NCBI GenBank assembly: GCA_024643365.1
Contig: JAHENC010000006.1
Coordinates: 1 to 64,000 of the forward strand
Origin: Crocinitomicaceae bacterium
GTDB taxonomy: Bacteria > Bacteroidota > Bacteroidia > Flavobacteriales_D > Crocinitomicaceae
Direction: 5' to 3'
Length of the DNA stretch: 64,000 bases
Shown here in pieces: positions 1 through 64,000 of the stretch (position 1 is its first letter; each line of letters begins with the position of its first letter). The position numbers and the translations under genes were made by a program. Below the pieces are notes generated by a model. The model made no database searches. It worked only from the letters and a program-made list of their open reading frames with translations, and was not told the origin of the DNA.

Positions 1-68
1 GAAAAGCATATCAGAGATCAATTTTGTGGCAAAGTTTTGAAAATCAAATAAAAATAAATAGTTTTGAA

Positions 69-587
69 TCAACACGAAACTCCAACTAGTGAAAAGTTCA
101 CTTTAGTTTGACGACGTACAATAGCCATTCCTGTAAGCACTTTATTTGCCGTAGCAACAACCATACGTGAATTCATTGTAGCATCCCAACGTGTGAGTGT
201 AACTGTTATTGAACCCTGACTTGAACCATAAATCATATGTTGCCATTTCCCGGTCAAAGCCGAAGGTTGTTGATTAAATGCAAAACCAGAAATAGGTTGT
301 TGTGTTGCTGGATCCAATACTCCACTAACGGCAATTCCATTAACCACAGCTGATCCTACCGTCTTTGAAGTTAATTTCAAATAAGATGTACCTGGACTAC
401 CAGGAGTTCCTTTTTCTGCTGTGTATACACTCGCAGCGGTAGTAAAATCATTAAGTGTAGACCATCCATCAGGATTTTCGTAGGTCCCCATGTTCATCCA
501 AGTTTCGAAACCAGAATTTGGAATTTGAGCATTTACAGAACAAGTAATTGTAGCAAAAACGATTGCTGATAATATAGATTTTTTCAA
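69..587 (-). pseudogene. Truncated PCMD-type secreted protein
   Basis: A 172-residue ORF with a clear signal peptide (residues 1-20, ending SVNA before IPNSGFETW). The body resembles Bacteroidota secreted proteins with a PCMD-like (putative carbohydrate metabolism) domain: GFETW, ENPDGWSTLN, KGTPGSPGTSYLKL, GFAFNQQPSALTGKWQHM and the TLTRWD strand. In that family LxGMA should be followed by a W..F.I.L.Y strand and a C-terminal jelly-roll half with a DNL motif. Here TGMA is followed by 17 unrelated residues and a stop, so the last third is missing. The break is near position 123. I read it as a C-terminally truncated gene at the edge of a rearranged segment. The family call is from memory of motifs; the truncation is inferred from the missing strands. 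Confidence 0.6.
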
Positions 588-679
588 AATAAAACGTTTT
601 AATTAACTTTAATAAATGATAATTAGGCACTAGAAGGTGTACTTATATTCAACAGGGAATTACCCTGACTATCATTTAA

Positions 680-1066
680 TCAAATTATTAAAACTCTGTT
701 TTTTATGAAGATTGGTGTTTTTAAGTGTAAAGGTGGTGGGTGATATTCTTTGGGTGTAACTCTACTAAATAATATATAAGTTTTTTGAAAAAAAGAATAT
801 TCTATTGGTTCAACTATCGCAATAATAGGTTGAAAATAATGTAATTCATGATTTTGAAGATGTGTATCATTTAACTTACAAACCTTGGTTTCATTATGAC
901 AACATCCTTTAGATGACTCACCATCTTTACAACAACTTTTTGGAGGTATTAATGAAACTTTTATAAGCTTACCGCCACAGTAATGTGAAGTTATTGAAAA
1001 CCCGCTTGAGGCAATCGAATAAATTACTGTTAAACAAATTAATATGTAAGACTTTAAAATCATCAT
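680..1066 (-). CDS. HYC_CC_PP family protein
   Basis: Small 128-residue protein with an N-terminal hydrophobic segment (about residues 5-24, signal peptide or anchor). It then shows the run that names the HYC_CC_PP family: HYCGG at about 28-32, CC pairs in PPKSCCKDGESSKGCC, a further cysteine in KVCKL, and PPP near the C-terminus (KEYHPPPLHLKTP). The family is widespread in Bacteroidota and often lies near metal-related outer-membrane receptors; its function is not established. The cysteine pairs suggest metal or disulphide chemistry in the periplasm, which is inference. No receptor gene adjoins it here. Its upstream neighbour is a startless ORF on the same strand ending in stacked hairpins. 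Confidence 0.75.
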   Translation of the reverse strand: MMILKSYILICLTVIYSIASSGFSITSHYCGGKLIKVSLIPPKSCCKDGESSKGCCHNETKVCKLNDTHLQNHELHYFQPIIAIVEPIEYSFFQKTYILFSRVTPKEYHPPPLHLKTPIFIKNRVLII

Positions 1067-1110
1067 TTAACTATAAATGTAATAAAATAATTTAATTTGA
1101 ATGAATAAAT

Positions 1111-1139
1111 AAAGTCCCACAGGAAAACCGTGGGACTTT
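1111..1139 (-). terminator. Hairpin terminator
   Basis: A perfect 10-bp stem, AAAGTCCCAC (1111-1120) with GTGGGACTTT (1130-1139), loop of 9. Read on the minus strand it follows the stop codon of the startless ORF at 1205 and is followed by a T-rich tract. Two weaker hairpins lie between it and that stop: TTACCAG/CTGGTAA (1139-1145 with 1161-1167) and an imperfect one across 1166-1202. Confidence 0.7.
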
Positions 1140-1204
1140 TACCAGAAATGGGGGTTTAAACTGGTAATTCTACAGGAATCCTATGTGATTCTGTGGGAAT
1201 TTTA

Positions 1205-1621
1205 TCAGAAATCCATGGAAACTTGACTGTATTCCAAGGAATTCAAGTGGTTTTTCTCAATGATTTGTTTATCCTTCATGAATTTGATGTAGTTTCTTGC
1301 CATTCTTTCTTTGACATCTAGTTCTTCCATGACTAATTTCACTAATTCGCCAGGTGAAACAGATGGTTTCTTAGAGAATATGAGTTTTGCAACCTCGGTG
1401 AGTTCGGAATGCTTGCGTGTTTCTGATGCTTCTTTGCTTTTTTCTCCAAGAAATACATGTCGCCCTTCTGTTTTACTCCAGCCAAATTGTACTAATGGAA
1501 CATCTAGCGGTGATCCATCGCGAACTTTCAGTGCTTTGACTACACTGCAATTAACATTGATAAGAAGAAAAGGAGTCGAAAAAAAATATCGTTCACTCTT
1601 AAAATCTCCGTAATTATTTAT
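1205..1621 (-). pseudogene. Start-less ORF, 5'-truncated gene remnant
   Basis: A 138-codon open frame on the minus strand between an in-frame TAA (1622-1624) and TGA (1205-1207). It has no ATG, GTG or TTG near its beginning; the first Met is deep inside (LVMEELDVKE). The predicted sequence looks like protein: GDFKSERYFFSTPFLLINV, then SPLDVPLVQFGWSKTEGR, then a charged helical tail with ETRKHSELTEVAKLIF and VMEELDVKERMARNYIKF, which could be a small winged helix. I do not recognise the family. Lack of a start plus nearby rearrangement signs suggests the 3' part of a larger gene whose 5' part was lost. The opposite-strand 100-codon frame here is its shadow. Confidence 0.5.
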
Positions 1622-1767
1622 TTATATTTGAAACGCTAATTGGTTACAGTAGTAGTCTAGAGTTAAAGCTCCCGTCTTTAGCACTATATGTCTAACTAGT
1701 TACCCATTAGATAAAAAATTGAGAGAAATCTAGTAAATATAAGGGGTGTAGGATTATTGTTCATTAT

Positions 1768-1782
1768 CCTCTCTCTCCGCCA
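1768..1782 (+). other. tRNA-Ser 3'-end remnant (possible att site)
   Basis: CCTCTCTCTCCGCCA matches the end of Bacteroidota tRNA-Ser genes: T-stem end, acceptor strand TCTCTCC, discriminator G and encoded CCA. A TTC in T-loop position lies a few bases before it, but the T-stem does not pair and no D or anticodon arm is present. A terminator follows directly, as after many tRNA genes. The usual explanation is a duplicated tRNA 3' end left by a tRNA-targeting integrase, with the intact tRNA at the other end of the element, to the left of this window. Confidence 0.5.
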
Positions 1783-1789
1783 GAAAATC

Positions 1790-1822
1790 AAAAAGCTAGC
1801 CTAATGGCTAGCTTTTTTTTTG
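1790..1822 (+). terminator. Rho-independent terminator
   Basis: A perfect 12-bp stem, AAAAAGCTAGCC (1790-1801) with GGCTAGCTTTTT (1806-1817), a 4-nt loop and a T tract to 1822. It sits 8 nt after the tRNA-Ser 3'-end remnant and would terminate plus-strand tRNA transcription. The stem is also nearly usable on the minus strand. Confidence 0.85.
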
Positions 1823-1985
1823 TTTTCATACTTTCCTTTGAATCCTTTTGTAATTAAAGAAAATAATTGGAAACCTGGAATCTAAATTTCACCGAATTAG
1901 CTACGATCAACAATCGGAACGGAAGGTACACTTTCGTAATCACGAATTAATTTGATTAAGGAAATAAACTCTAAATCCCCCTCTC

Positions 1986-3731
1986 TTACTCCCTTCTCTC
2001 ACCGATCTGTTGTCTCCACATCGCGTAGTACAAGCCTTTTTCAGCCAATAATTCTTCGTGTTTTCCAGTTTCGACAATGACTCCTTTTTCGAGAACGAAA
2101 ATTTTGTCCGCATGCATGATTGTCGATAAGCGATGGGCAATCAAAACAGTGATGTGTTCCTTGTGACTTCCAATCGAACGAATGGTATTTGAAATTGCTT
2201 CTTCCGTAATGGAATCCAAGGCAGATGTCGCTTCGTCAAATACTAATAAACGTGGATTGCGAATCAAGGCACGTGCAATGGATAGACGCTGTTTCTCTCC
2301 GCCGGAAAGTTTCATTCCACCTTCACCGATAACCGTATCTATTCCGTGCTCACTGCGTGCCAACATGCTTTCACACGATGCTTGACTTAAAGCGAAGTCC
2401 AATTGTTCTTGGGTCGCTTCTGGTTTTGTAAACAATAAGTTTTCACGAATCGTCCCTGCAAACAACTGTGTGTCCTGTGTGACAAATCCCAATTGTTGTT
2501 GTAATTCGTCGCGATCAATGCTTGTTGACTCAATACCGTTGTAAAATATTTTTCCTGTTGGCGTGGAATACAGCCCGACCAATAATTTCACTAATGTGCT
2601 TTTCCCGGATCCGCTTGGACCAACAAAGGCTACCGTTTCACCTTTTTGCACTTCAAAATTGATGTTACTCAAAGCGTCATAACTAGAAGACTTATGTCTA
2701 AACGTCAGGTCACTAAATGCTAATTTCTCAATCGCATTCAATGGAATTGGATTTTCTGGCTTCTCTTCAATCGGAGTATTGATAATCTTTTCAAAATTAT
2801 TCAAGGATGCTTCCGCCTCTCGGTATGCAATAATCACGTTTCCAACTTCTTGCAGTGGCCCAAAAATAAAGAAGGAATAGAATTGCAGTGTCATGATTTG
2901 TCCAAGGGATAAAGAACCGTGGAACAATAAATACATCAAAATAAACATGATGGATTGACGCAATAAATTCACCGTTGTTCCTTGAATGAAACTTATGCTT
3001 CGTACTTGACGCACTTTTTTCAATTCTAACTGAAGGATTTTACGCGTTCTGTCATTCAGACGATCAGTCTCTTGCTGCGTTAATCCCAAACTTTTAATCA
3101 ATTCGATATTACGTAAACTTTCCGTTGTACTTCCCGCCAATTGCTTCGTTTCGCTCATGATGGTCATCTGAACTTTCTTGATACGCTTGGATAGGAAACT
3201 GATGAAGAAACTCAATCCAGCTGCTGAAAACAAGTACAAAAGGATTAATCCTGGTTGAACCGTAAAGGCATATACCATTACGAAGACCAATCCAACAATC
3301 GATACAAATAGGATATTAATGAAACTCATAATGAAACGCTCTGCATCCGTTCGCACTTTCTGAAGGATGTTCAAGGTTTCTCCACTTCGTTGATCTTCGA
3401 ATTCGTTATATGCAATCTGTAAAGTGTGTTTCAATCCATCCGTATAGATGTCCGCGCCCAACTTTTGAATGATTAAGTTGATGCTGTAATCTTGAAATGC
3501 TTTAGCTGTTCGACTCACCATTGCTACGCCAATTGCAGCGGCAATTAACCAAGCTACACCTTCTATGAATTGTGATTCAGTGAAATCCTTTGGATGCGTA
3601 GCGAATCGATCCAAAATTTTACCGAATATAAACGGATCTAACAAGGAAAAAACTTGGTTGATACTTGCCAATACAAGTGCCAAAAAGACCAATGATTTGT
3701 AGCGTCCGAGGTAACTAAAGAGAATTTTCAT
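1986..3731 (-). CDS. ABC exporter, fused membrane and ATPase domains
   Basis: Half-transporter of the MsbA/lipid-drug exporter type: an N-terminal six-helix membrane domain (about 1-310) and a C-terminal ATPase domain. Visible motifs are Walker A VGPSGSGKST, Q-loop TQDTQLFAG, signature LSGGEKQR, Walker B LLVFDEATSAL and the switch histidine in LIAHRLST. It should work as a homodimer in the inner membrane; the substrate cannot be told from sequence. I chose the ATG at 3731 (MKILFSYLGRY) because a TAnnTTTG box lies upstream at 3753-3760; a longer frame starting at 3800 would begin upstream of that promoter and adds a non-hydrophobic 23-residue extension. 581 residues is normal length. It is a single gene, divergent from menF. 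Confidence 0.9.
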   Translation of the reverse strand: MKILFSYLGRYKSLVFLALVLASINQVFSLLDPFIFGKILDRFATHPKDFTESQFIEGVAWLIAAAIGVAMVSRTAKAFQDYSINLIIQKLGADIYTDGLKHTLQIAYNEFEDQRSGETLNILQKVRTDAERFIMSFINILFVSIVGLVFVMVYAFTVQPGLILLYLFSAAGLSFFISFLSKRIKKVQMTIMSETKQLAGSTTESLRNIELIKSLGLTQQETDRLNDRTRKILQLELKKVRQVRSISFIQGTTVNLLRQSIMFILMYLLFHGSLSLGQIMTLQFYSFFIFGPLQEVGNVIIAYREAEASLNNFEKIINTPIEEKPENPIPLNAIEKLAFSDLTFRHKSSSYDALSNINFEVQKGETVAFVGPSGSGKSTLVKLLVGLYSTPTGKIFYNGIESTSIDRDELQQQLGFVTQDTQLFAGTIRENLLFTKPEATQEQLDFALSQASCESMLARSEHGIDTVIGEGGMKLSGGEKQRLSIARALIRNPRLLVFDEATSALDSITEEAISNTIRSIGSHKEHITVLIAHRLSTIMHADKIFVLEKGVIVETGKHEELLAEKGLYYAMWRQQIGERRE

Positions 3732-3752
3732 GGGGTGCTTAAATTTGAAGTG

Positions 3753-3760
3753 CAAAAGTA
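3753..3760 (-). promoter_or_regulatory. Bacteroidota -7 box for ABC exporter
   Basis: On the minus strand the sequence reads TACTTTTG, matching TAnnTTTG, 21 nt before the chosen ATG. It supports the shorter start of the exporter. Confidence 0.55.
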
Positions 3761-3814
3761 CGAAACTATTCTCGTTCAAGTGCTTCATACAGAATCGCAA
3801 GTGCCTAGAATGCT

Positions 3815-3822
3815 TATATTTG
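3815..3822 (+). promoter_or_regulatory. Bacteroidota -7 box for menF-menD
   Basis: TATATTTG, an exact match to TAnnTTTG, ends 19 nt before the menF ATG. No clear -33 TTTG is visible at the usual distance. Confidence 0.55.
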
Positions 3823-3841
3823 TTTAAAACAGTGCTTTTCT

Positions 3842-4777
3842 ATGCTTCATTATCGATTTCCAGGACAAGTAATCGTTTCCAAGAATGGATACTTTAAAGA
3901 AGTGCAATCATTTATTTCACAAGGTTTTATAATAACTGACTTTAATAATATATCTAAGTATATTTTTGAGGAGTCAAACGATAATGACGGACTTTCTCGG
4001 GAATTCCATCCACCGTTTATCATTTCAAAAAAGGACTATTTACAGCAGTCAGCGGAGATTGTCTCGCTTTTGAGTTCGTCCTCCATGGAGAAATTGGTGT
4101 ATTCACGGATAAAAACGGAAAAATTGACAATCCCAGGAAAGCTATTGTTTGAACGTTTAGTGGATGCTTATCCAAACGCATTCGTATACTATTTTAAGGA
4201 TTCAATTTTGGGTGAATGGATTGGCGCAACTCCTGAAACATTAATAAAAGGAACGAATCAACGTTTTGAAAGCATGTCTCTCGCTGGAACAAAGAAATCC
4301 GACGACCAAAGCCCTTGGGGTGATAAAGAACGTGAAGAACAAGATTTCGTGAGTCAGTTTTTGCGAGAAACATTGATCAAACATGGTGTAACCGAATTAA
4401 GTCACGATGGACCCAAAACGGTCCTTGCTGGTCCATTGGCGCATTTACGCACTGATTTCCAATGGACGTCTACCCTTCAACAAGCATGGGAAATCGCTAA
4501 GGACCTTCATCCTACTCCAGCAGTCAGCGGGACACCTAGAAAGGATGCTTTAGATTGGATACAAGGCAAGGAAAAACATGGTCGTCAATTTTACGCTGGA
4601 ATCATTGGTTCCATGGATGAGCATCGCATGGACCTCTTTGTCAATCTGCGCTGCGCTCAAATTATCGATGAACACATTTACCTCTATGTTGGTGGTGGTT
4701 TCACTGCGGATTCGATTCCTGAAAAAGAATGGGAAGAAACCGAAAATAAAAGCAGAACGCTGTTAAACCTCCTTTAA
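3842..4777 (+). CDS. menF: Isochorismate synthase
   Basis: Converts chorismate to isochorismate, the first step of menaquinone synthesis. The chorismate-binding fold is recognisable by LVYSRIKTEKL, WIGATPETLIKG, SLAGTKKSDD, the EREEQDFV helix, HLRTDFQW, LHPTPAVSGTP and the Mg-site region GRQFYAGIIGSMDE, ending with YVGGGFTADSIPEKEWEET. At 311 residues it is on the short side for the family because the poorly conserved N-terminal part is reduced; the catalytic C-terminal region is complete. menD follows 19 nt downstream on the same strand, which separates this call from anthranilate or salicylate synthases with the same fold. It supplies MenD with substrate. Confidence 0.92.
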   Translation: MLHYRFPGQVIVSKNGYFKEVQSFISQGFIITDFNNISKYIFEESNDNDGLSREFHPPFIISKKDYLQQSAEIVSLLSSSSMEKLVYSRIKTEKLTIPGKLLFERLVDAYPNAFVYYFKDSILGEWIGATPETLIKGTNQRFESMSLAGTKKSDDQSPWGDKEREEQDFVSQFLRETLIKHGVTELSHDGPKTVLAGPLAHLRTDFQWTSTLQQAWEIAKDLHPTPAVSGTPRKDALDWIQGKEKHGRQFYAGIIGSMDEHRMDLFVNLRCAQIIDEHIYLYVGGGFTADSIPEKEWEETENKSRTLLNLL

Positions 4778-4796
4778 ATTTTGGTATTTTTGCGGG

Positions 4797-6485
4797 ATGA
4801 TTTCCAGCTCAAAAATCATGGTGCAATTGATTGTCGATCAGCTTTTAGCTTACGACATTCGCAAGGTTGTTGTTTCTCCCGGATCGAGAAATGCACCTTT
4901 TTCCATTGCATTTGATGAACATCCTGAAATTGAAACATTTGTTGTTCACGACGAGCGTTCCGCTGGATTCATTGCATTAGGGATGGCCCAGGAATTGGGT
5001 GAAACCGTTGCGCTCTGTTGTACTTCCGGAAGTGCTTGTTTAAATTACTATCCTGCTATTTCTGAAGCATACTATCGCTCGATTCCCTTATTAGTATTGA
5101 CTGCTGATCGTCCATCCGCTTGGATAAACCACGGAGACGGACAAACAATTGTTCAACGAGATGTCTTCAAGAACCACATCCTTGGCAGCTTGGAATTCGA
5201 TGAAGAGTTGTTCAATAATCAATCAATTGAAACGCATCAACAAGAACTAGCCAGCTTGTTGCATATCACCCAGAGTAATTGGAAAGGTCCGGTTCATTTG
5301 AATGTTGGTCTGAACGAACCGCTTTATCAGACAGTCGAAAAAACAACGAATTACCATTTTTATTTACCTTCTCCTTCCCTACCAAAACACATTGAGGAGA
5401 CTGAAATGAGTGAGATCATAACTGAATTCAACGAACATAAAACACTCGTTTTGTGTGGGCAAATGGAGGCGAATCCAAGATTGCAACAGGAACTTATGAA
5501 GTTAGCGTCATTTCCTAATGTTGTTGTATTGGTCGAGAATACGTCGAACATCCAGCACGAACGATTTATCCATTGTATTGATCGTACTTTAAATGGTTTT
5601 GATCAAAATGATGTTTCCTTTGAGCCAGAGATCCTAGTGACGATTGGCGGAGCGGTTGTTTCAAAGCGAATTAAGGCCTATTTACGCAAGGCAAACATTC
5701 TGAAACACTATAAATTAGGAGCAGAATTTCCAGAAATGGACACTTATCGTTGTTTAACGAAGTCCTTTCCTGTTTCGGCAGATGATTTCTTCGCTCAGGT
5801 AAACGAACATGAGCTACAAGCGAACAAATATAACTTCAATGGCAAGTGGAAACGCGTGGATATTCAAGCAAAAGACCGAGCTTTAGACTTTGTTTCTGAA
5901 TTCCCACACTTGACAGACCTCCAGGTTTTTCAAACAATTCAAGAATTGCTTCCTGAGGATTCGATACTACATTTAGCAAATAGCTCTGTTGTTCGCTATG
6001 CTCAATTATTTGACCCACTTCCCGGTGTGCGCTATGAATCCAACCGTGGAACAAGCGGAATCGATGGTTCAACGAGCACGGCACTCGGTGCAGCAATTGT
6101 CAATCCAAGAAAACAGCACGTACTAATTAGTGGAGATATCTCCTTTTTATACGACAGCAACGCATTATGGTACGAACCTTTTCCGCGAAATTTCAAGATG
6201 ATTGTTATTCAGAATTACGGCGGAGGAATCTTTAAAATAATCCCGGGTCCGGCGGATTCCAAGCAACGAGAGCGTTATTTTGAAGCAAAACAGGCGAAAA
6301 GTCCAGCATCAATCGCTATGGCTTATGGTCTGCAAACGAAAACGCTTTCTTCCTTGGAGGAACTAACAGAATATTTACCTTTGTTCTTTGATCCAAGTTG
6401 TGAAACACAGGTGTTGGAAGTCCAAACGGATGACGCCAACAACGCAATCGACTTAGATCGCTATTTTGAATTTTTAAGAAACTAA
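4797..6485 (+). CDS. menD: SEPHCHC synthase (MenD)
   Basis: 2-Succinyl-5-enolpyruvyl-6-hydroxy-3-cyclohexene-1-carboxylate synthase, a thiamine-diphosphate enzyme joining isochorismate and 2-oxoglutarate in menaquinone synthesis. Visible landmarks are VSPGSRNAPFSIAF near residue 25, the glutamate-bearing FVVHDERSAGFIALGMAQ, CTSGSACLNYYPA, LTADRP, and the ThDP site SNRGTSGIDGSTSTALGAA followed by LISGDISFLYDSNAL. 562 residues fits the family. It lies 19 nt after menF and shares its operon. A TATTTTTG box (4785-4792) sits only 4 nt before its ATG, so an extra internal, leaderless transcript is possible. Confidence 0.95.
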   Translation: MISSSKIMVQLIVDQLLAYDIRKVVVSPGSRNAPFSIAFDEHPEIETFVVHDERSAGFIALGMAQELGETVALCCTSGSACLNYYPAISEAYYRSIPLLVLTADRPSAWINHGDGQTIVQRDVFKNHILGSLEFDEELFNNQSIETHQQELASLLHITQSNWKGPVHLNVGLNEPLYQTVEKTTNYHFYLPSPSLPKHIEETEMSEIITEFNEHKTLVLCGQMEANPRLQQELMKLASFPNVVVLVENTSNIQHERFIHCIDRTLNGFDQNDVSFEPEILVTIGGAVVSKRIKAYLRKANILKHYKLGAEFPEMDTYRCLTKSFPVSADDFFAQVNEHELQANKYNFNGKWKRVDIQAKDRALDFVSEFPHLTDLQVFQTIQELLPEDSILHLANSSVVRYAQLFDPLPGVRYESNRGTSGIDGSTSTALGAAIVNPRKQHVLISGDISFLYDSNALWYEPFPRNFKMIVIQNYGGGIFKIIPGPADSKQRERYFEAKQAKSPASIAMAYGLQTKTLSSLEELTEYLPLFFDPSCETQVLEVQTDDANNAIDLDRYFEFLRN

Positions 6486-6492
6486 ACGATAC

Positions 6493-7254
6493 ATGGAAGA
6501 TTTTCTCGCTTCATTTCAAATCCTAGGAACTGTTCAAGGTTGGACTTATTTATTTATTTTAACCTTATTGGAAATCGTTCTTGGAATTGACAATATCATT
6601 TTCATTTCCATTGTTACGGATCCACTTCCACGTGTCAAACAACGCAAAGCACGCTTAGTTGGTTTGAGTTTAGCCTTAATCATCCGTATTCTGATGTTAA
6701 GTGTGATTTCATGGGTAATGACATTGGATCAGCATCCATTGTTTACGGTCATGGGACAATCCTTCACTGGACATAGTTTAGTGTTATTGATTGGTGGATT
6801 GTTCTTGATTTACAAGTCTGTAACGGAAATGCATTCCAGTGTAAAAGGTTCAGAGGAAGAACATAAATCCAAGGAAAAAAGCACTTTGCGAGGGGTAATT
6901 ATGCAGATTGTCATCATTGACTTCATCTTCAGTTTTGACTCCGTGATTTCTGCTGTCGGAATGACCAATGACATTTCTCAACAAACGCACGCGAACCCAT
7001 TGATTATAATAGTTTTAGCCGTTATTGTTTCTATGATTGTTATGTTGTTGTTCTCACGTCCAATCAGTGATTTCATTAATGAGCGTCCAACCATCAAAAT
7101 GATTGCGCTTGGCTTCCTTGTTACCATTGGAATCATGTTAATTGCTGAGTCCTTTGGAGAGCACGTTCCGAAAGGATACATCTATTTCGCTTTGGTGTAT
7201 TCGTTGGCCATTGAGTTTTTGAATATTAAAATGCGCAAAAACAAAGATGAATGA
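6493..7254 (+). CDS. TerC family integral membrane protein
   Basis: 253-residue polytopic membrane protein of the TerC/Alx family. It carries the family hallmarks LEIVLGIDNIIFISI in the first helix and IVIIDFIFSFDSVISAVGM in the middle; the acidic residues in these helices are thought to bind metal ions. About seven hydrophobic helices can be traced. Family members act in tellurite resistance, pH response and manganese export, partly metalating secreted proteins; the exact role here is unknown. It starts 7 nt after menD, so it is probably co-transcribed, but no functional link to menaquinone is evident. Confidence 0.88.
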   Translation: MEDFLASFQILGTVQGWTYLFILTLLEIVLGIDNIIFISIVTDPLPRVKQRKARLVGLSLALIIRILMLSVISWVMTLDQHPLFTVMGQSFTGHSLVLLIGGLFLIYKSVTEMHSSVKGSEEEHKSKEKSTLRGVIMQIVIIDFIFSFDSVISAVGMTNDISQQTHANPLIIIVLAVIVSMIVMLLFSRPISDFINERPTIKMIALGFLVTIGIMLIAESFGEHVPKGYIYFALVYSLAIEFLNIKMRKNKDE

Positions 7255-7817
7255 CAAAATCTGAAGCAGTTATACATCTTTCCCTTACGAATGATGATGA
7301 CTTAGATGATTGTATTGAGATGGCTCTTTTCAAAGCCAAACAAGATCTCATTCAGAAAGCAGATCATGTATTCCTCTTTCCATCCAAAGAAAAACGTTTG
7401 GCCTTGTTACAGGAGGCTTCAATAACGCTTGGATATTCCTTCTCTGAAGAAAACGAAATAGACATTTCACCGATAGCTACCGAGACTATTGAAACAGCAT
7501 TTCATTCCTTTCAACGGAACAGAGCGTTGCTATTAGGGCAATTAAACCATGTGAAATCGTTTAGTGGATTAATTAAAATCCAACAATCTATCGCTAGCAA
7601 TTATCGTCAATGGGCAATGTTTTGGGACTTGCAATTTTTGGATGATGCAAAGGAGGAAGTAAAACGAACATCCATTATTGACTCTATGCGCTTTCTGCAG
7701 TGGATTTTAGAGCTCAAAACTAAAGGAATCGAACAAACGCATCTATTGAAAGACCTAACGATACCTGATGATGTAAAACACGAAATTTACCGATTAAACA
7801 TTCTATTAAAAAAATAG
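7251..7817 (+). CDS. Hypothetical protein in menFD-terC operon
   Basis: 188-residue soluble protein with no signal peptide or membrane segment. The start overlaps the terC stop by 4 nt (ATGA), which implies translational coupling. It is rich in charged helical segments (IEMALFKAKQDLIQKA, DAKEEVKRTSIIDSMRFLQWILELK). I recognise no domain or catalytic motif. The 3' end lies 9 nt from the convergent receptor gene. It is probably a lineage-specific cytoplasmic protein; nothing in the sequence gives a function. Confidence 0.7.
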   Translation: MTKSEAVIHLSLTNDDDLDDCIEMALFKAKQDLIQKADHVFLFPSKEKRLALLQEASITLGYSFSEENEIDISPIATETIETAFHSFQRNRALLLGQLNHVKSFSGLIKIQQSIASNYRQWAMFWDLQFLDDAKEEVKRTSIIDSMRFLQWILELKTKGIEQTHLLKDLTIPDDVKHEIYRLNILLKK

Positions 7818-7826
7818 AATAAGTAC

Positions 7827-10286
7827 TTATTCTGCGCCTCCTTCGGAACCAGGAAGTTTTGATTTATTAGACATCTCCAACTTACCAAATTTATAACTTG
7901 CAGAAAGATAGAATCGTCTTGTCAACCATTTGAACTCTGCTGTTTGCTCCACACCAGGACGATTTACTTGCATGTAGAATCCTTGTTTATTGAATATATC
8001 AGTAACACGTGCCCCGACTGTCCATTTGCCACCTTGAAGTTTCTTTTCAAATGCCAAATCGATTGGGCCTTGTCTTTGTGCAATTCCTTGAACTGTAACA
8101 CGTGGTCCATTATAGGTCACACTTAGTTGAAGTGTCGCTGTTTTTTTCCAAAATTCGACTGATGAATTGTATTTGAAGTTGTGGTTAAATCCTTGACGGT
8201 TCGGTAAGTCCAGTTGATTCGTGATGTACCAAATGTAATTCGCGTTGTAGGAAAACGTATTTTTCCACCAAGTTGTTGGACGAAACATACAAACGAATTC
8301 CGTTCCAAGACTTTTTGTTTCTGCAATGTTCATGAAAGTTACAGCACTTGTCCCATTTTCGTAAAACTCCTTTACGCGAGAAATAACGCCGGTACTATTT
8401 CGATAAAACGTGCTCGCAGTGATTGAGTATTTTGCTTTTTCCAATGAATACCCTAAATCAAATGAGTGAATAAATTCTGGCTGCAAATATGGATTTCCAG
8501 TTCGTAAATTGAATGGATCAGAGTAATTCGTGAATGGATTTAAATCTGCTGAAGAAGCTCGTGTAATTCTACGGCTGTAACTTAAGCTAATTTCAGATTT
8601 CGGCTTCAACACATAACGTAAATGAGCAGATGGGAATAAATTGAAATAGTGATTCACTATTCGAATAGAGTCTGTGACCAAATTTGGGATTTGATAAGCG
8701 TTTTCTGCTCTTAATCCACCTTGAAACTTGATCCGGTTTATTTGTTGACCATAGACCGCATACAAGCTATAAATTTGTTCGTTGTATTCGTAAAGGAAAT
8801 TAGCCAGACTATCCTCAACATTCATTTGAGTGCTCCAATCGTATGTGGAAGAAACTGGATGAACACTTTGATCTCGAATAATTGCTTTGGCACCAGATTC
8901 AAAACGCGCACCAAGTTTTGGGAACAAGTAAGTGAAATCAGATTGAAGGGTGGTAATATTGTTCTTTTCTGTATTTCGCAACTCTTGAATTAATTCAGGG
9001 TAACTCGTCAGAACAGAGTCCGGAGTGTAGTAACTTTGTGTATAATAACCCTGGGTGTTTTCGTTTCCGAGGGACTGTGTTGCATCAAAGGTTAAATTTC
9101 CCCGTTCATTTTTTAAATCATACTTGTAATTTACATTGAAATCAACGTTTTTTTGTTGGGAAGGATCATAAGAAGAGCGTAGCCATAAACTGTCTCGTTG
9201 TCCGAGTAAATCATACGTTGAATTCCACAAATCTCCTGTGCGATCTCGTACACCAATGTTTCCTGTTGCCGAGAAGCCAAGAGTATTTCTTGCTTTCAAG
9301 TTGATGTCCATCCCGAAACGGAACGTATGTCCAGCATTCAAATCAGTTCCTAAACGACTTTGATCCAAGTTGAAATAAGAAGCGCCTGTTCCTTGCACAA
9401 TATGCGAATAATTGTTTCGATAACCTTCTAAATAACGCGCATTGTATGTTCCGTAAATATTAAAAATACCTGTGCGATAACTTAAGGACAAATTTCCTTC
9501 TCCAACATTTCCACCATTTTGAAAGGTTGTAGCGAGGTTTGTTGAGACCAAGCCATTGAATCCATTTAGCTTGTTCTTTTTTAGCACGATATTGATAATC
9601 CCCGAAGTTCCATCTGGATCGTATTTGGCAGAAGGATTTGTAACGATTTCAATGCGTTCAATCGATCCCGCAGGAAGTGCATCAAGCAAGGTTTTTCCAT
9701 TTCCACCGCTCAAAGAACTAGGACGTCCATCAATTAGCACAGTAACCGAGCCTTCTCCACGCAACATCACTTTTCCATCTTGATCAACTTCAACGGAAGG
9801 AAGTCGTTGTAGGATATCATTTGCCGTCCCACCACGAACATTTAAATCTTCAGCAACATTGTATATTTTTTTATCAATTCCAGCCTTTAAAACATCTTTC
9901 TCGGCAATCACCTTAATTTCTCGCTCTGTTTTTTCGCTAATCTTTCTCATTTTTAATGTGCCGACATTAAAAATGGGAAGTGCTGTTTTCACGGTTATCG
10001 CCGAAACTAAAATAGGATCATAATTCGTGAACGTTATTTTCAAGTAAAAAGAACCATATGGACAAGGAATGCTGTATTTACCATCCACGGTGGTAAATGC
10101 GCCAGAAACAATAGTCGAATCGCTTGCTTTAAAAAGCCTCACCGATACGTATTCCAATGCTTTTCCAGTTTGTTGATCAACAATCTTTCCGATAACCATT
10201 CCGTCCTCATTTGAATTGGTTTTTTGTCCAAATAAGGTTTGAGCAAAGAATAGGTTTAATGTAAGTAAAATTAGGATAGATCTCAT
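7827..10286 (-). CDS. TonB-dependent-receptor-like outer membrane beta-barrel protein
   Basis: 819-residue outer-membrane protein. Order of parts: signal peptide (1-20, ending LFGQ), a carboxypeptidase-regulatory-like beta domain (about 29-110: GKIVDQQTGKALEYVSVRL), a plug domain (about 140-235: LNVRGGTANDILQRLPSVEVD, GSVTVLIDGRPS, IERIEIVTNPSAKYDPDG) and a 22-strand-type barrel ending in YLSASYKFGKLEMSNKSK. The barrel matches the Bacteroidota 'outer membrane protein beta-barrel family' (PF14905). No TonB box is obvious, as is common in this family. The substrate is unknown and no SusD-like partner adjoins. A TATTTTTG box lies 8 nt upstream of the ATG. Confidence 0.88.
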   Translation of the reverse strand: MRSILILLTLNLFFAQTLFGQKTNSNEDGMVIGKIVDQQTGKALEYVSVRLFKASDSTIVSGAFTTVDGKYSIPCPYGSFYLKITFTNYDPILVSAITVKTALPIFNVGTLKMRKISEKTEREIKVIAEKDVLKAGIDKKIYNVAEDLNVRGGTANDILQRLPSVEVDQDGKVMLRGEGSVTVLIDGRPSSLSGGNGKTLLDALPAGSIERIEIVTNPSAKYDPDGTSGIINIVLKKNKLNGFNGLVSTNLATTFQNGGNVGEGNLSLSYRTGIFNIYGTYNARYLEGYRNNYSHIVQGTGASYFNLDQSRLGTDLNAGHTFRFGMDINLKARNTLGFSATGNIGVRDRTGDLWNSTYDLLGQRDSLWLRSSYDPSQQKNVDFNVNYKYDLKNERGNLTFDATQSLGNENTQGYYTQSYYTPDSVLTSYPELIQELRNTEKNNITTLQSDFTYLFPKLGARFESGAKAIIRDQSVHPVSSTYDWSTQMNVEDSLANFLYEYNEQIYSLYAVYGQQINRIKFQGGLRAENAYQIPNLVTDSIRIVNHYFNLFPSAHLRYVLKPKSEISLSYSRRITRASSADLNPFTNYSDPFNLRTGNPYLQPEFIHSFDLGYSLEKAKYSITASTFYRNSTGVISRVKEFYENGTSAVTFMNIAETKSLGTEFVCMFRPTTWWKNTFSYNANYIWYITNQLDLPNRQGFNHNFKYNSSVEFWKKTATLQLSVTYNGPRVTVQGIAQRQGPIDLAFEKKLQGGKWTVGARVTDIFNKQGFYMQVNRPGVEQTAEFKWLTRRFYLSASYKFGKLEMSNKSKLPGSEGGAE

Positions 10287-10294
10287 AAGTAGTG

Positions 10295-10302
10295 CAAAAA
10301 TA
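10295..10302 (-). promoter_or_regulatory. -7 box for outer membrane receptor
   Basis: TATTTTTG on the minus strand, matching TAnnTTTG, 8 nt before the receptor ATG. The 5' leader would be only a few nucleotides. Confidence 0.5.
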
Positions 10303-10410
10303 CAAAAAGCAGTTTGATCATGACTTAAATTATATCCTCAAGGAACAATAGAAATATTAGAAAACATAGAGACTTTTAATTCAGAATTTCAAGAATTAGC
10401 CAAAAAAAAT

Positions 10411-10418
10411 TATCTTTG
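10411..10418 (+). promoter_or_regulatory. -7 box for TPR-ribH-glmM operon
   Basis: TATCTTTG, an exact TAnnTTTG match, 19 nt before the ATG at 10438. It probably drives the four-gene run to 13326. Confidence 0.55.
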
Positions 10419-10437
10419 CCAACTAAATAACTAGATA

Positions 10438-11070
10438 ATGATTGAAAATTTAAGTTTAGAAGAATTAAAAGCTAAATTCAACAACGATAAGAAATTCAAA
10501 TTAGGAACATATATTGTTGGTGGATTATTGACTGCAGTATTATTGTTTTTCGTTTACCGACAAATGATTTGGGTTCCTGCAAATGAGAAATCAAATGATG
10601 GATGGTGGGTAGCAATGAACTACATTTCTAAAGACTCGACTGATCAAGCAATCAAGGTTTTAGTGCCATTTGTAAATAGCAATGATGGGAAAACTGGAGG
10701 AGAAATCGGACAGTACCTACTAGCTACACAATACATGAAAAAAGGTGAATACCGTAAAGCTTTGGAAAACCTAGAAGGTGTTTCTTTGGATGATTCATAC
10801 ATCAGTGTTTTCTCTATCGGATTACAAGGTGATTGTTATTCGGACATGAGAAATTATGATAAGGCATTAACTTTCTATATGGATGCTGCTGATGCTCAAG
10901 ATAATGAGTTAACAACACCAATGTATTTGTTTAAAGCTGGATTGGTTGCGGAGAAATTGAAAAAGAACGAAGATGCAGCAGGATTCTACACACGTATTCG
11001 TGATGATTATCCAACATACGCTTCTCAAAACGGAATTGAAAAATACATCGCTCGCGTGAGCACTAAATAA
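10438..11070 (+). CDS. Membrane-anchored TPR protein, YfgM-like
   Basis: 210 residues: a short cytoplasmic N-terminus (IENLSLEELKAKFNND), one transmembrane helix at about 25-43 (YIVGGLLTAVLLFFVYRQ), then a periplasmic tetratricopeptide region with repeats around GEYRKALENLEGV, MRNYDKALTFYMDAA and LKKNEDAAGFYTRI. The architecture matches YfgM-type ancillary factors of the Sec translocon, but identity is not strong enough for a symbol. It is the first gene of an operon with ribH (8 nt gap) and glmM; this TPR-ribH pairing is common in Flavobacteriia from memory. Confidence 0.82.
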   Translation: MIENLSLEELKAKFNNDKKFKLGTYIVGGLLTAVLLFFVYRQMIWVPANEKSNDGWWVAMNYISKDSTDQAIKVLVPFVNSNDGKTGGEIGQYLLATQYMKKGEYRKALENLEGVSLDDSYISVFSIGLQGDCYSDMRNYDKALTFYMDAADAQDNELTTPMYLFKAGLVAEKLKKNEDAAGFYTRIRDDYPTYASQNGIEKYIARVSTK

Positions 11071-11078
11071 GAAAGACG

Positions 11079-11570
11079 ATGGCGACAGCCAACAAAAATC
11101 TATCTTCGTATTCAACTGAAAATATAATCAATGGTGCCGATTTCCAAATCGGCATTGTTGTTTCTGATTGGAACGATCATATTACTAATCGTTTGATGGA
11201 AGGTGCAATTGCTACCTTACTTGAAAATGGAGTAATCGAAGAAAACATTCATATTCAACGTGTACCTGGAGCTTTCGAATTGCCGTTAGGAGCGCAATAT
11301 TTCTGCGAGCGTGGCGATATGGATGGTGCAATTGCTATTGGCGTAGTGATTCAAGGTGAAACACGTCATTTCGACTTTGTTTGCTCAGGAACGACACAAG
11401 GCATCATGGATGTGATGTTGAAAACCAATAAACCCGTAGCATTTTGTTTACTTACGGATAATCATGAACAGCAATCGCTTGATCGTGCAGGTGGTAAACA
11501 TGGGAATAAAGGAATTGAAGCAGCAGCAGCTTGCTTGCAAATGATCTCCAATAAAAAGAAATTCGCTTAA
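11079..11570 (+). CDS. ribH: 6,7-dimethyl-8-ribityllumazine synthase
   Basis: Penultimate enzyme of riboflavin synthesis: condenses 5-amino-6-ribitylamino-uracil with dihydroxybutanone phosphate and forms large icosahedral or pentameric shells. 163 residues, typical. Motifs: IGIVVSDWNDHITNRLMEGA (substrate pocket tryptophan), VPGAFELPLGAQ, the GVVIQGETRHFDFVC loop with the catalytic histidine, and LLTDNHEQQSLDRAGGKHGNKG for phosphate binding. No FMN riboswitch precedes it; it is transcribed behind the TPR gene. Confidence 0.96.
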   Translation: MATANKNLSSYSTENIINGADFQIGIVVSDWNDHITNRLMEGAIATLLENGVIEENIHIQRVPGAFELPLGAQYFCERGDMDGAIAIGVVIQGETRHFDFVCSGTTQGIMDVMLKTNKPVAFCLLTDNHEQQSLDRAGGKHGNKGIEAAAACLQMISNKKKFA

Positions 11571-11580
11571 TTTTTAGCAC

Positions 11581-12966
11581 ATGACATTAATAAAATCAAT
11601 ATCTGGTATCCGTGGAACCATTGGTGGAACTGTGGACAATGGTTTAACTCCAATTGACGCAGTGAAATTTGCTGCGGCATATGGATCATGGTTGATGGAA
11701 CGTAATCCAGGACAAAAAATCCGAGTGGTTATTGGACGCGATGCGCGCATTTCTGGAGCCATGATTTCCGACTTAGTGGTCTCTACCCTACTTGGACTTG
11801 GAATCGATGTCATTAACCTTGGACTTTCAACGACACCAACAGTTGAAGTTGCTGTTCCATTAGAAAATGCCCAGGGCGGAATCATTTTAACCGCTAGTCA
11901 CAATCCAAAACAATGGAATGCCTTGAAATTGTTAAATGAAAAAGGTGAATTCATTAGTGGTAAAGATGGCGAAGAAGTATTGTCCATCGCGGAGCAAGAA
12001 CGTTTTGTTTTTGCTGAAGTGGATGACTTAGGAACCGTTCGCAACGATGATTCGTATTTACAAAAACACATAGACGCCATTCTGGCTTTACCACTGGTAG
12101 ACAAAGAAGCAATTGCTGGGGCAGACTTTACTATTGTTGTTGATGCAGTGAATTCCACTGGTGGGATCTTTGTTCCAGCTATGCTTCGAGCATTAGGCGT
12201 TACGAAAATCACAGAAATGTACTGTGAGCCAACCGGACATTTCCCTCACAATCCAGAACCTTTACCAGAGCATTTAACAGACCTTTCAGCGAAAATTCTT
12301 GAGGTAAATGCTGACTTTGGAATTACAGTGGATCCAGATGTAGATCGCTTAGCTTTGGTTTGTGAAGACGGATCAATGTTCGGTGAAGAATACACCTTGG
12401 TTGCCTGTGCGGATTACGTGTTGAAACACACACCAGGATCAACCGTGTCAAATTTATCTTCAACAAGAGCATTACGCGACATCACTGAAGCGCGCGGATT
12501 AACCTACGCAGCTGCGGCCGTTGGTGAGGTGAATGTGGTAAGCAAAATGAAAGAGGTCAACGCTGTTATTGGTGGCGAAGGAAACGGTGGAATCATTTAT
12601 CCTGAATTACATTATGGACGTGATTCTCTCGTTGGAATCGCCTTATTTTTGAGTCATTTGGCTCACGAGAAAAAAAGCGTTTCTGCACTTCGCGACAGCT
12701 ATCCAAAATATACGATTTCCAAGAATAAAATCGAACTTACACCTGACATTAACGTGGATAAAGTTCTAGTGGATATGGCAGCGAAATACGCACACGAAGA
12801 AGTGGATACGATTGATGGTGTCAAAATCTATATTGCGAAAGAATGGGTGCATTTGAGAAAGAGTAATACGGAGCCAATCATTCGAATTTATTCAGAAAGT
12901 AAAGATGAGCATGCAGCCGATCAATTGGCAAAACGCATCATCGAAGAAATTAAAGCGTGTATATAA
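11581..12966 (+). CDS. glmM: Phosphoglucosamine mutase
   Basis: Alpha-phosphohexomutase that makes glucosamine-1-phosphate for UDP-GlcNAc and peptidoglycan. The phosphoserine loop is ILTASHNPKQWNALK (about 100-114), the metal loop DPDVDRLAL, the sugar-specificity loop GGEGNGGIIYPELHYGRDS and the phosphate loop RKSNTEPIIRIYSES. The sequence starts SISGIRGTIGG. 461 residues matches Bacteroidota GlmM proteins, which can also resemble phosphomannomutases, so the sugar specificity carries some doubt. It lies 10 nt downstream of ribH. Confidence 0.88.
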   Translation: MTLIKSISGIRGTIGGTVDNGLTPIDAVKFAAAYGSWLMERNPGQKIRVVIGRDARISGAMISDLVVSTLLGLGIDVINLGLSTTPTVEVAVPLENAQGGIILTASHNPKQWNALKLLNEKGEFISGKDGEEVLSIAEQERFVFAEVDDLGTVRNDDSYLQKHIDAILALPLVDKEAIAGADFTIVVDAVNSTGGIFVPAMLRALGVTKITEMYCEPTGHFPHNPEPLPEHLTDLSAKILEVNADFGITVDPDVDRLALVCEDGSMFGEEYTLVACADYVLKHTPGSTVSNLSSTRALRDITEARGLTYAAAAVGEVNVVSKMKEVNAVIGGEGNGGIIYPELHYGRDSLVGIALFLSHLAHEKKSVSALRDSYPKYTISKNKIELTPDINVDKVLVDMAAKYAHEEVDTIDGVKIYIAKEWVHLRKSNTEPIIRIYSESKDEHAADQLAKRIIEEIKACI

Positions 12967-12975
12967 CACCACAAA

Positions 12976-13326
12976 ATGAAATTCGAGCATAACAAACAAA
13001 AAGTAGCAGGGATCAATGTTTTTGTCAAGCGCGTCATACGTTACATGCTTTTTGCTTTAGCGCTCATTGTTTTTTCAGTTGGTATAGGAACAGTTGGATA
13101 CAAATATTTTGGCGCTCCCAGTTGGGTTGATGCTTTTCACATGGCATGTATGATTCTAACAGGAATGGGACCTGTAATTCCGTTAGAAACAGATGCTGCA
13201 AAATTATTCTCAAGCTTTTACGCATTATATAGTGGTGTTGCTTTTCTTACCTGCACAGCTGTATTCTTTTCTCCAATCATCCATCGTTTATTGCACATCC
13301 TGCAAGTTGATGATGAAGCGATTTAA
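12976..13326 (+). CDS. Two-TM channel-like protein with altered filter
   Basis: 116-residue membrane protein. Topology is helix (about 21-42), a re-entrant pore-like segment (WVDAFHMACMILTGMGP, about 51-67), and a second helix (FSSFYALYSGVAFLTCTAVFF), which is the plan of a 2-TM potassium channel. The place of the TVGYG filter is taken by TGMGP, so potassium selectivity is not expected to be normal. Similar short proteins are, from memory, conserved in several bacterial phyla without known function. It starts 10 nt after glmM and is the last gene of the operon. Confidence 0.65.
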   Translation: MKFEHNKQKVAGINVFVKRVIRYMLFALALIVFSVGIGTVGYKYFGAPSWVDAFHMACMILTGMGPVIPLETDAAKLFSSFYALYSGVAFLTCTAVFFSPIIHRLLHILQVDDEAI

Positions 13327-13366
13327 TTTTTTTTTCTGTTTTTTTCAATTCTCTAAAATAAATACT

Positions 13367-13399
13367 TACTTTTGACGTTAGTAACACAAAACGTTACTA
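13367..13399 (+). promoter_or_regulatory. higBA promoter and likely operator
   Basis: TACTTTTG (13367-13374) fits the TAnnTTTG -7 box. Directly after it lies a perfect inverted repeat TAGTAAC (13379-13385) / GTTACTA (13393-13399) with a 7-nt spacer, covering the expected transcription start. This is where a HigA repressor would autoregulate the pair. The operator role is inferred from position only. Confidence 0.5.
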
Positions 13400-13680
13400 T
13401 AATAAAGCTATTTGGGAATAAAGAAACAGAGAAAATCTACTTGGGAATTGCGTCCAAAAGGTATCCTCCTGATATTCAAGAAATAGCACGTCGAAAGTTG
13501 AAAATGCTACATGCATCTCAAAACTTAAAAGATTTGCGCATTCCACCTGCAAATCGCTTAGAGAAGTTAAAAGGCAACCTTTCCTCCTATCATAGTATCC
13601 GTGTGAACCAGCAGTGGCGTATTATTTTCATTTGGTATGAAAATGATGCCCTCGATGTACAACTAGTAGATTATCATTAA
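13372..13680 (+). CDS. higB: HigB-type toxin (RelE/ParE fold mRNA interferase)
   Basis: About 90-100 residues with the HigB signature: KETEKIYLG, ARRKLKMLHAS, LKDLRIPPANRLEKLKGN, YHSIRVNQQWRIIFIW and the terminal VDYH. HigB proteins cleave mRNA at the ribosome and are neutralised by the HigA protein encoded 11 nt downstream. The start is a problem: family members begin M-I-K-x-F, but here that position reads ATA-ATA-AAG (13399-13407), with no ATG. The only in-frame alternative upstream is TTG at 13372, which lies inside the predicted -7 box. Either an ATA start, an unusual TTG start or a start-codon loss is possible, so activity is uncertain. Confidence 0.78.
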   Translation: MTLVTQNVTIIKLFGNKETEKIYLGIASKRYPPDIQEIARRKLKMLHASQNLKDLRIPPANRLEKLKGNLSSYHSIRVNQQWRIIFIWYENDALDVQLVDYH

Positions 13681-13691
13681 AAGAGAAAGTC

Positions 13692-13982
13692 ATGGAAAAA
13701 TTAAAAAACATTCATCCCGGAGAAGTTTTACTCGAAGAGTTCTTACTCCCACTTGAAATCACTCCATATCGTTTGGCAAAAGAAACCTTTTTACCTCAAA
13801 CGCGCATTAGTGAAATTCTTAAAGGAAACCGTCGAATTACTGCAGATACTGCGTTGCGTTTCGCTAAGTATTTCGGTACAACCGGTAAATTCTGGCTGAT
13901 GTTACAAGATGACTATGATCTAGAGCTTGAGCAAGGATTAAAAGAATTAGAATTGAAAGAAATCAAACCATTTAAAAAGTAA
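13692..13982 (+). CDS. higA: HigA-type antitoxin, XRE family
   Basis: 96-residue helix-turn-helix protein of the HigA/VapI type. It opens with LKNIHPGEVLLEEFLLPLEITPYRLAKE, and the recognition region is FLPQTRISEILKGNRRITADTALRFAKYF, followed by GTTGKFWLMLQDDYDLE, as in the addiction-module antidote family. It binds HigB and represses the operon, probably at the inverted repeat at 13379-13399. Its stop is 1 nt from the end of the convergent LolA-like gene. Confidence 0.88.
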   Translation: MEKLKNIHPGEVLLEEFLLPLEITPYRLAKETFLPQTRISEILKGNRRITADTALRFAKYFGTTGKFWLMLQDDYDLELEQGLKELELKEIKPFKK

Positions 13983-13983
13983 C

Positions 13984-14679
13984 CTACTTCTCTTTGAATA
14001 CGGAATCATTGATGCCTTTATTCACTTTGTAATTCGACAGTTTAATGACAATCGTTCCTTTTTGATCTTTGTCTGCAGTCTTTTTCTTCTGTTGATCGGT
14101 TTTATTTAAATCTGCTGCCACACTCTTTGGCATTTTGAATTTCTTTACATCAATCGTGAAAGTCAATTGATTTGGAAGTCCAAATTGAACTTCTGTCCCA
14201 TAGGTGTAATCAACAATAACGGTACCGCTAGAGCGTGTTGTGACCTGTGAGCGAAGAATTACATCTCTCTTTGTGTCAATCCACAGTTTCGCAAGAATAA
14301 TCTCACTGGTCTCCCCTGTTGGAATAACCGTAATTAAGTTCGTTTTGATTTCACCAATTGTTTTTGTCCCGCTTGACACAGCCATGTAAGAACCTTTGTT
14401 CATTAAAAAAGCATTCACATCAGTAAAACCTTGTTTCGGTAAAATAGCAATCCCTTTGGAAACCACTTTGAATTTATCCTTCTGTTTAAAATAAATGGAA
14501 GCATTTACCGGCATTATTTTAATAAGCGGTATGTTAGCTTTGATATTGGCGTCCACCGAATAATCCTTAACGGAGTTTAATTTTTGAACAACTTGTTGGA
14601 TGACTGCATCAGCATCAACTTCTTGAGAAAAGGAAGTTAAGGCTTGAAGTACAAATAAAAAACTGAAGATTTTTTTCAT
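13984..14679 (-). CDS. LolA-like outer membrane lipoprotein-sorting family protein
   Basis: 231 residues with a signal peptide (1-18, ending TSFS before QEVDADA). The mature part looks like the LolA/LolB half-barrel: VIQQVVQKLNSVKDYSVDANI, IYFKQKDKFKV, then AKLWIDTKRDVILRSQVTT and FGLPNQLTFTIDV. A lysine-rich insert (DQQKKKTADKDQKG) precedes the last strand. Probably periplasmic and binding a lipid or lipoprotein. It overlaps the permease gene by 1 nt, so it is the third gene of an ABC transporter operon and may be that transporter's periplasmic partner (inference). Confidence 0.72.
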   Translation of the reverse strand: MKKIFSFLFVLQALTSFSQEVDADAVIQQVVQKLNSVKDYSVDANIKANIPLIKIMPVNASIYFKQKDKFKVVSKGIAILPKQGFTDVNAFLMNKGSYMAVSSGTKTIGEIKTNLITVIPTGETSEIILAKLWIDTKRDVILRSQVTTRSSGTVIVDYTYGTEVQFGLPNQLTFTIDVKKFKMPKSVAADLNKTDQQKKKTADKDQKGTIVIKLSNYKVNKGINDSVFKEK

Positions 14680-15521
14680 TAGGATGTAATGTCTTTTTTA
14701 TTGAATTTGTACACTGCTATCAAAACGAGAACAATGTTATGAATGACGAGAATGGAAACGGAATTTCGAATGGTGGTCCATGGAACAGGATCTTCAAAAA
14801 ACGAACGCCAGGATGCCATGTGTGTCGTAAAAAGAAAAGGTTTAATGGAATCAAAAACAGAAACGTCTAAGGTTCCAATAATGGTAAAGAGTATGATGAT
14901 GGACATCGTACTTACAATTGGACCAATCGAATTTTCTGCGAAAGCGGATAAACAAATGGACAAAGTAGAAATCGTTAGTAAAGCCAAATAAGCCACACCG
15001 AAACTTAATCCATACCTCCATAAAATATCCTGCTCCTTTAAAATTACTAACCCATCGCTATTCAGCACGATTAAATCTCCCGTTCCAAATATCCATTTCC
15101 CAACGATTAATGCCAGGAATCCAAGCCACAAAGTGAGGATCAATGTATAAACTGCTCCAGCGATAAACTTGGAAAGGACAATTTGCGTTCTCGAAATGGG
15201 TTTTGTTGCCATCATACGAATCGTTCCCATCGCTGCCTCCCCTGAAATCAAATCACCTGTCACCAATGAAACCAATAGTGGGATATGTACAATCAACATT
15301 TGAAGTATGATGAATGCAATTAAATTTCCATTCAAAATATTTCCGTTGAACGACAACGTTTGTTCGAATGAGGCAGTCACAAAAGAAATGAATGATTTTC
15401 CATCCGCCTTCATCGCAAACAGAATCAATAATACGAGCAGAGTCAATGCGCCAATTCCAAGGTAACTTCTTGGTTTTGCGAGAATCTTAATAAACTCGTT
15501 ATAGGTGTTTTTCAGTAGCAT
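14679..15521 (-). CDS. ABC-2 type transporter permease
   Basis: 280-residue membrane protein with six hydrophobic helices. Family marks are the N-terminal NTYNEFIKILAKPRSYL, the loop LVTGDLISGEAAMGTIRMMATKPISRTQIVLSKF typical of ABC-2 permeases (GEAAxGTIR), and paired helices at the C-terminus ending in YKFNKKDI. Overlaps both neighbours by 1 nt (ATPase upstream, LolA-like downstream), so the three products probably act together. The substrate is unknown. Confidence 0.85.
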   Translation of the reverse strand: MLLKNTYNEFIKILAKPRSYLGIGALTLLVLLILFAMKADGKSFISFVTASFEQTLSFNGNILNGNLIAFIILQMLIVHIPLLVSLVTGDLISGEAAMGTIRMMATKPISRTQIVLSKFIAGAVYTLILTLWLGFLALIVGKWIFGTGDLIVLNSDGLVILKEQDILWRYGLSFGVAYLALLTISTLSICLSAFAENSIGPIVSTMSIIILFTIIGTLDVSVFDSIKPFLFTTHMASWRSFFEDPVPWTTIRNSVSILVIHNIVLVLIAVYKFNKKDITS

Positions 15522-16435
15522 TAGGATTGGATTATTTTCATGAAAAAATCTTCGAGTTTTCGTTTAGGTTCCATCGCATGAACTTCCACACCTTCGTGAA
15601 CTAATAGTTGATTCAAACTTGGAACCAGTTGTTTTTCGATGTTCACTTCAATGATGCGTTCATTAAGTTGTTTGAAACTAGCACTTTCAAAACCTACTTT
15701 AAGGACATTCATGGTTTTTTCCATGTCATTTACCTCTAACTGAACAACCATTTCTTGCGCATTCAGTAATTCCTTCACATCTCCTTCGATAATCGACTGC
15801 CCCTTATTGATTATGACCATGCGATTCGAAATCAATTCAATTTCGGATAATTGGTGAGAAGAAAGGATAACCGTTTTATTTTGTTCAGATTTTAAGCGTA
15901 AAATCAAATTTCGAATTTCTACGATTCCTTGTGGATCTAATCCTGTTGTTGGTTCATCCAAAACGATTAAATCTGGTTGATGCAACAAAGTTTGTGCAAT
16001 CCCTAATCGTTGTTTCATTCCATGAGAGAATCCACCCACCTTATCTCGGTTTCGTCCATTTAAGCCAACAAAATCTAACATTTCGGCGATTTCCCGTTTG
16101 GAAACATCCTTGCCTGAAATGCGTGCAAAAATGGCCAAATTCTTTTCTGCCGATAAATACCGATAGAAGTCCGGCTTTTCAATGATGCTGCCAACTTTGG
16201 AAAGAATTTCATTTCGGTGCTTGTGAAGGTCCTTTCCAAACAACTGAATCTGTCCATTGTCAGGTTTAATGAGCGACAACATACAACGAATGGTTGTGCT
16301 CTTCCCTGCTCCATTTGGACCTAGAAATCCAAACACATCTCCTTTATTGACCGTAAAAGACACATCCCTTACCGCCTGAAAACTCCCGAAGTTTTTCGCG
16401 AGGTGTTGAACCTTAATTATTTCGGTATTTTCCAT
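15521..16435 (-). CDS. ABC transporter ATP-binding protein
   Basis: 304-residue ATPase of the DrrA/NatA/CcmA-like group that pairs with ABC-2 permeases. Walker A is GPNGAGKST, signature FSHGMKQR (H replacing the second G of SGG, common here), Walker B LIVLDEPTTGLDPQG, and the switch histidine in SSHQLSEIE. A C-terminal extension of about 80 residues (from about 220) follows the nucleotide domain. First gene of a three-gene operon. The box TAACTTTA lies 4 nt before the ATG (16440-16447). Confidence 0.9.
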   Translation of the reverse strand: MENTEIIKVQHLAKNFGSFQAVRDVSFTVNKGDVFGFLGPNGAGKSTTIRCMLSLIKPDNGQIQLFGKDLHKHRNEILSKVGSIIEKPDFYRYLSAEKNLAIFARISGKDVSKREIAEMLDFVGLNGRNRDKVGGFSHGMKQRLGIAQTLLHQPDLIVLDEPTTGLDPQGIVEIRNLILRLKSEQNKTVILSSHQLSEIELISNRMVIINKGQSIIEGDVKELLNAQEMVVQLEVNDMEKTMNVLKVGFESASFKQLNERIIEVNIEKQLVPSLNQLLVHEGVEVHAMEPKRKLEDFFMKIIQS

Positions 16436-16439
16436 AAGT

Positions 16440-16447
16440 TAAAGTTA
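16440..16447 (-). promoter_or_regulatory. Possible -7 box next to ABC operon start
   Basis: TAACTTTA on the minus strand, one base off TAnnTTTG, separated from the ATG by 4 nt. If used, the mRNA would be leaderless or nearly so. Confidence 0.3.
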
Positions 16448-16469
16448 CGAAATTGTTTGTGCGATCAGC

Positions 16470-16928
16470 TTACTTTTTATTTGGAAAAATCTCATCTACT
16501 TTTTTGGTTCTGTACTTGAAAATTTGATCCAATTTTGGCTTAACAATAATCGGGTGAACGAGTTTTCCTAAAATCCCAAATGGTACTTCATAACTAACGA
16601 TGTCAGTCATTTCAACTCCTCCTTCTACTTCTCTAAAGTGATGTTCATGATGCCAAATCGCATAGGGTCCTTTACGTTGCTCATCGATAAAGAATTGACC
16701 TTCTTTCACTGCCTTTATCTCTGTAATCCAAGTCATTGGAATTCCTAACAAAGGAGTTACTTTATATTCAATCATCATTCCTTCGTACATCTTCGCTGGA
16801 AGATCGGTTTTGATGTTGAATCCCATTCCAGGAGGAGTGATTTCTTTCAAATTCCCTGGGGATGAAAAATAATCCCAACATTCTGTCAAGGTTGCTGGAA
16901 TAAACTGTGTGGTCTTTAATTGATACAT
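16470..16928 (-). CDS. SRPBCC family protein
   Basis: 152-residue helix-grip fold protein. Visible START/SRPBCC features: FIPATLTECWDYFSSPGNLKEITPP at the N-terminus, the middle strands MTWITEIKAVKEGQFFIDEQRKGPY with HHEHHF, and the long C-terminal helix VKPKLDQIFKYRTKKVDEIF. It matches the small SRPBCC proteins common in Flavobacteriia; ligand unknown. Cytoplasmic, no signal peptide. It stands alone between a terminator and the ABC operon. Confidence 0.8.
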   Translation of the reverse strand: MYQLKTTQFIPATLTECWDYFSSPGNLKEITPPGMGFNIKTDLPAKMYEGMMIEYKVTPLLGIPMTWITEIKAVKEGQFFIDEQRKGPYAIWHHEHHFREVEGGVEMTDIVSYEVPFGILGKLVHPIIVKPKLDQIFKYRTKKVDEIFPNKK

Positions 16929-16973
16929 GTTTTAGTAACAATGAAACAATTGAAAAGTTTTGTTAAATCAAAA

Positions 16974-17002
16974 AAAAAGGCAGGATAAACTCCTGCCTTT
17001 TT
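16974..17002 (-). terminator. Terminator after thiolase gene
   Basis: A perfect 11-bp stem AAAAAGGCAGG (16974-16984) with CCTGCCTTTTT (16992-17002), loop of 7. It lies 26 nt after the thiolase stop on the minus strand; the A/T flanks make it bidirectional in principle. Confidence 0.85.
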
Positions 17003-17028
17003 ATATAAAATATGGTTGAACCTATTTT

Positions 17029-18207
17029 TTAGATGTTCTCGATGATCATTGCGGATGCACCTCCACCACCGTTACAAATTCCAGCTCCACCAATTTTTGC
17101 ATTATTTTGTTTTAGTACGTTAATCAAAGTAACAATCACTCGTGAACCTGAATTCCCAAGTGGGTGTCCAAGTGCTACTGCACCACCGTTAACGTCAACT
17201 TTCGCTGGATCTATTCCAAGAATTTTCGTGTTGGCAATTCCAACAACAGCAAACGCTTCGTTCAATTCCCAGAAATCAACATCTGCAACAGTCATATTTA
17301 CTTTCGCCAACGCTTTTGGAATTGCCAATGAAGGTGCTGTAGTAAACCATTCTGGTGCTTGTGCAGCATCCGCGTAACTAACAATTTTCGCGATTGGAGT
17401 TAAACCAAATTTCGCTACCGCATCTTCTGAAGCCAATACCAATGCTGATGCTCCATCGTTTAATGTTGATGCATTTGCAGCAGTAATGGTTCCTTCTTTA
17501 TCAAAAGCGGGACGCAATCCAGGGATTTTATCTAAAAAGACATTTTTATATTCTTCGTCCTCAGAAACCATAATTGGATCTCCTTTTCGCTGTGGTACAG
17601 CTACTGGAACGATTTCGTTATTGAATTTTCCGTTACTCCAAGCAGTTGCAGCTTTGGTGTAAGAGTCAATCGCAAATTGATCTTGGTCTTCACGTGTAAT
17701 GTTATGTTCTTTTGCACATAATTCAGCACAATTTCCCATTGGTACTTTGGAATACACATCCAATAAACCATCTTTAGTGATTCCGTCTAACATGGAAATG
17801 TTACCGAATTTCACGCCATTTCTTCCATCTAAATAATGAGGAACTTGAGACATGTTCTCCATTCCACCCGCTACAACAATGTGGTTATCACCAGCAAGAA
17901 TAGATTGTGCTCCAAGCATAATCGCTTTCATTCCAGATGCACATACCTTGTTTACAGTTGTACAAGGGACATTATTTCCTAGTCCAGCACCAAGAGCTGC
18001 TTGACGAGCAGGTGCTTGACCAACTCCAGCTTGAAGTACATTCCCCATGAATACTTCATCAATGATGCTTGCATCTATGTTTCCTTTTTCTAATGCTCCT
18101 TTGATTGCTACAGATCCTAATTGGGTTGCAGGAATGCTTGATAAGCCGCCCATGAATGCTCCCATTGGAGTTCTTGCCGCAGCAACGATGTAAACTGTTT
18201 TTGACAT
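17029..18207 (-). CDS. Acetyl-CoA C-acetyltransferase (thiolase)
   Basis: 392 residues, the normal length of a biosynthetic-type thiolase. Catalytic residues are visible: nucleophile Cys89 in VNKVCASGMKA, the histidine in GGAVALGHPLGNSGSR, and the second cysteine in GICNGGGGASAM. It condenses two acetyl-CoA or cleaves acetoacetyl-CoA. No other beta-oxidation or polyhydroxybutyrate gene adjoins, so the pathway is undecided between fatty-acid, ketone-body and amino-acid catabolism. Single gene, divergent from the VWA gene, closed by a strong terminator. Confidence 0.92.
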   Translation of the reverse strand: MSKTVYIVAAARTPMGAFMGGLSSIPATQLGSVAIKGALEKGNIDASIIDEVFMGNVLQAGVGQAPARQAALGAGLGNNVPCTTVNKVCASGMKAIMLGAQSILAGDNHIVVAGGMENMSQVPHYLDGRNGVKFGNISMLDGITKDGLLDVYSKVPMGNCAELCAKEHNITREDQDQFAIDSYTKAATAWSNGKFNNEIVPVAVPQRKGDPIMVSEDEEYKNVFLDKIPGLRPAFDKEGTITAANASTLNDGASALVLASEDAVAKFGLTPIAKIVSYADAAQAPEWFTTAPSLAIPKALAKVNMTVADVDFWELNEAFAVVGIANTKILGIDPAKVDVNGGAVALGHPLGNSGSRVIVTLINVLKQNNAKIGGAGICNGGGGASAMIIENI

Positions 18208-18295
18208 ATGATTGAAAATTTTTACGAATTTACGGATTCCTTTTTTGAATTTGATTTTAACCGAAAAGAAATCATGACATTTCCGGAATTGTCCT

Positions 18296-18303
18296 TATTT
18301 TTG
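18296..18303 (+). promoter_or_regulatory. -7 box with leaderless geometry
   Basis: TATTTTTG, an exact TAnnTTTG match, ends 5 nt before the ATG at 18309. Transcription from it would start at or beside the start codon. Confidence 0.45.
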
Positions 18304-18308
18304 AAGTC

Positions 18309-20387
18309 ATGCATTTACTCACAGATTTCTCACTTTGGTGGCTTGTTCCAATTGGACTTCTATCCTTGGTGTTAACCTATTTTTACTACCAAAAAGTGAG
18401 TTGGCTCAGTGATTTGGCGAGATGGAAAAAGACATTGATTAAATCTTTGCGCTTTTCTTCATTGTTTTTAATTGGAATCTTGTTACTCGGACTCGTTTTC
18501 GAAGCGACGCATTTCCGTGAGGAGAAACCAATTTTTATTACGCTTGTCGATAATTCCTCTTCAATGAAGAATTTCAAAGACAGTTCGTCTGTGGAGAGAA
18601 ATCTTGAAAGTTACCGCAAGGAATTATCTGAACGTTATGCCGATCAATTCGAACTGATCGAATGGTCTATCGGAAGTGAACAGGGAACGAATAAAATTCA
18701 ATTTAACGAAAAAAGCACGAATCTTGAGTTGGGATTTGAAGCCATCAACACACAATTTTACAACAGAAACGTCGGAGGTGTTGCCTTGATTTCAGATGGG
18801 AATTATAATGTTGGTTCGAATCCAAGTTATGCAGCTGAAAAATTAAATTTAACACCTGTATTCTCCTTGGCCGTTGGAGATACCACTCCAAAAAGAGATC
18901 ATTTTATTAAAAATGTGTCAGCGAATGACTTGGCGTATTTAAACAATGACTTCCCTGTTGAAGTGGATATTGAATCCTTTAAATTTTCAGGAAAAAGTGC
19001 ACGAGTAAGCATTCTGCACAATGGAAAAACTGTAGCTAATCAAACGGTTACTTACGGAAATCAAAAAAAGAACTTTAAACAATTAAACTTTCAATTGAAG
19101 GCAGACAAGGTCGGCGTTCAATCCTACACAGCGGTGATTTCCAATCTAAACGGTGAATACTCAATCAAAAACAACCGTAGGAATTTCTACATAGAAGTCG
19201 TCGATGCACGAAGTAAAATAATGTTACTTTCTGCAGCTCCTCATCCGGACATGAGTGCCTTCAAAGACGTGTTGGAAAGAAATGAAAATTACGAAGTAAA
19301 AAGCATGTTATTGAAGGACTGGGATCAGAGTATCAATAAGGTGGACTTAGTAATTTGGCATGAACCGGGAATTCAATTTGATCCGGCGCAACACCAACGA
19401 TTACGATCAGCTGGAATTCCAATTCTTTATGTTATTGGTCAACAAACGGATGCGAATGAAATCGCAAAATTGTCCATCGGATTAAAATCCAGTAGTTCTA
19501 GTCAGTCCGAGGAACTAGAACCAACTTTTAATAGCGGATTCAACGCATTCGAGTTAAGCGAAGCGTGTAAATCGTCCATCGACTTCCTACCGCCTCTAAC
19601 CGCAAAGTTCGGCGCTATTAAAGTGGATCCTAGTGCAGAAATATTGTTGTTTCAGCGCATAGGTCAAATCAAAAAGAATGACCCCTTGCTGTTCTTTACA
19701 AAAGGAGAAAAAGTTAAAAATGGTGTCATCTTTGGTGAAGGTATTTGGCGTTGGAGACTTAATGATTTCATCCGTCATCAAAACCACGATGTTTTTAATG
19801 AATTCATCGGGAAAATCGCAAATTATTTGATGGTCAAAAACCAAGGGATGGGATTGCGGGTCCAACTTCCTAAACGCATGAACAGCGAAGAGGAATTGAT
19901 TGTAACGGCTTCCTTCTATAATGCCTCTATGGAACCTATTACTGGACCTAAAATCGACTTCCTTCTAACGAACGATAAAGGGAAACAATACAAATCCCAG
20001 TTTGCGATTGCTGGAAGTGTTTACAAATTGAATCAAGGGAAATTAAATCCTGGGAAGTACGCTTGGAAGGCAAGCACCACTTTTAATGGTAAGAAATACC
20101 TGAAATCGGGAGAATTCATTGTGGAGGAAATTCAGTTAGAAAAATTAGAATCTTTTGCGAATCACAGTACATTAAAACAACTTTCCAAACAATCGAATGG
20201 TTCTTTCCATACCCTTTCCTCCTACCGAAGTATGTTGGATGAATTAGCAAAGCGAAACGATATTGCAACGGTGACCTATGAAGATCACACCTTTGATGAT
20301 TTACTCGATTATTTGATCGCTTTTATTTTGCTTTTTTTATTATTAGCCGGGGAATGGTTCCTGAGAAGGTATTTTGGTTCTTATTAA
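18309..20387 (+). CDS. VWA-like membrane protein
   Basis: 692 residues. Two N-terminal helices (about 9-27 and 44-62) flank a basic loop, followed by a von Willebrand A-like domain whose metal site reads LVDNSSSMKNF (DxSxS-type) with ALISDGNYNVGSNP as the threonine/aspartate loop region. A long beta-rich middle part follows (Ig-like strands around VEVDIESFKFSGKSARVSIL), then a last helix at about 670-686 and a short basic tail. The plan matches BatA/BatB-like proteins conserved in Bacteroidota, though the usual AAA ATPase (MoxR) partner is absent here. Periplasmic orientation and a protein-binding role are inferred. Function unknown. Confidence 0.72.
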   Translation: MHLLTDFSLWWLVPIGLLSLVLTYFYYQKVSWLSDLARWKKTLIKSLRFSSLFLIGILLLGLVFEATHFREEKPIFITLVDNSSSMKNFKDSSSVERNLESYRKELSERYADQFELIEWSIGSEQGTNKIQFNEKSTNLELGFEAINTQFYNRNVGGVALISDGNYNVGSNPSYAAEKLNLTPVFSLAVGDTTPKRDHFIKNVSANDLAYLNNDFPVEVDIESFKFSGKSARVSILHNGKTVANQTVTYGNQKKNFKQLNFQLKADKVGVQSYTAVISNLNGEYSIKNNRRNFYIEVVDARSKIMLLSAAPHPDMSAFKDVLERNENYEVKSMLLKDWDQSINKVDLVIWHEPGIQFDPAQHQRLRSAGIPILYVIGQQTDANEIAKLSIGLKSSSSSQSEELEPTFNSGFNAFELSEACKSSIDFLPPLTAKFGAIKVDPSAEILLFQRIGQIKKNDPLLFFTKGEKVKNGVIFGEGIWRWRLNDFIRHQNHDVFNEFIGKIANYLMVKNQGMGLRVQLPKRMNSEEELIVTASFYNASMEPITGPKIDFLLTNDKGKQYKSQFAIAGSVYKLNQGKLNPGKYAWKASTTFNGKKYLKSGEFIVEEIQLEKLESFANHSTLKQLSKQSNGSFHTLSSYRSMLDELAKRNDIATVTYEDHTFDDLLDYLIAFILLFLLLAGEWFLRRYFGSY

Positions 20388-20397
20388 ATACGGTAAA

Positions 20398-20988
20398 ATG
20401 AAGCAACTATTTTATTTATTGTTATTCATCCTGCCTGCAACCGCTTTAGCTCAGCAGTTCAAAGATGGCGATATTATTTTCCAATCCTCTCCATCTCGAC
20501 AAAGTGCAGCGATTGAAGAAGCAACTCAATCACCTTATTCTCATTGTGGAATTATCTTTTATGAAAACAATATAGCATATGTTTATGAAGCCGTGCAACC
20601 TGTTGGTAAGAGACGTTTGGACGATTGGATTGAAAGTGGGGTAAATGCTGAATTCGTTGTGAAACGAATGAAAGACTCATCACTTTTGACTGAAAATGAA
20701 ATAAAAGCCTTAAGGTTATATGCTTCTCAACAATTTGGCAAGAATTACGATGGTAAATTTAATTGGTCGGATAAAGAATTGTACTGCTCAGAATTAGTTT
20801 ACAAATGTTACTGGAATGTTTTACACATTAAATTAGCGGCACCTATACCACTGAGAGAATTTAACATAGATGGTCCAATCGTTCGCAAAATCATGAAGGA
20901 ACGCTATGGAAACGAAATCCCCTATGATGAACCTATGATTTCTCCTGATCAACTGGTAAGTTCGCCTTTACTGATAACTGTCAACTAA
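20398..20988 (+). CDS. YiiX/NlpC-P60-like cysteine hydrolase
   Basis: 196 residues from the ATG at 20398 (MKQLFYLLLFILPATALA), which begins a clean signal peptide; an upstream ATG at 20374 would overlap the VWA gene and add a non-signal stretch. The permuted NlpC/P60 core is seen in FKDGDIIFQSSPSRQSAAIEEA, SPYSHCGIIFYEN (catalytic histidine), and the ELYCSELVYKCYW motif (catalytic cysteine). Members are lipid or cell-wall amide hydrolases of unknown substrate. Follows the VWA gene closely, so probably co-transcribed. Confidence 0.82.
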   Translation: MKQLFYLLLFILPATALAQQFKDGDIIFQSSPSRQSAAIEEATQSPYSHCGIIFYENNIAYVYEAVQPVGKRRLDDWIESGVNAEFVVKRMKDSSLLTENEIKALRLYASQQFGKNYDGKFNWSDKELYCSELVYKCYWNVLHIKLAAPIPLREFNIDGPIVRKIMKERYGNEIPYDEPMISPDQLVSSPLLITVN

Positions 20989-21009
20989 AAAAAGCGCTAA
21001 TTTTAGGCC

Positions 21010-21468
21010 ATGAATTTAAATTTTCAATGCAAACACTTTAATGAACTCAGTGTCGTCGAGTTTCATGATATCGTAGCTGTAAGGCTCAAAACATTTGTTG
21101 TTGAACAAAATTGCATTTACCAAGACCTTGATGGAAAAGATAAAAAATGTTACCACCTAATTTGTCGTGATGGAATGGGGGATATTGTTGCAACTGCAAG
21201 AATTTTACCTCCAGGAATATCTTACGGTGAAGTTTCTATTGGAAGAGTGGTATTACAAGAAGAACTTCGTGGAAACGGTCAAGGACATGAACTCATGAAT
21301 AAATGCATGGCTTTTTGCGAAAAAGAATTTGGGAAAGTCCCAGTGCGAATTTCAGCACAAAAACACCTAGAACGATTTTACAACGGTCATTTATTCTTCT
21401 CGACAGGAAAGAACTACGAAGAAGATGGAATTCCACACGTTGAAATGTTATATACACCCCTTAATTAA
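21010..21468 (+). CDS. GNAT N-acetyltransferase, ElaA-like
   Basis: 152-residue acetyltransferase. The ElaA-type N-terminus is present (CKHFNELSVVEFHDIVAVRLKTFVVEQNC, QDLDGKDKKCYHL), followed by the acetyl-CoA strand ISIGRVV-like segment (VSIGRVVLQEELRGNGQGHELM), the R/Q-x-x-G-x-G/A loop being RGNGQG, and the C-terminal HVEMLY strand. Acceptor substrate unknown. A TAATTTTA box ends 4 nt before the ATG. Its stop codon shares one base with the next possible start. Confidence 0.85.
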   Translation: MNLNFQCKHFNELSVVEFHDIVAVRLKTFVVEQNCIYQDLDGKDKKCYHLICRDGMGDIVATARILPPGISYGEVSIGRVVLQEELRGNGQGHELMNKCMAFCEKEFGKVPVRISAQKHLERFYNGHLFFSTGKNYEEDGIPHVEMLYTPLN

Positions 21469-21473
21469 TGCAC

Positions 21474-23510
21474 ATGTTACACAAAAGTTTACTTGCTATT
21501 TCGAGCTTAATTTTAATAAGCTCTTGCGCGAAAAAGGAAGTTTCCCTTACGAGTGGAAATTTCAACACTATCAGCATGGACTACTTGGACCAGACGATCA
21601 AACCCCAAGATGATTTCTTTCTTTTCGCGAATGGAAACTGGGTTAAAAATAATGAAATTCCTGCATCGGAATCTCGTTGGGGAAGTTTCAATGAATTGGA
21701 TCAAGAAAACAAAAAGAAATTAACGTCAATTCTTGAGGATGCACAAGCGAATCAAGGAGTAAAAGGGTCTCAAAATCAATTGCTTGGATCCTATTACGCT
21801 TCTTTCATGAACATGGAACGAAGAAATCAACTAGGTATATCCGGAATTAAAGGAGAACTAAGTCGCATTGATTCAATTAATCGAAAAGACTTCATTGTTA
21901 CTGCAATTGCTATGAATCACAGAGATGGAATTGGATCTGTTTTTGGTTTTGGTGTTGGACAAGACATGAAAAATGTGACTAAAAATGCCGCATACATGGG
22001 GCAAGGTGGAATTGGCTTACCGAACAAAGATTACTATTTGACGGAAAACAAAAAGGAGATTTTAGAAGCATACAAGCGACACATTACCAAGTCATTTGCA
22101 CTTCTTGGGTACAACACGGAGCAAGCTCAAAAAATGAGTGAAGAAATCGTTGGGTTCGAAACGAAATTGGCTCAATCCATGATGAGTCCGGCAGAAATGA
22201 GAATCCCAGAAAAAACATACAATAAAAAAAGCTTTAAGGAAACAATCGATTTATTGGGTTCATTTGATCTACGTTATTATTTCTCTACAGTTGGATGTCA
22301 AGTCCCTGATACGATTATTGTTAGTAATCCTGAGTACTTAACGAAAGTGGCGAAATTGTTAGAAGCAGAATCCATTTCAACATGGAAAAACTACCTTAAA
22401 TGGAACATATTAAATCATTATGCAGGAAGTTTAAATGAGCAATTTGTGGCATTGAACTTTGACTTTTACGGAACGACATTAAGTGGAAAAAAGGTTCAAA
22501 AACCCTTAAACGAAAAGGCGATTGATGAAATTACCAACATTGAAATTGGCGAACTACTTGGAAAAGCCTTCGTTGAAAGACACTTCTCAAAAGAAGCTCA
22601 AGCACGCGTAAATGAAATGGTTGATAATTTATTGGCTGTTTTCAAAGAACGCATTCAAAACCTAGATTGGATGTCTGACGCGACGAAACAAGAAGCATTG
22701 AACAAACTTTCCTCTATCGGACGCAAACTTGGTTTCCCGGATAAATGGGAAGATTATTCAAGCTTGAATTTTACTGCGGATAATTACCTAGCTAATGTGA
22801 AGGAAATGAATCGCTTTAGCGTGCTTAAAAATTTCAATGATTTAAAGAAAGATGTAGACAAAGACAAATGGGGAATGCCAGCACACATGGTGAACGCATA
22901 TTATCATCCACTTTTGAATGAAATCGCTTTTCCAGCTGGAATTATGCAAGCACCTTTCTTTGATGAGAAATCAGAGGATGCTGTGAATTATGGTCGAATT
23001 GGAATGGTGATTGGTCACGAATTTACCCATGGTTTTGACGATATGGGAGCAAAGTTTGCTGCTGATGGATCATTTAAAAATTGGTGGACAGAAGAAGACC
23101 TACAATCCTTTGGTGAAAAAACGAAAATTCTTGGTGAAACATTCGCGGCATTTTGTCCTATGGAAGATCAATGTGTGAATCCAGAATTAACAATGGGAGA
23201 GAATATCGCAGACTTAGGCGGACTCACCATGGCGTTTTATGCGTATAAGAGAACGGCGGAGTTTAAGGCAAATGAAGTTCGTGAAGGATTTACACCAGCA
23301 CAACGTTTCTTTATCGCTTACGCTCAATTATGGAAAATTAAGTATACGGATGAAGAAATGAAAAACCGAATTGCGAATGACCCGCATTCTCCTGGTATGT
23401 ATCGGGTGAACGGTCCATTGAAAAATTGCCCAGAATTCTTCGAAGCATTTGATGTAAAAGAAGGACGAGTAATGCGCAACGATGCGAAAAAGATTGCGAA
23501 GATTTGGTAA
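21474..23510 (+). CDS. M13 family metallopeptidase (PepO-like lipoprotein)
   Basis: About 678 residues. A lipoprotein signal is clear (LLAISSLILISSC, lipobox cysteine), so the enzyme is probably anchored to an envelope membrane. I prefer the ATG at 21474 over that at 21468 because it directly begins the signal. The neprilysin zinc site is GMVIGHEFTHGFDD (HEFTH, near residue 515), with the third ligand in ENIADLGGL, and NAYYHPLLNEIAFPAGIMQ supplies the substrate-binding NAYY/F motif. Length and domains are complete for M13. It cleaves peptides in the periplasm or outside. Closed by a strong terminator 17 nt downstream. Confidence 0.92.
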   Translation: MLHKSLLAISSLILISSCAKKEVSLTSGNFNTISMDYLDQTIKPQDDFFLFANGNWVKNNEIPASESRWGSFNELDQENKKKLTSILEDAQANQGVKGSQNQLLGSYYASFMNMERRNQLGISGIKGELSRIDSINRKDFIVTAIAMNHRDGIGSVFGFGVGQDMKNVTKNAAYMGQGGIGLPNKDYYLTENKKEILEAYKRHITKSFALLGYNTEQAQKMSEEIVGFETKLAQSMMSPAEMRIPEKTYNKKSFKETIDLLGSFDLRYYFSTVGCQVPDTIIVSNPEYLTKVAKLLEAESISTWKNYLKWNILNHYAGSLNEQFVALNFDFYGTTLSGKKVQKPLNEKAIDEITNIEIGELLGKAFVERHFSKEAQARVNEMVDNLLAVFKERIQNLDWMSDATKQEALNKLSSIGRKLGFPDKWEDYSSLNFTADNYLANVKEMNRFSVLKNFNDLKKDVDKDKWGMPAHMVNAYYHPLLNEIAFPAGIMQAPFFDEKSEDAVNYGRIGMVIGHEFTHGFDDMGAKFAADGSFKNWWTEEDLQSFGEKTKILGETFAAFCPMEDQCVNPELTMGENIADLGGLTMAFYAYKRTAEFKANEVREGFTPAQRFFIAYAQLWKIKYTDEEMKNRIANDPHSPGMYRVNGPLKNCPEFFEAFDVKEGRVMRNDAKKIAKIW

Positions 23511-23526
23511 ATAAAAATCAAATTAT

Positions 23527-23566
23527 AATAAAAAAGTCCCGACGTTCTCGCCGGGACTTTTTTATT
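23527..23566. terminator. Bidirectional terminator
   Basis: A 15-bp perfect inverted repeat AATAAAAAAGTCCCG (23527-23541) / CGGGACTTTTTTATT (23552-23566), loop of 10. It sits between convergent genes, ending both the M13 peptidase and the hisS-lipoprotein transcripts. Confidence 0.9.
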
Positions 23567-23580
23567 ATATGTAGTAAATT

Positions 23581-23868
23581 CTAATCGAAATGAATGTACT
23601 GTATTGCACAGTCCATCAAGATACTTAAACGGTCATCTTCATTCAATTTCTTTGCCGCATCATAGTTGTCATAGATTTTCTCTAAACTATCGATGTAGCA
23701 GTTAAAACATTTGTCTTTAGCCGACCCAACTGTTTCTAACGCACTAGAAAATTCTTTCACATCCTTCAATGCTTCTTTACGATCTTCATCGTTCCATTTT
23801 CCTTTCGTGCTTGACGCACCGCATGCGAACAACGTCAAAGATGTCAATAAGACAAAAATTAATTTCAT
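23581..23868 (-). CDS. Small lipoprotein
   Basis: 95 residues. A lipoprotein signal peptide is visible (MKLIFVLLTSLTLFAC, cysteine at 16), followed by GASSTKGKWNDEDRKEA and a helical acidic body containing a CFNC pair and one more cysteine (MDCAIQY). Similar small 'hypothetical lipoproteins' are found in Flavobacteriia. No function can be assigned. Its start overlaps the hisS stop by 4 nt, so it is translated from the hisS message. Confidence 0.72.
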   Translation of the reverse strand: MKLIFVLLTSLTLFACGASSTKGKWNDEDRKEALKDVKEFSSALETVGSAKDKCFNCYIDSLEKIYDNYDAAKKLNEDDRLSILMDCAIQYIHFD

Positions 23869-25238
23869 AAGCTTAATATTTTGTTTGTAAATGATTTAAA
23901 GTCAATCGTTTCCTGCTCGCCCGTTGACATATTCTTTAAAATGAGGTTTTTAGCTTTTAACTCTTCTTCACCCAAAAGAACGACGTATTGAACAGAACGG
24001 TCATTTGCATATTTCATTTGCTTTTGAATCTTTGCAGTGCTTGGATAAACCTCACAATCAATGTCGTTTTCACGTAATTCTCGCGCCAAAGTCAAACAGG
24101 TTGACACTTCCGACTCTCCAAAATTGATAAAAAGTACTTTTAGTCCTTTGGTTACAGATGCTGGAAACAAATTCAATTCCGTCATCACATCGTAGATACG
24201 GTCAGCACCAAATGAAATCCCTACTCCGGAAAGTCCTTTTAAACCGAAAAGTCCTGTTAAATCATCGTAACGTCCACCACCACAAATTGAACCCATGTTC
24301 ACATTGTTTGCTTTCACTTCAAAAATGGCCCCTGTGTAATAATTTAATCCACGAGCAAGGGTTAAGTCAAACTCTAAGTCAGCACGCTTAAGCCCCATTG
24401 AGTCAATGATGTTCATTACATATTCCAATTCCTCAATTCCCTTCATTCCAACTTCAGAATCCGCTAAGTATGTACGCATAAGTTGCAGCTTTTCCTGGTT
24501 GCTGCCTGCAAATTGAAAGAGGGGTTTGATTTTCTCAATAGCTGAATCGCTGATTCCTTTCTGGGAAAGTTCGTTTAATACTCCCTCCTCACCTATTTTA
24601 TCTAGCTTATCAATGGCGACTGTTAAGTCAATAATACGATCTGCCTCACCGCAAACCTCCGCTATCCCACTGAGGATTTTACGGTTATTAAGTTTAATGG
24701 TAAAAGAAGGAATATTCAAATGCGTTAAAACATCATCAAAAATTTGAATCAGTTCGACCTCGCAAAGCAAGGAGTCCGAACCGACAACATCCGCATCGCA
24801 TTGAAAAAACTCTTGGTATCTACCATGCTGTGGACGATCTGCTCTCCAAACTGGTTGAATTTGATAACGTTTAAATGGAAAGGAAAGATCATTCTGATGT
24901 TGAACGACAAAGCGTGCAAAAGGAACAGTCAAGTCGTATCGAAGTGCTTTTTCTGCAAGTGAAGAAGCGAATTTCGGTAGGTTATCATTGGAAAGTGCCT
25001 CTAAATCTGCTTTGCGCAATTTATCACCTGAATTAAGGATGCGAAAAATTAAACGATCACCCTCTTCTCCATATTTACCCATGAGCGTACTAGACAGCTC
25101 AAAACTTGGTGTTTCAATTGGTGCAAATCCATATCGTTTAAAAACCGTTTTAATGGATTCAAATAAGTATGTTCTTTTCGCTACCTCATTTGGTAAAAAA
25201 TCCCTTGTTCCCTTTGGTATTGCTGGTTTTTGAGCCAT
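23865..25238 (-). CDS. hisS: Histidine-tRNA ligase
   Basis: 457 residues, class II synthetase charging tRNA-His. Motif 1 region begins KGTRDFLPNEVAKR; motif 2 is RYQIQPVWRADRPQHGRYQEFFQCD; the histidine-specific strands are LARGLNYYTGAIFEV and GGGRYDDLTGLFG; motif 3 is LSGVGISFGADRIYDVM. The anticodon-binding domain fills the last 95 residues or so (LKVLFINFGESEVST). Length and all motifs are normal. Confidence 0.96.
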   Translation of the reverse strand: MAQKPAIPKGTRDFLPNEVAKRTYLFESIKTVFKRYGFAPIETPSFELSSTLMGKYGEEGDRLIFRILNSGDKLRKADLEALSNDNLPKFASSLAEKALRYDLTVPFARFVVQHQNDLSFPFKRYQIQPVWRADRPQHGRYQEFFQCDADVVGSDSLLCEVELIQIFDDVLTHLNIPSFTIKLNNRKILSGIAEVCGEADRIIDLTVAIDKLDKIGEEGVLNELSQKGISDSAIEKIKPLFQFAGSNQEKLQLMRTYLADSEVGMKGIEELEYVMNIIDSMGLKRADLEFDLTLARGLNYYTGAIFEVKANNVNMGSICGGGRYDDLTGLFGLKGLSGVGISFGADRIYDVMTELNLFPASVTKGLKVLFINFGESEVSTCLTLARELRENDIDCEVYPSTAKIQKQMKYANDRSVQYVVLLGEEELKAKNLILKNMSTGEQETIDFKSFTNKILSL

Positions 25239-25448
25239 ATTAGTGTACTGTGGTATTATCGGTAAGTGTTTCTTCTCTTACATGAAGTGTATGAGAAAAA
25301 CAGCTGTAATTGCTTCCAAAGTTAATTCCTTTAATTGATTTGAGCATAACTCAAAGTGAAGCTGCCGTTAAAAAAAGCGTAAATATTTTATAAAAATTGA
25401 AACTAAATTCAAATATTTATTGATTAAGTTCGTTTGATTAAGTCAACT

Positions 25449-26030
25449 ATGAAACTCAAAGAAACCATCGATTTCATCAATGGAAACCTTCCTTCCAAAG
25501 GAAGCGTTCTGTTGTCGGAGCCTTTTCTCCAGGACCCGCATTTCGAACGTTCAGTTGTATTAATGTGCGAACATTCTGATGCTGAATCGTTTGGATTTGT
25601 TTTAAATCATCAATCAACTGCCCAATTAAAAGATTTGATGGATATCGCACCAACCTCGATACCGGTTTACCTCGGTGGCCCCGTTGCTAATAATAGCCTA
25701 TTCTATTTACATATGATTCCGGGAATTGAATCCAGTGAGGAAATTCTTCCTGGATTGTTTTACGGAGGAGATCTTACAGAATTACTGGAGATGATTGAAA
25801 TCGACAAGAAAACACTTGTTAAAATAAGGTTTTTTCTAGGTTACTCAGGCTGGGGAAAAGGACAATTAGTACAAGAAATCAAGGAGCGTTCTTGGATTAG
25901 CACAACAAACCTAAGTCTTGAAACCTTGTTTTTTACTCCAACGGAAACGCTTTGGAAAACCTCAATGAGTTTTCAAGGAGAACAATTCAAAACCTTCTCA
26001 ATTTTCCCTAAAAACATCGCTGATAACTAG
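25449..26030 (+). CDS. YqgE/AlgH family protein
   Basis: 193 residues from the ATG at 25449 (MKLKETIDFINGNLPSKG); the frame also extends to a TTG at 25434 which I do not favour. Family marks: KGSVLLSEPFLQDPHFERSVVLMCEH, FGFVLNHQS, VYLGGPVANNSLFYLHM, FYGGDLTELLEMI and RFFLGYSGWGKGQLVQEIKERSW. The UPF0301 family is widely conserved; AlgH affects transcription in Pseudomonas but its biochemical role is unknown. The 210-nt stretch between hisS and this gene (25239-25448) contains no convincing gene or RNA. Confidence 0.9.
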   Translation: MKLKETIDFINGNLPSKGSVLLSEPFLQDPHFERSVVLMCEHSDAESFGFVLNHQSTAQLKDLMDIAPTSIPVYLGGPVANNSLFYLHMIPGIESSEEILPGLFYGGDLTELLEMIEIDKKTLVKIRFFLGYSGWGKGQLVQEIKERSWISTTNLSLETLFFTPTETLWKTSMSFQGEQFKTFSIFPKNIADN

Positions 26031-26110
26031 AATTGATTCCAAGGGATTCAAAGAATGTCAGAAAGTTTTAATTGAATTGATAAAATCCTATATTTTAAAG
26101 GAATTATTTC

Positions 26111-26118
26111 TATATTTG
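26111..26118 (+). promoter_or_regulatory. rpsA promoter -7 box
   Basis: TATATTTG, an exact TAnnTTTG match, in an AT-rich stretch. The predicted start is near 26124, giving a leader of about 90 nt to the preferred rpsA ATG. Confidence 0.6.
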
Positions 26119-26135
26119 CACCCTCAAAAGAGGAA

Positions 26136-26154
26136 GTTGTGCCCTAATCACAAC
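26136..26154 (+). promoter_or_regulatory. Hairpin in rpsA leader
   Basis: A perfect 6-bp stem GTTGTG (26136-26141) / CACAAC (26149-26154) with loop CCCTAAT, inside the predicted 5' UTR of rpsA. S1 is known to control its own translation in enterobacteria; a similar role here is only inference. Confidence 0.3.
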
Positions 26155-26213
26155 AAAAAATGTTTCATCCTTTCGGAAAATTAGGGATTCTGAAATACAA
26201 ATTATTAAGCCAC

Positions 26214-28013
26214 ATGGCAAAGAATATTGAAATGCAGGGAGCTGCAGATTTTGATTGGGAAGCGTTACAATTAGACGGCTATACCAAAATCGAAAGATCA
26301 GAATTATCTGATGTTTACGAGAAAACCTTAACTTCTATCAATGAGAAAGAAGTAATTCAAGGTACAGTTGCATTATTAAACAAGAAAGAGGTAATCGTGA
26401 ACATCGGTTACAAATCTGAAGGTGTTATTGCAGCAAACGAATTCCGTTACAATCCAGATTTAAAAATTGGAGATGTAGTTGATGTTTACGTTGAGTGTCG
26501 CGAGGACAAAACTGGTCAGCTAGTTGTTTCTCACCGCACAGCTCGTATGCACAGTGCTTGGATTCGTGTGAACGATGTATTACGTACAGGTGAAATCATC
26601 ACTGGTTTCGTTAAATGTCGTACGAAAGGTGGATTAATCGTTGATGTATTTGGTATAGAAGCATTCTTACCAGGTTCTCAAATTGATGTGAAACCAATTC
26701 GTGATTACGATATTTACGTAGGTAAAAACATGGAGTTCAAAGTTGTGAAAATCAACGAAGAGTTCCGTAACGTAGTTGTTTCTCACAAAGCGCTTATCGA
26801 AGCGGAATTAGAAGAACAGAAAAAACAAATCATCTCTGGATTAGAAAAAGGACAAGTATTAGAAGGTATTGTGAAAAACATTACTTCTTATGGTGTGTTT
26901 ATCGATTTAGGTGGTGTAGATGGTTTGATTCACATTACAGACCTTTCTTGGGGACGCGTTTCGCATCCTGAAGAGATGTTAGAATTGGATCAAAAAATCA
27001 ATGTGGTAATTCTTGACTTTGACGATGACAAAAAACGCATCGCTTTAGGATTGAAACAATTGCAACCACACCCATGGGATTCATTAGATACAAACATCGC
27101 TGTTGGTGACAAAGTAACTGGTAAAGTTGTTGTGATGGCAGATTACGGTGCGTTCATTGAAATCGCTGCAGGTGTTGAAGGATTGATTCACGTTTCTGAA
27201 ATGAGCTGGTCTCAACACTTACGTTCTGCACAAGACTTCATGAAAATTGGAGATAGCGTAGAAGCAGTAGTTTTGACTTTAGACCGCGAAGAGCGTAAAA
27301 TGTCTTTAGGTATCAAACAATTGATGCCAGATCCATGGAATGATATCGAAGTGAAATATGCTGTATCTTCTCGTCACATGGCGAAAGTTCGCAACTTCAC
27401 TAACTTCGGTGTATTCGTTGAGTTAGAAGAAGGAGTTGATGGATTAATCCATATCTCTGACCTTTCTTGGCAAAAGAAAATCAAACATCCATCTGAATTC
27501 TGTAAAGTAGGAGAAGAAATGGAAGTTGTTGTATTGGAAATCGATCGCGATAACCGTCGTATTTCTTTAGGACACAAACAATTGGAAGAAAATCCATGGG
27601 ATGTGTTTGAAGCAACTTTCGCTGAAGGTACTGTACACAGTGGAACAATCATCGATATGAAAGATAAGTCTGGTATCGTTGCTCTTCCTTACGGTGTTGA
27701 AGGGATTTGTCCTGCGAAACACTTGAAAAAAGAAGATGGTTCTAACGCTAAATTGGAAGAAATCCTTGACTTTAAAGTGATCGAATTCAACAAAGACGCG
27801 AAGAAAATTGTTCTTTCTCATACTCGTATGTTTGAAGAAGGTGAAGACAAACCAACAATGACGAAAGCTGGTAAAAAATCAGCTGGAGGAAGTGGAAATG
27901 GTAACTCTACCGATCAAGCAGTGAAAGCAATCAACCAAAATACTGAAAAATCAACATTAGGTGATTTAGGTGGATTGGCTGAATTGAAACAAAAAATGGA
28001 GAAAGGCGAATAA
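26214..28013 (+). CDS. rpsA: 30S ribosomal protein S1
   Basis: About 599 residues with six S1/OB repeats, starting near KEVIQGTVALLNKKEV, TGEIITGFVKCRTKGG, KGQVLEGIVKNITSYGVFIDLG, VGDKVTGKVVVMADYG, SRHMAKVRNFTNFGVFVELEEG and EGTVHSGTIIDMKDKSG. A flexible lysine/glycine-rich tail ends in LAELKQKMEKGE. S1 holds mRNA on the 30S subunit; Bacteroidota messages mostly lack Shine-Dalgarno sequences, so it matters for initiation. I prefer the ATG at 26214 (MAKNIEMQGAADFDW), though an in-frame ATG at 26160 after an A-rich run is possible and would add 18 residues. Followed by a strong terminator. Confidence 0.95.
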   Translation: MAKNIEMQGAADFDWEALQLDGYTKIERSELSDVYEKTLTSINEKEVIQGTVALLNKKEVIVNIGYKSEGVIAANEFRYNPDLKIGDVVDVYVECREDKTGQLVVSHRTARMHSAWIRVNDVLRTGEIITGFVKCRTKGGLIVDVFGIEAFLPGSQIDVKPIRDYDIYVGKNMEFKVVKINEEFRNVVVSHKALIEAELEEQKKQIISGLEKGQVLEGIVKNITSYGVFIDLGGVDGLIHITDLSWGRVSHPEEMLELDQKINVVILDFDDDKKRIALGLKQLQPHPWDSLDTNIAVGDKVTGKVVVMADYGAFIEIAAGVEGLIHVSEMSWSQHLRSAQDFMKIGDSVEAVVLTLDREERKMSLGIKQLMPDPWNDIEVKYAVSSRHMAKVRNFTNFGVFVELEEGVDGLIHISDLSWQKKIKHPSEFCKVGEEMEVVVLEIDRDNRRISLGHKQLEENPWDVFEATFAEGTVHSGTIIDMKDKSGIVALPYGVEGICPAKHLKKEDGSNAKLEEILDFKVIEFNKDAKKIVLSHTRMFEEGEDKPTMTKAGKKSAGGSGNGNSTDQAVKAINQNTEKSTLGDLGGLAELKQKMEKGE

Positions 28014-28032
28014 GTCTTTTTACAATAAGATT

Positions 28033-28059
28033 AAGGGAGGTTCGCCTCCCTTTTTTTTT
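28033..28059 (+). terminator. rpsA terminator
   Basis: AAGGGAGG (28033-28040), tetraloop TTCG, CCTCCCTT (28045-28052), then a T run to 28059: a textbook rho-independent terminator 20 nt after the rpsA stop. Confidence 0.93.
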
Positions 28060-28137
28060 GTCCATAAACGTGAAAAAGGTGTTAATAACCTAAGGACATT
28101 CATAAGCACTTATCTGTTTATCAACTAAATTAATACG

Positions 28138-28145
28138 TAAATTTG
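28138..28145 (+). promoter_or_regulatory. -7 box for fur-STAS-purA operon
   Basis: TAAATTTG fits TAnnTTTG and ends 13 nt before the fur ATG. A GTTTA about 18 nt upstream may serve as a weak -33 element. Confidence 0.45.
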
Positions 28146-28158
28146 TTCTGCTTAAATT

Positions 28159-28605
28159 ATGAATATAACAGAACTTTCAGGGACAGTAAAGGATATTTTT
28201 GCGGCTTACCTCGAACAGAATGGTCACAGAAAAACGCCCGAACGCTTTGCTATTTTAGCAGAGATATACCAATATGAAGGGCATTTTGATATAGAAACAC
28301 TCTACATCAAAATGAAAAATCATAATTACCGTGTTTCTCGAGCTACTCTTTACAATACGATTGAATTGCTTTTGGCTTGTAACTTGGTGACAAAGCATCA
28401 ATTTGGAAAGAATTTAGCACAATTCGAAAAGTCTCATGGTTCGAAACAACATGACCATGTCATTTGTACAGATACAGGAGAAGTGATCGAGTTTTGTGAT
28501 CCACGAATCCAGCAAATTAAAGCAACAATCGAAGAACTATTTCAAGTGACTGTTCAACACCACTCTCTTTATTTTTATGGAGTGAAAAATCAACCAAAAT
28601 CATAA
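28159..28605 (+). CDS. Fur family transcriptional regulator
   Basis: 148 residues. The winged-helix part reads [54 protein letters not shown], with the family's recognition helix SRATLYNT. The metal and dimer part has [22 protein letters not shown], containing the conserved HDH and a cysteine. The C-terminal second CxxC zinc pair of classic Fur is absent. Iron, zinc or peroxide sensing cannot be decided. It precedes a STAS gene by 2 nt and then purA, so it shares an operon with purine synthesis, an uncommon setting but one I recall from Flavobacteriia. Confidence 0.87.
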
Positions 28606-28607
28606 AG

Positions 28608-28940
28608 ATGAAGGTGAATCTGCTTGTCGATATGGATTATTCAATTTTATCTTTTGAAGGTAAGTTGATGTCGGATGCTGACCTAGCAGATGCACAAGAA
28701 TTACTCAATACCATGACAAATTGGAATGTTGTCTTGGATTTGGCGAACTTGTCTTATGTCAATTCATCTGGCATAGCTTTTTTTGTCAAGGTCTTGACAA
28801 GAGCAAGATTGAATCAAGGGGATGTTGTTGTATTGAATGTAAATGACCAATTAACGAAAATTTTTGAACTGACGAAAATCAATCAAGTGTTTCACATGGC
28901 AAACACATTGATGGAAGTCAAAGCATACTTTAAAAAATAA
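28608..28940 (+). CDS. STAS domain protein
   Basis: 110 residues forming one STAS (anti-sigma antagonist) domain: MDYSILSFEGKLMSDADLADAQELL, the strand NVVLDLANLSYVNSSGIAFFVKVL with the serine pair (NSSG) that is phosphorylated in SpoIIAA-type proteins, and VVVLNVNDQLTKIFELTKINQVFHM. A role in partner-switching control of a sigma factor or another target is likely, but no cognate kinase or phosphatase lies here. Tightly placed between fur (2 nt) and purA (2 nt), hence co-transcribed. Confidence 0.85.
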   Translation: MKVNLLVDMDYSILSFEGKLMSDADLADAQELLNTMTNWNVVLDLANLSYVNSSGIAFFVKVLTRARLNQGDVVVLNVNDQLTKIFELTKINQVFHMANTLMEVKAYFKK

Positions 28941-28942
28941 GC

Positions 28943-30214
28943 ATGAAAGTAGATGTATTGTTAGGATTACAATGGGGTGATGAAGGCAAAGGGAAAATTG
29001 TCGATGTGTTAACTCCTGATTATGATATTATTGCGCGTTTTCAAGGTGGACCAAATGCTGGACACACATTAGAGTTTAACGGAATCAAACATGTCCTTCA
29101 CACAATCCCATCTGGAATTTTTCATGAAAATGTGGTGAACTTAGTAGGTAACGGTGTGGTAATTGACCCTGTTATTTTTAAAGGTGAATTGGATAAGTTA
29201 GCTCCATTTAACATTGATTTTGCGAATCGCTTATTGTTGTCTAAAAAAGCACATCTAATTTTACCAACGCACAGACTTCTCGATGCTGCATCAGAAACAG
29301 CAAAAGGAAAAAATAAAATTGGATCCACTCTAAAAGGAATCGGACCAACTTACATGGATAAAACAGGAAGAAACGGTTTACGTGTTGGGGATATTTTCTC
29401 TCCAAACTTCCAAGAAAAATATGACATCCTCGTGGAAAAACACGTGGGAATGTTAAAACATTACGAAGGATTCGAATATGATCTTTCATCCCTTGAAAAA
29501 CCTTGGATGGACGCGATTGAATCACTTAAAAAATTACAGGCGGTTGATAGCGAACATTATTTAAACCAAGCCTTATTGAACGGAAAACGTGTACTTGCGG
29601 AAGGTGCTCAGGGAACGATGTTAGACATCGACTTTGGAACGTATCCATTTGTTACGTCTTCAAATACAGTTACTGCTGGAACATGTACTGGACTAGGAAT
29701 TGCTCCAACACGCATTGGAAAAGTAATTGGAATTTTCAAAGCTTATTGTACACGTGTTGGTAGCGGACCTTTCCCTACTGAATTAGATGATGAAGTTGGA
29801 GAAGAAATCCGTAAAGAAGGTCGTGAATTTGGTGCAACAACTGGACGTCCACGTCGTTGTGGATGGATTGACCTCGTTCAAATGCGCTATGCGATTATGA
29901 TCAACGGAGTTACTGAACTTTCCATGATGAAGGCAGATGTACTCAGTATTTTCGATAAAATCAGTGTGTGTACACATTACTTAGTAAATGGCGAAAAAGT
30001 ATACGATTTCCCTTTTGATGTAAGTGATTTGGAATTCACTCCAGTTTATGAGGAATTGGAAGGATGGAACTGTGACTTGACAGAATTGTCAGACTACAAA
30101 ACCGCTCCGGACGCGTTAAAAAACTATGTAACGTATTTGGAAGAACAATTAAACGTGCCAATCAACGTTGTATCTGTTGGACCAGACAGAAAACAAACTT
30201 TAGCGAATCACTAA
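28943..30214 (+). CDS. purA: Adenylosuccinate synthase
   Basis: 423 residues; joins IMP and aspartate using GTP, the first committed step to AMP. The GTP/IMP site is LLGLQWGDEGKGKIVDVL at the N-terminus, followed by FQGGPNAGHTLEF with the conserved histidine, then GSTLKGIGPTYMDKTGRNGLRVGD, EGAQGTMLDIDFGTYPFVTSSN, GPFPTELDDEVGE and TGRPRRCGWIDLV. Complete and typical in length. Lies 2 nt after the STAS gene and 2 nt before ostA. Confidence 0.97.
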   Translation: MKVDVLLGLQWGDEGKGKIVDVLTPDYDIIARFQGGPNAGHTLEFNGIKHVLHTIPSGIFHENVVNLVGNGVVIDPVIFKGELDKLAPFNIDFANRLLLSKKAHLILPTHRLLDAASETAKGKNKIGSTLKGIGPTYMDKTGRNGLRVGDIFSPNFQEKYDILVEKHVGMLKHYEGFEYDLSSLEKPWMDAIESLKKLQAVDSEHYLNQALLNGKRVLAEGAQGTMLDIDFGTYPFVTSSNTVTAGTCTGLGIAPTRIGKVIGIFKAYCTRVGSGPFPTELDDEVGEEIRKEGREFGATTGRPRRCGWIDLVQMRYAIMINGVTELSMMKADVLSIFDKISVCTHYLVNGEKVYDFPFDVSDLEFTPVYEELEGWNCDLTELSDYKTAPDALKNYVTYLEEQLNVPINVVSVGPDRKQTLANH

Positions 30215-30216
30215 AA

Positions 30217-31755
30217 ATGAATATCAAACCATTCATACAAATTGCGCTCTTCTTGAGCGCATTTTTTTTGAGTGGAAAGCTATGTGCACAAAAGAAAACA
30301 CTGGAATTACTTCCAGGTTCTGAAAAAATCTATTACAACAAAGCTACCGGAAAGCATCGATTAGTTGGTACCGTTAGTTTTATCTATCATGGAAACACCA
30401 TGTATTGTGATTCAGCTCACTATCAGGATAAAGAAAAAATTGTTCGAGCATACGGCAATGTGCACATCCGAAAAGGCGATGTCAATCTTTACTGTGATTC
30501 CCTATATTACGACGAAGCCAACAAGTACGCAAAACTTTGGGGAGATGTCAAAGTACGTGACCAAGAATACAAACTGAGTTCGGATTCACTCGATTACGAC
30601 GCAAAACGAGGAAGAGCTATCTACCGAAACAAAGGTCGAATTGAATCGATTGTTTCAAATGAACGCATTACGAGTACACTGGGTTATTTCTATCCAAACA
30701 ATGGAAGTTTCTTTTTTAGCGGAGATGTGAAATACTTGAAAAATGACTTAAAAGTCACAACGGATACACTGCAATTTGCCTATGAACAGCAGAAACTCTA
30801 TTTCTACGGCCCATCCACCATGCAAAACGACAGTATTACCATTCATTGTCGTAAAGGTTGGTTTCATGTGCAAACCGAAGAAGGTGTATTGTATAAACAA
30901 GCTGAAGTCATTCAAAAGACAAGCATCATTAAAGGAGATACGTTGTTTTTAAATACGAAACTCAACAATTACGAAGGTCGCGGAAATGTATTTTATAAAG
31001 ATTTCACCCAGAATATGGCGTTTATGGGGAATAAAGCAAAATCGAGTAACAGCTTACATCTTGCTTATTTAACGGGAAATACCCTTGCCTTTAAAGTCTA
31101 TGACGGTGATACGTTGTATCTACATGCAGATTCCTTAATCATGCACAAAGACAGCTTGAATCGAACAACTGAAACGATTGCACACCGAAGTGTGCGAATG
31201 TATAATGAAGGAATGCAAGGAGTTTGTGATTCCGCTCGTTACGATCCAAAAACAGAAGAATTATTTCTTAGAAGCAAACCAATAATTTGGTCTCAGAATG
31301 CTGAATTGAAAGGACTTACCATGAAAATATCCATGCAGGATAGCTCCTTGAAACAAATAGAAATCATCGATCAGGCCAGTGCTGTGATGGAAATAGATTC
31401 GGGAAAATACTACAATCAACTTGCTGGTAGAACCATGACTGCATATTTTGTCAATAATGAACTCGTAAAAGCAGATGCCAAAGGAAATGCTTGGACCATA
31501 TTTTATCCTGAAGAAGAAAAGAAAACAGATACGAGTTTGGTGAAAATCCGGAAAGGAATGAACCGATTGTTCGCATCTGACTTATTGGTGGAACTAGACA
31601 GTGGTGAGGTAAAATCTATTACTTACTATGACAAACCGGATGGGATTTTTTATCCAATGAATCAAATCAAACCGGAAGAACAATTCATCAAAGGATTTTC
31701 GTGGAATCCACTTTTAAAACCGAAGGACCCCTACTCTCTTCGTAAGGATTATTGA
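30217..31755 (+). CDS. OstA-like protein (LPS transport)
   Basis: 512 residues with a signal peptide (about 1-24, ending GKLCA before QKKTLELL). The N-terminal half shows repeating OstA/LptA-type strands in which short 'YCDSxxY' units recur: FIYHGNTMYCDSAHY, NLYCDSLYYDEANKY, KLSSDSLDYDAKRG, VTTDTLQFAYEQ. This repeat forms the LPS-conducting beta-jellyroll. Bacteroidota OstA-like proteins are thought to fill LptA/LptC-like roles in the periplasm. It ends the fur-STAS-purA operon and overlaps the convergent rsh gene by 7 bp, with no terminator between them. Confidence 0.85.
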   Translation: MNIKPFIQIALFLSAFFLSGKLCAQKKTLELLPGSEKIYYNKATGKHRLVGTVSFIYHGNTMYCDSAHYQDKEKIVRAYGNVHIRKGDVNLYCDSLYYDEANKYAKLWGDVKVRDQEYKLSSDSLDYDAKRGRAIYRNKGRIESIVSNERITSTLGYFYPNNGSFFFSGDVKYLKNDLKVTTDTLQFAYEQQKLYFYGPSTMQNDSITIHCRKGWFHVQTEEGVLYKQAEVIQKTSIIKGDTLFLNTKLNNYEGRGNVFYKDFTQNMAFMGNKAKSSNSLHLAYLTGNTLAFKVYDGDTLYLHADSLIMHKDSLNRTTETIAHRSVRMYNEGMQGVCDSARYDPKTEELFLRSKPIIWSQNAELKGLTMKISMQDSSLKQIEIIDQASAVMEIDSGKYYNQLAGRTMTAYFVNNELVKADAKGNAWTIFYPEEEKKTDTSLVKIRKGMNRLFASDLLVELDSGEVKSITYYDKPDGIFYPMNQIKPEEQFIKGFSWNPLLKPKDPYSLRKDY

Positions 31756-33989
31756 ATCTCCTCTCCTTCTGCTGAATCCCAACGAGTTACTCGCTGAACG
31801 CCTTCCACTTCTTCGAATTTACGTGTTAACTGTTCCAACTGAGCGGTATCGTATACTAGCACTTTGATTCGCCCTTCAAAAACACCATCGTTCGTTTCAA
31901 ATGAAATACTTTTCATATTCACGTGATTTTGCTTGGAAATGATTTCGGTTAATCGATTTACCATTCCCAATTGATCGATTCCCACAATTCGAATCGCAGC
32001 AATGCGTTCTACCAATTGCTCTCCTTCCCACTTTGCTTTGAGGCAACGATAAGCCAGTTTCGACATTAAGTGAACGGCATTCGGACAATTGTAACGATGA
32101 ATTTTAATTCCACTACTAATCGTGATGAAACCAAAAATCTTATCTCCAGGAATCGGATTACAACAACGAGCTAATTGATAATCAAAACCTTTAAAGTCTT
32201 CACCGATGATAATGGTGTCTTTATCTGTATTGATTCCCTCAAAGGTTCCTTCTTCCGTTCCGCTATTTATTTTTTTGGATTGTATTTTACGCTGCGATTG
32301 CAACATACCTCCAACGACCTCTAATTCACGTAGCTTGGACAAATCAACCTTCCCTTTGGCTATTCGGAAATAGAGCTCACTGATTGTCGAAACATGAAAA
32401 TGATTGGTTAAATATTGGATGTTCTCTGGATTCATCCTCACATTAAACTGCTTGAATTTACGCTCCAATATTTCCTTTCCGTCTGACGCTATCTGTTTGC
32501 GTTCCTCGTTTAATGAAGATTTAATCTTTTGTTTGGCACGCGCCGTTACGACGAATTTCAACCATTCATCATTTGGCTTTTGTTTTTTGGAGGTTAAAAT
32601 CTCCAATTGATCGCCATTTAATAACTGATAACTTAAAGGCATCAATCGGTTATTGACCTTTGCACCAATGCAACGATCACCAATTTCCGTATGGATGTCG
32701 TATGCAAAATCTAAAATTGTTGATCCTGTTGGCAATACGCGTAATTCTCCTTTTGGAGTAAATACGTAGATTTCATCATTGAACAAATTCAGTTTGAAGT
32801 CATTGACAAAGTCCAAGGCATTCATATCTGGACTGTCCAATAAATCACGAATTTCTGCAATCCAACGATCGAATTTGTTTTCGTCCGTTTTCGATTCTTT
32901 ATACTTATAATGTGCCGCTAATCCGTGTTCAGCGATATCATCCATTCGTTTGGAGCGAATTTGCACTTCAACCCAACGTCCTTGAGGTGACATTACCGTC
33001 GTATGCAAGGATTCGTATCCATTGGCACGTGGAGTTGAAATCCAGTCGCGCAAACGATCGGGACTCGGTTGATAGAAATCGGTAACAATACTATAAATGC
33101 GCCAACAGTCTGCTTTTTCCAATTCATATGGCGTATCGACAATGATGCGTAGCGCAAACAAGTCAAACACCTCTTCAAATGGAACATTCTTCGATTGCAT
33201 TTTACGCCAAATCGAAAATATTGACTTTGGACGTGCCTTGATATCAAAGTGATAACCCTGATTATCTAGTTCTTCTTTAATGGGTGCAACGAAACGTCGA
33301 ATAAAACGATTTCGTACATCCTGAGTGCTTTTCAATTTGGAGTCGATCTCCTTAAAAACCTCCGGTTCACAGTACTTCATGGAAAGATCTTCCAATTCTG
33401 TTTTGATTGGATATAAGCCCAATCGGTGAGCTAAAGGAGCATATAGAAATCGCGTTTCAGAAGCTATTTTCAATTGTTTCTCCACTTTCATGCTCGATAA
33501 CGTACGCATGTTGTGAAGTCGATCCGCTAATTTGATGAGTACGACACGAAAATCATCTGAAATCGTCAAAATCATTTTTCGGAAATTCTCCGCTTGAATG
33601 GACGTATTCTCATCGAAAACTTCTGGAATTTTCGTTAGTCCATCAATAATTGCCCTCACTTTCGAGCCGAAAATATCTTCAATATCTTGCAAGGTAATGT
33701 AGGTATCCTCGACTGTATCGTGTAGAAGTGCACACGCAACAGCAATTGGCTCCAATCCCATTTCTTCCGCACAGATACGTGCCACTGCAATAGGATGGTA
33801 AATGTACGGCTCGCCAGATTTACGGCGCATGTCTTTATGTGCTTCCAGTGCAATATCGAAAGCTTTACGAATCATTTTAGTCTCCTCGCGACTTCTATCC
33901 TTCATAGCTCGTAACAAGCCTTTGAACGCATTCAATATTTCGATGCGTTCGAGTTCTAGATCAATCGTTGAGGAGTCGTAGTCTTGCAT
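31749..33989 (-). CDS. Bifunctional (p)ppGpp synthetase/hydrolase (RelA/SpoT)
   Basis: 746-residue RSH protein governing the stringent response. Order: HD hydrolase domain (about 45-190) with YIYHPIAVA, the metal motif ALLHDTVEDT and DRLHNMRT; synthetase domain (about 240-350) with RPKSIFSIWRKM, FDLFALRIIVD and RANGYESLHTTV; TGS domain (about 395-460, YVFTPKGELRVLPTGSTILDFAYDIH); a zinc-finger-like conserved CCNPIPGD; and a C-terminal ACT domain (RIVGIDQLGMVNRLTEIIS). Both catalytic domains look intact, so a single bifunctional enzyme is expected. fahA starts 1 nt upstream on the same strand. Confidence 0.94.
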   Translation of the reverse strand: MQDYDSSTIDLELERIEILNAFKGLLRAMKDRSREETKMIRKAFDIALEAHKDMRRKSGEPYIYHPIAVARICAEEMGLEPIAVACALLHDTVEDTYITLQDIEDIFGSKVRAIIDGLTKIPEVFDENTSIQAENFRKMILTISDDFRVVLIKLADRLHNMRTLSSMKVEKQLKIASETRFLYAPLAHRLGLYPIKTELEDLSMKYCEPEVFKEIDSKLKSTQDVRNRFIRRFVAPIKEELDNQGYHFDIKARPKSIFSIWRKMQSKNVPFEEVFDLFALRIIVDTPYELEKADCWRIYSIVTDFYQPSPDRLRDWISTPRANGYESLHTTVMSPQGRWVEVQIRSKRMDDIAEHGLAAHYKYKESKTDENKFDRWIAEIRDLLDSPDMNALDFVNDFKLNLFNDEIYVFTPKGELRVLPTGSTILDFAYDIHTEIGDRCIGAKVNNRLMPLSYQLLNGDQLEILTSKKQKPNDEWLKFVVTARAKQKIKSSLNEERKQIASDGKEILERKFKQFNVRMNPENIQYLTNHFHVSTISELYFRIAKGKVDLSKLRELEVVGGMLQSQRKIQSKKINSGTEEGTFEGINTDKDTIIIGEDFKGFDYQLARCCNPIPGDKIFGFITISSGIKIHRYNCPNAVHLMSKLAYRCLKAKWEGEQLVERIAAIRIVGIDQLGMVNRLTEIISKQNHVNMKSISFETNDGVFEGRIKVLVYDTAQLEQLTRKFEEVEGVQRVTRWDSAEGEEIQ

Positions 33990-35258
33990 TTATTTCGCAG
34001 GTAAGATTTTTGCTTTTACTTCACCGAATCCGATTCGAACTTCGTCATTTTGACAGAAACCTCTCATCGTAACAGTGTCACCATCTTGAATGAAACGTCT
34101 TTCAGTTCCATCATTCATTGCGAGTGGTTTCGTTCCTTTCCAAGCTAACTCCAACATAGAACCGAAGGAATCAGGCGTTGAACCAGAAATTGTACCTGAA
34201 CCCATTAAATCGCCACAACGCACATTACAACCATTCACGGTATGATGCGCTAATTGTTGGGACATGTTCCAATACATGTATTTAAAATTTGAGTTGCAAA
34301 TGATTTTTTCCGTCGAATTTTCCGGAGTCATTCCAACTTGTAGGTGAATATCGTAGGATTTCTTTCCTTCAAATTTTAAATATGAAAGAACTGCTGGGTC
34401 TTGTTCCGGTGATTCCACCGCGAACGGTTGCAATGCATCCATGGTCACAATCCAACAAGAAATAGACGACGCAAAGTTTTTCGCTAGGAATGGTCCTAGA
34501 GGGACGTATTCCCATTTCTGAATATCACGTGCTGACCAATCATTGAATAAGCACATTCCGAAAATATAATCTTCTGCTTCCGTTGTCGAAATCGAATCTC
34601 CAAGTGGTTTACCATCATAGGTAATGAATCCCATCTCTAATTCGAAATCAACTTGACGAGACGCTGCGTAAATAGGCGGCTCATTATCGTCTGGTTTGAT
34701 TTGTCCTTTTGGACGATGAATATCTTGTCCGGAAATAATCACTGAGGATGAACGTCCGTGGTAGCCAACAGGAATCCATAACCAGTTTGGCAACAAAGCG
34801 TTTGCTGGATCACGAAACATGATTCCAACGTTTGTTGCGTGTTCTTTGCTTGAATAAAAGTCTGTGTAATCGCCAATTTGAACCGGCATACACATCGTCA
34901 CATCATTTACTGAAAATAATGCCTTTAGAATCGATTCATTTGCAGATGCAGCTTGATTCTCCGTTGAAAAAAGATCCGAAAGGGCTTGACGCAAACGTCG
35001 TGTTGCCTCTTTTCCTTTTTTCATCATTGGATTCAAAAATTCTTGTGAGAAATCTTCCTTTGAAAATCCAGCAAATTCTAGTTGACCAGATTCTGCAAGT
35101 ATGGATAAATCAATCACCGTATCACCAATGCGTGTTCCCACACGAGCTGTGGAACCACCTGTTGTAAATACTCCAAAAGGAAGGTTTTGAATTGGGAAAT
35201 CAGATCCTTCAGGAACGGAGATCCATGAACGTAAACTTGGATTATTTGCTGCTATCAT
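33990..35258 (-). CDS. fahA: Fumarylacetoacetase
   Basis: 422 residues; last step of tyrosine degradation, splitting fumarylacetoacetate into fumarate and acetoacetate. The N-terminal SH3-like part has SWISVPEGSDFPIQNLPFGVF; the catalytic barrel carries DYTDFYSSKEHATNVGIMFR (catalytic histidine), PVGYHGRSSSVIISGQDIHRP, the metal-binding VDFELEMGF (E-x-E), FNDWSARDIQKWEYVPLGPF and GSGTISG. Complete. It lies immediately upstream of rsh and 12 nt after ychF; no other tyrosine-catabolism gene is in view. Confidence 0.95.
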   Translation of the reverse strand: MIAANNPSLRSWISVPEGSDFPIQNLPFGVFTTGGSTARVGTRIGDTVIDLSILAESGQLEFAGFSKEDFSQEFLNPMMKKGKEATRRLRQALSDLFSTENQAASANESILKALFSVNDVTMCMPVQIGDYTDFYSSKEHATNVGIMFRDPANALLPNWLWIPVGYHGRSSSVIISGQDIHRPKGQIKPDDNEPPIYAASRQVDFELEMGFITYDGKPLGDSISTTEAEDYIFGMCLFNDWSARDIQKWEYVPLGPFLAKNFASSISCWIVTMDALQPFAVESPEQDPAVLSYLKFEGKKSYDIHLQVGMTPENSTEKIICNSNFKYMYWNMSQQLAHHTVNGCNVRCGDLMGSGTISGSTPDSFGSMLELAWKGTKPLAMNDGTERRFIQDGDTVTMRGFCQNDEVRIGFGEVKAKILPAK

Positions 35259-35270
35259 GTTCTGCTTGTA

Positions 35271-36368
35271 TTAAACGTTGAAACGGAAGTGCATCACATC
35301 TCCATCTTCTACCACGTATTCTTTTCCTTCAACCTTGAATTTTCCAGCTTCTTTGACAGCGCTCTCAGATCCGTAGGTAATAAAATCATTGTATTTCATC
35401 ACTTCCGCACGGATGAATCCTTTTTCGAAATCACTGTGAATCACTCCAGCAGCTTGTGGCGCGGTCATTCCTTTACGAATGGTCCACGCACGAACTTCTT
35501 TTACTCCTGCAGTGAAATATGTTTGTAAATTCAATAGATGGTATGCTTGACGAATCAAACGGTTCACCCCTGGCTCTTCTAAACCAAGTTCATCAAGGAA
35601 CATTTGACGCTCGTCGTATGTCTCTAATTCTGTAATGTCAGCTTCAATTTTCGCTCCAATAATCATTACCTCTGCGTTTTCGCTAGCAACTGCTGCTCTC
35701 ACAGCTTCCACGTGTGCGTTTCCAGTTTTCACAGAATCTTCATCCACGTTACATACATACATCACCGGTTTCGAAGTGATTAAGTTGAATTTATGAATAA
35801 TATCGAATTCTTCCTGAGTGAAATCCAAGCCACGGATGGAACGACCTTGCTCCAATCCTTCTTTGATTTTGTGCGCTAATTCATTTTCTTTCACCGCATC
35901 TTTATCTCCAGATTTAATCACGCGAGCTAAACTTTGGATTTTTTTCTCTACTGAATCTAAGTCTTTTAATTGCAACTCGATGTCAATGATTTCTTTATCG
36001 CGAATTGGATTCACACTTCCGTCAACGTGGATGATGTTTCCATCGTCAAAACAACGAAGTACGTGCAAAATCGCATCTGTCTCACGGATGTTTGCTAGGA
36101 ATTGATTTCCAAGTCCTTCACCTTTTGACGCTCCTTTTACCAATCCAGCGATGTCAACAATTTCCATCGTTGTTGGCAAAACGCGCTCTGGATTCACCAA
36201 TGCTTCTAATTTCTGCAAACGTGGATCTGGAACGGATGTCGTTCCTACATTTGGTTCAATGGTACAAAAAGGGAAATTCGCCGATTGCGCCTTTGCATTT
36301 GATAAACAGTTAAATAAAGTTGATTTTCCAACATTCGGCAAGCCGACAATTCCACATTTTAAAGCCAT
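35271..36368 (-). CDS. ychF: YchF redox-regulated ATPase (Obg-like)
   Basis: 365 residues from the ATG at 36368 ([17 protein letters not shown]). G1 is [10 protein letters not shown]3 [20 protein letters not shown], and the specificity region has NVDE in place of NKxD, explaining ATP preference in the family. A coiled-coil insert follows G4, and the C-terminal TGS domain includes [40 protein letters not shown]. YchF binds ribosomes and is redox-sensitive. A longer frame to 36527 overlaps the divergent peptidase and its promoter box and is rejected. Confidence 0.95.
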
Positions 36369-36387
36369 TCTAAATATTTTTTGAGAA

Positions 36388-36395
36388 CAAAGATA
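36388..36395 (-). promoter_or_regulatory. ychF promoter -7 box
   Basis: TATCTTTG on the minus strand, an exact TAnnTTTG match 19 nt before the ychF ATG. It marks the start of the ychF-fahA-rsh run. Confidence 0.55.
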
Positions 36396-36492
36396 CAAAG
36401 AATCTCGCCTGACTGAGTCACGGAAAGCGCTAGATTTTACAAGGTCAAATGATTCCCACTGATTTTGGTTATTTTTATGGCAAAATTCAAAG

Positions 36493-37854
36493 ATGAAACA
36501 CTTACTTTCCGCTTGTATTCTTACCATAACTACCGTTCTATTCGGTCAAGATTCCTTGATGATTCGCGCTATTTACGATGAAGCTTTACTTCGTGGTGAA
36601 TCCTACGAAAACTTGAGACAATTATGCAAAGACGTTGGTCCAAGATTAAGTGGTTCAACAGAAGCACAAATGGCGGTGGAATGGAGTCAAGCGAAGATGA
36701 ATACATATGGATTCGACCGTGTGTATCTTCAGGAAATCAAAGTGCCACATTGGGAAAGAGGGACGAAAGAAAGTGCATGGTTTCGAACTTCCGACGGACA
36801 ATTAACCAAAGTCCACCTACTCGCTTTAGGTGGTTCTATTGGAACAAATGGCACGATGGAAGGCGAAGTCATTGAATTCAAGACCATTGACGACTTGAAA
36901 AAAGCGAAACCATCCAAGATTAAAGGAAAAATTGTCTTTTTAAATCAAGCAATGGATGCAACACAAATTCAAACATTCAAAGCCTACGGAGCGTGTTATG
37001 CGATTCGCGGAAATGGTGCAGTGGAAGCGGGAAAACTTGGCGCAAAAGCGGTGATTATTCGCTCCCTTGGACTTCCAGAGGATGTGCATCCACACACTGG
37101 CTCCATGCATTACGAAGATTCCATTGAACGGATTCCAGCTGGAGCTTTAGCAACGGCTGATGCAAGCGCTTTATCTTCCGCGCTAGCGAAGGGAACAGTT
37201 CGCTTTATTTTTGAAATGGATTGCCGTGTTTTTCCAGATGCGACTTCTTATAATGTCATTGCTGAAATTCGTGGAACCGAAAAACCAGAAGAAATCATTG
37301 TTTTTGGAGGACATTTAGACTCATGGGATGCAGGTGAAGGAGCACACGACGATGGCGCTGGAGTCATTCATTGCTTGGAAGCATTGCGTATCCTGAAAGA
37401 ACTCAACTACAAACCGAACCACACCTTGCGCGTCGTGTTTTTTATGAACGAAGAAAATGGAAATATGGGTGGGAAATCCTATGCCACTATTGTGAAGTCC
37501 GCTGGTGAAAAACACGTTGCGGCGTTGGAGTCTGATCGCGGTGGATTCGTCCCACGCGGATTTGGTGTCGATGGTACCGATGCACAAGTTGCCTTTCTTC
37601 AAACCTTTGCTCCGAACTTCAAAAACTACGATTTACATGTCTTTGAAAAAGGATATGGCGGTGTCGACATCGGTCCTTTGAAGGAACAGTATCCAGGAAT
37701 TCCCTTGTTCGGATTCGTACCGGATTCCCAACGGTATTTTGATTACCATCATGCACCGAGTGACGTTTTTGAAAGTGTCAACAAACGCGAGTTAGAATTA
37801 GGCGCTGCGGCAATTTCCAGCTTCATCTATTTGTTGGATTTAAAGATGAAGTAA
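36493..37854 (+). CDS. M28 family metallopeptidase (carboxypeptidase Q-like)
   Basis: 453 residues with a signal peptide (1-19, ending VLFG before QDSLMIRAI), so exported. The PA-type insert covers about 120-220; the two-zinc catalytic core has [19 protein letters not shown] (H and bridging D), [15 protein letters not shown] (catalytic glutamates), [18 protein letters not shown], and [13 protein letters not shown] with the last zinc histidine. Closest in style to M28B/carboxypeptidase Q. It should release amino acids from peptides in the periplasm. The 3' end is of interest: its last 12 codons recur in diverged form at 40242-40277. Confidence 0.9.
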
Positions 37855-37862
37855 TTTCAGGA

Positions 37863-38378
37863 CTACTTCACTTTCTGAAAGACAACTCGTTGAACAAAAT
37901 CCACAGAGTAGTTGGTGACACCCGATTCTTCAGCTTCGTTGAGTTTTTGACCCGAAGTGACTTCGAAAATCAAATCCTTACCGACTAGTTCATAGCTTGA
38001 AGTCAGAAATATTCCTTCGGTTTCAAAGTTGGAATACAGTTTATTTCCTGTTAAGTAATTTGTCAAGATGACACCGTCGCCTTCATCCAATAGTAAGGTA
38101 TTTACAGCTTTCGAATCTTGACGCATGATGTAATCCTTTGTAACGGGCATTTTTTCAGAAATATAATCCGTTTTCCATTTCCAGGAATTGTCGTCGATTT
38201 TAGCGACAGATAATTCCACTTGGACACTGTCCCGCAAATTCCCATATGAGTAAATGTGCATCATTCCCTTCCAAGTTCCGATGCATTGTTCAGGAAATCC
38301 CGGAGCGGTTTGGGCATTTGCTGTCTCTGTGGAATAAAGTCCAGCTAAGAAGCACAAAAAAAATATGATTGGTTTCAT
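37863..38378 (-). CDS. Secreted hypothetical protein
   Basis: 171 residues from the ATG at 38378 (MKPIIFFLCFLAGLYST), which begins a signal peptide ending near ANA before QTAPGFP; an in-frame start 21 nt upstream is less likely. The mature part looks like a small beta barrel: CIGTWKGMMHIYSYG at the start, WKWKTDYISEKM, LLLDEGDGVILTNYLTGN, and paired strands to the C-terminus (VDFVQRVVFQKVK). This resembles lipocalin-like Bacteroidota proteins of unknown ligand. Convergent with the M28 peptidase, 8 nt apart. Confidence 0.68.
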   Translation of the reverse strand: MKPIIFFLCFLAGLYSTETANAQTAPGFPEQCIGTWKGMMHIYSYGNLRDSVQVELSVAKIDDNSWKWKTDYISEKMPVTKDYIMRQDSKAVNTLLLDEGDGVILTNYLTGNKLYSNFETEGIFLTSSYELVGKDLIFEVTSGQKLNEAEESGVTNYSVDFVQRVVFQKVK

Positions 38379-38552
38379 TGCATTTATTTTATAGCTCAAA
38401 AGTCGTAAAAAGGAAATTAGAAATCAATAAATGCAGTTGTTTGTTTCTGTCGATTTTGTATCTGGATACTATCATATGATACTATCAAGATGACTCCGCC
38501 CAAATTTATTACACCTAAATGAGGTTCCAATTAAATCATTCACAAGTAAGGC

Positions 38553-39068
38553 TCACGGAAATTTCACATCTCCTTCTAGATTGACATAGCGCCATTCGCT
38601 TTTTCGTAGTTGATTGGTATCAATAGGGACACAGTATTCAAAAAAAACTAGGGTCGGACGGACTTCCACAACTCTACCTTGATGTGCATATCCATGCGCT
38701 CCAAGGTCAATTAATTGCTCGCGAATTGTGCGATTTGGGTCTTTTTTATTTTGATACGTAATGGTGAAATCTATCCAATGTTGAGTGGAAAACAAAAGAA
38801 TAACGGACATTAAAAAAATGCATGCATATGAAAAAATGGGTGTTACAATAATCCATGTAAAGTTACTTCTTGTTCCATTACGCTTGTCCACTGTGAGAAA
38901 TAGACTCAATAAAATGACTAACGGGATTCCATACACTTGGATTTTTTCTATTTCCGTCTCATAAGCTGAACGAGGCTCTACACCAAAGAAACGCAAGACA
39001 AAAAGCAAGATTACGAGCAAAGTCAAACCAAGCATACTGAGGGAAATGAAGGATTTCAAGTATTTCAT
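38553..39068 (-). CDS. Hypothetical membrane protein
   Basis: 171 residues. Three hydrophobic helices are seen (about 9-26, 44-60, 70-92: FTWIIVTPIFSYACIFLMSVILLF), followed by a soluble C-terminal part with GAHGYAHQGRVVEVRPTLVFFEYCVPI. No known domain recognised. It belongs to a run of minus-strand membrane or lipoprotein genes between 37.9 and 41.8 kb; spacing to the next gene (27 nt) allows co-transcription. Function unknown. Confidence 0.6.
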   Translation of the reverse strand: MKYLKSFISLSMLGLTLLVILLFVLRFFGVEPRSAYETEIEKIQVYGIPLVILLSLFLTVDKRNGTRSNFTWIIVTPIFSYACIFLMSVILLFSTQHWIDFTITYQNKKDPNRTIREQLIDLGAHGYAHQGRVVEVRPTLVFFEYCVPIDTNQLRKSEWRYVNLEGDVKFP

Positions 39069-39094
39069 AGATACGTGTGGTATTCGTTCGTTGA

Positions 39095-39838
39095 TTACAT
39101 TTCAAGAATCATTCCCATGCAACTAAAGCGGTAAACCTTCAAATTCAGTTGCTTCATGACCTGATGATTTCGATAGTTTTCGTAATTTATTTCATACACC
39201 CGTTCATTTTCTTCATCCCAATAGAATATACTATAACAAGTGGTCGCATTGAGTTTTTTACGAATTTCCGCTTTGTTTTTTTGGATTCGAACTTTACATG
39301 TAGAAGGTTTCTCCTCTTGATTGGACCCTGTAAATGGCATGTCCTCTAACCCTTCCAATTGACTGATGTCCAGCCTTTCACAATGAAGTACCGAAGTCAT
39401 GATTTCATTCAAGATGTAATTGGCCGTGTTGTGTTTGTCGTTCAGGTTTAATTCATTCACAGCGGACAGAAACTCACGTTCAAACAGGGATGTTGAATAC
39501 CTATTTCGTTTGGATTTCTGTTCATTTTCGAAATTCCAATTAGCCTTGCATTCGTTGGGATAGATGTGAATCTCTTTGGATTGACCCGTTTGTTCATTTC
39601 GTAAACTAACGATGACTGGCAAATGAAACTGAGTGTTTTTCAATCGAAACTCCGTGTTTTCTGGCCTAAAATAGCTGATTCGAATGGAATCATTTCGAAT
39701 CAAAATCGAACGATCGAATTTGTAATCCTTGATTTGGCGGAGGTAAGCAGGACTGAAGGCAGCTTCTTTTTTCAACCTAAGATCACAAGAACTTAGCGCT
39801 AGTAACAGGAAGAAATACACGCAATAACGACTGGACAT
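39095..39838 (-). CDS. Hypothetical lipoprotein
   Basis: 247 residues from the ATG at 39838. This start gives a lipoprotein signal MSSRYCVYFFLLLALSSC with cysteine at 18; starts further upstream (39886, 39907) add a stretch that hides the signal. The mature region is soluble and charged (DRSILIRNDSIRISYFRPENTEF, HCERLDISQLEGLEDMPF). It has no domain I recognise. Probably anchored in the envelope. It lies upstream of the 171-residue membrane protein on the same strand. Confidence 0.55.
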   Translation of the reverse strand: MSSRYCVYFFLLLALSSCDLRLKKEAAFSPAYLRQIKDYKFDRSILIRNDSIRISYFRPENTEFRLKNTQFHLPVIVSLRNEQTGQSKEIHIYPNECKANWNFENEQKSKRNRYSTSLFEREFLSAVNELNLNDKHNTANYILNEIMTSVLHCERLDISQLEGLEDMPFTGSNQEEKPSTCKVRIQKNKAEIRKKLNATTCYSIFYWDEENERVYEINYENYRNHQVMKQLNLKVYRFSCMGMILEM

Positions 39839-40003
39839 CGAAGCGTATGTCAATCGTACGACTGAAGATAAAGTTGGTAAGATCATTCGTTGTTTTTTCG
39901 TATACATCGTTCATTCTATGTTTTGCTTTGAACATGTATTTTATGTTCAAACGAGCATTCCGCTGCCCTCGTTCGTTTTACCGAACGTGATCTCCACTTA
40001 TAT

Positions 40004-40237
40004 CTAACATTTGTATTGTGCATGAATCAACTGCTCGGGCTTTTCGCTGAACGAATATACACATAGTAAGAAAAACAATTCTAAGGGTTTCATCAGAACA
40101 TAGGTAACATTGGATTTAAACGGCGTCGTGATGTCTTTTGACAGCGGATATCCATACGTATCGTAGTTTCTGCGAATGAACCGATGCGCACGCGGAAAGC
40201 GATCCTGAATCAGTGCTTCGAATGCGTTTGCAACCAT
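40004..40237 (-). pseudogene. C-terminal fragment resembling DUF6688-like membrane proteins
   Basis: 77 codons reading NAFEALIQDRFPRAHRFIRRNYDTYGYPLSK, then SNVTYVLMKPLELFFLLCVYSFSEKPEQLIHAQY. From memory this matches the C-terminal end of longer Bacteroidota membrane proteins (DUF6688-like: YGYPLS, LMKPLEW.FL, PE..I..QY). The N-terminal part is missing: the sequence upstream of about 40230 becomes the end of a peptidase gene on the other strand. So this looks like a 5'-truncated remnant, although an ATG happens to lie at the junction. The family name is from memory and should be confirmed. Confidence 0.5.
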
Positions 40238-40277
40238 TTCAAGCTTTATCTATTTACTGGATTTAAAGTTGAAGTAG
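40233..40277 (+). pseudogene. C-terminal remnant of an M28 peptidase paralogue
   Basis: Plus-strand codons read [14 protein letters not shown]-stop; the M28 gene at 36493-37854 ends [14 protein letters not shown]-stop. The DNA differs mostly at third positions (for example TTA CTG against TTG TTG), as expected for a once-functional, diverged gene copy. Nothing peptidase-like lies upstream: the homology stops at about 40230, where the DUF6688-like fragment begins on the opposite strand. Confidence 0.6.
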
Positions 40278-40430
40278 ACTTAATGTGCTAATTTGTTAAT
40301 GGACTAATGTGCTAATGGGTTAATTTGCTAATGGTATTCGTAAGATGATAAGTAAAGATTCACATGCTTCATTTGAGCGAAATTAATCCTACGTTTCTAT
40401 TTAACGTTCATTTTTGAAATACCTAACAAA
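40238..40430. other. Intergenic remnant region with repeats
   Basis: Holds the peptidase remnant (to 40277) and the short direct repeats at 40281-40333. The rest (40334-40430) shows nothing recognisable. Confidence 0.5.
40281..40333. repeat. Short direct repeats TAATGTGCTAAT
   Basis: TAATGTGCTAAT occurs at 40281-40292 and 40305-40316, with TAATTTGCTAAT at 40321-40332; the interspersed bases (TTGTTAATGGAC) are related too. TAATGTGCTAA occurs again at 41903-41913. These look like a degenerate intergenic repeat family. Confidence 0.6.
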
Positions 40431-41201
40431 TTAATCATATTCTTCTAATATTTCCTCGATATCCAGCTTTCCATTCCTTGTACGCTTTGTGAATTTTTTG
40501 GTGATGTTTATATCGTTATCGAAAAACATGAAGGATGCACTATCGAGACGGTACTTCTCCTTTCGCAAGGAGTCGGTACTAAAGTAACGAGAAACATGTG
40601 CATTGTATGCTTCACTGTAGTCCCAAGACTGAATAACCACCAACCTCCCCCGTTCATAGCGACTAAATTTCGTTCGCATGATAGGCTTATTTTTTGCGGT
40701 GTAATACGTGAGAAGAATAGCCCCAAGAAATACTAGCGGAATCCCTTTGGCCAGAAGCGTGAAAGTCATGCGAAACTTTGGATGGAACGAAATATCATCC
40801 AACTGTTTCCTGTAGAAAGAAGTACGCGCAATAGTCACTAACAGGAACAATTGACTTAACCAATAACCGGCCTGAAAATCCGGATGAAAGGGACTTGCTC
40901 CCCACCAAGTAAATCCCAGGTTGATGTACACATATGAGAGAAACATGCATAAGAGGACGAAATAATTCATCCGAAAAATCACGACTTTTTTCAAACTAAA
41001 AAAGCCAATCAGTACAAGTATCTGATAGAGGGGGAAAAGAAAGGCGATCTTGAAATCAAAGAAATACTGCGGCTTCGTTAACATCGCGTCATTTTTTTCC
41101 AAGAAGTAAAAATTACACACCGGGAAAAATGTGAGCGACAAGGTAAAGAGCAGCGTGTACGCTAAGAGCTCTAGGAGGATGATGCTTGTTTTTCGATTCA
41201 T
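40431..41201 (-). CDS. Hypothetical polytopic membrane protein
   Basis: 256 residues with five or six hydrophobic helices in the first 170 (ELLAYTLLFTLSLTFFPVC, FLFPLYQILVLIGFF, YFVLLCMFLSYVYIN, LSQLFLLVTIA, GIPLVFLGAILLTYY). A charged soluble tail follows (KFSRYERGRLVVIQSWDYSEAYNAHVSRYFSTDSLR) and ends acidic (DIEEILEEYD). No family recognised. Starts 6 nt after the 203-residue membrane gene, so the two are probably one operon. Confidence 0.6.
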   Translation of the reverse strand: MNRKTSIILLELLAYTLLFTLSLTFFPVCNFYFLEKNDAMLTKPQYFFDFKIAFLFPLYQILVLIGFFSLKKVVIFRMNYFVLLCMFLSYVYINLGFTWWGASPFHPDFQAGYWLSQLFLLVTIARTSFYRKQLDDISFHPKFRMTFTLLAKGIPLVFLGAILLTYYTAKNKPIMRTKFSRYERGRLVVIQSWDYSEAYNAHVSRYFSTDSLRKEKYRLDSASFMFFDNDINITKKFTKRTRNGKLDIEEILEEYD

Positions 41202-41207
41202 TTTAAC

Positions 41208-41819
41208 TTACATTTTATCTGCTTCAACCTGCTTTTTTCCGTAGAGTCGCTTGAAAAATTCGATTCGTTTTTCACGTTCATCTCCTGGAAGATTCATGAC
41301 ATCAATGATGGTAAATACATTCAATGCAAAAACGAGAACTCCTCCTAACCCGGCAACCAGCAAAGAAGAAACAGGTGCGAACAGATAGAGCCACGTTTGA
41401 CGAACGACCTCCGTGGTTTTTCCATCTTTCTTTTTCGAAATCACAAGTGGAAAATATGAGGTGATTTGATAGTCCGATTCTTCCATGAATAGGTCATTTA
41501 ACCGGTCCGCCACCGCAGGATATACCTTCGGGACATCTAATCGCTCTTGTTCATCGACGAAAAAGAAATAAGACTGATAAGCACCACGAACCGGTATGAA
41601 CTTCAGGTAATTCCCCTTTAAATCGTACACTTGTACGCGTTTATAAGCCCCGAGTCCTACATAAATTCGATTATTCGCTTCTTCAATGCGCTGGATATCA
41701 AACAGCGGCATTTCACCATTGATTTTCACGCCAAACATCCCCAGGGAAAAGTTCCACAAGAATCCAACGATTCCAAAGAGATAAATCAAGGTAGCTACGT
41801 AGGTAAGAAAGCGCTTCAC
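41208..41819 (-). CDS. Hypothetical membrane protein with propeller-blade-like segment
   Basis: 203 residues: an N-terminal helix (about 5-29), an external part whose sequence IQRIEEANNRIYVGLGAYKRVQVYDLKGNYLKFIPV looks like a single NHL/propeller-type blade, then a second helix (about 142-170, YLFAPVSSLLVAGLGGVLVFALNVFTII) and a basic tail. Full propellers have several blades; only one is present. I do not recognise the family. First gene of a pair with the polytopic protein downstream. Confidence 0.58.
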   Translation of the reverse strand: MKRFLTYVATLIYLFGIVGFLWNFSLGMFGVKINGEMPLFDIQRIEEANNRIYVGLGAYKRVQVYDLKGNYLKFIPVRGAYQSYFFFVDEQERLDVPKVYPAVADRLNDLFMEESDYQITSYFPLVISKKKDGKTTEVVRQTWLYLFAPVSSLLVAGLGGVLVFALNVFTIIDVMNLPGDEREKRIEFFKRLYGKKQVEADKM

Positions 41820-41902
41820 AAGGATAAATATAGCAAATTCTAAACAGCCTTAAGCCAAAAGAGATTCCGCTGGAATTCCGAACTGTGAATCTACCAGTGT
41901 GC

Positions 41903-41913
41903 TAATGTGCTAA
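41903..41913. repeat. Copy of short intergenic repeat
   Basis: TAATGTGCTAA, sharing 11 nt with the repeats at 40281 and 40305; partly duplicated here as GTGTGCTAATGTGCTAA. Confidence 0.45.
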
Positions 41914-41938
41914 AAAATTCATTCTTACGGAAAATAAA

Positions 41939-42103
41939 TCAACGCAATAAAACCCAATAAATCACTACCCAAATTGCTGTAAATAATGCACTTAGGATCA
42001 ACAGGGATTTCATGTCGAATTTCTTTTTCTTCAATAATACCTGCCAAATAACGATAATCCAGACGATGAGTCCTAGGACAATGGGAATAAAGATGCGCAA
42101 CAT
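41939..42103 (-). CDS. 54-residue two-helix membrane protein
   Basis: A small frame from ATG (42103-42101) to TGA (41941-41939). It reads two hydrophobic helices separated by a basic turn: MLRIFIPIVLGLIVWIIVIW, then QVLLKKKKFDMKSL, then LILSALFTAIWVVIYWVLLR. The ATG shares one base with the stop of the VOC gene (TGATG), an arrangement typical of translational coupling. No homologue is recognised, and such small frames can arise by chance, but the hydrophobic-basic-hydrophobic pattern and the coupled start favour a real gene. Confidence 0.5.
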   Translation of the reverse strand: MLRIFIPIVLGLIVWIIVIWQVLLKKKKFDMKSLLILSALFTAIWVVIYWVLLR

Positions 42104-42537
42104 CAGGAGTTGTAGATATCCTCGAGAAGTTGACAGTCGAACTTATGCATTTTCATAAATGCCTCTGTAATTTTTTGTCCATTTGTTGGATGCGACATCC
42201 ATTTCCCTAAATCTGCAGGAATGACTTGCCATGAAAATCCGTAAGGATCTTTGCACCATCCGCAATGACCTTCTTCTCCTCCATTTGCGGTTAATCCGTT
42301 CCAGTAGTGGTCAATTTCTTCTTGACTTTCACAGTTGATCGTGTAGGAAACTGCTTCCGTTGGTTTAAACATCGGCCCACCATTTAAACCCATGAATGTC
42401 TGTCCGTTTAATTCAAAAAATACGGTTAATCCTGAATCAGATGTAATCTTCGAATTGGGAAACAAAGAACAATATAGTTCCGCCGCTTCTTTGGCTTTTC
42501 CGTCAAACCAAAAACATGGATAAATGTTGCCTTTCAT
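42103..42537 (-). CDS. VOC family protein (PhnB-like)
   Basis: 144 residues of the vicinal-oxygen-chelate fold, in the PhnB / '3-demethylubiquinone-methyltransferase-like' group: YPCFWFDGKAKEAAELYCSLFPNSKI, FFELNGQTFMGLNGGPMF, INCESQEEIDHYWNGLTANGGEEGHCGWCKDPYGFSWQVIP, ending LGKWMSHPTNGQKITEAFMKM. Metal-dependent enzyme or binding protein; reaction unknown. Sits downstream of the dnaE-dinB cassette (32 nt gap) with its own possible upstream signal TAACTTCG. Confidence 0.88.
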   Translation of the reverse strand: MKGNIYPCFWFDGKAKEAAELYCSLFPNSKITSDSGLTVFFELNGQTFMGLNGGPMFKPTEAVSYTINCESQEEIDHYWNGLTANGGEEGHCGWCKDPYGFSWQVIPADLGKWMSHPTNGQKITEAFMKMHKFDCQLLEDIYNS

Positions 42538-42569
42538 GGTGTTTTTTTTTTTACGAAGTTAAGATTTCT

Positions 42570-45521
42570 CTACGACAATTCCATATACCGCACATCCTGC
42601 TGAAAAGGTAATTTTTGCATCCACCCTACTTGCAAACAATAGTAAGAAAACTCTTCTGTGACTACACCCCGCAAGTGATAAATTCCTTTACCATGAAAGG
42701 GGAAACGCCGCACACTCTCCGGAAAATGAACCGTATCAATCGTATCACCATTTTCATCAATAAAGGTCCCGAAATTCATCAAGTCCCCTTTTGTTGTCTT
42801 GGATTGTTTGATGGCCACCAAATAACCAAACAATTCAACGGTCATTCCCAGTAACGATTCCATTTCAACCGCCTTCACATGCTGCGCCGGAAGTGCTGAT
42901 TGAAGCAAGCGAAACGGATTACACAAGGGAAATCCCATTAATTCCATTTGCTCAAAATACGCTTCTTGCTCCTGCTCTTCTAAGTCTGGTAGTTCAAAAT
43001 GACGCGAACGAACCTCAAACAATTCGATGCTTCGCTCCCGTTGTGGATTCTTGTGGTGATGAAAATGTGCTTTCCACAACAATTCCTTGCGCTTCTCAGG
43101 AAAATCACGCAATGCACCAATCCGAATCAATAAAGACGTTTGCTCTAAAGGCACGTGAACACGACGGACAAAATCTTCGAAATCGCGAAATTTTCCCGCA
43201 CGGTTTCGCTCCTCAAAAATCTTAAACACCAATGACGCTTCTATTCCAGCAACTAAGTTGAAACCAAGAATTAATGCATTCCCACGCAACATACACTCAT
43301 ACGATCCTTCATTCACGGAAGGAGCATGAATCTCTGCGCCAAAACGACGCGCTTCATGAACATAAATCTCAGTGCGGTAATATCCTCCGAAATTATTGAT
43401 CGTCGCCGTCATGTATTCCAAGGGATAATGGGCTTTCAAGTACAAACTCTGGTAACTCTCCACCGCATACGACGCGGAATGTCCCTTCGAAAAAGCATAT
43501 CCCGCAAAACTTTCAATTTGACGCCAGACATCCATTGTTAATTTCTGATCGTAACCTTTCTTTGTACAATTTCCAACAAACTGTTCCTGTACGCGCAAAA
43601 ACTCCTCCCGCGATCGAAATTTCCCTGACATTCCACGCCGTAGGACATCCGCCTCCGCCAAACTGAGTCCAGCAAAGTGGTGCGCAACCTTGATCACATC
43701 TTCCTGGTACACCATCACACCATACGTTTCGGGCATGATTTCCAATAAAATCGGATGCGCTTCCTTGCGTCGTTCTGGATTGCGGTGACGCAAAATGTAC
43801 TCGCGCATCATCCCCGACTGCGCCACTCCTGGACGAATAATCGAACTTGCCGCCACCAATTCGAGGTAGGTTTCAACCTTCAATTTCGCCATCAGCATGC
43901 GCATCGCTGGGGATTCCACGTAAAAACAGCCCAAGGCTTTTCCATCCAACAACAACTGACGAACTTTCGCATCCTGCTTAAAATGTGCCACATCGTGGAT
44001 GTCGTGTGGTGGTTCTTCGGGACGATTATACGCAATCACTTCCAAGCAATCATGGATTTTCCCGAGTCCGCGCTGACTCAAAATATCGAACTTGTACAAG
44101 CCAACGTCTTCTGCTTCCATCATGGAAAATTGCGTCGTTGGATAGCCTTTCGGTGGTAAAAAAGTCGCGGAATACCAGGTCATTGGACGCTCGCTGATCA
44201 CAATTCCACCCGAATGCACACTCAAATGCGAAGGTAATCCTTGGATGTACTTGCTGTAACGTAAAACCAAGCGGGAGAATTGGTCCAACTTGTCAAATTG
44301 AAACTTTCCACTACTCAACAAATCGATTTCCGATTTCGGCAATCCAAAGACCTTTCCCAATTCACGAATCGTTGCGCGGTACTGGAACGTGTTATACGTG
44401 CACAGCCATGCCGTATGTGGGTAACGTTCAAATAAATAGCGTACAATGTCATCGCGGTCCTTCCACGAGAAGTCAATGTCAAAATCCGGCGGATTCTTGC
44501 GGTACAAGTTGATGAAACGCTCGAAATACAAGTCCAATTCCAGTGGATCGACATCCGTAATACGCAGCAAATACGCCACAATGCTATTCGCCCCACTCCC
44601 CCGTCCGACATGAAAATACCCTTTGGATCGCGCATACGAGGTAAAGTCCCAGGTGATTAAAAAATAGGACAGGTAATGCTTTTCTGCAATGATCTCAATC
44701 TCCATTTCGATGCGTTCGATGATTTCATCCGTCACCACGCCATACCGGTAATCGAGTCCTTCTGCACACAATTCCTTTAACAAGGCGCGATCTCCCTCAA
44801 TGCTTCCCGTATACGTCGTCGGATTTTGAGGCTTGGCATCGTCCCCGAATTCAAAGTTCACGCGGCAACGTCCAAACAAGGCTTCGGTTCGTTCGATGAT
44901 TTCGGGGTAATCGACAAAGTTGTTTCGCCATTCCTCATAGGACATAAAACGTTCGTTCTCATCCGCCTGGTCTTCTTTTTCCAACTTCGACAGCAGGCAA
45001 TTATGGTCAATGGCTCGCAGCAAGCGATGCGCGTTAAAATCCGCCTTCGACTGAAAGATCATCGATTGCAAAGCGATCAGTTTTCCACGCGGAACCTTCT
45101 TGTATGTTAAATTTAAGTAAATGACATCATGAACCTGTATTTCAATGTATTCGTGTTCTTTTAATTTTATTGGATAACGTTCAATTGGATAACACACATA
45201 ACAACTAGAAAAGTGAGGCAATTCCCTTGGAAAGGGTTTTCCCTGATGGATAAATTGACTTAAAAACACGTTCAATTCATTCAATCCATGATTGTTTCGT
45301 GCGATGATGGTGGCCATCCGTTCGCGTCCATTACGCAGTTCCACCCCCACCACTGCTGGAATTCCTTTTCGCTGCGCTTCCCGCACAAACGCAAGCACGG
45401 CTCCAGTCGAATTGATGTCCGCCAAAAACACATACGGATACGCACTATCCACCGCCCATTGCACAATCGCTTCCGGGGAATGAATGCCGTATTTCAAACT
45501 AAAATGCGACTTTGTTTTCAT
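42570..45521 (-). CDS. Short DnaE-type DNA polymerase III alpha subunit
   Basis: 983 residues, shorter than the replicative DnaE of Bacteroidota (about 1,400 or more, from memory). The catalytic aspartates are present: NPPDFDIDFSWKDRDD and YKFDILSQRGLG, with the fingers region GRGSGANSIVAYLL and MVYQEDVIKVAHHFAGLSLAEADVLRRGM. The N-terminal PHP domain has lost its metal ligands (KTKSHFSLKYG where HxHxxYS is usual, LADINSTG where TDH is usual), so it has no nuclease. An OB-fold follows near residues 880-950. It lies 6 nt after dinB, together forming a translesion-type cassette. No imuA/imuB partner is in view. Confidence 0.88.
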   Translation of the reverse strand: MKTKSHFSLKYGIHSPEAIVQWAVDSAYPYVFLADINSTGAVLAFVREAQRKGIPAVVGVELRNGRERMATIIARNNHGLNELNVFLSQFIHQGKPFPRELPHFSSCYVCYPIERYPIKLKEHEYIEIQVHDVIYLNLTYKKVPRGKLIALQSMIFQSKADFNAHRLLRAIDHNCLLSKLEKEDQADENERFMSYEEWRNNFVDYPEIIERTEALFGRCRVNFEFGDDAKPQNPTTYTGSIEGDRALLKELCAEGLDYRYGVVTDEIIERIEMEIEIIAEKHYLSYFLITWDFTSYARSKGYFHVGRGSGANSIVAYLLRITDVDPLELDLYFERFINLYRKNPPDFDIDFSWKDRDDIVRYLFERYPHTAWLCTYNTFQYRATIRELGKVFGLPKSEIDLLSSGKFQFDKLDQFSRLVLRYSKYIQGLPSHLSVHSGGIVISERPMTWYSATFLPPKGYPTTQFSMMEAEDVGLYKFDILSQRGLGKIHDCLEVIAYNRPEEPPHDIHDVAHFKQDAKVRQLLLDGKALGCFYVESPAMRMLMAKLKVETYLELVAASSIIRPGVAQSGMMREYILRHRNPERRKEAHPILLEIMPETYGVMVYQEDVIKVAHHFAGLSLAEADVLRRGMSGKFRSREEFLRVQEQFVGNCTKKGYDQKLTMDVWRQIESFAGYAFSKGHSASYAVESYQSLYLKAHYPLEYMTATINNFGGYYRTEIYVHEARRFGAEIHAPSVNEGSYECMLRGNALILGFNLVAGIEASLVFKIFEERNRAGKFRDFEDFVRRVHVPLEQTSLLIRIGALRDFPEKRKELLWKAHFHHHKNPQRERSIELFEVRSRHFELPDLEEQEQEAYFEQMELMGFPLCNPFRLLQSALPAQHVKAVEMESLLGMTVELFGYLVAIKQSKTTKGDLMNFGTFIDENGDTIDTVHFPESVRRFPFHGKGIYHLRGVVTEEFSYYCLQVGWMQKLPFQQDVRYMELS

Positions 45522-45527
45522 GATACC

Positions 45528-46745
45528 TTACACCCGTCGATTTGCCAATAACATCGGTGGTTCGCCATTGAATGGATTGTGGTGTCCGATTGTCCGAGCT
45601 TCCATGCCAATTGCCCGAATCACCGCGCGATCACCGTAGCGAATGCGAATCTGATCCAGTGCTTTGTACAGCGAAGCAAAATGCGCATCGTTGTCGAACA
45701 GGTTTAATTGATGGTGTCCAGAAACCAAGGAACTAAATCGAATGCCAATGAGTCGAACCAGCAAACGTCGGTTGTAAATGCGCTTAAACAACTCTGTCAC
45801 AACGGGCAGTAACTCATGATCCGCCGCGGTATAAGCGATTTGCTTTTGCAAAGTCTGCGTTTGGAAGTCAGAATAACGAATTTTCACCGTCACACAGCCC
45901 GTCAACTTCATTCCTCTGCGCAGTTGAAATGCGAGATTTTCCGCCATGGCTGCGAGGATTCCGTTCAGCTTGACCACATCGATTGTATCTTGATCAAAGG
46001 TGCGTTCCGTCGAAATGGACTTCCGTTCATTGTACTGTTCCACGGGCGAATGATCGATTCCCTGGGCTTTCTTCCAAATTCCCACACCGTTCATTCCCAG
46101 GGCGCCTTCCATCATTTCCATCGGCATGTCCTGCACCGTTTTGATTTTCCGTACGCCGAGGTTACACAAGGTTTGATAGGTCTTTGTTCCCACCATCGGA
46201 ATTTTCTTCACGGACAATGGCGCTAGGAAGTCCCGCTCTGTTCCATAGTCGACGTGAATTTGATTGTTCGGCTTCGCTTCGCCTGTCGCAATTTTGGACA
46301 CCGTTTTATTCTGGGATAAGCCAAAGGAAATCGGCAATCCTGTTTCCTTGAGGATGCGCTGACGCAATTCTCCTGCATACTTAAAAGTGCCGAAAAAGCG
46401 GTCCATTCCCGTGAAATCAATGTAGAATTCATCGATGGACATTTTCTCATACACGGGAACAGCCTCGCGGATGATGTCAGTCACCGCGCGTGAGTATCCA
46501 CTATACGTTTGTGTATTCCCCTTAATGACAATGGCTTCTGGACAACGTTCCCTCGCCATCTTCATGGGCATCGCAGAGTGAATACCAAACTGCCGTGCTT
46601 CATAACTACAGGACGCAACCACACCTCGGTCACTTGTCCCGCCAATCAAAATGGGCTTTCCAACTAAACGACTATCTAATAAACGTTCACAGGAGACAAA
46701 AAACGTGTCTAAGTCCATGTGAACAATCGAACGCAATACTGACAT
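45528..46745 (-). CDS. dinB: DNA polymerase IV-like Y-family polymerase
   Basis: 405 residues from the ATG at 46745. Y-family palm and fingers motifs: VHMDLDTFFVSCE (first catalytic aspartates), GGTSDRGVVASCSYEARQFGIHSAMP, MSIDEFYIDFTGM (second acidic pair), PISFGLSQNKTVSKIATGEAKPN, then the helix-hairpin thumb LCNLGVRKIKTVQDMPMEMM and the little-finger domain (about 240-350). The C-terminal tail, about 30 residues longer than E. coli Pol IV, may carry a clamp-binding peptide around HHQLNLFDND. It is the promoter-proximal gene of a dinB-dnaE operon and should make error-prone or lesion bypass DNA synthesis with its neighbour. Confidence 0.92.
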   Translation of the reverse strand: MSVLRSIVHMDLDTFFVSCERLLDSRLVGKPILIGGTSDRGVVASCSYEARQFGIHSAMPMKMARERCPEAIVIKGNTQTYSGYSRAVTDIIREAVPVYEKMSIDEFYIDFTGMDRFFGTFKYAGELRQRILKETGLPISFGLSQNKTVSKIATGEAKPNNQIHVDYGTERDFLAPLSVKKIPMVGTKTYQTLCNLGVRKIKTVQDMPMEMMEGALGMNGVGIWKKAQGIDHSPVEQYNERKSISTERTFDQDTIDVVKLNGILAAMAENLAFQLRRGMKLTGCVTVKIRYSDFQTQTLQKQIAYTAADHELLPVVTELFKRIYNRRLLVRLIGIRFSSLVSGHHQLNLFDNDAHFASLYKALDQIRIRYGDRAVIRAIGMEARTIGHHNPFNGEPPMLLANRRV

Positions 46746-46777
46746 GATCAAAAAGATTAAAGTAAATGCGTGCTATC

Positions 46778-46795
46778 GTTGGTCCAACAAAGATA
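46778..46795 (-). promoter_or_regulatory. dinB promoter with palindrome at start site
   Basis: On the minus strand, TATCTTTG (46795-46788) matches TAnnTTTG; overlapping its end is a perfect 11-nt palindrome GTTGG-N-CCAAC (46788-46778) covering the expected transcription start. A repressor bound there would block this operon, as LexA does for dinB in other bacteria; this motif does not resemble known LexA boxes. Confidence 0.45.
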
Positions 46796-46883
46796 CTAAA
46801 ATGATTAGATATTCATCTTTTACTTTGATGATATTTTAATCAAATTGATATTTTTCACTAAATTCAATAGAAAAAAAACAAAG

Positions 46884-47387
46884 ATGGAACTAACAACAAT
46901 TAAAAACAGCATTCATGAAATCAGGGGGAAACGCGTCATTCTTGACTATGAATTAGCAAAAATGTATGAGGTAGAAACAAAATACCTAAAAAGAACGGTA
47001 AGAAATCATTTGAAGAGATTTCCATCCGACTTTATGTTTGAATTAAGTACAGAAGAATGGCAAAACTTGAGGTGCAATTTTAGCACCTCAAGTTGGGGCG
47101 GAAAACGCTATCTCCCATTTGCTTTTACAGAACAAGGAGTAGCCATGTTAAGCGGCTTACTCAATTCTGATTTGGCCATTGAAATGAACATAGCCATCAT
47201 GCGCGCCTTTGTGATGATGCGTCAATGGAGCCTCACCTATCAAGAACTAGCGGAGCGATTAGAAGAGCTAGAGCGAAGCCATGGAAAGCGCTTTGATGGC
47301 ATTGAACAAGTGTTAAATTACTTTATACAGAAAGACAAACAAAGTACGCAGCAGAGGCAAAGAAAACAAGTGGGATATAAAAAATAG
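46884..47387 (+). CDS. ORF6N domain protein
   Basis: 167 residues from the ATG at 46884 (MELTTIKNSIHEIRGKRVIL), preferred over 46845 because it starts at the domain edge. The ORF6N (KilA-N-type, phage-derived DNA-binding) domain is complete: VILDYELAKMYEVETKYLKRTVRNHLKRFPSDFMFELSTEEWQNLR, then SWGGKRYLPFAFTEQGVAMLSGLLNS, AIEMNIAIMRAFVMMR. A coiled-coil tail (YQELAERLEELERSH) follows. An 11-bp perfect inverted repeat (47065-47075 / 47083-47093) lies inside the codons for LRCNFSTSS. Such genes are mobile and often found near phages; here it stands alone next to dinB. Function unproven. Confidence 0.85.
   Translation: MELTTIKNSIHEIRGKRVILDYELAKMYEVETKYLKRTVRNHLKRFPSDFMFELSTEEWQNLRCNFSTSSWGGKRYLPFAFTEQGVAMLSGLLNSDLAIEMNIAIMRAFVMMRQWSLTYQELAERLEELERSHGKRFDGIEQVLNYFIQKDKQSTQQRQRKQVGYKK
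47065..47093. repeat. Inverted repeat inside ORF6N gene
   Basis: ACTTGAGGTGC (47065-47075), loop AATTTTA, GCACCTCAAGT (47083-47093): perfect 11-bp stem inside the coding sequence for N-L-R-C-N-F-S-T-S-S. It is not a terminator (no T run, and the frame continues). Confidence 0.85.
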
Positions 47388-47390
47388 CAA

Positions 47391-47492
47391 ATGGTAATGA
47401 CAGCAGAGGAAATGAAAAAGTTGGTATCACAAATTGTGACACCAAGATGCAGAGACGCCGAAAATTCAACAAATTCGTTCTTCATTCGATGA
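47391..47492 (+). pseudogene. Fragment of a second ORF6N-like gene
   Basis: A 33-codon frame right after the ORF6N gene reads TAEEMKKLVSQIVTPRCRDAENSTNS. Its first part aligns with the ORF6N protein segment STEEWQNLRCNFSTSSWGG, and SQIVTS is the commonest version of this segment in ORF6N proteins (from memory). After PR the resemblance stops. It is thus a remnant of another allele or paralogue. It contains its own palindrome at 47421-47445, at the same codon position as the inverted repeat of the full gene. Confidence 0.5.
47421..47445. repeat. Near-perfect palindrome in ORF6N fragment
   Basis: Arms TTGGTATCACAA (47421-47432) and TTGTGACACCAA (47434-47445) with a single central base; 11 of 12 pairs match. 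It differs in sequence from the palindrome in the intact ORF6N gene but occupies the same codon register. Confidence 0.8.
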
Positions 47493-47618
47493 TCGACCAA
47501 GTATTTATCTATTTTTATAGAACATTCCTAGGCTAAAGTGCTAAAGCATGTTGATTTTTAGAGCCCTATAAGTGAAGTAAATTAAACGAAATTAAAATAC
47601 AATTTAAAAAAATAAACA

Positions 47619-48119
47619 ATGGCAACAGTAACACTAAAAGGTAATCCTTTTCAAACAACAGGCGAACTTCCAACGGTTGGACAGCAAGCACCAGATTTTT
47701 CATTGGTAAAAGAAGATCTTTCCGCTCTAAACTTAAACGATTTCAAAGGAACAAATTTGATTCTAAATATTTTCCCAAGTGTTGACACGCCAACCTGCGC
47801 TGCATCGGTTCGTGCTTTTAACCAGCGTGCTGCAGCAATGGAGAACACAAAAGTGGTGTGTGTTTCCCGTGATTTACCTTTTGCACAGAAACGTTTTTGT
47901 GGCGCAGAGGGAATTGAACATGTGGTAAACGCTTCCGATTTTGCTGCAGGAACGTTTGGGAAAACGTACGGAATAGAAATGGCGAATGGTCCTTTGCAAG
48001 CCTTACATGCGAGAGCAGTGGTAGTAATTGATGCCAACGGAATGGTAAAACATGCCGAGTTGGTTGGAGAAATTGCAGATGAGCCGAACTATGACGCGGC
48101 GATTGCTGCTGTGAGCTAA
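47619..48119 (+). CDS. tpx: Thiol peroxidase
   Basis: 166-residue atypical 2-Cys peroxiredoxin of the Tpx class. The peroxidatic cysteine is Cys60 in FPSVDTPTCAASVR and the resolving Cys94 in AQKRFCGAEGIE; the N-terminal VGQQAPDFSLV and the C-terminal ARAVVVIDANGMVKHAELV are typical. It reduces peroxides using thioredoxin. Monocistronic or followed by the alpha/beta hydrolase 4 nt later. The A-rich stretch before the ATG is the only initiation signal visible. Confidence 0.95.
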   Translation: MATVTLKGNPFQTTGELPTVGQQAPDFSLVKEDLSALNLNDFKGTNLILNIFPSVDTPTCAASVRAFNQRAAAMENTKVVCVSRDLPFAQKRFCGAEGIEHVVNASDFAAGTFGKTYGIEMANGPLQALHARAVVVIDANGMVKHAELVGEIADEPNYDAAIAAVS

Positions 48120-48123
48120 GCGA

Positions 48124-49128
48124 ATGATTAAATACTCCATCCTATTTGGAATAATCATTTTTCTTTCTGTTGCGCTTTATCCTAAGACATACAATGCTCC
48201 TAAATTTCAGCACAGGAAGGGTACAAAATATTGGAACTTAAAGTCAGGTTCTCGGATAGGCTATTCTCTATTAAAAGCCAAAGGAACAAAAAAACCGTAT
48301 CCAATAATCTTCTTACAAGGTGGACCAGGTGCGCCGATATTTGATGCCAACATCGAAACATTATCCAATCTAACAAACTACGGTTACGACGTGTATGTGT
48401 ATGACTTAGTAGGCTGTGGACATTCAAATAGACTTGAGAATATGGACGAATATACTGTTGACAGACATAAAAAGGACTTAGCGGAAATTATTAAAAAAAT
48501 TGGAGCACAAAAGGTTATTTTAATTGCCCAATCTTGGGGCGCAATTTTAGCAAGCAATTACATTTTAGATCATGAAGAAAAAGTGGAGAAACTCATTTTC
48601 ACAGGTCCAGGTCCGATTCTCCCCATCAATTATGCGCAAAAAGAAATAAAAGCTCCAGATAGTTTAAACCTGAAAACAACAACGTTTACGAATGCTCAGG
48701 GTAGTCAAAAAGCCTATCATTTGAGAGCTAGGGTCGTGAAGTTTCTAGCAGAAAAATTTGCTTACAAACTAGCCTCCGACAAGGAAATGGATGATTTCGC
48801 GACAAACTTAAATTTTGAAATGAATAAATCCACTGTTATGGACGCTTCGAAAATGAAACTCAAAAGTGGCTATGGTTATTATGTACAGATTAAAACCGCG
48901 CAAAGTTTCTATAGAATCACTAATCGACGGAAAGAAATATCCAAATGTAAGATCCCGATTTTAATTATGCTCGGACAATTTGACGGTGGAAAATGGGGCT
49001 ACGCAGAAGAATATTTAAGGTTATTTAAAAACCATCAATTGGTGATTATCCCCAAAGCGGGACACTCAATCGCTCTTGAACAACCCACACTTTACATACA
49101 TGCCATTTTATCATTTTTAAACAAGTAA
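48124..49128 (+). CDS. Alpha/beta hydrolase, prolyl aminopeptidase-like
   Basis: 334 residues with an N-terminal hydrophobic segment (about 5-18, SILFGIIIFLSVALYP), so probably membrane-anchored or exported. The fold shows LQGGPGAPIFD (oxyanion loop, HGGPG-like), the nucleophile elbow AQSWGAI, DLVGCGHSNR, and the C-terminal acidic/histidine region GQFDGGKWG and PKAGHSIALEQP. Similar to proline iminopeptidase or lipase-type hydrolases; the substrate is unknown. Starts 4 nt after tpx, so perhaps co-transcribed. Confidence 0.83.
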   Translation: MIKYSILFGIIIFLSVALYPKTYNAPKFQHRKGTKYWNLKSGSRIGYSLLKAKGTKKPYPIIFLQGGPGAPIFDANIETLSNLTNYGYDVYVYDLVGCGHSNRLENMDEYTVDRHKKDLAEIIKKIGAQKVILIAQSWGAILASNYILDHEEKVEKLIFTGPGPILPINYAQKEIKAPDSLNLKTTTFTNAQGSQKAYHLRARVVKFLAEKFAYKLASDKEMDDFATNLNFEMNKSTVMDASKMKLKSGYGYYVQIKTAQSFYRITNRRKEISKCKIPILIMLGQFDGGKWGYAEEYLRLFKNHQLVIIPKAGHSIALEQPTLYIHAILSFLNK

Positions 49129-49209
49129 GACATTCACATTCAGATAATTTGTAATAGCAATTACTAAAATTCTAGGGTAATCTGACCGAAACTCCGTAAT
49201 TTTAAACGT

Positions 49210-50163
49210 ATGAATCAATCTATTAAAAACAAGCAAGAAGCCAAACGAGAATGGATTGCCATCGGCATCACTTCACTCATTTCCGCGGTATTTGCGCTGA
49301 TTGGGATTTACTGGATAAGGGACTACGGAATCGCTGTTTTCATGTTAATTCCTTTTTTAATGGGTGCCCTACCCGCTTTCATTTACCAGCGTTACGAAGT
49401 CATCACATGGAAGAAAAGTTGGAAATTGGCCTTGTTGACACTCACCGTTTGTACTGCTGGACTACTGATTTTCGCGATTGAAGGATTGATTTGTATCATC
49501 ATGGCACTTCCCCTCGCTATTTTATGTCAATTCGTCGCTTGTTGGCTCGCATTCCAATATTTGAGTCGATCTCAAAATAAGGACATGAAACCAATGTTTG
49601 TGCTTGTGATACTCATTCCACTCGTTCAATGGACAGAGAAGAATCTTCAGCCAGAGGTAAAACCAGTAATCACAAGCATTGAAATAGATGCAACTCCCGA
49701 ACAAGTATGGAAACAAGTGGTCGCTTTTCCACATCTAGCTCATCCAAATGAATTACTTTTCAAAGCTGGAATTGCTTATCCGACGCATGCTACCATCAAA
49801 GGCTCTGGAGTTGGTTCTGTACGCTACTGCCATTTCACAACGGGATGCTTTGTGGAACCTGTTCAAATTTGGGATGAACCAAACTTGCTTCAATTCTCAG
49901 TGCTGGAACAACCTGCACCGATGAAAGAATTGAGTTTTTGGGACATCGATGCGCCACATTTACATGATTATTTTGTATCGAAAAAAGGTCAATTTAAATT
50001 GACTAGACTTCCAAACGGAAACACCAAATTAGAGGGAACTACATGGTATTACCACAATATACGTCCAGCGATTTACTGGCGCGCTTGGAGCGATTACATC
50101 ATTCATAAAATTCATTTACGTGTTTTAAACCACATTAAACACAATACAGAAAGAGCAGTATAA
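49210..50163 (+). CDS. Membrane-anchored SRPBCC domain protein
   Basis: 317 residues. Four hydrophobic helices lie within the first 140 residues (IAIGITSLISAVFALIGIYWI, FMLIPFLMGALPAFI, LALLTLTVCTAGLLIFAI, LICIIMALPLAILCQFVACWLAF). A SRPBCC/polyketide-cyclase-like domain occupies about 158-305 (ITSIEIDATPEQVWKQVVAFPHL, GVGSVRYCHFTTGCFVEPVQIWDEP, RLPNGNTKLEGTTWYYHN). The combination occurs in Flavobacteriia; ligand unknown. A TAATTTTA box ends 5 nt before the ATG, pointing to a leaderless transcript. Confidence 0.78.
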   Translation: MNQSIKNKQEAKREWIAIGITSLISAVFALIGIYWIRDYGIAVFMLIPFLMGALPAFIYQRYEVITWKKSWKLALLTLTVCTAGLLIFAIEGLICIIMALPLAILCQFVACWLAFQYLSRSQNKDMKPMFVLVILIPLVQWTEKNLQPEVKPVITSIEIDATPEQVWKQVVAFPHLAHPNELLFKAGIAYPTHATIKGSGVGSVRYCHFTTGCFVEPVQIWDEPNLLQFSVLEQPAPMKELSFWDIDAPHLHDYFVSKKGQFKLTRLPNGNTKLEGTTWYYHNIRPAIYWRAWSDYIIHKIHLRVLNHIKHNTERAV

Positions 50164-50238
50164 TGCCAAAATGTCACAACAAAAATCTTGGAACACAAAT
50201 TGACAGATAATAGAAAATAAACAACAAAAACAACGATT

Positions 50239-50796
50239 ATGAAACCGATTTACATTGTCTTAGCGAGTATTGGAGCTATCATTCTTTTCTCTTTTTTAGG
50301 TTACCGTAGCCTTTTTAACAATGCCGTTGGCTACCAAGAAACGGTGGACGAAAAATGGTCAAATGTTCAGTCTGCCTACCAACGTCGCGCTGATTTGATT
50401 CCTGCCTTAGTGAAACAAGTGAAAGCTGGATCAAAAAACGAACGCGAAATCTTAACACAAGTGACTCAGGCAAGAGCTGGAATCGTGAACGCGAAAACGC
50501 CAGACGATTTAGAATTGATGGGTAGAAAAATCAACACAGCCATTAATTTGGCGTACGAAGCGTATCCAGAGTTGACTTCTACTAAATTGTTTGTGGACTT
50601 CGGTCGTGCTGTGGAAGGATCTGAAAACAGAATCAACTACGCACGTGACGAATACAATGGTTCCGTTAAAACGTACAACACGCATATTCGCAGCTTCTTC
50701 GCAAGTATGTTATTGAACCGAGAAGAATTCGGTAAGAAAGAAGGGTTCAAAGCGAATGCAGGAAGTCAAGATGCACCTGATTTCGAATTGGAATGA
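50239..50796 (+). CDS. LemA family protein
   Basis: 185 residues with an N-terminal transmembrane helix (about 5-22, VLASIGAIILFSFLGY) and a long helical body: NAVGYQETVDEKWSNVQSAYQRRADLIPALVKQVKA, typical of LemA, then SENRINYARDEYNGSVKTYNT with a C-terminal ELE. The extracytoplasmic helix bundle is conserved in LemA; its function is not settled. It overlaps the next gene by 4 nt, forming a lemA-TPM-TPM operon. Confidence 0.93.
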   Translation: MKPIYIVLASIGAIILFSFLGYRSLFNNAVGYQETVDEKWSNVQSAYQRRADLIPALVKQVKAGSKNEREILTQVTQARAGIVNAKTPDDLELMGRKINTAINLAYEAYPELTSTKLFVDFGRAVEGSENRINYARDEYNGSVKTYNTHIRSFFASMLLNREEFGKKEGFKANAGSQDAPDFELE

Positions 50797-51215
50797 TTAA
50801 CCAAGTAGAAAACGACCTGATTGTACAAGCTATCCAAGAAGCTGAGAAATTGACTTCTGGTGAAATTCGCGTGCACATCGACAAAAAATGTTCATCCGAT
50901 CCTGTCAAAAGAGCAGTCACGGTATTCGAGAAATTAGGTATGCATCAAACGGAATTGCGCAATGGTGTGCTCATTTATGTTTCTTTCAGTGATCGTAAAT
51001 TAGCCATTATTGGAGATCAAGGAATTGACGCTGTTGTACCTTCAGATTTTTGGGCAAGTACAAAGGATCAAATGATTCATTGTTTTAAAGAAAATCGTTT
51101 TGCTGATGGTATCATCGCAGCCATTACAGAAGCGGGAATGCAACTTAAATCCTTTTTTCCATACATGGAAAACGACGAAAACGAATTGTCCAACGAAATA
51201 AGCACAGAAGCATGA
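50793..51215 (+). CDS. TPM domain protein without membrane anchor
   Basis: 140 residues of the TPM (TLP18.3/Psb32/MOLO-1) phosphatase-like fold: AIQEAEKLTSGEIRVHIDKKC, VFEKLGMHQTELRNGVLIYVSFSDRKLAIIGDQGIDAVV, WASTKDQMIHCFKENRFADGIIAAITEAG. No signal peptide or membrane segment, so it may act on the cytoplasmic side or be carried by its partners. Overlaps lemA and the next TPM gene by 4 nt each. Confidence 0.87.
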   Translation: MINQVENDLIVQAIQEAEKLTSGEIRVHIDKKCSSDPVKRAVTVFEKLGMHQTELRNGVLIYVSFSDRKLAIIGDQGIDAVVPSDFWASTKDQMIHCFKENRFADGIIAAITEAGMQLKSFFPYMENDENELSNEISTEA

Positions 51216-51970
51216 AAGCGATTTTAGCCATTTTAGTGCTTTTGTGGACTAGCGCCATAGGTTGGAGTCAAATTCCGGACGCTCCAAACCCACCTCGATT
51301 CTTCAACAACTTTTCCCAAACGGGAATTGTTAGTGAGGAACAAGGTGCAGAATTGGAAGCGATGTTGGACGCATTCGAACAAGAAACAAGCAACGAAATA
51401 ACCGTAGTCATTGTTGATGACATCAATGGCGACGAAGCTTGGCACTATGCTTCCGAAATTGGAGAAAAATGGGGTGTTGGAAAAGCGGATAAAGACAATG
51501 GAATCGTAATTCTTGTCAAACCAACCGAAGAAAAAGGCGGACACCAAGTTTTCATCTCTCCGGGAAGAGGTTTGGAAGGAGCCGTAACAGATATTTCTTG
51601 TGGTGAAATCGTAGACAACGAACTGATACCAAATTTCAAAAAAGGAGATTACTTTACCGGAATCAAAAATGCGATTGTCGTATTGGAGAAGATGGCCAAA
51701 GGAGAAATCAATGAAAAATCTTACCGAAAAGCCAATCATAAAAACGACCTAGCAAGCTCCATTTTTGGATTCCTTTTCATTCTAGTTATTGTTATTCTGC
51801 TCATCCGTAAAGGTGGACGCGGAGGCAATGGAACGACATTCGGACGTGGTGGATTCTTCGTTGGAGGATTCGGTGGCGGTGGATTTGGCGGAGGAAGCTC
51901 AGGTGGTGGCGGATTCGGTGGATTCGGTGGTGGTAGTTTTGGCGGAGGTGGCTCCGGTGGAAGTTGGTAA
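51212..51970 (+). CDS. TPM domain protein with glycine-rich tail
   Basis: 252 residues. Signal peptide at the N-terminus (ILAILVLLWTSAIGWS), TPM domain (about 34-170: FNNFSQTGIVSEEQGAELEAML, ITVVIVDDINGDEAWHYASEIGEKWGVGKADKDNGIVILV, QVFISPGRGLEGAVTD), a transmembrane helix (about 188-205, IFGFLFILVIVILLI) and a glycine-rich tail of GGF/GGG repeats. This is the YgcG-like arrangement known next to lemA. Function unknown. Confidence 0.92.
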   Translation: MKAILAILVLLWTSAIGWSQIPDAPNPPRFFNNFSQTGIVSEEQGAELEAMLDAFEQETSNEITVVIVDDINGDEAWHYASEIGEKWGVGKADKDNGIVILVKPTEEKGGHQVFISPGRGLEGAVTDISCGEIVDNELIPNFKKGDYFTGIKNAIVVLEKMAKGEINEKSYRKANHKNDLASSIFGFLFILVIVILLIRKGGRGGNGTTFGRGGFFVGGFGGGGFGGGSSGGGGFGGFGGGSFGGGGSGGSW

Positions 51971-51985
51971 TTAATAAAAGAATTG

Positions 51986-52930
51986 ATGAAATTTAAAAGT
52001 TTACTTGTCCTTGTTCTATTCGTTCAATGCTCCTTTGCGCAAAAAACGTACAAGATTGCATTTTACAATACGGAAAACCTGTTCGATACCATTGATGGAC
52101 CTAATGACGATGCAGAATTCCTTCCACAATCGAAGTCTCAATGGAATGGAACGCGTTACAACGAAAAACTGACACACATTCGTCAGGTAATGAACGATTT
52201 AAATCGTCCAATGATCATTGGATTCTCGGAAATCGAGAATAAAAGCGTTTTGACGGATTTAATCAAAGAAGGATACTCTACTTACGGTATCGTTCATTAC
52301 GAAAGTCCTGACCTACGTGGAATCGATGTGGGATTGATCTACGACAAGAAATTGTTAAGTTTAAAAGAATCTGGGAAAATCCGTTTTGTCCTTCCGGGAG
52401 ATACCACTCCCCTTACCCGTGACATCGTTTGGGCAAAATTCAAATGCAACAAAGAATACATTTACGTAATGGTCAATCACTGGCCAAGTAGACGCTCCGG
52501 AACAGATACCAGCGAACCGAAACGAATCAAAGCAGCAGAAGCAGGCGCACAGTTCATTGATTCGATCATGAAAATAAATCCATCTGCGAAAATCGTTTAC
52601 TTGGGAGATTTAAATGACCATCCACAGGACAAAGCACCGCAAATCATTCAGCAACGATTGATTCCCGCGGTAACAGCAGCTTCTGGTGAATTCGGAGGCT
52701 CATATAACTACAAAGAAGAATGGGGCGTCTTGGATCACATTTATGTCTCCAAAGGTATGTCCAAAGGTGCTGTGCGCATGAAAGAAAACTCCGGGAAAAT
52801 CTCGTCATTTCCGTATTTGATTACCGAATATAAAGGAAATAAAGTTCCCTTCAGAACGTATGCTGGTGATAAATTTCTAGGTGGGTACAGCGATCACTTA
52901 CCGGTTTCAATCGATATTTTAGTCCCGTAA
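51986..52930 (+). CDS. Exported endonuclease/exonuclease/phosphatase family protein
   Basis: 314 residues from the ATG at 51986. Signal peptide (ends SFA before QKTYKIAF). The EEP fold motifs are all present: FYNTENLFDT, GFSEIENKSVL (catalytic glutamate), DVGLIYDKK, MVNHWPSRRSG (histidine), YLGDLNDHPQD (aspartate/asparagine pair) and GGYSDHLPVSIDI (last histidine). Periplasmic phosphodiesterase, possibly nuclease-like or lipid-directed. Its 3' end overlaps the convergent 459-residue gene by 37 bp. Confidence 0.88.
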   Translation: MKFKSLLVLVLFVQCSFAQKTYKIAFYNTENLFDTIDGPNDDAEFLPQSKSQWNGTRYNEKLTHIRQVMNDLNRPMIIGFSEIENKSVLTDLIKEGYSTYGIVHYESPDLRGIDVGLIYDKKLLSLKESGKIRFVLPGDTTPLTRDIVWAKFKCNKEYIYVMVNHWPSRRSGTDTSEPKRIKAAEAGAQFIDSIMKINPSAKIVYLGDLNDHPQDKAPQIIQQRLIPAVTAASGEFGGSYNYKEEWGVLDHIYVSKGMSKGAVRMKENSGKISSFPYLITEYKGNKVPFRTYAGDKFLGGYSDHLPVSIDILVP

Positions 52931-54273
52931 TTTTTGTCCATTCCCTTGAATTGATAGGGAAGTTTTTCCTTATACAAGAATTTCTTTTGAATGGATTCAA
53001 AGGGACGATATACGTAATATACATAATTGTTATGAACGCGGATTTTATCCACATAGCGAAAGGCTAACTTCACTTTTTCGCTGATCTCTCCTGTTTTTAC
53101 GTTCACAAGTCCAAGGTAGCAATAGCCATCTTTTTCATACGTCGTATAAATGGAACCTGTCACGCGATCTTGAATCACATTGCGCCTCCACCCTGTTTCC
53201 TTTGCTTGATAGTGATGATATAGCGGAATGGAATCCATCAGATTACCATCAATCGAGTAAACTAACAAGGCATCCTTAGGATAATTAAAAACAAGAATGG
53301 AATCGTTTCGATGAAACATCGGTGCATAGACTTCCTGGTAGTAAATCGATTGCGTAAAGTAATTCGCACCTATGTAAATCTCAGCATCTATTCCCGTTTC
53401 GAGTTCTTTGTTTTTCGCCCATAACTTTGTTCGGACATCCATCCATTTGTATTCGGAGCGATAGAGTTCCATCATTAAATCATCTTTGATATTCACAATG
53501 GATTTATACGAAGAGTCTAATTTATCGAATACGTAATAATCGAAAGCTGGATAAATCTTACTGAAATCAGAAAAGAAAATCTTCGATGTATTGGTATCGA
53601 CAATCGGTTCAATGTACTTGAAATAATAATCCTTCGGTATTTGACCTAATTCAATCTGATCGCCATCCGAATAGACACCATATACGTGATCCTTGCAAAT
53701 GACATGTGCATTCCCACGGAAATCTCGTTTCAATTCAATTGCTGCATCGTTAAGTAAGGCACTTGACTTCGTTTCTTCCCCGTCGAACAAAATCAATTCA
53801 CTGCCTTTTTGCAATTGCTTCGGATAAGCCAAAAGAATGATGTCTCCGTTCGCCTGCAACTCAAAATCACCGACGCTCAATCGTTTGGAACCAAAAACAG
53901 TATCTGGCACACCGACTGATTTCACGATGACTTCCTTTGACAATTGAATGCGCATGGGAATTAAAAGAACCTCTAAACGAATAGTATCCTTGCGCTCCCT
54001 GAAATGAAATTCAATGTTGGTCGATTGATAAATCGCATGTCGAAAATCAAAATACAAGGTTTTCCCTAAGTCGATTTTGGTCAATTGATAATCCGTCACA
54101 CCATTAACCGTTGTTTGATAAACAATCGAATCACCTCCTAAAAATGGAGACATGGAAATTCCAACATTGGAAACTAAATCACCGGTGCGTTTATCCAAAC
54201 ATGTCAATCGCAACACTTGCGTATTGGCAAAATAGACAATAAAGGTCAGAAAAAATAAAAGGTAGAATCTCAT
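52894..54273 (-). CDS. Secreted hypothetical protein
   Basis: 459 residues with a signal peptide (about 1-18, YLLFFLTFIVYFANT). The first mature part (VLRLTCLDKRTGDLVSNVGISM) resembles a carboxypeptidase-regulatory-like beta domain. The rest holds repeating motifs such as DGEETKSSALLNDAA, IFFSDFSKIYPAFDYYVFDKLDSS and YSIDGNLMDSIPLYHHYQ, consistent with a beta-propeller-like body. No catalytic motif recognised. Exported, probably to periplasm or outer membrane. Convergent overlap with the EEP gene, no terminator seen. Confidence 0.65.
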   Translation of the reverse strand: MRFYLLFFLTFIVYFANTQVLRLTCLDKRTGDLVSNVGISMSPFLGGDSIVYQTTVNGVTDYQLTKIDLGKTLYFDFRHAIYQSTNIEFHFRERKDTIRLEVLLIPMRIQLSKEVIVKSVGVPDTVFGSKRLSVGDFELQANGDIILLAYPKQLQKGSELILFDGEETKSSALLNDAAIELKRDFRGNAHVICKDHVYGVYSDGDQIELGQIPKDYYFKYIEPIVDTNTSKIFFSDFSKIYPAFDYYVFDKLDSSYKSIVNIKDDLMMELYRSEYKWMDVRTKLWAKNKELETGIDAEIYIGANYFTQSIYYQEVYAPMFHRNDSILVFNYPKDALLVYSIDGNLMDSIPLYHHYQAKETGWRRNVIQDRVTGSIYTTYEKDGYCYLGLVNVKTGEISEKVKLAFRYVDKIRVHNNYVYYVYRPFESIQKKFLYKEKLPYQFKGMDKNYGTKISIETGK

Positions 54274-54316
54274 GTCTTAAGTGAGACGCATAGAAAAGTA
54301 AAATTCCACAAGGAAA

Positions 54317-55387
54317 TTATACGCGAACGTTCCAATTGAATACATCCGCTTCTTTACCTGCTTTCAAATCATCCATGTGTTGTTTGATTCGATTCGAAAT
54401 GGTACGCGTTTCAAATGCCGGTAATTCCAAAATTTCGTCACGGTAACCAATCACGATAATTTGTGCGATTGTTGCAGCTGTTCCAGCTCCAAATGCATCT
54501 TCCAATGTTCCATTTTTCGCAGCAGTTACTATTTCTTCAACTGAAACTTGACGTTCTTCAATTTCTATTCCCCAGCTTGCTGCAAGTTCTAAAACCGAAC
54601 GTTTTGTAATTCCACGTAAAATTGTATCCGCATCTTCAGAAGGTGTAATCAACTTTCCTCCAATTTGGAAAATAATGTTCATCGTACCTGATTCCTCAAT
54701 GTACAAATGTTCTTTTGCGTCTGTCCAAACTAATTGGTGGAAACCCTGCATCTGACATTGTTTTGCTGGATACAACGATGCACCGTAGTTTCCGGCAGCT
54801 TTCGCACGTCCAACCCCACCTTTTGCAGCGCGAGTATAATGTTCCTCAATCTTCACTCGAACAGGTTCTGCATAATACGCTCCAACTGGCGAAGTAATAA
54901 CCATGAATTTGTACGTGTCAGATGGTTTAATTCCAACTAACTCATCCGTTCCAAATAAGAATGGACGAATGTATAATGAATATCCTGGACGATCAGTTAC
55001 CCAATCTTTGTCCACAGCAACCAATTGTTTGATTGCTTCAATGAAAATTTCTTCAGGAACTTCCGGCATACACATGCGTGCTGCAGATTCTGCAAAACGT
55101 TTCGCATTCATATCCGGACGGAACAAAATAACTTCGTCTTCTACATTCTTGTATGCTTTCAATCCTTCAAAAATCGACTGACCATAATGTAACGCAGACA
55201 TCGCTGGATGCATCGGAATCGGCTGAAAAGGAATAATTTTCCCTTCTTGCCATTGACCATCAGCATACTCCATAATGAACATATGATCCGAAAAAATTCG
55301 TCCAAATGGTAAGTTGTCCCAATCTACTTGAGATAATGCTGATTGAGTGTTTTTTTCAACTGAAAAATTGAGAGATGTAGTTGACAT
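54317..55387 (-). CDS. ilvE: Branched-chain-amino-acid aminotransferase
   Basis: 356 residues from the ATG at 55387 (MSTTSLNFSVEKNTQ); longer frames to 55435 run past the promoter region. Fold-type IV PLP enzyme: ALHYGQSIFEGLKAYKN, RPDMNAKRFAESAARMCMPEVP, the PLP lysine in GGVGRAKAAGNYGASLYPAKQCQMQG (K in RAKAAGNY), and ESGTMNIIFQIGGKLITPS. Group-II type, completing valine, leucine and isoleucine synthesis or starting their breakdown. Divergent from recQ; no other ilv gene in view. Confidence 0.94.
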   Translation of the reverse strand: MSTTSLNFSVEKNTQSALSQVDWDNLPFGRIFSDHMFIMEYADGQWQEGKIIPFQPIPMHPAMSALHYGQSIFEGLKAYKNVEDEVILFRPDMNAKRFAESAARMCMPEVPEEIFIEAIKQLVAVDKDWVTDRPGYSLYIRPFLFGTDELVGIKPSDTYKFMVITSPVGAYYAEPVRVKIEEHYTRAAKGGVGRAKAAGNYGASLYPAKQCQMQGFHQLVWTDAKEHLYIEESGTMNIIFQIGGKLITPSEDADTILRGITKRSVLELAASWGIEIEERQVSVEEIVTAAKNGTLEDAFGAGTAATIAQIIVIGYRDEILELPAFETRTISNRIKQHMDDLKAGKEADVFNWNVRV

Positions 55388-55462
55388 ACGCGTATTTTGT
55401 TGCGCGAATATACGTCCTTTATTCCTCCTCCACAACTAATTTTATTCACAAGACAATTCTTG

Positions 55463-55470
55463 TACTTTTG
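55463..55470 (+). promoter_or_regulatory. recQ promoter -7 box
   Basis: TACTTTTG, an exact TAnnTTTG match, 17 nt before the GTG start of recQ. Confidence 0.5.
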
Positions 55471-55487
55471 TACCGTAATAGATAATA

Positions 55488-57359
55488 GTGAGTAAAAGCG
55501 AAGCAGTATTAAAACAATTTTGGGGATTTGATCATTTTCGACCAAATCAAAAGGCCATTGTAGAGGATGCAATAGCTGGCCAGGATGTACTTGCTCTTTT
55601 ACCTACCGGCGGAGGGAAATCTATTTGCTTTCAAGTACCTGGATTGATTCGTGAAGGAATTACCATTGTTGTTTCACCGTTAATTGCCTTGATGCAAGAC
55701 CAAGTAGACAACCTCAATAAACGGGGAATTAGGGCGAAAGCAATTACCTCCGGGATGAGTTACAAGGAAATCGATTACATCCTCGACAATGCGCGTTTCG
55801 GTGGACTCGATTTTTTGTACACATCTCCGGAACGTTGTCAATCTGATTTATTCATTGAACGCTTTAAATTAATGCCTGTCGGACTTCTTGTTGTCGATGA
55901 AGCGCATTGTATTTCAGAATGGGGACATGATTTCAGACCGAGTTTTATGCACATTAAGGATCTTCGTGTTCACAAACCTCATGTTCCCGTATTAGCGCTA
56001 ACAGCAACTGCAACAGAACGTGTCAAAAAGGACATCGTTCACCACCTAGAATTAAAGAAGGTACAGATACACGAAGCTTCATTTGTTCGAGAAAACCTAC
56101 ATTACCAAGTTCGTAAAACAAGCAATAAAATGGAATCCATTTTAGCGCATTGCAAACATTCTACCGATGTCGGGATTGTCTATTGTCAAACGCGCAGGTC
56201 GGTGAAAGAAATGGTAAAACTGCTCATGTCGAACCGTATTTCTTGCGGCGTTTACCATGGTGGACTCACAAAGTCAGAAAGAGAGCGAATGTTAAACGAT
56301 TGGATGTCCGAAAAACGGCGCATCATGGTCGCGACAAATGCCTTTGGTATGGGAATCGATAAGCCGAATGTTCGATTTGTACTTCATTATGAAATCCCAA
56401 GTTCCTTGGAAGCATATTTTCAAGAAGCTGGTCGAGGCGGAAGAGATGGAAAAACAGCGAAAGCACTTTTGTTTTTCGAAGATCAGGATACCGAAAACCT
56501 CCGAAATTCGACCCTTAAGAAATTTCCGGCAAAAACGGATGTTCTCAATACCTATCGTGCAATATCTAATTTCCTGAAAATTGCGATTGGATCAGGAAAA
56601 GACGAAACATATCCACTCGATTTAAAAAAAATGTGTCAAGTGTATAAACTTGATTACGAAACAACCTTTCACTCGCTAAAAATATTGGAACTGAATGAAA
56701 ACCTACTTTTCTCGGAAGGAACTTTTCATCCAACAAAACTGAAGTTTCTCGTCACGAATCGAGAGCTGTACAATTTCCAGATTCAATTTGAATCCATACA
56801 TCCGCTATCCACACTTTTAATCCGCTCTTACCCCGGAATCTTTGAATATTTCCATGCAATTCACGAGGATGAGATCTGCAAAAGACTAAAAATCAATTCT
56901 GAACGTTTAACTCAACAACTAGAGTTTATGCAACAACACGGAATCATTGATTTAAACCTGAGAAGTAGTCTTCCAACGGTAACCTACATTACGGAAAGAT
57001 TGCCGGATAGCCATATTTACCTTAAACCGAGCATCTACAAAGAACGACGAGACATTGCCATCCAAAAAGCGGATGGAATGATTCAGTTTTGTCAAAAAAA
57101 TGAATGCCGCACACAACAAGTGATTGCTTACTTTGGACAAACATCTGATCCATGTGGAACCTGTGACGTTTGTCAAAAAAATGCGCTTCCACTAGATTCT
57201 ATTCCGCGACAAATTCTAGCTCTATTGGAAAAACCGATGTCTTTGAAGGAACTTTCTGTTGAAATCAAGTTAACAGAAAAAGAGACTGAAGATTTTTTAC
57301 GCGAATTTTTAAAAAACGAAATCATTATTTGGATGGATGGAAAGTTTTACTTGAATTAA
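55488..57359 (+). CDS. recQ: ATP-dependent DNA helicase RecQ
   Basis: 623 residues from GTG at 55488. Motif 0 QFWGFDHFRPNQ, Walker A ALLPTGGGKSICFQVP, DEAH box VVDEAHCISEWGHDFRPSF, motif III LTATATERVKKD, IV YCQTRRSVKEM, V ATNAFGMGIDKPNVRFVLHY and VI QEAGRGGRDG. The zinc-binding domain has its cysteines around FCQKNECRT and CGTCDVCQ (about 533-562), followed by a winged-helix tail. No HRDC domain is visible, as in many Bacteroidota RecQ. Repairs and restarts forks. comEC begins 12 nt downstream. Confidence 0.96.
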   Translation: MSKSEAVLKQFWGFDHFRPNQKAIVEDAIAGQDVLALLPTGGGKSICFQVPGLIREGITIVVSPLIALMQDQVDNLNKRGIRAKAITSGMSYKEIDYILDNARFGGLDFLYTSPERCQSDLFIERFKLMPVGLLVVDEAHCISEWGHDFRPSFMHIKDLRVHKPHVPVLALTATATERVKKDIVHHLELKKVQIHEASFVRENLHYQVRKTSNKMESILAHCKHSTDVGIVYCQTRRSVKEMVKLLMSNRISCGVYHGGLTKSERERMLNDWMSEKRRIMVATNAFGMGIDKPNVRFVLHYEIPSSLEAYFQEAGRGGRDGKTAKALLFFEDQDTENLRNSTLKKFPAKTDVLNTYRAISNFLKIAIGSGKDETYPLDLKKMCQVYKLDYETTFHSLKILELNENLLFSEGTFHPTKLKFLVTNRELYNFQIQFESIHPLSTLLIRSYPGIFEYFHAIHEDEICKRLKINSERLTQQLEFMQQHGIIDLNLRSSLPTVTYITERLPDSHIYLKPSIYKERRDIAIQKADGMIQFCQKNECRTQQVIAYFGQTSDPCGTCDVCQKNALPLDSIPRQILALLEKPMSLKELSVEIKLTEKETEDFLREFLKNEIIIWMDGKFYLN

Positions 57360-57371
57360 ACTTCTCCTACT

Positions 57372-59336
57372 ATGTCAAATGTGTCGCCGGATTTTCGTCC
57401 AGCCTTTTCTCGCTATCCCTTTGTTTACATTTGTTTATACTTTTCTACTGGAATACTTTGCGCCGAAAAAATCCCGGAATTCAAGGATTACCTTATCCTT
57501 GTCTTAGCAAATCTCACCATTGCGTCATTGATTTTTCAAAGTTTGGATCAATTGCGTGTTGCGTCGAAACAAATCATACTCTTCACGATCTTTGGATTTC
57601 TCGGTTTTCTCGCACATTACGAACAACAACATCATACGGGTTGGGAGGATTGGCACTTCCATAAAGGAAAAACAATTTTCCATATGAAGGTAACCGAGAT
57701 TCAATCCGGACAACCGTGGACAAAAGGGATTGGTGAAATTCGATGGCGAAAAGGAAAAACATCCTACCACACTCCCGTGCGATTTTACGCTAAGGGCAAA
57801 AATACGCCAAAATTGGATCAACTTCTTGAAGTAAGCGCCGAAATTATTCCCATTGAAAACAAAGGGAATCCTGGTGAATTTGACCTAAAAACATACTGGA
57901 AGACCAAAGGTATTTGTGGAATGTTTTTTATGGAAACAGAGGACTTTCAAGTGCTTGAAACCGTTCCCTGTTCGTTTTTAACGAAATCCATTCGAAATGC
58001 TCAAGAACTATGTTTGGACATTCTTTCGAAACACTTGACTGGACAAGAATTGGGAATTGCCCAAGCATTGATTTTAGGCGACAAGTCCTTGCTGGACAAT
58101 GAAATTAGAAACGCTTTTACGGCAACGGGCTCCATGCATATTTTAGCTGTTTCGGGATTACACATCGGACTTATTTTACAACTTATATTGGCACTCATTA
58201 AACTTGGAGCTAGATGGGTCAATCGATCAACAGCTCTGCTTTTCGTTATTCTGTTATTGTGGTTCTACGCGCTCATGACTGGATTTTCACCATCCGTAAT
58301 TCGAGCTGTTTTTATGTTTAGTGTACTCACTTGGACGCAATGGAAGGGATTACAAACATCCTCAATTAATTCTTTGTTTTTTACGGCCTTCATCATTGTT
58401 CTTTGGAAACCTATGTACTTGTTTGATATTGGATTTCAATTATCCTACCTCGCCATGCTGGGAATCTTTTTGTTTTACCCAAAAATTTCCTCCATTTATA
58501 AACCGGAGAGTAAAATTCTTTACTACCTGTGGGAAGGAACCGCGATTGGATTTGCTGCACAAGTCGCCACAACACCATTAACACTTTATTATTTTCATCA
58601 ATTCCCAAATTACTTCGCCATTGCCAACCTTGGGCTCATGGGACTTTCATCAATTGTTTTAGGAGCCGGAATTTTTATTTTAGTCACTCACAAAATCCCT
58701 TTACTTGGAAAACTAAATGGACTGATCTTACTTTATTCCGTCTTCTGGATGTTTCGATTAATACAATGGATCGAATCCTGGCCAGCAGCGCTTGTTTATG
58801 GATTTGAAATAGAAATAATTCTAGCGCCTATCTTACTTTTCAACGCAAGCATTCTCTTCTTGGGGGATATCAAAAAAAGCTATTGGAAAGTAAATGCCTT
58901 CCACTTTTTGTTCATTTTAGCGTGGATCAGTCACCAACGTTTTCTCAATGCCTCTAGCACACAACTGTGTCTATTAAACGAAAATAAACTAACGGTGATT
59001 CTCAAATTAGGAGAGCGAAGTTGGTGTTTTTACGATGATGAAAATCCAGACAAAATTCAATTTTCAGCAATCAATTACCAAAAATTATATCCCTCAAATC
59101 TAGAATTCATATCCATTCGAAAAAGAAATGTCCAATTCACCTTCAACAAGGGAAATTTAGAAATTCTAAAAACAACTTATGGAAGAGAAATCAAACTGAA
59201 TAAGCAATCTTGGCGCATATACTACAAAGAGCAATCTGCCTTACGAAATAACGTGACATCCGTTTTCATGCCTTGGATTTCTCATCCACATTCACTGAGA
59301 AATGGTGCGAAAATCTATGAGATTGCTCAGAATTAA
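57372..59336 (+). CDS. ComEC/Rec2-type DNA uptake channel
   Basis: 654-residue polytopic membrane protein. N-terminal helices and a DUF4131-like OB region (FHMKVTEIQSGQPWTKGIGE, VSAEIIPIENKGNPGEFDLKTYWKTKGICG) are followed by the competence domain: LTGQELGIAQALILGDKS, NAFTATGSMHILAVSGLHIGLI (the signature) and helices with SPSVIRAVFMFS. The C-terminal metallo-beta-lactamase domain of Gram-positive ComEC is absent; a short strand-rich tail is found instead, as usual in Bacteroidota. Likely imports single-stranded DNA during transformation. Probably co-transcribed with recQ. Confidence 0.88.
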   Translation: MSNVSPDFRPAFSRYPFVYICLYFSTGILCAEKIPEFKDYLILVLANLTIASLIFQSLDQLRVASKQIILFTIFGFLGFLAHYEQQHHTGWEDWHFHKGKTIFHMKVTEIQSGQPWTKGIGEIRWRKGKTSYHTPVRFYAKGKNTPKLDQLLEVSAEIIPIENKGNPGEFDLKTYWKTKGICGMFFMETEDFQVLETVPCSFLTKSIRNAQELCLDILSKHLTGQELGIAQALILGDKSLLDNEIRNAFTATGSMHILAVSGLHIGLILQLILALIKLGARWVNRSTALLFVILLLWFYALMTGFSPSVIRAVFMFSVLTWTQWKGLQTSSINSLFFTAFIIVLWKPMYLFDIGFQLSYLAMLGIFLFYPKISSIYKPESKILYYLWEGTAIGFAAQVATTPLTLYYFHQFPNYFAIANLGLMGLSSIVLGAGIFILVTHKIPLLGKLNGLILLYSVFWMFRLIQWIESWPAALVYGFEIEIILAPILLFNASILFLGDIKKSYWKVNAFHFLFILAWISHQRFLNASSTQLCLLNENKLTVILKLGERSWCFYDDENPDKIQFSAINYQKLYPSNLEFISIRKRNVQFTFNKGNLEILKTTYGREIKLNKQSWRIYYKEQSALRNNVTSVFMPWISHPHSLRNGAKIYEIAQN

Positions 59337-59346
59337 AAGCAAATCT

Positions 59347-59354
59347 TATCTTTG
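59347..59354 (+). promoter_or_regulatory. -7 box for rhodanese-dedA
   Basis: TATCTTTG, an exact TAnnTTTG match, 12 nt before the ATG at 59367. It contains the TTG at 59352, so that TTG is unlikely to be the rhodanese start. Confidence 0.5.
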
Positions 59355-59366
59355 TCAAAACAATTT

Positions 59367-59684
59367 ATGCGCTACATCGACCCAAAAAGCTGTAAAGAAA
59401 GATTGTCAAAAGAGGACAATTTGATCGTGATTGACGTTCGTGAAGACTACGAATATGAACATTGCAACGCTGGATTTACGCACATACCCATGGGCGAAAT
59501 TTCGTTGAGACAAGAAGAAATTAATTCCAATAAAGATGTGGTCATCATGTGTCAATCTGGTCGTCGTGCTGAAGCTGTTGTAAATTTGTTAGAAACAGAA
59601 TTTCATTTTCCAAACGTTTTTGTCATGGAAGGTGGAATCCTCGGTTGGATTGAACACGTTGATCCATCCTTAAAACTCGACTAA
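59367..59684 (+). CDS. Rhodanese-like domain protein
   Basis: 105 residues from the ATG at 59367 (MRYIDPKSCKERLSKEDN). A single rhodanese domain: VIDVREDYEYEHCNAGFTHIPMGEI and VIMCQSGRRAEAVVNLLE with the active-site cysteine in the CQSGRRA loop. It probably carries persulphide sulphur between partners, targets unknown. Its stop overlaps the dedA start by 1 nt. Confidence 0.9.
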   Translation: MRYIDPKSCKERLSKEDNLIVIDVREDYEYEHCNAGFTHIPMGEISLRQEEINSNKDVVIMCQSGRRAEAVVNLLETEFHFPNVFVMEGGILGWIEHVDPSLKLD

Positions 59685-60352
59685 TGACCCTACTCAAAGA
59701 TTTTCTAGATTTTTTCTTGCACTTGGACACGCATTTATTTGTTTTGATTCAAGATTACGGCATGTGGATTTACGGCATTTTATTCCTGATTATTTTCGTT
59801 GAAACCGGTTTAGTCGTAATGCCATTATTACCTGGTGATTCCTTATTATTCGCTGCCGGAACGTTTTGTGCCGGAGTTGTTAAAAATGGCGAAACAGCCG
59901 AATTGAATCTTTTTCTCGTCCTAGCACTTTTAATCGTGGCAGCGATTCTCGGTGATGGACTCAATTACTTTTTAGGAAAAACGATTGGATTGAAAGTGCT
60001 CCAATGGAAAATTGGAAATAGACAAATAGTCAAACAAAAATACATTGATCAAACACATGCATTCTACGAAAAGCATGGATCCAAAACGATCATCATTGCT
60101 CGATTTGTTCCCATCGTTCGCACCTTTGCTCCTTTTGTAGCAGGAATCGGTAACATGAGTTATCAAAAATTCTTGCGTTTCAACGTCATTGGTGGCGTTG
60201 CTTGGGTTTCCGGATTAACCTTGCTGGGTTATTTCTTCGGAAATATGTCCTTCGTTCAGAAAAACTTTGAAGTGGTGATTTTTGGCATCGTTGGACTTTC
60301 GCTCCTACCGATGATCGTGGAAATCCTAAAAGCGAAGTTTAAATCAAAATAA
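59684..60352 (+). CDS. DedA family membrane protein
   Basis: 222 residues; the DedA/SNARE-associated fold. Marks: GILFLIIFVETGLVVMPLLPGDSLLFAAGTF (E and GDS motif), LLIVAAILGDGLNYFLGKTIGLKVL and the FARFVPIVRTFAPFVAGIGNM-type motif (IARFVPIVRTFAPFVAGIG), then GGVAWVSGLTLLGYFFGN. Family members are thought to transport lipid carriers such as undecaprenyl phosphate or act in envelope homeostasis. Co-translated with the rhodanese; ends with a 9-bp convergent overlap with the next gene. Confidence 0.9.
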   Translation: MTLLKDFLDFFLHLDTHLFVLIQDYGMWIYGILFLIIFVETGLVVMPLLPGDSLLFAAGTFCAGVVKNGETAELNLFLVLALLIVAAILGDGLNYFLGKTIGLKVLQWKIGNRQIVKQKYIDQTHAFYEKHGSKTIIIARFVPIVRTFAPFVAGIGNMSYQKFLRFNVIGGVAWVSGLTLLGYFFGNMSFVQKNFEVVIFGIVGLSLLPMIVEILKAKFKSK

Positions 60353-60865
60353 CGCTTGGAACTCTTGTTTTAAGAAGGCAACAGCGACTTCTGAAGGCAT
60401 CACATCTAGTTGAGCCAACATTTCCATGATTTTAGCGGATAAGTCCAAAGAGCTAGCGTTATCCCCCATTTGTGCGGCAGCTAGATTGATTAAACGAATA
60501 GACTCTTCTTTCGAATCACGCATCATTTTCCATCCTGTTTCTGAAATAAACAACTGTTGTGCAACATTGTGATCGAACTCGTCACGTATCGTTTTTAATA
60601 GAATGCTCTGTTGTGCCAAAGCGGAAACATTTCCCTGATGTGCACGCATCACCAAACTATTCGGATGAATTCTTTCCATCAATAAAATAGCACGTTGGTA
60701 TGCCTCTAAGCGTGATGGTAAGAAAAACTCTTGACGTCCCTTGCGTAATTCTAACTGAAGTTTCACTAATTCTTGATCTTCCTGTCTTTTCAAAAAGAAA
60801 TAAACCAATGCGATGATTGTTAGTCCGAAAAAAATCATCAAAAGAAGAAAAATCCAAAGTTCCAT
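60344..60865 (-). CDS. Single-pass membrane protein of a Bacteroidota-conserved family
   Basis: 173 residues from the ATG at 60865 (MELWIFLLLMIFFGL); a -7 box at 60881-60888 lies just upstream, so starts further out are unlikely. An N-terminal transmembrane helix (about 3-23) is followed by a helical cytoplasmic-like domain with LPSRLEAYQRAILLMERIHPNSLVMR, IRDEFDHNVAQQLFISETGWKMM and DSKEESIRLINLAAAQM. I recall this pattern (RLxAYER..L.LERI) in a DUF7935-like family, but the name should be checked. Function unknown. Confidence 0.7.
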   Translation of the reverse strand: MELWIFLLLMIFFGLTIIALVYFFLKRQEDQELVKLQLELRKGRQEFFLPSRLEAYQRAILLMERIHPNSLVMRAHQGNVSALAQQSILLKTIRDEFDHNVAQQLFISETGWKMMRDSKEESIRLINLAAAQMGDNASSLDLSAKIMEMLAQLDVMPSEVAVAFLKQEFQALF

Positions 60866-60880
60866 GTTCGTTGTTTTGGA

Positions 60881-60888
60881 CAAAGATA
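60881..60888 (-). promoter_or_regulatory. -7 box for DUF7935-like gene
   Basis: TATCTTTG on the minus strand, an exact TAnnTTTG match 15 nt before the ATG. Confidence 0.5.
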
Positions 60889-60967
60889 ACAATCGATTGA
60901 AAAGTAATGCGTAAAATTCTCAGCACATATCGTCCTTTCGATTATTTTTACACTTCAAATTATTGGC

Positions 60968-62464
60968 ATGAATCAAGCTTTTATCATCATCATTCTAATC
61001 GCCTACTTCGGCGTTTTACTGTTGATTTCTCATTATACATCAAAAAATTCAACATCTCAAAGTTTCTTTACCGGCGATAAAAAAAGTCCTTGGTACCTTG
61101 TGGCTTTTGGAATGATTGGAACCTCACTTTCTGGGGTAACCTTTGTTTCTGTGCCAGGAACTGTAACAGCCAACGGATTCTATTATTACCAAATGGTACT
61201 TGGATTCTTCATCGGTTATTTCATCGTTGCCTACGTCCTACTCCCACTCTATTACAAATACAATTTAAGTTCCATTTACCGATACTTGGAATACCGTTTG
61301 GGCTTTGCTGCCTACAAATGGGGAGCTGGTTATTTCATTTTGTCTCGAACTTTAGGTGCTACCGTTCGTCTTTATTTAGTGATTAATGTTCTGCAGCTAT
61401 TCGTTTTTGACAGTGTAGGGATTCCCTTTTGGCTTTCGACAGTCATTATCATTGCGATGATTATTGCGTACACATTTCGAGGTGGTGTTAAAACCATCGT
61501 TTGGACCGATACACTTCAAACTGTTTTCATGTTATTAGCCTTAGTCGTTTGTATTCTTGCAATTCAAAGTGAATTGAATTGGTCTTGGGGGCACATTTGG
61601 AATCAGATGTCTGAAGGCGGCATGACCAAACTTTGGAGTACGGATCCCCTGCGCAAGGATTTTATGTGGAAACACATTATCGGTGGAGCATTTATTACCA
61701 TTACGATGACCGGACTTGATCAAGAAATGATGCAGAAAAACATCAGCGTCAAAAACTTGAAAGATGCCCAGAAAAACATGGTGGTTTTTAGCTTCATCCT
61801 TCTTTTTGTGAACGCATTATTCCTTCTTTTGGGTGGGATGCTACAACTTTTTGCCACGAAAAATGGTTGGGAATTCAAACCTGATGATTTGTTTCCATCC
61901 ATCGTACAAGAACATTTGCCTTTTGGAATTTTCATCATTTTCATTATTGGGTTAATTTCTGCGCTTTTTCCTTCAGTAGATGGAGCGATTACTGCTCTTA
62001 CGTCATCTTTTTGCATTGATATTTTAGGGTTTGAACGTCGCAGCGACATGGATGAAACGCAAAAGAATAATCTTCGAAAAGGAGTTCACTTATCCTTTGC
62101 GGTGCTATTCATGTTGTTGGTATTCTACTTCAAATGGATGGACAATAAAAGCATTGTTGATTTGATTTTCACGATTGCAGGATTTACCTATGGTCCATTA
62201 TTGGGCTTGTTTGCATTTGGAATTCTCACCAAACGAAGCTTAAAAAATTACATGGTTCCAATTGTGTGTGTCCTTGCGCCACTCATTTGCCTTGGAATAA
62301 CTTACGGACCATTAATTATGACGTATTTTGATCCTAATTACAAAGTAGAAAACTGGATGAATGGCTATGCATTTGGCCATGAAATGCTTATCTTGAATGG
62401 AGGACTTACGTTTATCCTACTATACCTTACCAGCACAGCGACAACAGAAAAAGCAACAGCATGA
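60968..62464 (+). CDS. Sodium:solute symporter family protein
   Basis: 498-residue SSS-family transporter with about 13 helices. Landmarks are KSPWYLVAFGMIGTSLSGVTFVSVPG (first broken helix and sodium site), LEYRLGFAAYKWGAGYFILSRTLGATVRLYLV, the AYTFRGGVKTIVWTDTLQTVFM motif, and FIIFIIGLISALFPSVDGAITALTSS. It should take up a solute with sodium. The substrate cannot be told. The next gene (GlmU-like) overlaps it by 4 nt, suggesting the imported compound may be a sugar or nucleotide precursor (weak inference). Confidence 0.9.
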   Translation: MNQAFIIIILIAYFGVLLLISHYTSKNSTSQSFFTGDKKSPWYLVAFGMIGTSLSGVTFVSVPGTVTANGFYYYQMVLGFFIGYFIVAYVLLPLYYKYNLSSIYRYLEYRLGFAAYKWGAGYFILSRTLGATVRLYLVINVLQLFVFDSVGIPFWLSTVIIIAMIIAYTFRGGVKTIVWTDTLQTVFMLLALVVCILAIQSELNWSWGHIWNQMSEGGMTKLWSTDPLRKDFMWKHIIGGAFITITMTGLDQEMMQKNISVKNLKDAQKNMVVFSFILLFVNALFLLLGGMLQLFATKNGWEFKPDDLFPSIVQEHLPFGIFIIFIIGLISALFPSVDGAITALTSSFCIDILGFERRSDMDETQKNNLRKGVHLSFAVLFMLLVFYFKWMDNKSIVDLIFTIAGFTYGPLLGLFAFGILTKRSLKNYMVPIVCVLAPLICLGITYGPLIMTYFDPNYKVENWMNGYAFGHEMLILNGGLTFILLYLTSTATTEKATA

Positions 62465-63597
62465 AAATCAACTTAGACGACAACGGATTACACTTACGCT
62501 TCGCACCATTGACTTTAAGTCGACCGGTCGGCAATTTACGCATGGGGATTTATACGAACAACGAACGCTGGGAGCGATTGCTTCCAGAATGTGAAGTTGG
62601 ATTTATCACCGAATCCTATTTGCAAGAAAAGTTCCCTGCACTTGAGACAAGCATTCGCGTGAACGCACAAGTTATTCCAAATGAAGAAGTTGCAGTTGCT
62701 GTTTATGCGCTAGAAGAAGGACATTCACTGTATATGAATGGACTTTTCATCGCAGAAAATGGGAATTCCACCAAAAAAATAGAATACGTTGGTGCTGCTC
62801 CGATTGTCATAGAACATCGCTGGGACCTATTCCAAAAGAATGAAGCAGCGATTGATTTGGATTTTTACCTGATTACCGACGAACGTAAATCACAGAAATT
62901 ATCCAAAACAAATACTTTAATCGGATCAAGCGATTTACTTTTCATTGAGAAAGGTGCTTCTATTGAAGGTTGTATACTAAACACAAATCATGGCCCAATC
63001 TACATCGGGGAAAATTCCGAAATCATGGAAGGATCAATGATTCGTGGTTCCTTCGTTTTGTGTGAAGAAGCGGTGGTGAAAATGGGGGCTAAAATCTATG
63101 GAGCAACAACCATTGGACCTCATTGTCGAGTTGGTGGTGAGGTAAGCAATGTCATTTTTCACTCCTATTCAAACAAAGGACACGATGGATTCTTGGGGAA
63201 TTCCGTTCTTGGAGAATGGTGTAACCTTGGAGCTGATACAAACTCCTCCAATTTAAAGAATAATTACAGCACTGTTTCTAGCTACAGTTACGAATCCAAA
63301 AGCATCGAAGCAAGTGAATTACAATTCATGGGACTTTGCATGGGAGATCACTCCAAAAGTGCGATAAACACCATGTTCAACACTGCATCTGTTGTAGGAT
63401 TTGCCGTAAATGTCTTCTCAGATTCCTTTCCTGAGAAACACCTTTCCTCTTTTAGCTGGATCAATGGAGTCGAACAAAGTGTTTTTCAACTGGACAAAGC
63501 CATACAAGCAGCAAAAGCCATGATGGAACGTCGTCATGTAGATTTTACAGCCGCCGATCTTAAAATCTTTGAAACCTTGCATCAATCCAGGCTTTAA
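62461..63597 (+). CDS. GlmU-like nucleotidyltransferase/acyltransferase
   Basis: 378 residues. The N-terminal nucleotidyltransferase-like part contains LRFAPLTLSRPVGNLRMGI, which resembles a degenerate sugar-NTP transferase domain. A left-handed beta-helix follows, with hexapeptide-type repeats at about 155-300: LIGSSDLLFIEKGASIEGC, GPIYIGENSEIMEGSMIRGSFVLCEEAVVKMGAKIYGATTIGPHCRVGGEVSNV and LGEWCNLGADTNSSNLKNNY. It matches the Bacteroidota 'GlmU family / putative sugar nucleotidyl transferase' proteins. The usual GxGxRxxP signature loop is not obvious, so nucleotidyl transfer is uncertain. Overlaps the symporter by 4 nt. Confidence 0.82.
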   Translation: MKINLDDNGLHLRFAPLTLSRPVGNLRMGIYTNNERWERLLPECEVGFITESYLQEKFPALETSIRVNAQVIPNEEVAVAVYALEEGHSLYMNGLFIAENGNSTKKIEYVGAAPIVIEHRWDLFQKNEAAIDLDFYLITDERKSQKLSKTNTLIGSSDLLFIEKGASIEGCILNTNHGPIYIGENSEIMEGSMIRGSFVLCEEAVVKMGAKIYGATTIGPHCRVGGEVSNVIFHSYSNKGHDGFLGNSVLGEWCNLGADTNSSNLKNNYSTVSSYSYESKSIEASELQFMGLCMGDHSKSAINTMFNTASVVGFAVNVFSDSFPEKHLSSFSWINGVEQSVFQLDKAIQAAKAMMERRHVDFTAADLKIFETLHQSRL

Positions 63598-63674
63598 ACT
63601 GACGAATTTTCAGTCAATTCAAGCATGGCACAATGCTTGTCCAATTCGCCGTACCTAGTTTCTACTTACGAAAG

Positions 63675-63708
63675 TTTGAGATTCTCAAAACTAATATGAC
63701 AACTTGTC
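63675..63708. promoter_or_regulatory. Two palindromes upstream of lon
   Basis: TTTGAGA-T-TCTCAAA (63675-63689) and GACAA-C-TTGTC (63698-63708) are both perfect, in the 126-nt space before lon. They may bind a stress repressor. They do not resemble the CIRCE element. Confidence 0.35.
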
Positions 63709-63723
63709 GCAATAAAAAAATAT

Positions 63724-64000
63724 ATGAGTGATTTATTTGAACACGGTTTTTTCGGGATGTCTGGCATGGAATCAGATGCAGAATTCATCCCTTTATTTAC
63801 CGCTGAGGAGGAGGAAAATGTGAATAATCAAGAATTTCCCAACGAACTCCCAATCCTTCCTTTACGAAATAATGTACTCTTTCCGGGCGTCGTTATTCCA
63901 ATTACAGTTGGAAGAGATAAATCCATTAAATTAATTCAAGAAGCCAACAAAGGAAATAAAATCATTGGTGTCGTTTCTCAAAAAAACCAAGAAGAGGAAT
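63724..64000 (+). CDS. lon: Lon protease, N-terminal part (runs off window)
   Basis: The first 92 codons are visible: MSDLFEHGFFGMSGMESDAEFIPLF, an acidic linker, then ELPILPLRNNVLFPGVVIPITVGRDKSIKLI, which is the start of the Lon substrate-binding (LAN/LonN) domain. The ATP-dependent protease domain must lie beyond the window. Lon degrades misfolded and regulatory proteins. The 20-residue N-terminal extension before the domain is common in Bacteroidota Lon. Confidence 0.92.
   Translation, partial: MSDLFEHGFFGMSGMESDAEFIPLFTAEEEENVNNQEFPNELPILPLRNNVLFPGVVIPITVGRDKSIKLIQEANKGNKIIGVVSQKNQEEE

Follow-up and report, generated by a model that had tools for sequence, protein, structure and literature searches.

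The palindrome inside an ORF6N gene of the window, the whole 64,000-nucleotide stretch of contig JAHENC010000006.1 from a Crocinitomicaceae bacterium that was analysed, is very probably a two-fold symmetric operator of that same gene's ORF6N protein, placed within the coding sequence, self-limiting and exchanged as one module with the DNA-reading helix. This reading draws on sequence comparison. The palindrome was conserved across the family and independently of reading frame, a residue-base code predicted its bases in held-out genes, sites were nearly restricted to ORF6N genes and their vicinity, helix and site were swapped jointly, and a parallel was found in Bro-N genes.

The window protein passed the PF10543 gathering score with 112.1 bits against a cut-off of 27.8, and its gene is flanked by genes for a DinB-like polymerase and a redoxin. 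The features of the locus, in window positions, are as follows.

46884..47387, + strand: ORF6N gene, 167 aa (PF10543, E 1.5e-32, and ORF list)
46944..46967, + strand: codons of predicted helix 21-28, first helix of the helix-turn-helix (AlphaFold2, mean pLDDT 92 for residues 21-30)
46977..47006, + strand: codons of the predicted recognition helix 32-41 (AlphaFold2 model)
46980-46982 (K33), 46983-46985 (Y34), 46992-46994 (R37) and 47004-47006 (N41), + strand: code residues from residue-base statistics
46980..47189, + strand: segment of about residues 33-102, including helix and palindrome, swapped for another allele in the G015 ortholog (alignment, sliding identity)
47064..47094, no strand: in-gene palindrome AACTTGAGGTGCAATTTTAGCACCTCAAGTT, proposed self-operator, centre 47079 (family-wide tests)
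47072-47077 (GTGCAA) and 47081-47086 (GTGCTA, other strand): half-sites of this palindrome
47169..47357, + strand: C-terminal long helices 96-133 and 140-158 (model only)
47391..47492, + strand: ORF6N remnant, 33 codons (ORF and G015 comparison)
47421..47445, no strand: remnant palindrome TTGGTATCACAAATTGTGACACCAA, centre 47433, one mismatched pair, half-sites ATCACA and GTCACA

The arms of AACTTGAGGTGCAATTTTAGCACCTCAAGTT are 12 nt each and 100% complementary around a 7-nt spacer; the perfect inverted repeat described in an earlier note on this DNA was thus present, with arms of 12 nt rather than the 11 given there. The near-perfect palindrome that the note placed in the adjacent fragment was confirmed, as was the same codon centring, both centres falling on the opening base of the codon that follows AAT or CAA (TTT and ATT). 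The remnant is a degraded part of a different ORF6N allele, and its half-site type accompanies proteins with R/K33, V/A/T34, Q37 and R41, a residue set absent from all three ORF6N genes found in its own genome. GGTGCNANNNTNGCACC had a single exact match in that genome, the palindrome of the window gene, with no other exact site of its type. The C-terminal helices probably form a coiled coil or serve dimerisation, judging from the model. At 42570-46751 on the minus strand a DnaE-like polymerase gene (PHP, DNA_pol3_alpha, finger, HHH_6) adjoins a DinB/ImuB-like gene (IMS, IMS_C), a pair that we take to resemble the ImuB-DnaE2 mutagenesis cassette.

ORF6N genes were collected from 80 loci of a named genome scan, from relatives and Bacteroidota genomes, from a few viral contigs and from plasmids, some loci being duplicate assemblies across the two genome sets (e.g. 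L008 = G015 and L006 = G042). Segments were taken between the FEL and AFTE motifs and identical segments were counted once; those missing either anchor, containing N or shorter than 45 nt (40 nt for Bro-N) were excluded, and in one of the segment sets also those longer than 250 nt. A palindrome score of at least 8 was reached by 245 of 281 distinct ORF6N segments and by 1 of 538 equal-length neighbouring windows in the same genes. The mean score was 10.6 as compared to 3.4 for synonymous recodings, and for 239 segments the score was reached by at most 1 of 200 such recodings. Scores below 8 were found in 36 segments and below 6 in 8, and L161 lacked a palindrome although its protein aligns over residues 5-167. 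In 87 thinned frame-0 genes covarying pairing extended to the 13th base from the centre, was partial at 14-15 and was gone from 16, and position 4 was paired in 94% of the genes relative to 35% when right arms were shuffled between genes. The joint change of both arms, noted earlier for one gene and its neighbouring fragment, thus holds family-wide, and the codon-aligned comparison of Bacteroidota genes proposed in the earlier note shows the segment to be usually palindromic with covarying arms.

While 226 of the 245 palindromes lay in one reading frame, 19 had a core of the same kind (for example TCACAAATTGTGA) shifted to frame +1, where it gives VTNCDRF-like peptides instead of RSQIVTS-like ones. 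Since 19 genes carry the core in another frame, it is the DNA rather than the peptide that is conserved; the earlier note had rightly supposed that conservation goes beyond the protein. Some ORF6N genes hold two in-gene palindromes. Residues 63-78, which the palindrome encodes, were modelled without regular structure (pLDDT about 69-76), which may explain the tolerance of such varied peptides.

Half-site bases were compared by mutual information with up to 90 protein columns lying outside the part that the palindrome encodes, in 59 thinned genes and with invariant or gapped columns skipped. The strongest pairs were base 4 with column 37 (z 23.5), base 5 with column 37 (z 19.1), base 4 with column 34 (z 16.1), base 7 with column 33 (z 14.3) and base 3 with column 41 (z 12.1), followed by a next-best pair at z 6.3. 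These five pairs use columns 33, 34, 37 and 41 only. With a simple count of 100 degrees per residue, these columns cluster on one face of a helix, within 100 degrees, and in the AlphaFold2 model helix 32-41 stands behind helix 21-28 as a predicted helix-turn-helix. Model confidence for the window protein was moderate (pLDDT 80). A PDB sequence search with this protein gave nothing usable (best E 0.24). In a comparison with solved members of the KilA-N/Bro-N/APSES-like winged-helix fold, Foldseek with its model gave no match at E <= 0.001 (best E 0.19), and VIA-align scored granulovirus Orf22 at Z 6.9, RacA at Z 5.3 and Mbp1 at Z 4.9, all below 8.

Code tests were restricted to palindrome-bearing genes (score of at least 7 or at least 8) with all four residues aligned, giving samples of 216 of 281, 229 of 282 and 42 of 45, and say nothing about palindrome-less genes. 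Among the 216 genes, R34 was accompanied by G in 64 of 65, V34 by A in 60 of 61, Q37 by CAC in 92 of 97, E37 by CGC or CGA in 64 of 65, K33 by G in 137 of 137, R41 by C in 186 of 186 and N41 by A or an unpaired base in 22 of 22; R33 was compatible with A, G or an unpaired base. The chemistry of these pairings is sensible, with R34 on G, Q37 on A, E37 beside C, R41 on C (G opposite) and N41 on A. The class of the window gene, KYRN (K33, Y34, R37, N41), had the half-site GTGCxA in 8 of 8 genes, and its genome's two further ORF6N genes had KRER with GxCGCA and KREN with GTCGAA, so that all three fit the code. The second ORF6N gene of this genome, L001 (G000:C7:17243-17494, minus strand), has kept its palindrome and is apparently truncated soon after AFTEQGIAMLSS, in a 119-residue frame. 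Helix residues also correlate with operator bases in the LacI family, where the relation was found through local regulation; as outlined in PMC2978694, that code joins two residues to two bases at intergenic sites, whereas in ORF6N four residues are joined to four half-site bases within the gene.

Prediction rules trained on the 59 thinned frame-0 Bacteroidota genes gave 118 of 128 bases right in 16 held-out frame +1 genes (majority baseline 90, shuffled mean 78, maximum 98). In 17 genes labelled non-Bacteroidota, some of them with labels that belong to metagenome bins and may be wrong, 122 of 136 bases were right (baseline 84, shuffled mean 79, maximum 104). The held-out score was matched by 0 of 1000 shuffles in either set, and thinning the sets gave 94 of 104 and 69 of 80, respectively. 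Among viral-contig genes added later, 40 of 45 scored at least 8, and 307 of 336 bases were predicted in 42 of these genes (majority baseline 198, shuffled mean 205, maximum 247). The misses thus amounted to 10, 14 and 29 bases in the three sets, and base 7 was weakly predicted outside Bacteroidota (24 of 34). The frame +1 predictions argue against the link being one between two parts of the protein. These shuffles ignore phylogeny, and kinship was controlled for by the flat signal of the other columns and by disjoint close pairs: with the same residues at 34 and 37, 53 pairs had the same bases and 1 had different bases, and with different residues 13 had the same bases and 44 different ones (Fisher p 5e-18). 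Sites unfit for the gene's own helix were the in-gene site of L032 and the second sites of L223, L230 and L269. The latter three genes each hold two in-gene palindromes of different specificity, and genomes G361 and G365 each encode another ORF6N protein that fits the second site of L223 and L230. The outer arms (positions 8-13) also pair, with weak predictors (position 8 with column 33, z 8.7; position 9 with column 18, z 7.5), and covariation in the 87 thinned frame-0 genes gave no convincing residues reading positions 9-13.

The window's own locus shows an exchange of helix and site. It was compared, via the reverse complement of L145, with its ortholog in G015, a genome of the same genus whose Tpx protein is 94% identical. 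The window gene and its ortholog are nearly identical over about the first 32 residues and again from about 103 on, with the middle replaced: G015 has the helix RVQR with ATCACA where the window has KYRN with GTGCxA. As both are replaced in the same middle segment, helix and site travel together, and the switching between relatives that the earlier note had raised does occur here. Similar ends with a middle at no more than 60% DNA identity were found in 14 of 98 gene pairs, which are non-independent. Downstream of the gene, G015 has two remnants, one of the window-remnant type and one of the window-gene type, and the window has one. As donors of the switched segment the remnants found no support, with the window's spanning about residues 55-68 and the second of G015 about 43-72 (L008, L026), neither reaching the helix; the idea that the fragment is a recombination cassette was not borne out in this respect. 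Tandem ORF6N arrays with a spacing of about 504-517 nt occur in the relatives G042, G049, G039, G036 and others, and several relatives' contigs end within ORF6N genes, perhaps as assembly breaks at variable arrays. In type I restriction, the target-recognition domains of HsdS are likewise specificity modules exchanged by recombination between conserved flanks; the HsdS module is not known to contain its own target, unlike the ORF6N module, which includes a candidate target.

Bro-N genes (PF02498) appear to share the design of an in-gene site, with other site sequences. Among Bacteroidota Bro-N genes, 20 of 27 beat at least 99 of 100 recodings, and a score of at least 10 was reached in 17 of 27 as compared to 4 of 81 flanking windows, 3 of 30 loci having been dropped for want of a usable frame. 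With a centred 300-nt window this score was reached by 17 of 30 Bro-N and 38 of 57 ORF6N loci. A palindrome was present in 29 of 57 Bro-N genes of the 'QSIPSPKAEPF' type (0 of 55 downstream windows) and in 48 of 75 DinD-like genes (1 of 75 control windows). In 39 thinned DinD-like genes the bases followed columns 40-43 (z 8-13), with the distant column 110 also at z 8.5. Rha (PF09669) was considered as a third family; all 7 of its matches in 148 genomes overlap ORF6N hits, so that it does not count as an independent case.

One such palindrome, TGACCATTTCGAGGAGATCCTCGATATGGTCA, lies within the SOS gene dinD of E. coli, K-12 included, which makes the proposal directly testable. Of 5426 E. coli genomes, 1884 matched this 32-mer, each at a single place and 1864 of them at no less than 99%; of the 20 matches listed, 19 were dinD. 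Among ten dinD copies examined, six had the TGACCATTTCGAGGAGATCCTCGATATGGTCA allele with helix SEYRHF, and four had a divergent module that encodes the helix RDWRNF and carries ACCATTTCGTTGAAACCACCAAAATGGT; this palindrome is weaker (score 6) but resembles the one in the viral L502 (SDWRNF). The divergent module covers about the first 246 nt, at 54-74% identity per 50 nt, with the remainder at 90-100%, and helix and palindrome differ together between the two alleles. Out of 40 sampled matches spread over 4668 matching genomes, 21 match dinD only from nt 247 on. Two divergent 5' modules of dinD thus segregate within E. coli (e.g. L593, L595, L596 and L597 against L454 and L598).

The distribution of sites was examined by scanning 296 Bacteroidota genomes with the pattern GAGGTNNCANNNTGNNACCTC, which gave 41 places compared with 2 for the reversed pattern. 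By coordinates, 29 of these were within PF10543 matches (one only at the edge); 5 were ORF6N remnants, 2 were beside an ORF6N gene or fragment, 2 matched the fixed pattern bases only, and L347, L351 and L352 were unassigned. The fetched loci, 1.56 Mb in total, contained 227 distinct ORF6N-type palindromes scoring at least 9 in regions of ORF6N similarity, another 40 no more than 200 nt away and 5 farther off, with 0 for the reversed half-site control. For the type of the second gene of the window's genome, a search of that genome with one mismatch gave its own site and four others, and the reversed control also gave four.

This distribution bears on a mobile palindromic element, of the REP or Rickettsia-palindromic-element kind, inserting into ORF6N genes. 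Extra palindromes and positions in another frame would suit such an element, but the rarity of sites outside ORF6N genes, remnants and edges and the tracking of site sequence with the helix residues of the host gene make it extremely improbable. A REP-like dispersed element was rejected, as no many-copy spread independent of ORF6N was found. Of the recognition or resistance site of a mobile element raised in the earlier note, the recognition site is supported and the separate mobile element is not. Only slightly less remote is a hairpin in the ORF6N mRNA, acting in translation control or as a terminator: a strong hairpin could form at a fixed position, but arm mismatches at positions 2-13 of 133 distinct palindromes comprised 25 G.T and 34 A.C, and this lack of a G-U excess speaks against a sense-strand RNA hairpin. 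Moreover, no T-run follows the window palindrome from 47095 on, the bases track a DNA-reading helix, and similar sites are also found upstream of some genes. The suggestion of an mRNA structure was thus left unsupported and an intrinsic terminator is disfavoured; where the earlier note saw a hairpin, the evidence favours a two-fold symmetric double-stranded site for the protein's own helix-turn-helix.

A recombination hot spot, or an attC-like single-stranded hairpin, could also drive the exchange, with the link to the helix being mere linkage, and both the joint swapping and the tandem arrays are in keeping with this. Linkage, however, would raise the whole swapped segment, whereas only four helix positions stand out, and the breakpoints lie off the palindrome, at about codons 32 and 102 in ORF6N and at nt 247 in dinD, about 40 nt beyond it. 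The comparison with attC is based on these outside breakpoints and on neighbours annotated at few loci only, and we consider the hot spot improbable. Much the same, with a slightly better chance, applies to a parS-like centromere or loading site for a DNA-organising protein: it would suit a symmetric site that lies in or beside its binder's gene and is also present on plasmids and phage contigs, but there is mostly one in-gene site per gene, and the upstream sites sit where promoter control would act.

For the favoured self-operator, physical binding, the dimer, roadblock or repression and the biological purpose are what we infer from these patterns. In a dimer, each subunit would contact one half-site through its recognition helix (residues 32-41), with residues 33, 34, 37 and 41 reading bases 7, 4, 4-5 and 3 from the centre, respectively. 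The operator would lie within coding sequence, in a loop tolerant of very different peptides, which explains why the ORF6N loop retains its DNA but not its peptide, and with the operator inside it the gene would always carry its own address. Binding there would most likely block RNA polymerase elongation and thereby limit the protein's own synthesis. With less than about 100 bp between helix codons and operator, the two would move as one module in recombination, a new specificity bringing its matching site, and such a module shows how specificity can evolve by recombination without loss of the target. Linkage under frequent recombination is our preferred reason for the in-gene placement, exclusion of like-addressed copies being the bolder one.

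In the latter case binding would still be in the gene, compatible with a self-operator, and the selected effect would fall on other copies: the resident protein would silence ORF6N or Bro-N genes that arrive with its own specificity, with diversification of the code as escape. ORF6N and Bro-N genes on phage contigs and plasmids, several specificities within single arrays and genomes, foreign-specificity sites adjoining ORF6N genes and the joint helix and site swapping in ORF6N and dinD are consistent with this. On the other side, pairs of equal specificity within a genome numbered 8 of 85 against 11.9 expected, which was not significant, as 263 of 2000 shuffles gave so low a number; the observed number is also biased downward by the single counting of identical segments. 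We therefore hold exclusion as a tentative proposal, with odds clearly against it. An equally speculative extension is that ORF6N and Bro-N genes might be self-addressed regulators, with reading head and target in one exchangeable DNA module, each copy repressing itself and incomers of the same address in a private addressing language across phages, plasmids and chromosomes, with recurrent switching of specificity, E. coli dinD included.

To our knowledge, the ORF6N and Bro-N families of bacteria and phages are mostly uncharacterised, and sequence alone here yields a likely target and a readable DNA code for two families of DNA-binding proteins, as well as a rule for which proteins could cross-regulate. 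Operators within coding sequence contribute to repression in the case of E. coli PurR and of lac operator O2, which, unlike the ORF6N site, are not known to be family-wide or to move with the DNA-binding domain. The nearest likeness is C.Kpn2I, which according to PMC6237814 binds within its own ORF, where the bound protein stalls RNA polymerase; its authors suggest that own-gene binding may be widespread among C.Kpn2I-like proteins. As in C.Kpn2I, the predicted site of the ORF6N product lies inside its own ORF, in our case by sequence prediction. C.Kpn2I is a restriction-modification C-protein, whereas ORF6N and Bro-N are other families with the site in most members tested, coupled to the helix by a code and swapped with it, unlike in C.Kpn2I. 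The window gene itself was rejected as a C-protein, as it matches ORF6N and its neighbours are DnaE-like and DinB-like polymerases and a redoxin. Phage FNU1 proteins with ORF6N and Bro-N domains are annotated as antirepressors, and for such antirepressor-like phage proteins, of the same or related Pfam domains, the accessible part of PMC6591296 describes no in-gene site. Titles and abstract openings on ORF6N, KilA-N, DinD and in-gene autoregulation, with most subscription journals outside this scope, described no code-matched exchangeable self-site. In-ORF autoregulation is thus already known, and what appears to be new is a self-site that matches the code and can be exchanged, in both ORF6N and Bro-N genes.

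Upstream sites would add to control in a minority of genes. Of 270 genes, 25 had an ORF6N-type palindrome in the 160 nt ahead of the start, compared with 9 of 267 control windows further up, and in 10 of these 25 the half-site was identical to the one within the gene (random mean 5.1, maximum 11). Own-type sites at -140 to -20 were present in 14 of 220 genes (shuffled mean 7.3, maximum 12 in 100 shuffles). Rare specificities recurred upstream, ATGCCA in L195 and GTTTCA in L052; in L195, a Butyrivibrio plasmid gene (GARR), ATGCCA is found both in the gene and before it. As many upstream sites (15 of 25) differ from the gene's own, cross-regulation between ORF6N genes is suggested and is probably needed as well. 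Upstream of L032 are three ORF6N-type palindromes of three specificities, and upstream of L053 three of two specificities, three and two sites, respectively, being of other than the gene's own specificity; these clusters could possibly be small regulatory circuits. On the Bacteroides ovatus plasmid NZ_CP081918.1, an integrase gene directly followed by the ORF6N gene is preceded, at a distance of about 56 nt, by a strong ATCACA-type palindrome (L198, position 1858). GC-rich terminator-like inverted repeats also recur beside ORF6N genes or arrays in relatives, CAAAAGGCGGCC...GGCCGCCTTTTG and TCGACTCCGCTCGAT..., at L150, L158, L169 and L182 and at L148 and L170.
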